From positions 1 through 36,724 of the forward strand of contig CALVKD010000058.1 in NCBI GenBank assembly GCA_944332525.1: DNA of 36,724 nucleotides, given 5' to 3'. The position numbers were made by a program, and so were the translations under genes. The DNA is from an uncultured Bacilli bacterium (GTDB taxonomy: Bacteria > Bacillota_I > Bacilli_A > RFN20 > CAG-449). Positions 1 through 36,724 of the stretch are shown one piece after another. The notes beneath the pieces were generated by a model that was given only the letters and a program-made list of their open reading frames with translations, did not search any database and had not been told where the DNA came from. How positions within the stretch are numbered: the stretch's first letter is position 1; each line of letters starts with the position of its first letter.

Positions 1-87
1 GAATTGACAAATAATTTGAAATTAATGAATAATAGACCTAGAAAATGTTTGCAATATAAAACACCTAAAGAAATATTAGGTGTCTAG
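1..87 (+). CDS. IS30-family transposase, C-terminal fragment
   Basis: Frame 1 from the first base is open to TAG at 85-87. It encodes a 28-residue tail containing LNNRPRKCL-x-YKTPxE-like residues (here LMNNRPRKCLQYKTPKEIL), the signature that ends IS30-family DDE transposases. The catalytic D, D and E residues lie upstream of the window, so I cannot tell whether the copy is intact. Most IS30 transposases end a few residues after the YKTPxE motif, and this one ends the same way, so its 3' end looks complete. Confidence 0.75.
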   Translation, partial: ELTNNLKLMNNRPRKCLQYKTPKEILGV

Positions 88-125
88 TCATTTATGTAGT
101 GTTGCATTTAATTTGATAAATCATC
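1..125 (+). mobile_element. Right end of an IS30-family insertion sequence (partial)
   Basis: The window opens inside an IS30-type element. It carries the last 28 codons of the transposase (1-87) and then a short tail. GTTGCATTTAATTTGATAAA at 101-120 resembles the right terminal repeat of IS30-family elements of Gram-positive bacteria. The exact outer end is uncertain (about 120-130) because the left end lies outside the window. Within the transposase end, ACACCTAA (61-68) and TTAGGTGT (76-83) form a perfect 8-bp hairpin. The element stops about 40 bases before cysS. Confidence 0.7.
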
Positions 126-161
126 TAATAAAAAAAATTACAATAAGAGGGAGGTAAAATT

Positions 162-1508
162 ATGGATATAAAAATATATAATAGTTTATCAAACCAAATC
201 GAAGTATTTAAGCCTTTAAAAGAAGGTCAAGTGACAATCTATGTCTGCGGACCGACAGTTTATAATTATGTTCACGTCGGAAATATGCGTCCGGTCGTGG
301 TATTTGATGTGCTTAGAAGATTATTTTTACATTTAGGATATAATGTGATTTTTATTTCTAACTTTACAGATATTGACGATAAGATTATTAAGCAAGCTCA
401 GAAGGAAAATCTATCTGAAGCAGAAATTGCTGAAAAATATATCAAAGCTTTTGAAGAAGCTCGCGAAGGTGTTAATGCTTTAAAGCCGACTTATCAGCCG
501 CGCGTTACAAAGACGATGGATCAAATCATTCAATTTGTTAAAGATTTAGAAGATAAGGGCTATGCTTATAACGTTGACGGAGATGTCTATTTCCGCGTTA
601 GTAAAATTAAAGATTACGGCTGCTTATCTAACATGAAAATTGATGATCTTTTAGTCGGAGCGAGAATTGAAGAAGATTCTAAAAAGGAATCACCTCTTGA
701 TTTTGCTTTATGGAAAAAAACCGATGAAGGTATTAAATTTGATTCCCCTTGGGGCAAGGGCCGTCCGGGATGGCATAGTGAATGCGTTGTAATGATTAAT
801 TCCTTAACCGGCGATGGTAAAATTGATATTCATGGAGGCGGATTTGATCTTAAGTTCCCTCATCATGAAAATGAAATCGCTCAGGAAGAAGCCTTAAAAG
901 GACATAAAATCGCGACCTATTGGATGCATAACGGATTTATTAATGTTGATAACGTTAAAATGAGTAAATCATTAGGCAATGTTATTTTAGCTAATGATTA
1001 CATTAATGAATTTGGAGGAAATACTGTTAGATTCCTATTAGTTAATACTCATTATCGTTTACCGGTTAATTTCTCTAATGAATTAGCTACTTCCGCGATT
1101 AAAGAATTAAATAAATTTGAAACGACCTTTAAAAATCTCGCTGTGCAGATGCAGTTAAATAATTTACCTCTCGATTTAAAACTTGATGATTCTAAACTTG
1201 ATATTCAAGCTTTCTTAGAGGCCTTATGCGATGATTTAAATACCGCGAATGCTTTGACTGAAGTATATAGAGTCGTTAAGGAAAGCAATATACTCTTAAG
1301 AAATAAAGAACTCAATTTAGAGTTACTTAATAAAGATTTCTATACCTTAAAAACCATGTTTGATATTCTCGGCTTTAAATTCGAATACCCATTATTATCA
1401 GATGATGACAAAAAACTCTATTTTGATTATAATAAAGCCAAGAAAGAAAAAGATTTTGCAACATCAGATTTATTAAGAGCAAAATTGATAGAGAAAAAAA
1501 TTCTTTAA
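162..1508 (+). CDS. cysS: Cysteinyl-tRNA synthetase
   Basis: Cytoplasmic class I aminoacyl-tRNA synthetase that charges tRNA-Cys. The Rossmann fold holds the HIGH-type motif HVGN (residues 38-41) after the zinc-ligand motif YVCGPT (C29). Further zinc-site motifs are GWHSEC and HGGGFDLKFPHHENE, and the KMSKS loop is at 266-270. The protein has 448 residues, slightly short for the family (about 460-470). It stops at LRAKLIEKKIL, where most homologues continue for some 10-15 residues. GGGAGGT at 149-155 fits the ATG at 162. No T-box leader is visible, and only about 40 bases separate the start from the upstream insertion sequence. mgtC follows after 15 bases, so they are probably co-transcribed. 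Confidence 0.97.
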   Translation: MDIKIYNSLSNQIEVFKPLKEGQVTIYVCGPTVYNYVHVGNMRPVVVFDVLRRLFLHLGYNVIFISNFTDIDDKIIKQAQKENLSEAEIAEKYIKAFEEAREGVNALKPTYQPRVTKTMDQIIQFVKDLEDKGYAYNVDGDVYFRVSKIKDYGCLSNMKIDDLLVGARIEEDSKKESPLDFALWKKTDEGIKFDSPWGKGRPGWHSECVVMINSLTGDGKIDIHGGGFDLKFPHHENEIAQEEALKGHKIATYWMHNGFINVDNVKMSKSLGNVILANDYINEFGGNTVRFLLVNTHYRLPVNFSNELATSAIKELNKFETTFKNLAVQMQLNNLPLDLKLDDSKLDIQAFLEALCDDLNTANALTEVYRVVKESNILLRNKELNLELLNKDFYTLKTMFDILGFKFEYPLLSDDDKKLYFDYNKAKKEKDFATSDLLRAKLIEKKIL

Positions 1509-1523
1509 GGAATAGGGGTTTTA

Positions 1524-2261
1524 ATGTTCGATTTAGACCAATTCATCATTGATAATTTAGAAAGTATCCCATATGTCGGCGATATTATTTTAATCACGCT
1601 GGAATTAATGTTAGCAGCGGTTTTAGCTGGAGTAATCGGCTATGAAAGAGAAAAGCGTGGACATGCCGCGGGCTTAAGAACGCACATTTTGGTTTCGCTT
1701 GGGGCGTGTCTAGTGATGATTGTTTCTATTTCGGCACCGGGATTAAATATATCTGCAACCCGCGACCCGGCGAGATTAGCTGCTCAGGTCGTCTCCGGTA
1801 TCGGCTTTTTAGGCGCGGGAACTATTATTCAAAATGGAACAGATGTTAAAGGATTAACAACTGCCGCGACTTTATGGCTCTGCGGAGGAATTGGTTTAGC
1901 TACTGGATCGGGCTATTTTACTGGAGCAATTATTACTTCGTTAATTTCAATGCTCGCCTTGACTGTTTTAACCAAATTAGAAAGACGCGTTTACCAACAT
2001 TCGCCAAAACTGATTTTAAAAATTAAAACCGATGAACATGTTTTGAAAGATATTATTGAGATAGCAAATATTTCAAAAGTTGAAATTAAAGAAATTCATT
2101 CTCAAGTTAGCAAAGATGAACAGAATCAGCAGATATACACTTTCTATATCTCACTTTCCCCTTCCTCTTATAATTTCGTCGATGTATTTGTTGAGGCGTT
2201 AAATGAAACGTTTTCGCCTGTAGCTTTAAAAGTCTTTAAAAAACAACTAGACAAGAAGTGA
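1524..2261 (+). CDS. MgtC/SapB family membrane protein
   Basis: Predicted inner-membrane protein of 245 residues. Four to five hydrophobic segments lie in residues 20-150, followed by a soluble C-terminal domain of about 90 residues (ACT-like in related proteins). Family signatures are clear: ERExxxxxxAGLRTH at 41-54, DPxRLAAQVVSGIGFLGAG at 81-99 and GLTTAATLW at 110-118. Members are linked to magnesium homeostasis, acid stress and, in some pathogens, control of the F-type ATPase; the substrate is not known. It occupies the place between cysS and rlmB where many Firmicutes carry the mini-RNase III gene mrnC. Start ATG 1524 follows a weak AGGAATAGGGG site. Confidence 0.88.
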   Translation: MFDLDQFIIDNLESIPYVGDIILITLELMLAAVLAGVIGYEREKRGHAAGLRTHILVSLGACLVMIVSISAPGLNISATRDPARLAAQVVSGIGFLGAGTIIQNGTDVKGLTTAATLWLCGGIGLATGSGYFTGAIITSLISMLALTVLTKLERRVYQHSPKLILKIKTDEHVLKDIIEIANISKVEIKEIHSQVSKDEQNQQIYTFYISLSPSSYNFVDVFVEALNETFSPVALKVFKKQLDKK

Positions 2262-2323
2262 TTAATCTATTAGTATATCTGTGATTTAGAGACGTTAGAT
2301 ACATAAAGGAAAAAAACGAGAAA

Positions 2324-3046
2324 ATGAAGACATATATTTACGGTAAAAATGCTGCTAATAATGCTTTGAGTAATAATAAAACTATCTCAAAAGTTTTTTT
2401 GTCGGATAGTTATAATGATAAATTGACATCGCGCCTTTTAAAAGAGAAGAATTTCACAGTTAAGAAAATGACGAATGATGAATTAAATAAACTTGTCGGT
2501 AAAGTTAATCATCAAGGTATTGTTATCGAATGCGAAGATTATCAGTATTTAACTATAGAAGAGTTAATCTCTTCCCTTAAAGATGTCCAATATCCTTGTA
2601 TCGCCTTATTAGATCAAATCGAAGATCCTCATAACTTTGGCGCGATTATTCGTTCCGGAGATGCTTTGGGTATAGATGGATATATTATTCTTGATCGCAG
2701 GCAGGTTCAGGTGACTTCAGTGGTTAGCCACGTCTCTACGGGAGCGATTGAATACGCTAAAATTGCGAGGGTGAATAATCTTAATAAAGCAATGGAAACA
2801 CTTAAAGAAAACGGATACTGGGTCGTAGCTAGTGATGGCAGTGCTTCTGTTGATTATCGCGAGGTCGATTATAAGATGAAGACAGTTTTAATTATTGGCT
2901 CAGAAGGAAAAGGAATTTCTCAATTGCTTTTAAAAAATAGTGATTTTGTTACTAAAATTCCGATGGTCGGACATGTCAATTCTTTTAATGCCTCAGTAGC
3001 GGCAGCTTTATATTTTGCAGCGGTTTATGATAGTAAGCATAGATGA
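2324..3046 (+). CDS. rlmB: 23S rRNA 2'-O-methyltransferase, RlmB/TrmH (SpoU) family
   Basis: SPOUT-class RNA methyltransferase of 240 residues using S-adenosylmethionine. An N-terminal substrate-binding domain (1-70) precedes the knotted catalytic domain. Motif 1 is DPHNFGAIIRS (101-111), motif 2 is GSEGKG (192-197) and motif 3 is IPMxGHVNSFNASVA (212-226). RlmB of E. coli methylates G2251 of 23S rRNA; the conserved place downstream of cysS supports that assignment over other SpoU enzymes. AAAGGA about 12 bases upstream supports ATG 2324. The stop overlaps the following sigma-factor gene, suggesting translational coupling. Confidence 0.93.
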   Translation: MKTYIYGKNAANNALSNNKTISKVFLSDSYNDKLTSRLLKEKNFTVKKMTNDELNKLVGKVNHQGIVIECEDYQYLTIEELISSLKDVQYPCIALLDQIEDPHNFGAIIRSGDALGIDGYIILDRRQVQVTSVVSHVSTGAIEYAKIARVNNLNKAMETLKENGYWVVASDGSASVDYREVDYKMKTVLIIGSEGKGISQLLLKNSDFVTKIPMVGHVNSFNASVAAALYFAAVYDSKHR

Positions 3047-3596
3047 GGTAATTTTACAAATTAGAAAAGGAAATAAAGAAGCGTTAAAGCTTCTTTTTTT
3101 AATGCTTGAGAAAAATATAAGATTTTTTGAAAATAAACTTCTTTATTCTTATAATCTTCAGGGATTTTCTCGCGAAGATTTTCATATGATTATTTGTCAC
3201 GATACAATTAATATTCTTAAGAGATACGAAATGGACAAAGGACCATTTTATGCCTACTGGAAAGTTGTTGAAAGCAGAAATATTAACGAGTTATTTGAAC
3301 GCTTAAAAAGACAGTCGGATTTAGTTAAAGCTCAAGAAGAATTTCAAGATTATCATTCAGCGAGCTTTCAAGAAAATTTAACTGAGGAAGAGTATCAGCT
3401 CAAAGAAGAATACGAAAAATTACTTAATCAAACACTCATTCGCTTTGGAGCGGAGACAGAGAAGGTATTAAGATTATGGAGTCAAGGTTATAGTTATAAA
3501 GAGATTTCCTCACTAATGAAGTTAGATACCCATAGAGTGAATTATTTATTACATAAAGCCTTTGATTATTTAAAGAAAATAAACAACTTAAATTGA
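3027..3596 (+). CDS. Divergent RNA polymerase sigma-70 family factor at the sigH locus
   Basis: Protein of 189 residues with a sigma-70 layout. The N-terminal part (about 1-90) resembles region 2 but is poorly conserved. A charged linker follows, and the C-terminal region 4-like helix-turn-helix lies at about 145-180 ([21 protein letters not shown]). In Bacilli the gene between rlmB/yacP and rpmG-secE-nusG encodes sigma-H (Spo0H), so position supports an orthologue or derived relative. I start at ATG 3027; a TTG at 3015 in the same frame has no better ribosome site. It overlaps rlmB by 20 bases and ends 59 bases before rpmG. Its target promoters cannot be inferred here. Sporulation genes are not visible in the window. 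Confidence 0.7.
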
Positions 3597-3655
3597 CTAT
3601 AAAATATTCTTGTGTTAAAGTTAACCCGAATGTTAGGACAAAGGATGGTGATAAG

Positions 3656-3805
3656 ATGAGAGTTAAAGTTATTTTAATATGCTCGGAATGCTTGGCGAGA
3701 AACTATGTCACCACCAAAAAACAAGAGGACAAAACCAAGCGCTTAGAATTAAGAAAGTTCTGTCCGCATTGCAATAAATACACGATTCATAAAGAATCAA
3801 GGTAA
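3656..3805 (+). CDS. rpmG: 50S ribosomal protein L33, zinc-binding form
   Basis: Small ribosomal protein of 49 residues. It keeps two CxxC pairs (C9/C12 and C36/C39), so it is the zinc-binding (C+) form. The start is ATG 3656, which gives the canonical [12 protein letters not shown] beginning; the frame is open further upstream but only through a TTG at 3593 inside the sigma-gene stop. AAGGA lies 10 bases upstream. The order rpmG-secE-nusG is the standard Firmicutes arrangement. Confidence 0.95.
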
Positions 3806-3815
3806 GGAGATTGAA

Positions 3816-4079
3816 ATGTACAAGATTAAAAGATATTTCCGCGGCGTTGTCAAACAAGGTAAAATGGTTAGATGGCCAACCGGCAAGGATTTAATCGGAT
3901 ACTTTGCTGTTGTTATGTGCGTCATCATTTTCTCAGCTGTCGCTTGTTCAATTGACGATTTCGTAATCGCTAAAATTTTAGGTGTTCTTGAAGAAAATCT
4001 CGTAACATCATCTTCAAGTGCGAGCAGTGAAGCAGCCTCGGCTATGAGAGCTTTTCTAGCGTGTTTGACTTGGTTATAG
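3816..4079 (+). CDS. secE: Preprotein translocase subunit SecE
   Basis: Single-span SecE of the SecYEG channel, 87 residues. The amphipathic segment with the RWPTGKDLI motif (19-27) is followed by one transmembrane helix (about 28-46). After the usual end of the protein it continues about 30 residues: a Ser/Ala tract (SSSSASSEAASA, 65-76) and a hydrophobic end (AFLACLTWL). Bacillus SecE is about 59 residues, so this tail is unusual. AAGGAG lies about 8 bases upstream of ATG 3816, and nusG begins 10 bases after the stop. Confidence 0.93.
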   Translation: MYKIKRYFRGVVKQGKMVRWPTGKDLIGYFAVVMCVIIFSAVACSIDDFVIAKILGVLEENLVTSSSSASSEAASAMRAFLACLTWL

Positions 4080-4089
4080 GAGGGTAAAA

Positions 4090-4662
4090 ATGGAAAATCA
4101 GGAAAATAACAGACCGGTTACTAAAAACTGGTACGTTGTCAATACTTATTCTTCACACGAAAACAAGGTTAAGGATAGCCTTGAAAAAAGAGTTGAATCC
4201 CATAATCTCGGAGATAAGATTTTTAGAATCATTGTCGCTGAGCAAGAAGTACCTGTAATGAGAGATGGAAAGCCAACCGGCAAAACCAAGATGAAAAACT
4301 TATATCCAGGCTATGTCTTCGTTGAAATGATTATGTCAGATGAAGCTTGGTATGTCGTTAGAAACACTCCAGGTGTTACTGGATTTATCGGATCATCTGG
4401 TGGCGGAGCTAAACCTTTCCCTGTCACTAGAGAACAAATTGAGACTGTTCTTAAGAGAGTCGGCGTTCAAGATGAAGAAATGTTCATCGCTTATAAACCT
4501 GGTGACCGCGTTAGAATTCTTAATGGTTCATTTGAAGGAACTGAAGGTACAATTACTAACGTTAACGAAGAAGCAAATGAAGTAACAATTAATGCAATCT
4601 TCTTCGGTAGAGAAACTCCGATTACTGCAAAAGTCACAGAAATTGATAGAATTAAAGAATAA
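4090..4662 (+). CDS. nusG: Transcription termination/antitermination protein NusG
   Basis: NusG binds the RNA polymerase clamp and modulates pausing and termination; in other bacteria it also links to Rho or ribosomal S10. The 190-residue protein has an NGN domain (KNWYVVNTYSSHENKVKDSL at 15-34) and a C-terminal KOW domain (PGDRVRILNGSFEGTEGTI). Length is normal for the family. AGGAGGG precedes the ATG by 6 bases. The TAA stop sits in the 5' arm of the terminator hairpin that ends this operon. Confidence 0.97.
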   Translation: MENQENNRPVTKNWYVVNTYSSHENKVKDSLEKRVESHNLGDKIFRIIVAEQEVPVMRDGKPTGKTKMKNLYPGYVFVEMIMSDEAWYVVRNTPGVTGFIGSSGGGAKPFPVTREQIETVLKRVGVQDEEMFIAYKPGDRVRILNGSFEGTEGTITNVNEEANEVTINAIFFGRETPITAKVTEIDRIKE

Positions 4663-4687
4663 AGTGGTTTATCCACTTTTTCTTTTT
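4661..4687 (+). terminator. Intrinsic terminator after nusG
   Basis: AAAGTGG (4661-4667) pairs with CCACTTT (4673-4679) around a TTTAT loop, followed by a T-rich run to 4687. It ends the cysS-to-nusG unit and separates it from the rplK promoter. Confidence 0.85.
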
Positions 4688-4701
4688 GTAACAATATATT
4701 G

Positions 4702-4719
4702 TTTACGCATGCGCGTAAA
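4702..4719. promoter_or_regulatory. GC-rich palindromic element upstream of the rplK promoter
   Basis: TTTACGCATGCGCGTAAA is a 7-bp inverted repeat (TTTACGC/GCGTAAA) around ATGC. It ends 26 bases before the -35 box of the rplK promoter, in an otherwise AT-rich spacer. A closely similar element (ACGCGTATGCGCGT) lies upstream of the rpsJ promoter at 33627-33640. It could be an operator or a site for an unknown regulator of ribosomal protein genes; this is inference from sharing and symmetry. Confidence 0.45.
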
Positions 4720-4745
4720 GAAATGTTTAAAAAGTTAAATTCTCC

Positions 4746-4774
4746 TTGTTTATAAAATCTTCTCGTCGTATAAT
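4746..4774 (+). promoter_or_regulatory. Sigma-A-type promoter of the rplK-rpoC operon
   Basis: A -35 box TTGTTT (4746-4751), a 17-bp spacer and a perfect -10 box TATAAT (4769-4774). Transcription should start near 4781, giving a leader of about 105 bases that begins with a small GGCA/TGCC hairpin (4780-4790). Confidence 0.85.
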
Positions 4775-4818
4775 ACTTTGGCATGGTGCCAAAAATGCTT
4801 TTTTGACGCGATGTTATT

Positions 4819-4860
4819 TGCGCAGTGGAAGGACTAACAATCCGTTAACCCACAGCACGG
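4819..4860 (+). promoter_or_regulatory. L1-binding element in the rplK leader
   Basis: GTGG (4825-4828) pairs with CCAC (4850-4853), and inside it GGA (4831-4833) pairs with TCC (4841-4843). The flanks AAGG and CCGTTAA match the form of the L1 site in 23S rRNA helices 76-78 (GTGGGAGG...TACCAC) and the known L1 mRNA operators. Bound L1 would repress translation of rplK from the nearby AGGAGG at 4873-4878. A second copy precedes rplA. Confidence 0.7.
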
Positions 4861-4886
4861 ACAAAAACTAATAGGAGGAATGCCAC

Positions 4887-5300
4887 GTGAGTAAGAAAAT
4901 CGCAAAAGTTGTTAAACTTGAACTTATCGGTGGTCAGGCAAAACCAGGTCCTAAACTAGCTTCTGCTGGTATCTTAATGCCTAAGTTCTGTACTGATTTC
5001 AATGCGAAAACTTCTGACCGCATCGGCGAAGTAGTCCCAGTTATCATTACTGCCTACGAAGACAAATCGTTCGATTTCGTCATCAAGACAGCTCCTGTTG
5101 CTGGCTTATTACTTAAAGAAGCGGGAATCAAGAAAGGTTCAAGCAACGCTAAGACCACAAAGGTTGGTCACATCAGCAAAGAACAATTAAGAAAGATTGC
5201 TGAGTACAAATTACCTGATTTAAATTGCACCGATGTCGAAGCAGCGATGAAGGTCGTTGCCGGTACAGCCCGTAACATGGGTATTTCAATCGACGAATAA
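4887..5300 (+). CDS. rplK: 50S ribosomal protein L11
   Basis: L11 forms the GTPase-associated centre with 23S rRNA helices 43/44 and L10-L12. The protein has 137 residues. The C-terminal rRNA-binding domain (YKLPDLNCTDVEAAMKVVAGTARNMGI) is fully conserved. The N-terminal proline-rich segment, usually PAPPVGPALGQxGVNI, is shortened by about four residues and reads PGPKLASAGILMPKF (21-35), as in Mollicutes L11. Start is GTG 4887, 8 bases after AGGAGG; an out-of-frame ATG at 4880 is not used. Expression is probably under L1 feedback through the leader element. Confidence 0.97.
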   Translation: MSKKIAKVVKLELIGGQAKPGPKLASAGILMPKFCTDFNAKTSDRIGEVVPVIITAYEDKSFDFVIKTAPVAGLLLKEAGIKKGSSNAKTTKVGHISKEQLRKIAEYKLPDLNCTDVEAAMKVVAGTARNMGISIDE

Positions 5301-5301
5301 A

Positions 5302-5333
5302 TAGTGGAAGGGTCTAACCCGTTAATACCACAA
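5302..5333 (+). promoter_or_regulatory. L1-binding element between rplK and rplA
   Basis: GTGG (5304-5307) pairs with CCAC (5328-5331), enclosing GGGT (5310-5313) paired with ACCC (5317-5320). The 3' strand CCGTTAATACCAC closely copies the 23S rRNA L1 site. It runs straight into AAGGAGG (5332-5338), the rplA ribosome site, so L1 binding would block initiation at rplA directly. Confidence 0.8.
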
Positions 5334-5343
5334 GGAGGAAATT

Positions 5344-6027
5344 ATGAAGAGAGGAAAAAAATACCAAGAAGCCTTAGCGAAAATCGATAAGACTAAAGTC
5401 TATTCGCTCGAGGAAGCTTGCGCATTAGTCAAAGAGACTTCAACTGTCAAATTTGACTCGACTGTCGATGTCGCTTTCCGCCTTAATGTCGATCCTAAAC
5501 AAGCTGATCAACAATTAAGAGGAACATTAACTCTTCCACATGGAAATGGTAAGACTAAGAGAATCTTAGCTATCACTCATAAAGTGGAAGAAGCTACTGC
5601 TGCCGGTGCTGATTATGTCGGCGGAAAAGAAATGCTTGAAAAAATTAAATCTGAGAACTGGTTTGATTACGATGTTATCGTCGCAACACCAGATATGATG
5701 GGTGAACTTGGTAAATTAGGTCGTATCTTAGGACCTAAGGGTTTAATGCCAAACCCAAAGACTGGAACTGTCACACCAAACATTGGTCAGGCTGTTCAAG
5801 AAATCAAAGCTGGTAAGATTTCTTACCGCGTTGATAAGGAAGGCAATATCTGCTTCTCCATCGCTCGTGTATCATTTGATACTTCAAAAATCGTTGATAA
5901 CTTAAAAGCTGTCTGCGAAACTGTTTTGAAGGTTAAACCAGCTTCAGTTAAAGGCGTTTATATTAAAAATTGTGCGATCCACACTGTCATGGGTCCTGCA
6001 ATCCATTTCACTTTTGATGGCAGATAA
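5344..6027 (+). CDS. rplA: 50S ribosomal protein L1
   Basis: L1 forms the mobile stalk at the ribosomal E site and represses its own mRNA. The 227-residue length is normal. Recognisable blocks are the N-terminal [55 protein letters not shown] and the end [21 protein letters not shown]. The ribosome site AAGGAGG is part of the predicted L1 operator upstream. About 150 bases containing the L10 leader separate it from rplJ. Confidence 0.98.
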
Positions 6028-6044
6028 ACATTTTTCTAGATAGT

Positions 6045-6150
6045 TCCAATATACCATAGACAGCAACGGGGAAACCTTAATTATGTTGCCGAGGTAAACT
6101 TAGTTATAATCTGATGACTAATAATCTCTGATGTATATTGTTACTATAAA
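6045..6150 (+). promoter_or_regulatory. L10 leader (ribosomal protein autoregulatory RNA) upstream of rplJ
   Basis: TAGACAGCAAC (6057-6067) and GTTGCCGAGG (6085-6094) form the conserved stem of the Firmicutes L10 leader: GCAAC (6063-6067) pairs with GTTGC (6085-6089), flanked by AGA and CGAG residues that suggest a kink-turn. The downstream part (6095-6150) is AT-rich and could hold the alternative pairings. The L10-(L12) complex binds this RNA in Bacillus and limits rplJ-rplL expression. Family membership is from the motif; the full fold was not computed. Confidence 0.75.
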
Positions 6151-6176
6151 TTAACAATTTTAGAGGAGGTGCCTAC

Positions 6177-6665
6177 ATGAATCAAAACGTTTTAGAGGCT
6201 AAAAAGGCTCATGTTGCTGAAATCCAAGAAGTTATCAAAAACAATAAGTCATTTGTTGTTGCTGAATATCGTGGATTAACAGTTGATGAAATGATTTCAT
6301 TCAAGAGATCTTTAGCTAAAGTAAACGCAAAATGCAGCGTCTTTAAGAACACAATGGTTCACCGCGCTTCGAGAGAATTAGGCTTTGAAGAATTAGCTTC
6401 TTCATTAGAAGGACCTAACACTTTCGTTTATGCCGCAGATCCAATTGCCGCACCTAAAGAGGTTAGCAAATTTGCTAAGACTCACCCATCGTTTGTTATT
6501 AAAGGTGGTTTAGTCGATGGCCGCGTCGTCAGCGCTGATGAAGTAAAGGCGATTGCAAAATTACCTGGAAGAGAAGGATTATTATCTATGCTTCTTTCAG
6601 TATTACAAGCTCCTGTCCGTAACTTTGCATGTGCAGTTAAGGCAGTTGCCGACAAAGAACAATAG
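6177..6665 (+). CDS. rplJ: 50S ribosomal protein L10
   Basis: L10 anchors the L12 dimers to the 23S rRNA and, with them, represses its own mRNA. The protein has 162 residues, normal for the family. The N-terminal rRNA-binding domain is clear (KSFVVAEYRGLTVDEM and KNTMVHRA). The C-terminal helix that carries L12 is at about 135-160 (REGLLSMLLSVLQAPVRNFA). TAGAGGAGGTG lies just upstream of ATG 6177. rplL starts 30 bases after the stop. Confidence 0.97.
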   Translation: MNQNVLEAKKAHVAEIQEVIKNNKSFVVAEYRGLTVDEMISFKRSLAKVNAKCSVFKNTMVHRASRELGFEELASSLEGPNTFVYAADPIAAPKEVSKFAKTHPSFVIKGGLVDGRVVSADEVKAIAKLPGREGLLSMLLSVLQAPVRNFACAVKAVADKEQ

Positions 6666-6695
6666 TCCATTATAATTATTAGGAGGAAATAGAAA

Positions 6696-7073
6696 ATGGC
6701 AAAATTAACTAATGAAGAAATTATTGCTTCCATCAAGGAAATGTCAATTCTTGAATTAAACGATCTCGTCAAAGCTATCGAAGAAGAATTCGGTGTCACT
6801 GCTGCTGCTCCTGTTGCAGCTGCTGCTGCTCCAGCTGAAGAAGAAACAGCTGCTGCTGGCCCAACCGAAGTCAACTTAATCTTAAAGGCTGTTGGACCTA
6901 CAAAAGTTAAGGTCATCAAAGCTGTTCAAGCTATCACTGGCTTAGGCTTAATCGATGCTAAGAAGTTAGTCGATAACTGCCCAGCTACCATCAAGGAAAA
7001 GATTTCTCCTGCTGAAGCTGAAGGACACAAAGCAACCTTAGTCGAAGCTGGTGCTGAAGTTGAAATCAAATAG
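6696..7073 (+). CDS. rplL: 50S ribosomal protein L7/L12
   Basis: Acidic stalk protein of 125 residues that recruits and stimulates the translational GTPases. Residues 1-33 form the dimerisation domain, followed by an Ala/Glu-rich hinge (about 34-53). The C-terminal factor-binding domain includes [26 protein letters not shown] precedes ATG 6696. A strong terminator follows, which would make rplJ-rplL transcripts more abundant than rpoBC, matching the multiple copies of L12 per ribosome. Confidence 0.98.
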
Positions 7074-7103
7074 TTTTAACTATAAATTTGAATGATTATT
7101 TAG

Positions 7104-7139
7104 ACCTGCCTCGCGCATTTAAACGTGAGGTGGGTTTTT
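7104..7139 (+). terminator. Strong terminator between rplL and ybxB-rpoBC
   Basis: A 12-bp stem (7104-7115 with 7124-7135, including three G-T wobble pairs) with loop CATTTAAA and a T run to 7139. Only 24 bases remain before the next start codon, so no promoter fits downstream of it. Transcription of ybxB, rpoB and rpoC must therefore read through; the hairpin probably acts as a partial attenuator. Confidence 0.85.
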
Positions 7140-7163
7140 GTCGCTTTAAAAGAGAGGTAAAAA

Positions 7164-7760
7164 ATGGGGCAGTATTTCACCAATGATGATAACGTAAAAT
7201 CCTCACCGCATGAGATATCTGTCACGCTTTATGACAAGAAGTATACCTTCATCTCCGATAATGGAGTCTTCTCAAAAAATGAAATTGATGATGGCTCTAT
7301 TTATTTATTAAAAATTTTATTTATGCAGCCCCTCGGAGGAAGAATACTAGATGTCGGATGCGGATATGGGACAATCGGTTTGATTCTTAAACATTTTTTC
7401 CCTACTTCTGAAATAGAGATGGTTGATGTTAATCGCCGGGCATTATCTTTAGCTCAAGAAAACGCTCGAAGGATGAATTTAATTGTGAAAATCTATGAAA
7501 GCGACATACTAAATAATGTCGATGGTGAGTTTGACAATATTGTCACTAATCCACCGATTCGTGCGGGTAAGAAAGTTGTCTATGCAATTTTCGCGCAAGC
7601 ATACGCCCATTTAAAGAAGCTTGGCGCTCTCTATTTCGTGATTAGAAAAGATCAAGGAGCTCCTTCCGCTCAGAAGGAAGTCATCTCGCTTTTCGGAAAT
7701 TGCGAATTGCTCAAGCGGGATAAAGGTTACTATATCTATCGCGCAATCAAGAGCGAATAA
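7164..7760 (+). CDS. RsmC-like class I methyltransferase (YbxB type)
   Basis: S-adenosylmethionine-dependent methyltransferase of 198 residues, single-domain relative of 16S rRNA guanine methyltransferase RsmC. Motif I is [13 protein letters not shown], an acidic motif II follows at EMVDVNRRA, and the catalytic NPP motif is NPPIRAG. RsmC-type enzymes use this motif for N2-guanine methylation. The gene lies between rplL and rpoB, as ybxB does in Bacillus subtilis. AGAGAGGT is 6 bases upstream of the ATG. The exact rRNA target is unproven. Confidence 0.9.
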
Positions 7761-7780
7761 TAATTCTAGGAGGACTTGTA

Positions 7781-10700
7781 ATGAGCAAAAATATCAACAA
7801 CGACAATGTTAAGTACCTTCACAACGGAAGGAGAGATTACTCGAAAATCTCTGGTTCGTTACCGCTTCCTAACCTGGTCGAAATTCAGACCAAATCTTTT
7901 GAATGGTTAGTCAAGCATGGTATCGATGAAGTTTTCCGGGATATCTACCCGATTTCATCGCCTAACAATACATTGAAGATTGAATACATCTCTTCTCATT
8001 TAGAAGCACCGTCTGTCGATGCTTTGGAATGCAAGACTCGTGGGTTGACTTACTCTTCACCATTGAGAGTCACTTTACGTTTATTCAAATTGGAAACTGG
8101 TGAAATTTCCGATAATGAAGTTTTCATGGGTGATTTCCCGATGATGACTAATTCCGGTACATTTATCATTAACGGCGCAGAAAGAGCTATCGTTTCTCAA
8201 ATTGTCCGTTCTCCAGGAGCTTATTTCTCCTCAACTTTTGATAATAAATCCGGTAAATATGCTTACAACGCAGATTTGATTCCTGCTCGTGGAACATGGT
8301 TACAGTTTGAAGCTGACTTAAAAGATTTCCTTTGGGTAAGAATTGAAAGATTAAGAAAGATGCCAATCACTGTTTTATTAAGAGCATTGGGCATTCTTTC
8401 CTATGATAAGATGATTGAACTCTTCGGCGACAATCCAGCTTTTGTTAACACAATTAACAAAGAAAAGGATGCGCACGGAGATGCTTTATTAAAAGCTGGT
8501 TCCGGTCAAGCGATGCAAGAAATCTATGCTCGTTTAAGACCTGGTGAACCATCAACACCAGAAGGTGCAACTTCCTTCTTTAGAACTCGTTTCTTTGAAG
8601 AGAAGCATAAACAATACGATTTAGGCCCAGCTGGAAGATTTAAATTTAATAAAAAACTCGGTATTTATAACCGTTTAAGCGGCAGAATTATCGCTGAAGA
8701 TTTAATTTCTGCTGAAGGCGAAGTCGTTTATCCTGCTGGTACTGAAATCACTAAAGATATCATCAATCAATTACAGGATGAAGGTTTCTTTGAAAAAGGT
8801 GCTCACACCTATTCTCTTGATCTCAATCCTGAACTCGATAGCCATACTAATGTCAATATCGTTAAAGTCTATACTAACGATAAGAAAGAAAAAATCGTTA
8901 ATATCATCGGCACTGATTTAAATTGTGAACTCGATTACGTCATTATGCCTGATATGATCGCAACTATTTCTTATTTCATGAATGTTATGGATGGCTTCGG
9001 TGATACCGATGATATCGATCACTTGGGTAACAGAAGAATCCGTTGCGTTGGTGAATTAATTCAAAATCAATTCCGTATCGGTTTATCAAGAATGGAAAGA
9101 ACGGTTAAAGACAAGATGTCTATCGTTTCTGCTGGTGATCCTGATAAAGAAGTCACTGCTCAGAGCTTAACCAATATCCGTCCATTAACCGCGGCGATTA
9201 AAGAATTCTTCAACTCTTCGCAATTATCTCAATACATGGATCAAACTAACCCATTAGCTGAATTATCAAATAAGCGCCGTTTATCAGCTTTAGGTCCTGG
9301 CGGATTAACTAGAGATAGAGCCTCAATGGCTGTCCGTGATGTTCACTATTCACACTATGGACGTATCTGCCCAATTGAAACACCTGAAGGACAAAACATC
9401 GGCTTAATTAATAATTTAGCTTGCTACGCTAAAGTTAACGAATACGGATTTATTGAAACTCCGTATCGTAAAGTCGTTAAAAACGATAAAGGTCAGATGA
9501 TTGTTACTGAAGAAAGCGTCTATTTCTCAGCTAGTGATGAAAGAAACCATGTCATCGCTCAAGCTAACGTTCATCTCGGACCAGATCACGAAATCCTTGA
9601 TGAAAAAGTCGTCGCTAGATATAACGGCGATAACATTATGGCTAGAAGAGAAGATGTCGACTATATCGACGTTTCTCCAAAGCAAATCGTCTCAATTGCT
9701 GCTGCATGTATTCCGTTCCTTGAAAACGATGATAACCACCGTGCCTTGATGGGTGCGAACATGCAAAGACAAGCACTTCCTTTATTAAAACCACACGCAC
9801 CATATGTCGGAACTGGTATTGAATATAATATCGCTCACGATTCCGGTGCTGCAGTCTTAGCTGAGGAAGATGGCATCGTCGCTAAAGTCGATGCTAAAAA
9901 GATTGTTGTCCAAAATGATGATGGCACAGTCAAAACATATATTTTACAAAAATTCTTACGTTCTAACGGCGGAACCTGCATCAATCAAACACCAATTGTC
10001 GATGCTGGTCAACACGTTAAGAAGGGTGAAATTATCGCTGATGGCCCAGCTATGGATCACGGTGATTTAGCTCTTGGACAAAACGTTTTAATCGCCTTTA
10101 CTACTTGGAATGGATATAACTACGAAGACGCTGTCATTATGTCAGAACGTCTCGTTAAGGATGATGTCTATACTTCAATCCACATTGAGGAGTACGAAAT
10201 TGAATGCCGTACAACCAAATTGGGCGATGAAGATATCACTAGAGATATTCCTAACACTTCTAACGAAGCTAAGGCTAATCTCGATGAAAACGGTATTATC
10301 ATCCCAGGTGCTGAAGTTAAAGAAGGCGACATCCTCGTTGGTAAAGTTACTCCAAAAGGACAAACTGATCCGACAGCTGAAGAAAAATTATTACAGGCTA
10401 TCTTCGCTGATAAGACTAAAGACGGAAAGGATTCTTCCTTACGCGTTCCACACGGAGGCGCGGGTATTGTTCTCGATGTCAAACGCTTCTCAAGAAAAGA
10501 TGGCGCTGAATTACCACCTCTTGTCAATGAAGTCATTAAGGTCTACATCGTTCAAAAGAGAAAAATCTCTGAAGGTGATAAGATGTCAGGACGTCATGGT
10601 AATAAGGGTGTTATTTCCAAGATTTTACCAGTTGAGGATATGCCGTTCTTACCAGATGGCACCCCAATTGATATCATGCTCAATCCATTAGGTGTTCCAT

Positions 10701-11383
10701 CTCGTATGAATATCGGACAAGTTTTGGAAATCCATTTAGGTATGGCTTGCCGGAAGTTAGGTATTCACGTCGCCACACCAGTCTTCGATGGACTTAGCAA
10801 TGATGAAATCTTCGACTTGATGGCCAAAGCTGGTCTCGATAGCGATGGCAAGAGCATTCTCTATGATGGACGTACAGGTGATAGATTCGATGAAAGAATC
10901 TCTGTCGGTGTCATGTATATGATTAAATTAGTCCACATGGTCGATGATAAATTACACGCCAGAGCAACAGGACCTTATTCATTGGTCACTCAACAACCTT
11001 TAGGCGGTAAAGCTCAAAATGGCGGACAAAGATTCGGTGAAATGGAAGTTTGGGCTCTTGAAGCTTATGGAGCAGCTCATATCTTACAAGAAATTCTCAC
11101 TATCAAGTCCGATGATATGGTCGGAAGAGCCAAGGCATACGAAGCAATTATTAAGGGTCAGCCAATTCCAAAACCAGGAATGCCTGAATCCTTCCGTGTC
11201 CTGATTAAGGAATTACAATCTTTAGCTCTCGATGTCAAGTTGCTCGACAAGAACGGTAATGAAATCAGAACTGATAATCTCGCCGAGGAATCAGAAAAAG
11301 AAGCTAGAAAGATTAACTCTTCTGTCAGAGAAATGACTAGTGATATTCGCTTAGTTAATGACGAAGATTACGATCAGGATTAA
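7781..11383 (+). CDS. rpoB: DNA-directed RNA polymerase beta subunit
   Basis: Catalytic core subunit of 1,200 residues, close to the Bacillus length. The rifampicin-pocket region begins [20 protein letters not shown], and the conserved block RPIETPEG-like ([20 protein letters not shown]) follows. [16 protein letters not shown] near residue 930 and the C-terminal [18 protein letters not shown] are intact. At the position of E. coli His526 the residue is Asn497, a substitution tied to natural rifampicin resistance in spiroplasmas. AGGAGG precedes ATG 7781; rpoC begins 13 bases after the stop. Confidence 0.99.
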
Positions 11384-11396
11384 GGAGGTAAGTTGA

Positions 11397-14300
11397 ATGT
11401 TTGATGTAAATGAATTAGTTGCTATTCAAATCGGTTTAGCCTCACCAGAAAAGATTAGAGAATGGTCTCATGGTGAAGTAACAAAACCAGAAACGATCAA
11501 CTACCGTTCACAGAAACCTGAACCAGATGGTTTATTCTGTGAAAAAATCTTTGGTCCGGCCAAAGACTATGAATGCCACTGCGGCAAATATAAAAAGTCC
11601 CGTTTTAAGGGCATCACCTGTGATAAATGTGGTGTTGAAGTTACAACTAAAGCCGTCAGAAGAGAGAGAATGGGTTCAATTGAACTCGCCTCTCCATGCG
11701 CGCATATTTGGTATTTAAAAGGCATCCCATCAAAAATGGGATTAGTCTTAGACATTTTACCAAAGCAACTTGAGGATATTGTCTATTTTAAGAGCCATAT
11801 CTGCCTCAATGCTGGTATGTCTAAAAACATTTTCAAAAAGCAGGTTTTTGATGAGAAAACCGGCCGCCTCGTCTTTACAAAAGTTATTAATGAGGAAATT
11901 TTACCAACTCTCGATCAAGAGTCTTATGATTACCAAGAAGGTAAAGAATTAGTTGAAAGAATGCTTAATGAGCATGAACCATTTAACTTCTTCGATACTT
12001 CTTACTACGTTTCTCGTTTCCTCGGATGCGAATTCGGTATTGGCGCTGAAGCAGTTCAAAAACTCTTACACGAAGTCGATATCAATGAAGAATTCGATAA
12101 GATTCAAGAAGAATTAAAATCATCTCAAGGTCAAAAGAGAGCTAAACTCATCAAGAGATTAGAAACTGTTGAAGCTTTCAAGACCTCAACAAATAAGCCT
12201 GAATGGATGGTTCTCGATGTCCTCCCGGTCATCCCACCAGATCTCAGACCGATGTTACCTCTTGACGGTGGACGTTTCGCTACCAGCGATCTTAACGATC
12301 TCTATCGCAGAGTTATCAACAGAAATAACCGTTTAAAGAGATTAATTGAAATGACTTCTCCTGATGTCATTCTCATGAACGAAAAGAGAATGCTTCAAGA
12401 AGCAGTCGATGCTTTAATCGATAACGGCCGTAAAGGTAAACCGGTTATGACTACTGCCGGAAAACCATATAAATCTCTTTCAACATCCCTTAAAGGTAAG
12501 TCTGGACGTTTCCGTCAAAACTTACTTGGTAAGCGTGTCGACTTCTCTGGACGTTCCGTTATTGCTGTCGGACCATCCTTAAAGATGTATCAATGCGGAT
12601 TACCAATGGAGATGGCAGTTCAATTATTCCGTCCTTTCATCGCTCATGAAATGCTTAAGAATGGATCTGCTACATCCCATAAACAAGCTAATAAGATGAT
12701 TGATCATTACGAAGCAAAGGTTCTCGATGCTGTCGATGAAGTCATCAAAAATAAATACGTCTTGCTTAACAGAGCTCCTACCCTTCACAGATTGGGTATT
12801 CAAGCTTTCCGTCCGGTTATCGTTACCGGTCACGCGATTCGTTTACATCCTCTTGTCTGTGCTGCGTTCAACGCTGACTTCGATGGTGACCAAATGGCTG
12901 TCCACCTTCCATTGTCAGATGAAGCTCAATATGAAGCAAAGACCTTAATGCTCGCCTCAAATAACATTCTTGGTCCAAAGGATGGAAAACCTATTGTCAC
13001 TCCGTCACAAGATATGATTTTAGGTAACTACTATTTAACTTTGGAATCTGATGTTCCTTACTTCAAACATAAAGCTGAAATCCTTAGAAATGTCTATCAC
13101 GATGAAGAAGAAGCTGCACGTTACGATTTATATGCAGAATGCGAAGGTAAAGTATTCCGCGATATCGATGAAGTCATGAGAGCTTATCAAACAAAGCAAA
13201 TCCACTTGCAGAACAGAATTGCTATCAAAGGCAGCGCTATGCATAAAACCGGATTCAGTGAAAAGATGAACAATTCATACTTAATCACTACTGTCGGTAA
13301 GATTATCTTCAACCAAATCTTCCCAGAAGATTTCCCATATCTTAACGTTAAGCCAACGGATAAGAAATTTAACAATTTAAGCGGCGATCTCGATACCTTC
13401 TTCGTACCAAAAGGTACAAATATTAAAGAATATATCGCTTCATTACCACTTAAATCACCATTTGCTAAGAAGGATTTATCTGCTATTATTGATGAAGTCT
13501 TCAAGCGTTATCACAATCCAAGAACTAGTGAAGTTCTCGATAAATTAAAAGATCAAGGCTTCTTCTATTCCACTATTTCCGGTATTACTATTTCAATTGC
13601 GGATATTCCACTTGTTGAAGGCAAAGAAGAAATTCTTAAAGCTGGAGATGAAAAAGTTGAAAAGATCAACCGCTTATTCAACAGAGGTTTAATTACCGAT
13701 GAAGAAAGACATACAAAAGTTGTCGGTGTTTGGTCAGATGTTAAGGAAAAAGAAATTCAACCAGTCTTGACTAAACAATTAGAGAGAGATAAACGTAACC
13801 CAATCTACATGATGAGTGATTCCGGTGCTCGTGGTAATATCTCTAACTTCGTCCAACTTTCTGGTTTCCGCGGATTAATGGCGAAACCTAATGGTGATAC
13901 AATCGAATTACCTATTAAGTCTTGCTTCAGAGAAGGCTTAACTGTTTCTGAATTCTTTATTGCAACCCACGGTGCTCGTAAGGGTGGCGCGGATACTGCG
14001 TTAAAGACCGCTGACTCAGGTTACTTAACAAGAAGACTTGTCGATGTTTCTCACGATGTTATTATTAGAGAAGAAGACTGCGGTACCGATCATGGCTTCG
14101 TTGTTGAAGAAATCCGTGAACCAGGTGCTAAAGAAGCTACTGTCCCTCTTAAAGATAGATTAGTCGGTAGATATTCTTGCCACGATATCGTCGATCCAAA
14201 TACTGGAGTCGTCATCTGTGAAGGTAATACCTTAATGGATGAAGATATCGCTGATAAGATTATTAAAGCCGGTATCAAGAAAGTAGAAATTAGATCCTTA

Positions 14301-15299
14301 TTTGGCTGCGAGACCAAAGATGGTGTCTGTGTCCACTGCTACGGACGGAACTTAGCTTCAGGTAAAGTTGCATCTATCGGCGATACAGTCGGTATTATGG
14401 CAGCTCAATCCATTGGTGAACCTGGTACTCAATTAACCATGCGTACCTTCCACACCGGCGGTGTTGCCGGAAGCGATATCACTCAAGGTTTACCTCGTGT
14501 TCAAGAATTATTTGAAGCTAGAAAACCTAAGGGTGAAGCAATTATTTCTGAAATTGCAGGAACTGTTGATTCAGTTACTGTTGATGATAAGAATAAATCG
14601 ACAATCGTAATTAAAAACGATCTTGAAGAAAAATCTTATACAACTGTCATCGGTGCTCACGTTATCGTTAGCGAAGGCATGAAAGTTTATAATGGTCAAG
14701 CCTTAACCGATGGTTCTATTAATCCAAAAGAACTTCTCAATGTCTCTGATGTTAGAGCTGTTGAAAAGTATATCGTCCAAGAAATTCATAAAGTTTACCG
14801 CGCTCAAGGTATTGAAATTTCCGATAAGCACATTGAAGTTATCGTTAAACAAATGATGCGTAAGATGGTCATTGTCGATGGAGGAGACACTGATTTACTC
14901 CCAGGCACTAGAGTTGAAACGATTCGCTTCACTGAAGCTAATGCTAAGGCTTTAAGCCAAGGTAAGCGCCCAGCTGTCGGTTATCCAAAGATCTTAGGTA
15001 TTACTAAGGCTGCTCTCGATACTGAAAGCTTCCTCTCATCTGCTTCCTTCCAAGAGACAACAAAGGTTCTTACCGATGCTGCTATCAAGGGATCAGTCGA
15101 TTACTTACATGGTCTTAAAGAGAATGTTATGATTGGTAAACTTATCCCTGCTGGTGATGCTTTCTTTGAAAAGAAAGAAGAAGAAAGCGAAGATAACAAG
15201 GTTACAGAAGAAGAAAAAGATTATTCGACAACCTTGCCAGAAGAAGATGATAACGTGATTAACTTCACCGATATCTTCAGTGACGATAACGAAAATTAA
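11397..15299 (+). CDS. rpoC: DNA-directed RNA polymerase beta' subunit
   Basis: Clamp and active-site subunit of 1,300 residues. The N-terminal zinc ribbon uses C60, C62, C75 and C78. The catalytic NADFDGDQ motif holds the Mg-binding D494, D496 and D498. The second zinc site (CGTDHGF ... [11 protein letters not shown]) and the trigger loop/bridge region ([23 protein letters not shown]) are present. The last 60 residues form an acidic tail ([17 protein letters not shown] ...), which makes the protein about 100 residues longer than Bacillus RpoC. AAGGAGGT precedes the ATG, and a UUCG terminator follows. Confidence 0.99.
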
Positions 15300-15306
15300 A
15301 AAATAT

Positions 15307-15333
15307 AAGCTATCCTTCGGGATAGCTTTTTTT
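15307..15333 (+). terminator. Intrinsic terminator after rpoC
   Basis: AAGCTATCC (15307-15315), a TTCG tetraloop and GGATAGCTT (15320-15328), followed by a T run to 15333. Closing C-G around UUCG makes it very stable. Confidence 0.95.
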
Positions 15334-15342
15334 GTGTCTTAA

Positions 15343-15374
15343 TTGATGCAAGTCGAGATAATTCAAGATATAAT
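15343..15374 (+). promoter_or_regulatory. Probable promoter of tdk-clc
   Basis: A perfect -10 TATAAT at 15369-15374. The -35 is weak: TTGATG (15343-15348) is 20 bp away, longer than usual. It lies in the short gap between the rpoC terminator and tdk, 23 bases before the start codon. Confidence 0.55.
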
Positions 15375-15397
15375 ATGAACGTTTAGAGGTTAAATCT

Positions 15398-15994
15398 ATG
15401 GAGAGAAATGGATCAATTGAAGTTATCTGCGGACCGATGTTCGCTGGCAAGAGCGAAGAGATTATTCGGAGAATCCGCCGGATTGAATATGCGAAGAAAA
15501 AAGTTATTTGTTTTAAACCGGGTATTGATAATCGTTACTCACCAGATGAGATTGTTTCGCATAATATGACAAAAAAGAAATCATATGTAATTTCTTCATC
15601 AAAGGATATTTTAAAGTATCTCGATGATGATGTTTATGCAGTAGTTATCGATGAAGTGCAGTTTCTTGATCACGATATCGTTTCGCTTTGCGAAAAATTA
15701 GCGAATAAAGGTATAAGAGTAATCGTCGGCGGACTTGATTTAGATTTCCGCGGCGAGCCGTTTTCAGTGACGATGGAATTATTAGCTAGAGCGGAAAAGG
15801 TTACTAAATTAACCGCGATTTGTGTTAAATGTGGCAATGAAGCGACGCGGACTCAACGGATAGTTAATGGTTTTCCGGCTTTTTATGAAGAAGAAATTAT
15901 TTCTGTTGGCGCGAAAGAAAAGTATGAACCGCGTTGTCGGTTTTGCCATGAAGTCTATCATAGAGCAGATTTCATGAAAGAAATAAAGGGATAG
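15398..15994 (+). CDS. tdk: Thymidine kinase
   Basis: Phosphorylates thymidine with ATP in the salvage pathway. The type II bacterial enzyme is 198 residues long. Motifs: P-loop GPMFAGKS (12-19), DEVQF (85-89) with the catalytic Glu86, and a structural zinc site C142/C145 and C180/C183 around the lasso loop. GTTTAGAGGT lies upstream of ATG 15398. The next gene, clc, starts 2 bases after the stop, so the two are co-translated although their functions do not obviously connect. Confidence 0.96.
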   Translation: MERNGSIEVICGPMFAGKSEEIIRRIRRIEYAKKKVICFKPGIDNRYSPDEIVSHNMTKKKSYVISSSKDILKYLDDDVYAVVIDEVQFLDHDIVSLCEKLANKGIRVIVGGLDLDFRGEPFSVTMELLARAEKVTKLTAICVKCGNEATRTQRIVNGFPAFYEEEIISVGAKEKYEPRCRFCHEVYHRADFMKEIKG

Positions 15995-15996
15995 TT

Positions 15997-17310
15997 ATGA
16001 AAGAGACGACTAAAAAATTCTTTTTGTCGTTGTTAACAGCTCTAGTAAGCGGCATCTTTATCGGAGTAATCGTTGGAGTTTATCAACTACTTTTACAATA
16101 TGTTGTTGAGTTTTCCACATATATGTATACCTCATCCAAATGGTATTTGTTGCTTTTAATGTTTGTTTTAGTAATGCTTGCTGCCGCGATAAATTATTTG
16201 ATTATCTCGCGTCGTAAAGGCGTTGAGGGATCAGGTATTCCAGTTTTGGAAGTCGGCGTTGAAGGTTTAATGGATATTGATTATAAATACGATATCCCTC
16301 TTTTAATTATCAATTCTTCGCTTTCGACCTTTGCTGGTTTCCCTTTAGGAAGTGAAGGGCCATCAGTTGTTTTAGGGGGCAAAACTGGAAAGTTAGTCAA
16401 TGATATCTTCCATGTCGATGATAAAGATAATATCTTAATGGCAGCTGGCTGCGGATTTGGAGCGGCTTTTTTGTCTCCTATAGCGGGACTTGCCTATATG
16501 TTTGAAGAAAACCTCCATAAAATTAATATCAAGTTGCTTCTACGCGGAATAGTGATGATGGTGCCAGCTTTTATTATCACGTCTTTAATAAATCACCATC
16601 ATTTATTATCAATTTCCAATGCCGAAATAATTAACTTTAATTATTATTTTGTGTTTATCTTTTTGTTTATGATTGATATCATTATCGCTTTAGCTTTTGC
16701 TAAAGGATTAATTTTCTGTGTCTATATTTTTGGAAAATATAAAAATAAGAAAGTTATAAAATATCGGGGAATTATTTTCTTTGCTTTGATTTTCGTAATG
16801 TCGCTCTTCTTCTTTAAACTTATGGGATCAGGGTCACAAATAATCAATAATATTTATTCATATAGCGGAGTATTTTTCCTTTTTGGCATCTTGCTTTTGC
16901 GATATTTGTTAACGGTTTTAACCGGCAGCGGAAAAGTTACTGGTGGATTAGTTGTTCCATTGATGACATTAGGTGCAATTGGCGGAATGATAATTTGTGA
17001 GATTTCTTCTTTACTTTTTAACCTCAACCAAGAATTTTTCCCGGTTATAGTCTTAATTTCCATGACTTTAACTTTTTCTTATGTGACGATGACTCCATTA
17101 ACTTCAACGTTATTAGCTTATTCTGTTATAGGTTATTCTTTTGGCAATTATTTTTATCCGTTGCAGTTGATACCAGTTTTATTAATTTTAAATTACGGAG
17201 GATATTTTTTGCTGAAATATCTCTTAAGACATCAATGTATTTATCCTCAGATGTGTCATTTGATAATTGATGATTATTATAATGATGATAAAGTTGAAAA
17301 AGTGAAATAA
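15997..17310 (+). CDS. ClC-family chloride channel or H+/Cl- antiporter
   Basis: Integral membrane protein of 437 residues with the ClC fold. Signatures: GSGIP (78-82), GFPLGSEGPSV with the gating Glu120, FLSPIAG (158-164) and GGLVVPLMTLGAIGG. The usual GREGP reads GSEGP. The pair Glu170/Glu171 lies where exchangers carry the internal proton-transfer Glu (E203 of E. coli ClC), so antiport is plausible; fluoride-specific clade members usually lack the gating Glu. There is no cytoplasmic CBS domain. It is coupled to tdk by a 2-base gap. No terminator is visible after it. Confidence 0.9.
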   Translation: MKETTKKFFLSLLTALVSGIFIGVIVGVYQLLLQYVVEFSTYMYTSSKWYLLLLMFVLVMLAAAINYLIISRRKGVEGSGIPVLEVGVEGLMDIDYKYDIPLLIINSSLSTFAGFPLGSEGPSVVLGGKTGKLVNDIFHVDDKDNILMAAGCGFGAAFLSPIAGLAYMFEENLHKINIKLLLRGIVMMVPAFIITSLINHHHLLSISNAEIINFNYYFVFIFLFMIDIIIALAFAKGLIFCVYIFGKYKNKKVIKYRGIIFFALIFVMSLFFFKLMGSGSQIINNIYSYSGVFFLFGILLLRYLLTVLTGSGKVTGGLVVPLMTLGAIGGMIICEISSLLFNLNQEFFPVIVLISMTLTFSYVTMTPLTSTLLAYSVIGYSFGNYFYPLQLIPVLLILNYGGYFLLKYLLRHQCIYPQMCHLIIDDYYNDDKVEKVK

Positions 17311-17372
17311 AATAATTTATTTACTTTGTAAATAGTGTAAAATAAGTATACCTATGTCTTGCAGGAGGTTTT

Positions 17373-17594
17373 ATGGAATACGTCTTACTCGTAATATCAG
17401 TTATATTAATTATCTTGACCTTGCTTCAGGGCGGTAAAAGCGATGGAGCATCCGGAGCTATTACCGGTTCAAGCAAAATGAATATTTTCGCTCGTACTAA
17501 AGAAAGAGGCAGTGAACTTATTGTTTCTCGATTAACCTTAGTTATGGGAATCCTCTTCTTCTTTGTCGCATTACTGGTTAAATATTTCTTTTAG
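17373..17594 (+). CDS. secG: Preprotein translocase subunit SecG
   Basis: Two-span accessory subunit of the SecYEG channel, 73 residues. Helix 1 is MEYVLLVISVILIILTLL. The conserved loop LQGGKSDGASGAITG with GSSKMNIFARTKERG follows, and helix 2 lies at about 52-71. GCAGGAGG precedes ATG 17373. secG-rnr-smpB is a classic Firmicutes neighbourhood. The upstream 60 bases are AT-rich, and a TAAAAT at 17338-17343 may be its -10 box, but the -35 is unclear. Confidence 0.95.
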   Translation: MEYVLLVISVILIILTLLQGGKSDGASGAITGSSKMNIFARTKERGSELIVSRLTLVMGILFFFVALLVKYFF

Positions 17595-17617
17595 AAGGTC
17601 GCGCGTCGACCTTTTTT
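17595..17617 (+). terminator. Terminator directly after secG
   Basis: AAGGTCG (17595-17601) and CGACCTT (17607-17613) around CGCGT, followed by six T (17612-17617). It starts on the base after the secG stop. Only 15 bases separate it from rnr, so rnr and smpB must depend on read-through or on a promoter inside secG. Confidence 0.8.
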
Positions 17618-17632
17618 CTTGAGGAGAGAAAC

Positions 17633-19768
17633 ATGTTAGAACAAATTTTAGAATTCGTGAAAGAACATCATCCAACTTATAAAGAGATTGTCGAACATTT
17701 TCAAGATAGTGAAGTTGAAGCTTTAAATTATTTTTTGAGAGTTCTTGAACAAAACGGGGATATTATCAAAGTTAAAAGCAATTATGTTTTACCGCGCGAG
17801 TTAGGACTTGTCGCCGGGACGATTACTGCGATTAAACCGCGTTTTGCTTTTGCGACGATTTCGGAAGAGGAAGATGTTTATATATCTCTCCATAATTTAA
17901 AAACAGCTTTTCTTAGCGATAGAGTTTTATTAAAAAAGATTTCAACGCGTTTTGATCATAAAAGCGAATATGAAGTGATGTATGTCACTAAACGCGCGAA
18001 TGAATTTGTTGTCGGCGAAGTTGATGAAATTGGCAATAAAAAGTATCTTATCGTCGATAAAATCGCTCCTAAAAATTATCTTTTTAAGATTAAAGACAAT
18101 GGTGTTGCAGTAGCTAATCATCAAATAGTTAAAGCAAAAATTGTAAATATCAACCTTTCTTTTGCTGAAGTAGAAGTAATTACTGCACTCGGTAATAAAC
18201 TCGATATCGGAATGGATATCACGAGAATTATTTTATCTAATGGCGCGCCGATGGAATTTCCTGATGATGTGATGAAAGAAGTATCAAATATTCCAGACCA
18301 TGTCGAAGAAAGCGAAAAAATTGGACGTGAAGATTTTACTAGCCATGTCATTGTTACTATCGATGGTGACGATGCAAAAGACTTTGATGATGCTGTTGAA
18401 GCTAAGAAAGTCGGAGATAATTATCAAATTGGTGTCCATATCGCCGATGTCGCCCATTATGTAAAGAAAGATCAACCTCTTGATGTCGAAGCATTAAACC
18501 GCGCGACTTCCCTTTACGTTCAAGACAGAGTTGTTCCGATGCTTCCTTTTCAGCTATCAAACGGAATATGCTCATTAAATCCAAATGTTGAAAGACTTGT
18601 TACTTCTTGCCTTTTTACAATTGATAAAAGCGGAAACGTTCTCGATAGCAAGATTTGTAAAGGTGTGATTAAATCATATAAGAGATGTACATATAATGAA
18701 GTTAATCAGTTTTTAAAAGTCGATCGTTATCAAAAAGATCCATCAGAGTATAGCGAAGTGGAAAAACTTTGGATTGATTTACTCGATGCTGCCTCAATTA
18801 TCAGAAAGAAAAGACAGAAGATGGGCGGACTGGAATTAGAATCGGTCGAATTAAAATTTAAGATTAATTCTGAAGGACAACCTTATGATGTCGAAAAGAG
18901 AAAACAAGATGTCGGTGAAGAATTAATTGAAGATTTAATGATTAAAGCTAATGAAATCGTCGCTTCGACAATTGAAAGAAAGAAACTTCCGATGGTTTTC
19001 CGTATCCATGAAAAACCGCGGGCAAAACGTTTAGAAGCTTATAAAATTATTTCTGAGTTTAAAGGATATCCATGCCATCTCGACCCTCTGAATTGCTCAC
19101 CAAAGGATGTATCGGTTTATCTCGACACAATTAAAGATGAAAATGATAAAGAAATCTTATCTTCTTTATTGCTTAGATGTTTAGCAAAGGCTAAATATTC
19201 AACCCAAAATAAAAAGCACTTTGGATTAGCTTCATCATCTTATTGTCATTTTACTAGTCCGATTCGTCGGTATCCTGATTTATTAGTCCACCGCTTAATC
19301 GATCGTTATTTTGTTGAAGGCGATACATCTTTCAACGATGATTTTAAAACAATGCTATCTCTTAGAGCGGATTTATCTTCTCAAAGAGAGAGACGTGCCT
19401 TAACAATTGAAAGAGCAGCTGATAGCTTGCTTTCCTGCAAGTTAATGAAACCATTTATCGGTGAAAAGTATTTAACTAAAATCGTATCGATGACCGATAA
19501 AGGTATGTTTTTACAGCTTGATAGCGGAATTGAAGGATTTATCTCTTTTGAATCATTAAAAGATGATTATTATATTTTTGATGAAGAAACTTATATTGCT
19601 AGAGGTAAAAGAAGAGGCAAGATTTATCATCTAGGTGATAGTTTAGAGGTTATTCTTGATTCGGTTGATTTAGATAAAGCTCAAATTACTTTTGTTACAG
19701 AAAAGGCCAAAAAAGAAGTAGATAATTTCTATTTGCCTCATAGGAGAAGAAATGGTAAGAGAAGATAA
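17633..19768 (+). CDS. rnr: Ribonuclease R (RNB-family 3'-5' exoribonuclease)
   Basis: Processive exoribonuclease that degrades structured RNA and works with SmpB/tmRNA in mRNA quality control. Length 711 residues. Order: N-terminal winged helix (about 1-55), cold-shock domains (about 60-215), the RNB catalytic domain with Mg-binding DGDDAKDFDDA (244-254), and a C-terminal S1 domain (about 625-695, YLTKIVSMTDKGMFLQLDSG). The tail is basic. GAGGAGAG precedes ATG 17633. The end overlaps smpB by 17 bases, which suggests translational coupling. Confidence 0.97.
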   Translation: MLEQILEFVKEHHPTYKEIVEHFQDSEVEALNYFLRVLEQNGDIIKVKSNYVLPRELGLVAGTITAIKPRFAFATISEEEDVYISLHNLKTAFLSDRVLLKKISTRFDHKSEYEVMYVTKRANEFVVGEVDEIGNKKYLIVDKIAPKNYLFKIKDNGVAVANHQIVKAKIVNINLSFAEVEVITALGNKLDIGMDITRIILSNGAPMEFPDDVMKEVSNIPDHVEESEKIGREDFTSHVIVTIDGDDAKDFDDAVEAKKVGDNYQIGVHIADVAHYVKKDQPLDVEALNRATSLYVQDRVVPMLPFQLSNGICSLNPNVERLVTSCLFTIDKSGNVLDSKICKGVIKSYKRCTYNEVNQFLKVDRYQKDPSEYSEVEKLWIDLLDAASIIRKKRQKMGGLELESVELKFKINSEGQPYDVEKRKQDVGEELIEDLMIKANEIVASTIERKKLPMVFRIHEKPRAKRLEAYKIISEFKGYPCHLDPLNCSPKDVSVYLDTIKDENDKEILSSLLLRCLAKAKYSTQNKKHFGLASSSYCHFTSPIRRYPDLLVHRLIDRYFVEGDTSFNDDFKTMLSLRADLSSQRERRALTIERAADSLLSCKLMKPFIGEKYLTKIVSMTDKGMFLQLDSGIEGFISFESLKDDYYIFDEETYIARGKRRGKIYHLGDSLEVILDSVDLDKAQITFVTEKAKKEVDNFYLPHRRRNGKRR

Positions 19769-20216
19769 ATTAATCGCGACTAATCGCCGGGCGAGCTATG
19801 AGTATTTTCTTTCTTCACCAATTGAATGCGGCATTGTTTTAACCGGAACAGAGATTAAATCCTTAAGAAAACATTCCTGTTCGCTTCAAGATGCATATGT
19901 CATTATCAAAGGCCATGAGGCTTTTATTCTCGGAATGCATATCGCTCCATATGAGCAGGGAACAATTTATAATCACGCGGAGACGCGGACCCGTAAATTA
20001 TTGCTGCATAAAAAGGAAATTTTAAAATTGGAAGGTAAAATTTCTCAGCAGGGATATACTCTTATTGCGACAAAAGTTTATCTTTCCAAAGGTCGAGCAA
20101 AGGTTGAAATTTGCTTGGCTAAAGGTAAAAAACTTTATGATAAACGCGAAGATTTAAAAAATAAGTCCCAGCAGAGAGAAATGCTCGCAAAACAGAAAGA
20201 ATACAATAATCGATGA
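19752..20216 (+). CDS. smpB: SsrA (tmRNA)-binding protein SmpB
   Basis: Binds tmRNA and delivers it to stalled ribosomes. The 154-residue protein shows the oligonucleotide-binding fold: NRRASYEYF, LTGTEIKSLR, SLQDAYV and ETRTRKLLLHKKEI. A basic C-terminal tail follows (KGKKLYDKREDLKNKSQQREM). Its start codon lies inside rnr behind AGGAGAAG. The TGA stop is part of the following terminator. No tmRNA gene was found next to it. Confidence 0.97.
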   Translation: MVREDKLIATNRRASYEYFLSSPIECGIVLTGTEIKSLRKHSCSLQDAYVIIKGHEAFILGMHIAPYEQGTIYNHAETRTRKLLLHKKEILKLEGKISQQGYTLIATKVYLSKGRAKVEICLAKGKKLYDKREDLKNKSQQREMLAKQKEYNNR

Positions 20217-20235
20217 CCATATGGTCATCTTTTTT
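20212..20235 (+). terminator. Terminator overlapping the smpB stop
   Basis: GATGACC (20212-20218), loop ATAT, GGTCATC (20223-20229) and six T. The whole stem is a perfect palindrome, and the smpB stop codon (20214-20216) lies within its 5' arm. Confidence 0.85.
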
Positions 20236-20286
20236 ATATAAAATTTTAATATAGGTATTAACCTTAATTTTTCTTTTTCTCTTTGA

Positions 20287-20315
20287 TTGTAATAAGGTTA
20301 TTTATTAGTTATAAT
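20287..20315 (+). promoter_or_regulatory. Promoter of the acidic membrane protein gene
   Basis: TTGTAA (20287-20292), a 17-bp spacer and TATAAT (20310-20315). The predicted transcript start (about 20322) leaves a 15-base leader containing AGGGAAG. This decides the start codon at 20337 rather than the in-frame TTG at 20283. Confidence 0.8.
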
Positions 20316-20336
20316 TTTTTTAGGGAAGTTTTAGCT

Positions 20337-22571
20337 ATGAAAAGAAAAATATTTTTGTCAATCATCCTAATTCTGGAACTTGTGGTTTTAGTTGCTCTGT
20401 TTATCGATCCAGTTAGAGATTTAATCGTCTCTGTGTGGCCGATGTTTGGAACAATTCATAGTCATATTTCCAATGCTTTTAGCCAGTTTACTAGTTTAAT
20501 TAAGCTCAACTGGTATCAATCGTTGCCATCATTTATTCAGCGTTTATTGGTAGTGATAGTGTTTAATATCGCCTTCATTATCGTCTATGCTATAGTGTTC
20601 GGTATTATTGCTTATGCAATTAGAAAACATAAGCAGAAAAAACTCTTGCAAGCCGGAAAAGAAATCCATCTCACCGATGAAGAAAATGCTAAATATGAGT
20701 GGAAACTCTATGAGCAACGCTTTCCAAAAAGAAGACTTTTATCTCTGCTTATTCCTATTATAATTTTTGCTTTGTTTATCTTACTGCGTTACGATACGAC
20801 AATTTGCGCGCGTTATGATAATTATCATCACGGCGTCTTCGATTTCTTTGGAACGATTGAACCTTATCTTTTCGGTTTAGGACAATATATCTCTGATGCA
20901 ATTGGAGCATATATCCGTTTAAATAACGCAATCGTTGCTAAACTCGGAGTCACCTATGTTGAATGGATTGAAATCGCTGTAGCGTTTATCTTAGTTTGCT
21001 TAATCTGGTGGGGATTCTTCTCTATCTTTGCTAAACCATTTAGAATCCATCATGCGAAAAAGAGAGCTAATAAAGCTAAGAAAAAATATATTATCAAGAT
21101 GGAAAACATTGAGTATAAAGCTTTGAAAAAGGCTAAGAAAGAAGATGCTAATTCCAAAAAAGTTCAGGATTTATATAATCAGGATGTCGAAGCTCCTCAA
21201 GAAGAAGCGAAAATTGAAAATATTGCTAAAACTTATGATGATAAAGCTAATGCCAAATTGCCTGATGATGGCAGCTTAAGTCAAGACGCTAAAGATTATA
21301 TTGATGATATTGCAACGGGAATTGTCGATTTAGGTGTTGTTGACGAAGATAACGATGAATTACAAAAGCCTTTACTCTCTCGTCAATCGCATTTCGTCGG
21401 CGAAGAAGAAATTGATATTAAACTTGAAGAAGAACCATTAATTGAAACAGTTGAAGAAGAGGAAGAATATTATCAAGGCGAAGATAGTGATGAAATCTCT
21501 GATTTTGAACATTATCAAAGCGATAATGGTTTCTCTCTAGAACTTGAAGATAAGGTTAGAAAATATAACGTTGATACTGTTCAAGATGACCAAGATGTAG
21601 TGAAGTATCAAGATGATAATGTCGCTATTCATGAATACGAAGACGTTAATTCTAATAAAGTCGTTAAAGAAGAAAAGAAGGAACAATATTTCACACCTAA
21701 CTACGTTGAGGAAGAAAGTTTCTTAGTAGCGATGGTTGATGAAAAAGAAGATAATGATCAACTTACTGAAGAAGAAGTTAATCAAGAAAATAAAGAAGTC
21801 GCTAGCGATGAAGAAACTATTTTTACTCCGACTGAAGCTATTAAAGAAGAAATGGAAGAGACTGCTGAAATTCCATCTGAAGAAACAGAATCTGTAACTG
21901 AAGAAGATAATTTACCTCAGGAGACAGAAGAAGTTAAGGAAGAAATTGTAACTGAAACTGCTGAAAATAAGCCAGAAGAAAAAGTAGAAATAACTGAAAC
22001 AGTGACAGAAACTATTGCTGAAGAAATTACCCCAGAAAAAGATGAAGAAATCGCCGTTGAAGAAACGATAACAGAAACTGTTGAACCTGAAGAAGAAATT
22101 ACTTCATCTAGCGGCATCATCGCTCAAGATGTTGTTGACCGCGATAGCGTTTCATTAGATACTGATGGAGTCGCTTTAGATTTAGTTGAAGATAAAGCTC
22201 AAGATAATAACGATTTGTATTTAGATAACATTGAGGCGACAATCAGCGAAGAAGATAAAAATAGAAAAGAAGCTGAACAGAGAGCTTTAAGAGCGGCTTT
22301 AGAAAGAAAGAGACAAGAAGCTCAAGAAAAAGCTGTTGAAGAGAAAATTGAAAAAGAAAAAGCGGGTATTTTAGCAAATAATTTGTCAGATAGTTCTTCT
22401 CATGGCAAGATTAAACCATTAAAGAGTAGAGATATTCGCGGAGCGATGAATGCTTATCTCTTAAAAGCTGAAGAAAGTAAGCCGCGGAGCGATGAAGACT
22501 TACTGCTTTCTAAGCCTTTAACTAAAATTCGCGAGAAGAAAAATATTAAGCCTTTAAACGTTAAAAAGTAA
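20337..22571 (+). CDS. Four-span membrane protein with long acidic cytoplasmic tail, function unknown
   Basis: I do not recognise this 744-residue protein. Hydrophobic helices lie at about 5-23, 70-95, 133-151 and 209-231, with a basic stretch (KKRANKAKKKYI) after the fourth. From about residue 300 the chain is very rich in Glu, Asp, Thr and Val. The most repetitive part (about 500-600) has irregular TETV, TETI and EEIT units. The C-terminus is different: a charged helix (AEQRALRAALERKRQEAQEKA) and a basic end with IKPLKSRDIRGAMNAYLLKA that looks conserved. The probable topology is a membrane anchor with a disordered spacer leading to a short cytoplasmic interaction module. It has its own promoter and terminator, so it is monocistronic. 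A scaffold or envelope role is only a guess. Confidence 0.7.
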   Translation: MKRKIFLSIILILELVVLVALFIDPVRDLIVSVWPMFGTIHSHISNAFSQFTSLIKLNWYQSLPSFIQRLLVVIVFNIAFIIVYAIVFGIIAYAIRKHKQKKLLQAGKEIHLTDEENAKYEWKLYEQRFPKRRLLSLLIPIIIFALFILLRYDTTICARYDNYHHGVFDFFGTIEPYLFGLGQYISDAIGAYIRLNNAIVAKLGVTYVEWIEIAVAFILVCLIWWGFFSIFAKPFRIHHAKKRANKAKKKYIIKMENIEYKALKKAKKEDANSKKVQDLYNQDVEAPQEEAKIENIAKTYDDKANAKLPDDGSLSQDAKDYIDDIATGIVDLGVVDEDNDELQKPLLSRQSHFVGEEEIDIKLEEEPLIETVEEEEEYYQGEDSDEISDFEHYQSDNGFSLELEDKVRKYNVDTVQDDQDVVKYQDDNVAIHEYEDVNSNKVVKEEKKEQYFTPNYVEEESFLVAMVDEKEDNDQLTEEEVNQENKEVASDEETIFTPTEAIKEEMEETAEIPSEETESVTEEDNLPQETEEVKEEIVTETAENKPEEKVEITETVTETIAEEITPEKDEEIAVEETITETVEPEEEITSSSGIIAQDVVDRDSVSLDTDGVALDLVEDKAQDNNDLYLDNIEATISEEDKNRKEAEQRALRAALERKRQEAQEKAVEEKIEKEKAGILANNLSDSSSHGKIKPLKSRDIRGAMNAYLLKAEESKPRSDEDLLLSKPLTKIREKKNIKPLNVKK

Positions 22572-22576
22572 TTTAG

Positions 22577-22603
22577 GAGGTTAGTTATCTAACCTCTTTT
22601 TTT
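22577..22603 (+). terminator. Terminator after the acidic membrane protein gene
   Basis: GAGGTTAG (22577-22584), loop TTAT, CTAACCTC (22589-22596) and seven T. Confidence 0.9.
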
Positions 22604-22620
22604 AATCTAAATAATTAAGG

Positions 22621-22649
22621 TTTATTTTAAGAAGATTAACCGATATAAT
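22621..22649 (+). promoter_or_regulatory. Probable promoter of the DUF3137-like gene
   Basis: A perfect TATAAT at 22644-22649, 30 bases before the start codon. The -35 at 22621-22626 (TTTATT, 17-bp spacer) is weak. Confidence 0.55.
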
Positions 22650-22679
22650 ATCATTAAAGTGTTAAATGAGGTATGACAA

Positions 22680-23801
22680 ATGAGTGATGAATTAAATAAA
22701 AATGTTCCGGAAAAAGAAAGTGAAAATTCTCAAACTCCGGAAGTAAAAAATCCAGAAACAAATGCACAACCTGTTGAAGAAAAAAAAGAAGAAACAAGCC
22801 CAGTGGTTGAAGTTAAAGAAGAAAAAACTGAAGAAGTAGCCTCCGAAGAGGGCAAAAATGAATTTTTAAAGCCAGTTAAAGCTAGACATATTTCTTCGGT
22901 TAGCGAAGAGATGGAAACCTATAACAAAAAAGTTGATGCTTTCAATGTTGAATATAAGCAATCAAGGCGCATTAATATTATTTTATTAATTGTTGTGGCC
23001 ATCATTTTCATCGGATCGGTCGCTCTTAGCTCGGTAATTGGTCAAGCTTATATCTTTATCTTAATTGGCGGAGTTGTTCTTTATTTTGTCTTAACAACCG
23101 TATTTTCTAAAAAGACTCAAAAGAAAATAACAGCGAAAGCCAACGAAATTCTTAATGATTATTTTGCTTTCAATGATTCTTATGCCTATAATGACGAAGC
23201 TTTCAGTGATGTAATGTTTGATTATAACGTTAAACTTGATCCATCTTATTTACTCTCTTTAGATATTTTTAAAGATGTCGATAGCGTAGCCGGTAGAGAT
23301 TTAGTTAAAGGTAAATTATTAGGAATTGATTTCTTGGCCGGTGATGGCTCAATTAAGACTAAAGAAGTAAATGAAAAAGGTAAAAATATCTTAGCTATAG
23401 TTTTCTATGGTAAAGCCGTATTCTTAGAAAAAAGCTATATTAATGATGGACGCTTAGTCGTTTATCTTAAAGGTAAAGGTAATGATGCCCCAACAAATGT
23501 TGATGGTTTAGAAGTTGTTAATACACCTTTATCTGAACGCTTTGTTGTCTATAGTGAAAAAGGTAATGAAAAAATCTTAACGAAAAAGGTTTGTGATGCG
23601 ATTGAAAAGATGGAAATTAATGATAATCTCTATGATTTCTTCATCGTTTTCAATAATCAAAGAACTATTTTCCTCTTCTCTTATAGCGATGAGATGATGG
23701 TTATCAGCGTTGATCACCATCTTGAAGAAAAGCTTGTTGAACAATATCCTTCAGATGCTAGAAAGATGGTTGAAATCGTTAAAGCCTTAGAAACGAAGTG
23801 A
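22680..23801 (+). CDS. DUF3137-like two-span membrane protein
   Basis: Protein of 373 residues. Residues 1-60 are acidic and probably disordered (EEKKEETSPVVEVKEEKTEE). A basic patch precedes two adjacent helices (about 98-116 and 124-141), and a cytoplasmic domain of about 230 residues follows. That domain has the order expected for DUF3137: VKGKLLGIDFLAGD, an IVFYGKAVFLE strand, and TPLSERFVVYSEKGNEKILT before a final mixed region. The similarity is by eye and not certain. The function of the family is unknown. It is coupled to the following phosphatase gene, whose possible GTG start overlaps the stop. The ribosome site is weak (ATGAGGT). Confidence 0.6.
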   Translation: MSDELNKNVPEKESENSQTPEVKNPETNAQPVEEKKEETSPVVEVKEEKTEEVASEEGKNEFLKPVKARHISSVSEEMETYNKKVDAFNVEYKQSRRINIILLIVVAIIFIGSVALSSVIGQAYIFILIGGVVLYFVLTTVFSKKTQKKITAKANEILNDYFAFNDSYAYNDEAFSDVMFDYNVKLDPSYLLSLDIFKDVDSVAGRDLVKGKLLGIDFLAGDGSIKTKEVNEKGKNILAIVFYGKAVFLEKSYINDGRLVVYLKGKGNDAPTNVDGLEVVNTPLSERFVVYSEKGNEKILTKKVCDAIEKMEINDNLYDFFIVFNNQRTIFLFSYSDEMMVISVDHHLEEKLVEQYPSDARKMVEIVKALETK

Positions 23802-23806
23802 TTACC

Positions 23807-24358
23807 ATGGAAAGCGAATTAGCAATTGGTAAGTGGGTAAGAATCCAATCTTATAAACACGATGGTTCGTTACATAGAACTTGGGATAATATGATGGTTA
23901 TCGATATTAATGATGACTATGTTATCACCGGTTCATCTTCATCAAGAGTAGTTGAATGCGACGGACGCATTTGGTATACCAAAGAACCCGCGGTTTCAAT
24001 CTTTTCTTTAAAGAGATGGTTTAATGTCATCGCGATGATTCGCGGTAAAAATATTTGCTATTACTGCAACATCGCTTCTCCATCGCTTATCGAACATCAT
24101 TTAATTGAATATATCGATTACGATTTGGACTTAAAATTATTCCCAACCGGCGATATTATGGAACTTGATAGAAAAGAATACCTTTTCCATAAAGATAAAT
24201 ATCAATATCCTGATTCAATTGACTTAATTGTCAACCACGAGTTTCAAAGAGTTAAAGCGATGATGGAGAAAAACGAATTCCCGTTTGATGATAAGAAAAT
24301 TCATGAATATATCGATGAATTTTATAAAATAAAACATGAGCAGGATGAAATTTATTAA
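23807..24358 (+). CDS. DUF402 nucleoside tri-/diphosphate phosphatase (YgaC-like)
   Basis: Close relative of Bacillus YgaC and Staphylococcus Ntdp, small cytoplasmic enzymes that hydrolyse nucleoside tri- and diphosphates using divalent cations. Family blocks run the full length: WVRIQSYKHDGSLHRTW, VVECDGRIWYTKEPA, WFNVIAMIRG, YYCNIASPS, EYIDYDLDLKLFPTGD and LDRKEYLFHKDKYQYP. The conserved Asp/Glu and Lys residues needed for metal and phosphate binding appear present. Length is 183 residues from ATG 23807. A GTG at 23798 overlaps the upstream stop and is the alternative start; neither has a strong ribosome site. Confidence 0.88.
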   Translation: MESELAIGKWVRIQSYKHDGSLHRTWDNMMVIDINDDYVITGSSSSRVVECDGRIWYTKEPAVSIFSLKRWFNVIAMIRGKNICYYCNIASPSLIEHHLIEYIDYDLDLKLFPTGDIMELDRKEYLFHKDKYQYPDSIDLIVNHEFQRVKAMMEKNEFPFDDKKIHEYIDEFYKIKHEQDEIY

Positions 24359-24380
24359 AGAGGCTACTAGCCTCTTTTTT
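24358..24380 (+). terminator. Terminator after the DUF402 gene
   Basis: AAGAGGCT (24358-24365), loop ACT, AGCCTCTT (24369-24376) and T to 24380. The stem begins on the last base of the stop codon. Confidence 0.9.
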
Positions 24381-24383
24381 AAT

Positions 24384-24408
24384 AAAAAAAGATCTCCGAA
24401 GAGATCTT
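24384..24408 (-). terminator. Terminator of the minus-strand ferredoxin-NADP reductase gene
   Basis: Read on the minus strand: AAGATCTC, loop TTCG, GAGATCTT, then seven T. It overlaps the stop codon of the minus-strand gene. It lies four bases from the plus-strand terminator, so two convergent genes are separated by paired hairpins. Confidence 0.9.
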
Positions 24409-25354
24409 AGAAATGAACTGGAATATTTTTTGTCGGATTGAGAAGTTGATCGATTTTAGTAATTGCGATAACTGCTTCTCCAAAGCCGCAGGTGAGATTT
24501 TTAACTTTGCCCTCATAGTAGCAGCTATTACCGATTGCATAGACATTCGGTAATGAAGTTTCAAAGAAATTGTTAACTTCAATTCCGAGTTTGTAAGTTT
24601 TAACTGGAAAAATTGATGGTGATGAGGTAATTCCGTATTGAACGATAATCGCGTCGACTGGTAAGACATCATCTCTTTCTACTTCAAGGTGGGAGATTGT
24701 TAGTTTATTAACTTTACCATCTGTTCCTTCAAGTGATTTTATTAAATAAGGTTTATAGACTTTGACGCGTTTTTCTTTTAATAAATCGACAGAATGTGCT
24801 TGAGCCCGGAAATCATTTCTGCGGTGTACAATTGATACTTCTAAGGCGACATCGCTAAGCATATTAGCAACATCGACAGCCGAATCTCCTCCTCCGAGAA
24901 CAGCAACTCGCTTGTTGATAAAATTTTCTTTGCTCGGTACGGAATAGTAGATGTTAGAGAATTCATCTTCGTTAGGAAGATTAATCTTCCGCGGAGTGAA
25001 TTTTCCCATTCCGGTGGTGATTAAGATAAAACGGGTTTGATAAGAAGCTTTATTAGTGACGACTTCATATCCGTTTTCAATAGTTTTAACTTCTTTTACT
25101 TCTTCATGAACATGTAAATCAAAGTGATTTGGTTTATTCATCGTTTGAGCGATTAAGTCTTTGATATAGTCTCCCGCGCGTACTCGGTTAATACCTGGTA
25201 AGTCGATAATATCTTTTTCTGGATAAAGAGAGGTTAACTGACCTCCTAAAGTATCCATCCCTTCAAGAAGAATTCCTTTAAGGGTGTGAAGAGAGGCGAG
25301 AGTCGCGGCATAAAGTCCGACAGGTCCACCTCCAATGATGATGATATCTTCCAT
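24407..25354 (-). CDS. Thioredoxin-reductase-like ferredoxin-NADP+ reductase
   Basis: Flavoprotein of 315 residues with the two-dinucleotide-domain fold. The FAD site is GGGPVGLYAA (8-17), the NADPH site GGGDSAVDVA (154-163), and the C-terminal FAD block reads VYAIGNSCYYEGK. The redox CxxC of thioredoxin reductases is absent, as in YumC/Fnr-type enzymes that transfer electrons between NADPH and ferredoxin or flavodoxin. The LPGINRVRAGDYI segment and the length fit YumC. The usual ATGD of the last FAD motif reads AIGN. AAGGAGAC precedes the ATG. It is a single gene with its own promoter and terminator. Confidence 0.88.
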   Translation of the reverse strand: MEDIIIIGGGPVGLYAATLASLHTLKGILLEGMDTLGGQLTSLYPEKDIIDLPGINRVRAGDYIKDLIAQTMNKPNHFDLHVHEEVKEVKTIENGYEVVTNKASYQTRFILITTGMGKFTPRKINLPNEDEFSNIYYSVPSKENFINKRVAVLGGGDSAVDVANMLSDVALEVSIVHRRNDFRAQAHSVDLLKEKRVKVYKPYLIKSLEGTDGKVNKLTISHLEVERDDVLPVDAIIVQYGITSSPSIFPVKTYKLGIEVNNFFETSLPNVYAIGNSCYYEGKVKNLTCGFGEAVIAITKIDQLLNPTKNIPVHF

Positions 25355-25389
25355 TTTTTGTGTCTCCTTTTATATGGCTTGTTTTAATT

Positions 25390-25418
25390 ATTATACTCCG
25401 AGATATATTTTTTGACCA
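25390..25418 (-). promoter_or_regulatory. Promoter of the ferredoxin-NADP reductase gene
   Basis: On the minus strand: TGGTCA (25418-25413), a 17-bp spacer and TATAAT (25395-25390). The -10 is perfect and the -35 matches at four of six positions. Confidence 0.7.
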
Positions 25419-25540
25419 TATGGCAAAATACAGAATACGTCATTAATTTTTAATTTTTTTAAAAAATTAAACAAAATATCTAATTTAGTAAAAAAAGTTT
25501 GATAGTTTCTAGTAAAGGTTAATGTTTTTTTCTTTTCGCG

Positions 25541-25549
25541 TGGTATACT
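25541..25549 (+). promoter_or_regulatory. Extended -10 promoter of the tsaE-queH operon
   Basis: TGGTATACT: a TGn extension followed by TATACT (25544-25549), with no good -35 at the right distance. The predicted start (about 25556) leaves only some 10 bases before the tsaE ATG, so the mRNA is nearly leaderless. Confidence 0.6.
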
Positions 25550-25565
25550 TTCTATCGGTGATAAC

Positions 25566-26036
25566 ATGATTATTAAATTTATTACAAATTCTGCTGATAA
25601 AACCCAGTTATTAGCAAATAAATTAGCTTCTGCTTTAGAAAAAGGCGATGTCCTGACTCTCGATGGTGACTTAGGCGCGGGCAAAACAACATTTGTTCAG
25701 GGCCTAGGACGCGGATTAGGTATTGAAGGAAATATTAATAGTCCGACTTTTAATATTCTTAAATGCTATTTCAATGGTAAACTTCCTCTTTACCATATCG
25801 ATGCCTATCGTTTAGAAGACCATGTCAATACCGACATCGGACTTGAAGAGGTTATTGAAGGTGACGGAGTGGCTGTAATTGAATGGCCAAAGTTTATTCA
25901 AGAGATGATTTTTGAACCTCTGGAAGTTTCTATTAAAATTGTTTCGGAAAAGGAAAGAGAAATAACTTTCCAATCGGATTACATTAAATATCAACGGGTA
26001 TTTGATCGTTTAAAGGAGATTAAAGATGAATTATAA
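25566..26036 (+). CDS. tsaE: tRNA t6A biosynthesis ATPase TsaE
   Basis: P-loop ATPase of 156 residues that drives turnover of the TsaB-TsaD complex during t6A37 synthesis on ANN-decoding tRNAs. The Walker A motif is GDLGAGKTT (34-42). The family blocks NSPTFNILKCY, LYHIDAYRLE and VIEWP follow. The upstream mRNA shows only a weak ribosome site (GGTGAT). It is the first gene of a seven-to-eight-gene overlapped operon; tsaB starts 11 bases before its stop. Confidence 0.95.
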   Translation: MIIKFITNSADKTQLLANKLASALEKGDVLTLDGDLGAGKTTFVQGLGRGLGIEGNINSPTFNILKCYFNGKLPLYHIDAYRLEDHVNTDIGLEEVIEGDGVAVIEWPKFIQEMIFEPLEVSIKIVSEKEREITFQSDYIKYQRVFDRLKEIKDEL

Positions 26037-26625
26037 ACTTTATCTTGATAGTTCGGATATTTATCTCTCTGTCGGAATTTCTCTTGATGGAAAGTTAATC
26101 TATTCATATCAAAAAGATTGCTTTAAAAGACAATCGGAATTTATGATGAGCGAAATTGATAAAGCTTTAAAAGCCTGCTCAATTTCTATGAAAGATATTT
26201 CGGAAACTGTAATCGGCATCGGCCCAGGTTCTTACACCGGAGTAAGAATTTCTTTAGCAATTGCTAAAACTCTTTATGCGATTAGAAATATTAAGGTGAC
26301 ACCTTTATCATCTTTACAAATCATGGGTGATTATGGTGAAAGTTATATCGCTTTAATGAATGCGCGGAGCAATAGAAGTTATATCGGCGTTTATAGCGAT
26401 GGTAAGGCTCTTATCGAAGATCAAGTTCTCGGTAATGATGAAGCGAAAAAGTTAATAGAAGATTATCTTGAAGAAGGCTATCATCTCCGCGGAGATGCGG
26501 CCTATTTAGGTTTAGAAAGCGAACGTCCTTCTTTAGTAAGCGGATTATTTACCAATGGTGAACATCAAGAAAGTTATGAAATTGTTGATAAATTAACTCC
26601 GCGTTACCTCAAGGAGAATTATTGA
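26026..26625 (+). CDS. tsaB: tRNA t6A biosynthesis protein TsaB
   Basis: Non-catalytic ASKHA-fold partner of TsaD, 199 residues. The typical TVIGIGPGSYTGVRISLAIAK block is at 62-81. The N-terminal strand LYLDSSDIYLSVGI is slightly divergent from the usual DTS. AAGGAG precedes ATG 26026, which lies inside tsaE. The stop overlaps the rimI start (TGATG). Confidence 0.93.
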   Translation: MNYKLYLDSSDIYLSVGISLDGKLIYSYQKDCFKRQSEFMMSEIDKALKACSISMKDISETVIGIGPGSYTGVRISLAIAKTLYAIRNIKVTPLSSLQIMGDYGESYIALMNARSNRSYIGVYSDGKALIEDQVLGNDEAKKLIEDYLEEGYHLRGDAAYLGLESERPSLVSGLFTNGEHQESYEIVDKLTPRYLKENY

Positions 26626-27074
26626 TGTTTAGAAAAGCTTCATCTGAAGATGTCAAAGCGATTGTCGAATTAGAAAATGAATTATTTGTCGATCGCTGGA
26701 ATGAACAGCAGTATCTCTATGAATTAAATGAAAATAAATTTTCCACGACATTGCTCCTTTATCAGGGAGATATATTAGTTGGATATATCAATTTTTGGAT
26801 ATTATTTGAAGATGCTGATATAAATAAAGTCGCAATTAGAAAAGAGTATCAGCGGCATGGATACGGACATTCTTTATTAAAAGAGGCTTTAAAAATTATT
26901 GATAAGGCTAACTGCTTATTCACGCATTTAGAAGTTAGGGAGAGCAATGTGGCCGCGATTAATCTTTACGAAAAAGAAAAATTTAAAAAACAAGGTGAAA
27001 AAAAGCATTATTACGATGATGGCGAAGATGCTTATATCATGATCAGGAGTATTGGTGATGTCTATGAAAGATGA
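26625..27074 (+). CDS. rimI: Ribosomal-protein alanine N-acetyltransferase RimI
   Basis: GNAT acetyltransferase of 149 residues. The acetyl-CoA-binding motif A is RKEYQRHGYGHSLL (72-85), and the substrate-side motif EVRESNVAAINLYEKEKF is also typical. RimI acetylates the N-terminus of S18 in E. coli. In Bacilli it sits between tsaB and tsaD, as here. ATG 26625 overlaps the tsaB stop, and AAGGAG is 9 bases upstream. Confidence 0.92.
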   Translation: MFRKASSEDVKAIVELENELFVDRWNEQQYLYELNENKFSTTLLLYQGDILVGYINFWILFEDADINKVAIRKEYQRHGYGHSLLKEALKIIDKANCLFTHLEVRESNVAAINLYEKEKFKKQGEKKHYYDDGEDAYIMIRSIGDVYER

Positions 27075-28089
27075 ATTGATTTTAGCTATTGAATCAAGCT
27101 GTGATGAAACAGCTGTAGCAGTATTAAAAAATAATCAAGAATTATTAGCTAATGTTATTTCTACCCAAATTGCTGTCCATCAAAAATATGGTGGAGTTAT
27201 GCCGGAAATCGCTTCGCGTTTGCACGTAGAAAATATTTCTATCGTTATTAAAGAAGCTTTAGAAAAAGCTAATATTTCTTTAGATGATTTAACTTGCGTC
27301 GCGGTAACGCGCGGACCGGGGTTAATCGGTGCTTTACATGTCGGATTACAGGCTGCTAAAACAATTGCTTTAACATATAATAAACCTCTTGTTCCGGTTC
27401 ACCATCTCTGCGGACATATCTATGCAAATGAATATGTTAGCGAATTAAAATTCCCTTGCTTAGCTATTGTTGTTTCTGGGGGAAATACCGAACTGGTTTT
27501 AATGAAAAAACATCTCGATTTCCAAATTATTGGGGAAACTGGAGATGATGCGATTGGCGAAGCTTTTGATAAAGTTGCAAGAGTTGTCGGATTACCTTAT
27601 CCAGGCGGAGTTTCTATCGATAGAGAGGCTAAAAACGGTGAGCATATCTATCATATTCCGCATCCGCATGTCGAAAAGAAATATGACTATTCTTTCTCAG
27701 GGATGAAGACGGCGGTTATTAATTTAGTTACAAAGGAGAGAAATAATCACCGGGAAGTGAAAGTTGCTGATTTAGCGCGTTCTTTCCAAGAAGATGCGGT
27801 TAATTATCTCCTTGATAAAGCTTTACCGGCTGTCGATGAATTTAATATTAAACAAGTTGTTTTGGCTGGCGGAGTTTCCGCGAATTCTTATTTAAGAAGA
27901 GAGATTGTTAGACGCTTAAAAGATAGAGATGTCGAAGTTGTTATCCCACCTCTTTGGTGCACGACTGATAATGCCGCGATGATTGCTAAAGTCGGTCATT
28001 ATCTTTATAAACAAGGTGTTTTTGCCGATATTTCTCTAGGTGCGGACCCAACTTGGCAAATTGAAGACTTTAGAAATTTTCAGGAGTGA
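27058..28089 (+). CDS. tsaD: tRNA N6-threonylcarbamoyltransferase TsaD
   Basis: Catalytic subunit for t6A37 formation; it transfers the threonylcarbamoyl group to A37. The metal site HHLCGHIYANE has His116 and His120, and the C-terminal block TDNAAMIAKVG supplies the Asp. Nucleotide-binding blocks are ESSCDETAVAV (12-22), TRGPGLIGALHVG and FSGMKTAVIN. I start at ATG 27058, 8 bases after CAGGAG; ATG 27064 is also possible. This gives 343 residues. It overlaps rimI by 17 bases, and tgt begins 3 bases after its stop. Confidence 0.97.
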   Translation: MSMKDELILAIESSCDETAVAVLKNNQELLANVISTQIAVHQKYGGVMPEIASRLHVENISIVIKEALEKANISLDDLTCVAVTRGPGLIGALHVGLQAAKTIALTYNKPLVPVHHLCGHIYANEYVSELKFPCLAIVVSGGNTELVLMKKHLDFQIIGETGDDAIGEAFDKVARVVGLPYPGGVSIDREAKNGEHIYHIPHPHVEKKYDYSFSGMKTAVINLVTKERNNHREVKVADLARSFQEDAVNYLLDKALPAVDEFNIKQVVLAGGVSANSYLRREIVRRLKDRDVEVVIPPLWCTTDNAAMIAKVGHYLYKQGVFADISLGADPTWQIEDFRNFQE

Positions 28090-29217
<1,128 letters not shown>

Positions 29218-29218
29218 T

Positions 29219-30256
29219 ATGGAAGATTATTCTCTTGAACAATTCGATTTTCCTCTTGATGAGGAATTAATCGCTCAAGAACCATCTCAGTTTCGCGATC
29301 ATTCGCGGTTAATGGTTCTTAATAAAAAAGAAAAAACGATTGAACATAAGCACTTTTACGATATTATCGATTATTTACGTCCAGGTGATGTTTTAGTTAG
29401 AAATAATTCTAAAGTTATTCCTGCTCGTTTATATGGCGTCAAAGATCAAACTAACGCTCATGTCGAAGTCTTGCTTCTTAAAGATTTAGGTAATCACCTC
29501 TATGAATGCTTATGCGGTAATGCTAAAACGATTAAGGTGGGTACTTTAATCCATTTCCAAGATGATTTATTAACTATGACCTGCGTAGAAGTCCGCGATG
29601 AAGGTATCAGGGTAATGGAGCTCCATTATGACGGAATACTCTATGAAATTCTTGATAAATTAGGTAAGATGCCATTGCCTCCTTATATCCATAAGCAATG
29701 CCAAGATAATTCTCGTTATCAAACAGTCTACGCGAAAATTGAAGGATCAGCTGCTGCTCCGACCGCAGGATTCCATTTTACTGATGAATTATTTGAAAAA
29801 ATTAAGGCTAAAGGGGTTGAAGTCCTCGATGTTACTTTACATGTCGGATTAGGTACTTTCCGTCCAGTTAAGACAAATAATATTCTTGAACACCATATGC
29901 ATTCAGAAGAGTTTGAAATGACTCAAGAGGTTGCAGATCGCTTGAATTTAGCTAAAAAAGAAGGTAGAAGGATTATCGCAGTCGGTACGACTTCAACGAG
30001 AACTTTGGAAGCTATTTATAAAAAGTATCATCAATTTGTAAAGACTAAAGAATCGACAGATATTTTTATTTATCCAGGCTATAAATACGAAGCTATTGAT
30101 GCTTTAATCACTAATTTCCACTTACCGAAGTCAACACTTATTATGCTTGTTTCGGCTTTTGCGGGAAAAGATTTTATTTTACACGCTTATGATGTCGCGG
30201 TGAAGGAAAGATATCGCTTTTTCTCCTTTGGCGACGCCATGTTTATCTATGAATAA
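29219..30256 (+). CDS. queA: S-adenosylmethionine:tRNA ribosyltransferase-isomerase
   Basis: Converts preQ1 at position 34 to epoxyqueuosine by transferring the ribosyl part of S-adenosylmethionine. The 345-residue protein shows [39 protein letters not shown] and [10 protein letters not shown], all typical. ATG 29219 is one base after the tgt stop region and has AAAGGA 7 bases upstream; the in-frame codons before it lie in tgt. It overlaps queH by 8 bases. Confidence 0.97.
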
Positions 30257-30896
30257 GAAAAAAACTTTCTATTATGATTTATCAATCGATGAGATTGAAG
30301 AAATAAAAAAAAGCGGTAAAAGACCAATTTTAGGAATACATATCTGCTGCGCGCCATGCGCATGTTTTCCTTTAGAGTTTTTAACGCCTTATTTTCAAGT
30401 TAAATTATTATATGCTAATTCTAATATCTATCCGCGCGAAGAATATGACCGCCGGCTTAGCGAATTAAAAAGGTATTTAAAAATCTTTAATGAAGAACAT
30501 CATCAAGATGTGGAATTAATCGAATTTATCTATGATAATGATGAATATAATAAGTCTTTAGCTCCATATGCATTAGAAAAAGAAGGCGGTCAACGCTGCT
30601 TAATCTGCTATGAAAAGCGGATGGATTTAACCTATCGCTACGCCGATGAACACGGATATGATTACTTTACAACCGTGATGACTATTTCTCGGCAAAAAGA
30701 TTCTTTTATTCTTAATGATATCGGAGAAAAATTAAGTAAAAAATATAAGACTAAATATTTTTATTCCGATTTTAAAAAGCATCAAGGAATAGATCGAGCA
30801 ACTGAGTTAAGAAAAGAATATAATCTTTATAACCAGCTTTATTGCGGATGCGTTTATTCGTATCTAGAAAGGAAAAGAAAAGATGAAGAAAAGTAG
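30249..30896 (+). CDS. queH: Epoxyqueuosine reductase QueH
   Basis: Last step of queuosine synthesis; QueH replaces the cobalamin enzyme QueG. The 215-residue protein (DUF208) has the cysteine pattern of the iron-sulfur and iron site: HICCAPC (C33, C34, C37), RCLICYEKR (C117, C120) and YCGC (C199, C201). ATG 30249 overlaps queA. The close coupling tgt-queA-queH supports the assignment. No genes for preQ1 synthesis (queC, D, E, F) are in the window, so salvage is possible. Confidence 0.95.
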
Positions 30897-31239
30897 ATTA
30901 TTAGTTTTGCCTTTATCAATGTTATTGACCCTCACTTCTTGCAACGGGAAGGCTTTTATTCAAAAAGGCTTTGATATGTTTGATGCTGAATATCAAGAGC
31001 TTTTAGGCGAGAAATTAACCTATCATGTGATTAATTATTTAGTGGTTAATGACGAACAAGATGTCTATTATTATGTCACTTCTTCCTTCTCTCATAGCGA
31101 AGATATCAATGAAGATTATTTTGTTTATCACGTCGAACTTGATACGATTGAAGATTTAACTAAAAACCAATATCAAGAAATTTATGATGAGTACCTTAAT
31201 AACGAATTAACAGGTTATGCAGGTACATTACTTTCTTAA
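30883..31239 (+). CDS. Small predicted lipoprotein, function unknown
   Basis: Protein of 118 residues with a lipoprotein signal peptide: MKKSRLL, a hydrophobic core to residue 16, then the lipobox LTSC with Cys20. The mature part of about 98 residues is acidic and Tyr-rich (for example DEQDVYYYVTSSFSH) and has no motif I recognise. It starts inside queH (14-base overlap) with GGAAAAG upstream, so it belongs to the modification operon. No functional link is visible. Confidence 0.75.
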   Translation: MKKSRLLVLPLSMLLTLTSCNGKAFIQKGFDMFDAEYQELLGEKLTYHVINYLVVNDEQDVYYYVTSSFSHSEDINEDYFVYHVELDTIEDLTKNQYQEIYDEYLNNELTGYAGTLLS

Positions 31240-31282
31240 ATAGAATCTATTTTTTAGCGAGTATTATAAATGTTTATTAACA

Positions 31283-31317
31283 AAAAGCCAAGGAAGTGTC
31301 ATGCTTTCTTGGCTTTT
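31283..31317. terminator. Bidirectional terminator between convergent units
   Basis: AAAAGCCAAGGAAG pairs with CTTTCTTGGCTTTT around a 7-base loop, with A and T runs at either end. It can end the plus-strand tsaE-lipoprotein operon and the minus-strand membrane protein gene. Confidence 0.8.
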
Positions 31318-31362
31318 GAATTTAATCGTATGTTGATTTCTTAATGTAAAATTGATAGATGA

Positions 31363-32208
31363 TTACATCTCATAATTTTGTTTCATCGGTTCGCTTGTTA
31401 ATGATAAAGAAGTAATATGAGAACATTCTTTATAATAATAAACATATCCTTTAATAACATCTAACATCATCACAAGATGGAATAAAATCACAAATATCGA
31501 TTGTAATGAACTAAACAGATAAATTGCTGATTGATAGAACGGAAACGAGAAAACTAATAGTAAAAACATTCCCGTTTTCATTAACGTAATGATAATATTC
31601 GCGGCAAAATAATTTTTATTTAATACAAAAAGCAATGTTTCAATAACTAAGAAAACGCTATAAGGTAGCAATGCTAGAAGTAAATAAGTATTGACTTGTC
31701 CAAGGAAGCAAGATATTAAAGCGATAATTAATATGATAAGGAAATTAACTGAAGTAAAAATAATTAATTTCTTATCGTTTATCTTCTTGTCTTTAACTTT
31801 AAATTTATTTTTTAGGTTATCGACTAAAAATAAACCTAAATCGAAAATCATGACCGAGAGGAACAAAAGCTTTAAGACTGTTTCAATTATTGAATGATAA
31901 GTAAAAGCCGCATTATTGATAATTAAATCAATGAATCCTCCGCGTGTAATAAATAAAATTAATAAGACAAATTTTAAGGTAATAAAAGCAATTATCTTAA
32001 CTTTTGTAAGATTATTTTTCTTCATCGTTTTATAAAGCACGAGCTGAATAATTAAATATCCTAAAGCAATCAAAAGATAATTTCCGGTCATCACCAAAAA
32101 TAAATCAGCAAAATTAGGAACAACGATAAAAGAATATAGTTGATAAATAGAAACGATAATTAAGATTATTAAAGTCGTTAAGCGATAATCAAGATAATTT
32201 TTTTTCAT
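31363..32208 (-). CDS. Polytopic membrane protein of unknown function
   Basis: I do not recognise this 281-residue protein. It is almost wholly hydrophobic, with about seven to nine transmembrane helices separated by short Lys/Asn-rich loops (KKNNLTK, KNKFKVKDKKINDKK). No signal peptide, ATPase or catalytic motif is visible. Its codon use is more AT-rich than its neighbours, as expected for hydrophobic residues. I start at the ATG at 32208, 9 bases after GGGG; an ATG at 32217 is very near that site. It is a single gene with its own promoter. Confidence 0.65.
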   Translation of the reverse strand: MKKNYLDYRLTTLIILIIVSIYQLYSFIVVPNFADLFLVMTGNYLLIALGYLIIQLVLYKTMKKNNLTKVKIIAFITLKFVLLILFITRGGFIDLIINNAAFTYHSIIETVLKLLFLSVMIFDLGLFLVDNLKNKFKVKDKKINDKKLIIFTSVNFLIILIIALISCFLGQVNTYLLLALLPYSVFLVIETLLFVLNKNYFAANIIITLMKTGMFLLLVFSFPFYQSAIYLFSSLQSIFVILFHLVMMLDVIKGYVYYYKECSHITSLSLTSEPMKQNYEM

Positions 32209-32232
32209 ATCATACACCCCACTTATATATTT

Positions 32233-32241
32233 ATTTTAACA
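32233..32241 (-). promoter_or_regulatory. Extended -10 promoter of the polytopic membrane protein gene
   Basis: On the minus strand TGTTAAAAT: a TGn extension followed by TAAAAT. The surrounding spacer is very AT-rich and a -35 is not clear. The rest of the gap to 32426 is AT-rich and shows only a weak inverted repeat, TATCAAT/ATTGATA, at 32347-32373. Confidence 0.5.
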
Positions 32242-32426
32242 TATTCATATATATATTTACATTTTTTAAGCGAGTTTACCATTATTTAAATATTATGATT
32301 TGGGTGATATTTCATAAGCCTTATAAAAATTTATAAAAGAATAAAATATCAATCAAAATATTTTTAATTGATAATTATTCATAATGTATTCTTTAAATAA
32401 AATAAGCTAAATTAATGATTATAAAT

Positions 32427-32966
32427 TTAATTAATATCGCGGAATAATGAGGTTTTATTTAAACGGGTGATTATCAAATACGATAGATAAGCGATTAAAA
32501 CGCCGGTTATAGCTCCGGAAACGATTAAAATCGGTAAATAGGTGAATAAGTAAATTGAGCTTCCATCATTAGTCCAATATAGAAGAATCGCGCAGCAAAT
32601 TTGCCCAATACCATGGAAAATAGCCGAGGCGACGCTAAGGGAGAAGATTGATAATTTTTTGATATAGCTTAAACCAATAACAACTAACGATGATAATAAG
32701 AAGCCTGATAATGATAAAAAGAAAGCGTATGAAACAACGCCGGTAAACATTACCGCCATTAATAAGACCCTTAATAACCCAATAGCAAAATAATCTCTTC
32801 TACCGTAATAATAAAGAATTATTAAATTCATCGTATTAGCTAATCCGAGCTTTACACCTGGTACCGGAACAATCATTGGTAATAGATTTTCTACATAATT
32901 TAGCAATACAGCTAAAGCGAGGAACATCGCGAGGGTGGCTAATCTTTTAACACTTGATGACTTCAT
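32427..32966 (-). CDS. Gx transporter family protein (annotated as heptaprenyl diphosphate synthase component I)
   Basis: Membrane protein of 179 residues with five to six helices. The family motif PGVKLGLANTMNLIILYYYG and the later LLRVLLMAVMFTG are clear, as is SxxxxGIGQI in the second half. The family is often labelled heptaprenyl diphosphate synthase component I, but that label is doubtful for a polytopic protein resembling S components of ECF transporters. It starts 4 bases inside the NusG-II gene (ATGA overlap), so the two are a translation-coupled pair. Confidence 0.85.
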   Translation of the reverse strand: MKSSSVKRLATLAMFLALAVLLNYVENLLPMIVPVPGVKLGLANTMNLIILYYYGRRDYFAIGLLRVLLMAVMFTGVVSYAFFLSLSGFLLSSLVVIGLSYIKKLSIFSLSVASAIFHGIGQICCAILLYWTNDGSSIYLFTYLPILIVSGAITGVLIAYLSYLIITRLNKTSLFRDIN

Positions 32967-33448
32967 ACAGGTATCTCCGGATTTTCGCTTATAGCAGCGG
33001 AATGGATTATCACCATCACATAGTTAGGCGCGCAGGTTAAAGGAATATTTGGCCGAGAAATTGTTCCTTGAGCTGAGCAGATATGGTTAGGTGAAGTTTC
33101 TTTGACAATAGTGATGCCTCCGTTATCAATTTCGATTATTAAATCTTCAATTAATAAAGAGCAGTCGGCAAATTTGTATTCGGTTTTATACTCTTCATCA
33201 TATTCTGAGGTGATTTCGCCTTTGAAGAGAATGATATAACGAGGATCATTAACGCTTTCATCACGGAGAGGTAAACTGATAAGTTCATCGCCGTTATAGT
33301 AAACAGATACCAAAGATCCCTCTTCAACTGGCATAAAAAAGATAAAAACTGACAAAAAAATGCCGATGAGCAATGTCAGCAAGGTTACAATAATATCTAA
33401 TTTGCCCCATTTGAGGCTAAAATGTACTTCTCTTTTGGCTTTTTCCAT
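32963..33448 (-). CDS. NusG domain II-containing membrane-anchored protein
   Basis: Protein of 161 residues: a short basic N-terminus, one helix (about 18-39), and an extracytoplasmic NusG-II (DUF1312) domain. The domain ends with IEIDNGGITIVKETSPNHIC ... LTCAPNYVMVII, which keeps two of the usual cysteines but has Ser for the first Cys of the CPD motif. It has no role as a transcription factor. This partner of the Gx transporter occurs with redox or flavin systems in Firmicutes, but no ApbE or RNF genes are in the window. A weak AAGAAGAG precedes the ATG. Confidence 0.8.
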   Translation of the reverse strand: MEKAKREVHFSLKWGKLDIIVTLLTLLIGIFLSVFIFFMPVEEGSLVSVYYNGDELISLPLRDESVNDPRYIILFKGEITSEYDEEYKTEYKFADCSLLIEDLIIEIDNGGITIVKETSPNHICSAQGTISRPNIPLTCAPNYVMVIIHSAAISENPEIPV

Positions 33449-33462
33449 CGTTTCTCTTCTTT

Positions 33463-33490
33463 ATTTTAAAGTTTTTGCCGCATCTTGCAA
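33463..33490 (-). promoter_or_regulatory. Probable promoter of the NusG-II/Gx pair
   Basis: On the minus strand: TTGCAA (33490-33485), a 16-bp spacer and TAAAAT (33468-33463). The start codon is only 14 bases after the -10, so the leader would be very short. Confidence 0.5.
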
Positions 33491-33624
33491 TTATTTAATT
33501 GTTAATGCTTCTTCTTTTTTGAATTTCTCGGTTATTTTTTTACTTTACGCTTAAAATTTTTTAAAACTTAGAAAAAGTGAGAAAGAAAAAATGGCCTATG
33601 AAACGCGGATAGCCGTTGTCATTT

Positions 33625-33640
33625 ATACGCGTATGCGCGT
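33625..33640. promoter_or_regulatory. GC-rich palindromic element upstream of the rpsJ promoter
   Basis: ATACGCGTATGCGCGT contains the perfect palindrome ATACGCGTAT and shares ATGCGCGT preceded by ACGC with the element upstream of the rplK promoter (4702-4719). It lies about 50 bases before the -35 of the S10 operon promoter. Confidence 0.45.
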
Positions 33641-33689
33641 GTTTAATAATATTATTGTCAAAGAAAAAAATATTTTTTTAAAAAAGTAG

Positions 33690-33718
33690 TTGCATTAATG
33701 TGTTTGATAGGGTATAGT
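33690..33718 (+). promoter_or_regulatory. Promoter of the S10 ribosomal protein operon
   Basis: TTGCAT (33690-33695), a 17-bp spacer and TATAGT (33713-33718). A and T runs just upstream (33661-33685) could act as an UP element. The start is near 33725, which leaves a leader of about 130 bases. Confidence 0.85.
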
Positions 33719-33724
33719 TACGAA

Positions 33725-33851
33725 GGTTGACGATTTTTTTGTCACCACATTGAAGTGTAAGATTGCTAAACGCCGTTGTCCGTTGTCACGGTACAAGGAA
33801 AGTAGGTCACTTACATGGAGTGGAAAAGTCTAGCCAGATTTAGACAGGAGG
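33725..33851 (+). promoter_or_regulatory. Structured 5' leader of the S10 operon
   Basis: Pairings seen by eye: CCAC (33745-33748) with GTGG (33820-33823), TGTAAG (33756-33761) with CTTACA (33810-33815), a small CCGT/ACGG hairpin at 33780-33791, and GTCTA/TAGAC (33828-33845) just before the AGGAGG at 33846-33851. Long-range closure by two stems is typical of ribosomal protein leaders. In E. coli the S10 leader is controlled by L4; I cannot say which protein, if any, binds here. Confidence 0.5.
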
Positions 33852-33858
33852 AAACAAC

Positions 33859-34167
33859 ATGGCAAGTAAAAAAATCAGAATTCGCTTAAAAGCCTATGAT
33901 TATCGCATCCTCGACGTTTCAGTTGAGAAGATTATCGCAGCAGCGAAGAATTCTGGAGCGTCAGTCGTAGGACCTATCCCTCTTCCAACAGAGAAACAAG
34001 TCTATACGATTTTAAGAGCTGTTCACATATACAAAGACGCTCGTGAACAATTCGAAATTAGAACACACAAGAGATTAATCGAAATTATTAATCCAAACAA
34101 ACAAACAATCGATATTCTTTCACACCTCGATTTACCTAGCGGAGTGAATATCGATCTCAAGATTTAA
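33859..34167 (+). CDS. rpsJ: 30S ribosomal protein S10
   Basis: First gene of the S10 operon, 102 residues. It binds 16S rRNA in the head of the small subunit and can pair with NusB and NusG in transcription antitermination. The blocks [21 protein letters not shown] and [12 protein letters not shown] are conserved. The long loop lies at about 45-65. AGGAGG is 7 bases upstream of ATG 33859. Confidence 0.98.
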
Positions 34168-34186
34168 TGAAAGGAGCAAGATACAC

Positions 34187-34870
34187 ATGAAATCAATCGT
34201 CGGAAGAAAAATGGGTATGACTCAAGTCTTCGCTCAAGATGGTACAATGTATCCTGTCACCGTCATCGAAGTCTTACCTAACACCGTCCTTCAAGTTAAA
34301 ACTGAAGAAAAAGATGGCTACAATGCTGTCAAGGTCGGATATGAAGACAAGAAAGAAAAGAGATGCACAAAGGTTGAGTTAGGTCAATTCAAAGCAGCTC
34401 AATGCTCACCTAAGTACGTCCTTAAAGAATTAGTCAACGATGAAGCTACTTATGCTGTCGGTGATGAAATCAAACTCGACATCTTCAAAGCTGGTGACGT
34501 CGTCGATGTTATCGGAACAAGCAAAGGCCGCGGTTTCTTAGGTGCAATTCAAAGATATGGTTATCATATCGGACCTAAGGGTCACGGATCTGGTTACCAC
34601 AGAGGATCAGGTTCCTTCGCTACTAATGGTAGAACTAACAACAGAGTTCACCCAGGTAAGAAGTCAGCTGGTCACGAAGGTAACGAAAGAGTTACAATTC
34701 AAAATTTAACTGTCGTCGCAGTCAAGCCTGAATTAAATGCAATCTTAGTTAAAGGCGCTGTCCCAGGACCAAAGAAATCAATCGTTGTTCTTAAGACTGC
34801 AGTAAAGGGTTACGAAGTTAAACCCGAAGTTAAAGAATTAGTAGACTACAGCGCTCCTAAAGCTGAATAG
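34187..34870 (+). CDS. rplC: 50S ribosomal protein L3
   Basis: Early-assembling protein near the peptidyl transferase centre, 227 residues. N-terminal SIVGRKMGMTQVFAQDG, DVIGTSKGRGFLGAIQRYG and the end HEGNERVTIQNLTVVAV are standard. The long loop that reaches the active site usually reads GSIGxxxxPGRVxKGKKMAGHMG; here it is GSGSFATNGRTNNRVHPGKK with SAGHEG, so it is altered at several positions. AAAGGAG precedes ATG 34187. Confidence 0.96.
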   Translation: MKSIVGRKMGMTQVFAQDGTMYPVTVIEVLPNTVLQVKTEEKDGYNAVKVGYEDKKEKRCTKVELGQFKAAQCSPKYVLKELVNDEATYAVGDEIKLDIFKAGDVVDVIGTSKGRGFLGAIQRYGYHIGPKGHGSGYHRGSGSFATNGRTNNRVHPGKKSAGHEGNERVTIQNLTVVAVKPELNAILVKGAVPGPKKSIVVLKTAVKGYEVKPEVKELVDYSAPKAE

Positions 34871-34891
34871 TACTTGGAAAGGAGAAAGAAT

Positions 34892-35527
34892 ATGGCAAAA
34901 AGAATTAGCATGAAAGTTTTTGATCAAACTGGTGCTGAACAAGAAAAGAAAATCACTTTAAATGGCGATGTCTTCGGTGTTGAATCACATGCACAAGTTA
35001 TGTTTGATGCCGTCCAAGTCTATCAAGCTAACATGAGACAAGCTACTGCCAAAACCAAAGTTAGATCTGAGGTCTCTGGTGGTGGTAAGAAACCATGGCG
35101 CCAAAAAGGAACCGGAAGAGCAAGAGCTGGTTCATCACGTTCACCTATCTGGGTTGGCGGCGGAACCGTCTTTGGACCAGATGGCAGACAAAACTACAAA
35201 TTATCAATGAATAAGAAATCACATGCTTTGGCTTTAAAGTCAGCATTAAGTGATAAAGTTGGATCCAAGAACGTTATCGTTGTTAATGAATTCAACACAA
35301 CCAAGACTAAAGAATTCGTTTCAGTCTTGAAGAGCTTAAATCTCAAAGGTGTTAAAACTCTTATCGTTCTTAACGAAGAGAATGAAGCTTTCGTCAGATC
35401 AGCACGTAACATCCCTACAGTTAAGGTTGTTATGTCAAATAACGTCTCAGTCTACGATTTATTGAATGCTGAGAAATTAGTATTCACCGTCGACTCAGTT
35501 AAAGCAGTTGAAGGAGGATTAAAATAA
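34892..35527 (+). CDS. rplD: 50S ribosomal protein L4
   Basis: L4 lines the upper exit tunnel, 211 residues. The tunnel loop contains GGGKKPWRQKGTGRARAG and SSRSPIWVGGGTVFGP, all conserved. The start is ATG 34892, with AAAGGAG 8-14 bases upstream; a TTG in the same frame at 34874 is part of the spacer. The stop shares one base with the rplW start (TAATG). Confidence 0.97.
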   Translation: MAKRISMKVFDQTGAEQEKKITLNGDVFGVESHAQVMFDAVQVYQANMRQATAKTKVRSEVSGGGKKPWRQKGTGRARAGSSRSPIWVGGGTVFGPDGRQNYKLSMNKKSHALALKSALSDKVGSKNVIVVNEFNTTKTKEFVSVLKSLNLKGVKTLIVLNEENEAFVRSARNIPTVKVVMSNNVSVYDLLNAEKLVFTVDSVKAVEGGLK

Positions 35528-35886
35528 TGGCTAAGAAAAAAGAAGTAGCAGTTCAAGAAGAAAGAAAATTCTCTGCTCCTACACTCAAAGCATTAGATGT
35601 CATCATCGCTCCAGTTGTTACTGAGAAAACGATGCATCTCCAACAAAGTGAAAACAAAGTCACTGTCAAAGTTTTAAAGACTGCAAGCAAAGATGAAATC
35701 AAAGATGCCTTTGAATCCATCTTCAATGTCAAAGTTGTCGGTGTCAACACTGTCAACGTCAGAGCTAAAGACAAGAGAGTCGGTCGTTATACCGGCAAAG
35801 TCGCAGGTTATAAGAAAGCAGTCATCACCTTATCACCTGATGAAAAGTTAGATGTCTTAGCTCAACAAGCTGCTGCTAACGAATAA
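35527..35886 (+). CDS. rplW: 50S ribosomal protein L23
   Basis: Protein at the tunnel exit that docks trigger factor and the signal recognition particle, 119 residues. An extra N-terminal 22 residues (KKKEVAVQEERKFSAPTLKA) precede the usual beginning DVIIAPVVTEKTM. NKVTVKVLKTASKDEIKDAFE and NVRAKDKRVGRYTGKVAGYKKA follow. AGGAGG inside rplD is its ribosome site, and the two genes overlap by one base. Confidence 0.96.
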   Translation: MAKKKEVAVQEERKFSAPTLKALDVIIAPVVTEKTMHLQQSENKVTVKVLKTASKDEIKDAFESIFNVKVVGVNTVNVRAKDKRVGRYTGKVAGYKKAVITLSPDEKLDVLAQQAAANE

Positions 35887-35923
35887 GCAGATAGTTATTA
35901 ATTAAATATAGGAGAAAGAAAAA

Positions 35924-36724
35924 ATGTCAATTAGAACATATAAGCCGACGACACCTAGCCGTCGCCATATGACCAATTCCACTTTCAGTGAAATTACTAC
36001 ATCGACTCCTGAGAAAAGTTTATTAGTTTCGTTAAAGAAGAGTGGCGGACGCAACAATATGGGTTGCATCACTACCCGTCACATCGGAGGCGGTCATAAG
36101 AGAAAATACAGAATCATCGATTTCAAGAGAAATAAAGATGATATCATCGGAAAGATCGCTACCGTTGAATACGATCCAAACAGAAATGCAAATATCTGCT
36201 TAGTTCACTACGCTGATGGTGAAAAGAGATATATCATCGCACCTCAAGGCCTCAAGGTCGGAGATAAAATCGTCTCTGGTGTCGCTTGCGATATCAAAGT
36301 CGGTAATGCGATGGAACTTCAGAACATTCCTGAAGGTACTTTAGTCCATAACGTTGAGTTAACACCAAAGAAAGGCGGACAAATGTGCCGTGCTGCTGGT
36401 GCTTCAGCTCAAGTTCTTGGTAAAGAAGGAAAATACACTATTCTCCGTTTAGCTTCCGGTGAAGTTAGAAAAGTCTTATCTACTTGCCGCGCAACAATCG
36501 GTGTTGTCGGTAATGAAGATTGGAACTTAGTCAACTTCGGTAAAGCTGGTAAGAGCAGATGGTACGGCGTTCGCCCAACTGTCCGTGGTTCTGCTATGAA
36601 CCCTAACGATCTCCCACATGGTGGTTGTGAAGGTAAGTGTCCAGTCGGCCGTGATGCACCTAGATTGCCTTGGAGTAAACGTGCTCTCGGTGTCAAGACT
36701 AGAAACCCGAAGAAAGCCAGCAAT
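35924..36724 (+). CDS. rplB: 50S ribosomal protein L2, 3'-truncated by the window
   Basis: The frame is open from ATG 35924 to the end of the window (267 codons) and lacks only a few residues of the usual 275-280. Blocks such as [29 protein letters not shown] and [20 protein letters not shown] identify L2, which joins the subunits near the peptidyl transferase centre. In the normally invariant DHPHGGG motif, the first His is Leu230 and the last Gly is Cys235. ATAGGAGAA lies 9 bases upstream of the start. Confidence 0.97.

Follow-up and report, generated by a model that had tools for sequence, protein, structure and literature searches.

What kind of protein is encoded by a gene of 744 codons for which the preliminary description could name no family, and what might this protein do in the cell? 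The gene lies in a stretch of 36,724 nt (hereafter the window) from the genome of an uncultured member of the Bacilli, G000.

Gene call, frame and codon changes

The following features were recognised at the gene and around it:

20212..20229, + strand: terminator-like hairpin 3′ of smpB, upstream of the 744-aa gene
20287..20315, + strand: promoter-like TTGTAA-17-TATAAT, by sequence pattern
20322..20326, + strand: AGGGA, possible ribosome-binding site by sequence, 10 nt before the ATG
20337..22571, + strand: gene of the 744-aa protein (four-TM anchor and acidic tail), ATG to stop
22575..22598, + strand: terminator-like hairpin 3′ of the 744-aa gene

The coordinates and the frame first given for the gene were correct (ATG at 20337, stop at 22571, 744 aa). 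A longer frame is possible, from a TTG start at 20283, 54 nt 5′ of the ATG; we preferred the ATG because M1 and K2 are unchanged in 16 of 16 aligned relatives. The terminator-like hairpins on both sides suggest a single-gene unit. As for the strong, independent expression signals claimed earlier, the promoter-like site, the hairpins and the possible AGGGA site are there, but promoter-like sites are no commoner in the window than in shuffles (11 versus 11.2 expected), and the claim holds only in part. The protein is single-copy in G000 (whole-protein search, E 1).

For the selection comparison we considered one pair of genomes of the same genus, G000 and G001, over 744 codons with no gaps. Synonymous and nonsynonymous changes were, respectively, 25 and 9 in residues 1-235, the transmembrane (TM) part (pN/pS 0.10), 11 and 0 in residues 236-395 (pN/pS 0), 31 and 14 in residues 396-690, the spacer (pN/pS 0.11), and 4 and 0, a small count, in residues 691-744 (pN/pS 0). 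The gene encodes a real protein: synonymous changes outweigh nonsynonymous ones in every region.

Over 14 relatives, mean identity is highest in the juxtamembrane block (35%), lower in the TM part (29%) and lowest in the spacer (11%), in which 35% of the alignment is gaps and the length differs widely from one relative to another. This variability is consistent with a tail that is neutral, fast-drifting low-complexity sequence with no function. However, the spacer pN/pS given above and the persistence of both the acidity and the C-terminal motifs argue against such a neutral tail, which we regard as very improbable. Judged from the codons, the spacer changes fast and yet is under purifying selection.

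Membrane anchor and acidic tail

Within the protein we considered the following segments:

20349..20405, + strand: TM1, residues 5-23 (hydropathy)
20544..20600, + strand: TM2, residues 70-88 (hydropathy)
20670..20735, + strand: motif LTDEENAKYEWKLYEQRFPKRR of the cytosolic TM2-TM3 loop, residues 112-133 (alignment)
20736..20792, + strand: TM3, residues 134-152 (hydropathy)
20973..21029, + strand: TM4, residues 213-231 (hydropathy; one continuous helix 208-282 in the model)
21054..21122, + strand: basic juxtamembrane helix AKKRANKAKKKYIIKMENIEYKA, residues 240-262 (alignment, model)
21165..22406, + strand: acidic tail, residues 277-690, net charge -96
21297..21338, + strand: conserved motif YIDDIATGIVDLGV, residues 321-334 (23-sequence alignment: no change at Y321 and G333, almost none at G328 and D331)
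21378..21467, + strand: conserved acidic motif SRQSHFVGEEEIDIKLEEEPLIETVEEEEE, residues 348-377 (D360, L363, E366 and E373 invariant in 16 sequences)
21504..21527, + strand: F(F)E.Y motif FEHYQSDN, residues 390-397 (E391 and Y393 invariant in 16 sequences)
22410..22475, + strand: C-terminal motif 1 IKPLKSRDIRGAMNAYLLKAEE, residues 692-713
22542..22568, + strand: C-terminal motif 2 NIKPLNVKK, residues 736-744

Hydropathy gives four membrane segments, as expected from the membrane-anchored, four-helix architecture first proposed, and the basic helix after TM4 is common to the relatives. The loops assigned to the outside have net charges of +1 (TM1-TM2) and -2 (TM3-TM4), those assigned to the inside +6 (TM2-TM3) and +13 (residues 233-276). 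By this positive-inside bias both termini and the tail would be cytosolic, which argues against the envelope role that had been suggested for the tail. The AlphaFold2 model, built on 23 sequences with the C-terminus not included, has helices to residue 282 (block pLDDT 59-88) and values mostly below 50 from residue 283 onward. The mean pLDDT is 68, and the pTM, 0.38, is too low to fix the packing of the TM helices.

In the TM part, P140, R151, D153 and W224 are invariant within the GTDB family of the window (f1), and given these residues the TM part may be more than an anchor. The four helices could even be the working part of the protein, as a sensor, a channel or a transporter regulator, with the tail as its gate or read-out; consistent with this, outside the genus of the window (g1) the gene comes, in several relatives, after feoB- or opp-like genes, among others. 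Nevertheless, the upstream neighbours vary by genus, R151 and D153 are not both retained in f4-g35 or in f5, and Foldseek with the protein model returned nothing at E 0.001 or better, with the viral library likewise. We consider this explanation distinctly unlikely.

In the internal repeat test, the hairpin profiles can be aligned over TM2/TM4 with probability 93, versus 1.9 for the reversed control. An internal hairpin repeat in the 744-aa protein itself is no more than likely, as a TM helix flanked by basic residues could account for part of the score. The second hairpin also matches two copies in the homologue of G028 (E 1e-5 and 0.001), which is compatible with an origin by duplication of a hairpin. 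That homologue (L074:629-4561), of 1310 aa, comprises two complete TM-hairpin units and a tail about 900 residues long; each unit combines a pre-TM motif with two TM helices and the basic helix AxxRAxxAxxxY (inter-copy E 6e-12).

Asp and Glu make up 32% of residues 277-690, and the most acidic span of 300 residues has a charge of -86, the runner-up among the window's proteins with 300 aa or more having -25. After residue 260, D/E amount to 19-32% in all 18 sequences measured. The acidic tail is probably disordered. It had been described as an acidic spacer of 300 residues, and the long Glu-rich stretch is indeed there, but the tail is not a bare spacer, because a conserved juxtamembrane block and motifs at the C-terminal end lie within it. 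The block, common to the relatives, consists of YIDDIxxGVxDLGV and flanking motifs; K275, Y321, G328, D331-G333, D360, L363, E366, E373, E391 and Y393 are invariant in 16 f1 sequences, and Y321, G333 and D360 are still so over 23 sequences from three families.

The C-terminus is basic, as first noted (residues 691-744, net +9), and a search of G000 with these 54 aa gave no second match (E 10). The sequence SRDIRGAMNAYLLKA, once singled out there, does not stand as a conserved C-terminal unit: it is retained in G001 and altered in G002 only, and the IKP[LIV] core is all that the wider family has in common with it. Across 24 relatives, we counted 58 [IVL]KP[IVL] motifs in the tails versus 3.4 expected, in a shuffle test that preserves composition and not local order and that counts close relatives though they are not independent; low-complexity tails can, moreover, seem motif-rich. 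Of these motifs, 39 of 58 are at most 100 residues from the C-end. At least one is present in 20 of the 24 relatives, at least two in 11 and none in 4, and the lone motifs of G007 and of G016 are far from the C-end. Motifs of the DPFxxYR type replace [IVL]KP[IVL] or stand beside it in G010, G013, G014, G007 and G017, and several members of g3 have repeats of this type.

Known families and distribution among genomes

None of Pfam, NCBIfam, PHROGs, the PDB sequence search and Foldseek named a family, and the protein is thus as unmatched as it was first said to be; no enzyme domain was found in the family searches, and none of the paper titles and abstract openings listed for related topics (MPN262, disordered scaffolds, FtsK, RNase E, MapZ, RF39/Mollicutes) describes such a protein. 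VIA-align of the protein model gave 24 chains (best Z 4.9), with helical arrangements only. DUF3899 (PF13038) scored 15.9 bits with the whole protein and 17.7 with residues 1-397, below its curated cut-off of 23.4.

The N-terminal part of FtsK/SpoIIIE also consists of four TM helices followed by a long low-complexity linker. To this extent the two are alike, but the 744-aa protein has no motor domain: no RecA-like motor was found in Pfam at E 1 or in NCBIfam (16 members). The FtsK TM model gave no Pfam match at E 1, and the fold comparison was not strong enough to exclude a remote similarity.

The best NCBIfam match was MPN262 (NF045745), at E 2.5e-5, covering TM4 and the region that follows, in 2 of 16 members only. 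We rejected membership of MPN262/RNase Y, the score being 23.2 bits versus a curated cut-off of 800, a cut-off exceeded in 0 of 395 class genomes. The Mycoplasma protein MG_123/MPN_262, described as a distant RNase Y homologue (PMC13047044), is alike in this weak match over the TM4 region. The scaffold domain of RNase E in the RNA degradosome is a tail that gathers partners via short linear motifs (PMC11964227), whereas the 744-aa protein has another anchor, no RNase E catalytic domain (Pfam, NCBIfam) and no shared sequence that we found.

Another comparable protein is MapZ of Streptococcus pneumoniae, a membrane-anchored protein whose long cytosolic part is mostly disordered, has conserved binding regions and binds FtsZ (PMC7055233). 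MapZ has only one TM helix; its cytosolic part, 159 residues long, is N-terminal, and a folded domain at its C-terminus is extracellular. In contrast, the 744-aa protein has four TM helices, a C-terminal tail that is cytosolic by charge, and no extracellular domain. The likeness agrees with a cell-division or chromosome-organising scaffold in the manner of MapZ, ZipA or the FtsK linker, whose tail would take hold, at mid-cell, of FtsZ or some other cytosolic machine. G000 does have FtsZ, and a SepF match is absent in 3 of 3 g1 genomes (G000, G001, G002). However, SepF is found in 12 of the 15 remaining f1 genomes, the loci read show no division gene next to the 744-aa gene, and most of the order has FtsZ with no detected 744-aa family. 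Moreover, the FtsZ anchor is not missing in G000, because FtsA is encoded beside ftsZ (G000:C1), and for this reason we rejected a substitute for a missing anchor. A division role is possible, and with FtsA and FtsZ both present no result here favours it; the scaffold of this kind seems to us unlikely.

We define the family by four TM helices, the basic helix, the YIDDIxxGVxDLGV block, the acidic tail and the C-terminal KP motifs, all of which the 744-aa protein has: it represents a new, narrow protein family of recognisable kind. A first search, with the N-terminal 266 aa at E 0.01, gave matches in 19 of 98 relatives. A second one, using a 16-sequence profile of residues 1-397 at E 0.001, gave matches in 28 of 279 genomes of the order. 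We accepted 25 of the 28 and left out as weak G131 and G036, whose stretches, as far as read, hold no long-tailed ORF with four TM helices at the site, and G023, with internal stops. The family is present in 16 of 18 f1 genomes (none in G004 and G015) and is patchy in two other families of the order, with accepted members in f4-g35 (G090, G196, G197, G198) and in f5 (G028, G033, G038, G050, G074), the frame of G050 being interrupted by a contig end. Gene order upstream of ung added two members, G021 (632 aa, four TM) and G078 (a C-terminal fragment), for a total of 27.

Outside the order, no convincing member was found in the class sample (395 genomes) or in the phylum sample (275 genomes). 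The best class match, at 41.5 bits, was a 501-aa ORF of G606 with one TM, and those of G383 and G401 were similar; a wider family in class or phylum was rejected, the best phylum match outside the order having only 21.8 bits. In the class family f17, one-TM proteins of 501 and 507 aa (L115:1704-3209 and L117:3351-4874) match the profile over TM4 and the basic helix at 41.5 and 29.3 bits. For the two class-level one-TM candidates scanned, all Pfam matches fell below the cut-offs.

Neighbouring genes and proposed role

In g1 the gene order is rnr, smpB, the 744-aa gene, a homologue of the downstream gene at 22680, and DUF402; as the rnr-smpB arrangement was seen in g1 only, an RNase R/SmpB partner by gene order was rejected. 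The downstream gene is the following:

22680..23801, + strand: neighbour, 373 aa, TM hairpin and beta-rich domain, not an obligate partner

The preliminary description proposed one system with this gene, and the co-occurrence check does not bear it out. All 27 accepted genomes with the 744-aa family carry a 22680 homologue, but this family is order-wide (241 of 274 genomes), and in 214 of the 241 no 744-aa family was detected. Co-occurrence thus shows no special tie, and we rejected an obligate pairing. The acidic start noted for the 22680 protein is real, but among the aligned relatives a long acidic N-terminus is found mainly in g1 and g2.

The 22680 model (mean pLDDT 79) resembles mycobacterial TtfA (6t84; Z 10.8, 171 residues, rmsd 3.7) and the large eukaryotic ribosome-translocon chains 7tm3_4, 9i78_4 and 6w6l_7 (Z 9.8, 8.8 and 6.7), which we take to be CCDC47. 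Foldseek with this model gave no E under 0.1, and we found no paper naming TtfA and CCDC47 together. Residues 62-72 of the 22680 protein, FLKPVKARHIS, are akin to IKPLKSRDIRG of the 744-aa protein; they were seen only in G000 and G001 among 15 homologues, and lie at a disorder-to-order turn of the model, with a two-residue strand at 66-67.

A tighter neighbour than the 22680 gene is ung, which comes immediately after the homologue at 14 of 25 loci, over three GTDB families, with anything from a 47 nt overlap to a 3 nt gap (12 loci by motif; G008 and G011 by locus reading, with a -4 overlap). Since some Ung inhibitors imitate DNA, the acidic tail could be a DNA mimic that tethers or controls uracil-DNA glycosylase near the membrane. 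Against such a tether, in g1 and g3 the gene is not beside ung and yet the tail is retained, and ung is present in 92 of 98 relatives versus 19 of 98 for the 744-aa family; we give it very little credence. In g2 (L099, L101, L103:985-1440), a 151-aa ORF beyond ung looks, presumably, like a GerQ-type spore coat protein.

Among the explanations considered we favour, as somewhat more probable than otherwise, a lineage-specific membrane scaffold or tether that would dock putative cytosolic partners by short motifs, a reading drawn from anatomy and conservation. Precisely, two TM hairpins (N-in, C-in) would hold the protein in the cytoplasmic membrane and TM4 would extend into the cytosol as the basic helix. 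The juxtamembrane block (YIDDIxxGVxDLGV with the motifs that follow) and the basic C-terminal [IVL]KP[IVL] motifs would be the docking sites, and the polyanionic stretch of about 300 residues between them an extended, self-repelling spacer keeping a captured partner off the membrane. MapZ and RNase E scaffold by short docking motifs on a flexible tail, each in its own way (PMC7055233, PMC11964227).

More doubtfully, the family may be a class of membrane organisers peculiar to the order, whose four-helix anchor and polyanionic tail would offer two kinds of putative docking motif (YIDDIxxGVxDLGV close to the membrane, IKP[LIV] at a distance) to conserved cytosolic machines, the 22680 protein being one candidate. 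Conserved membrane proteins unnamed by profile libraries occur in Bacilli with small genomes, represented here solely by metagenome-assembled genomes, and, with putative docking motifs readable from sequence, two short peptides may serve as direct baits for membrane-organised partners.
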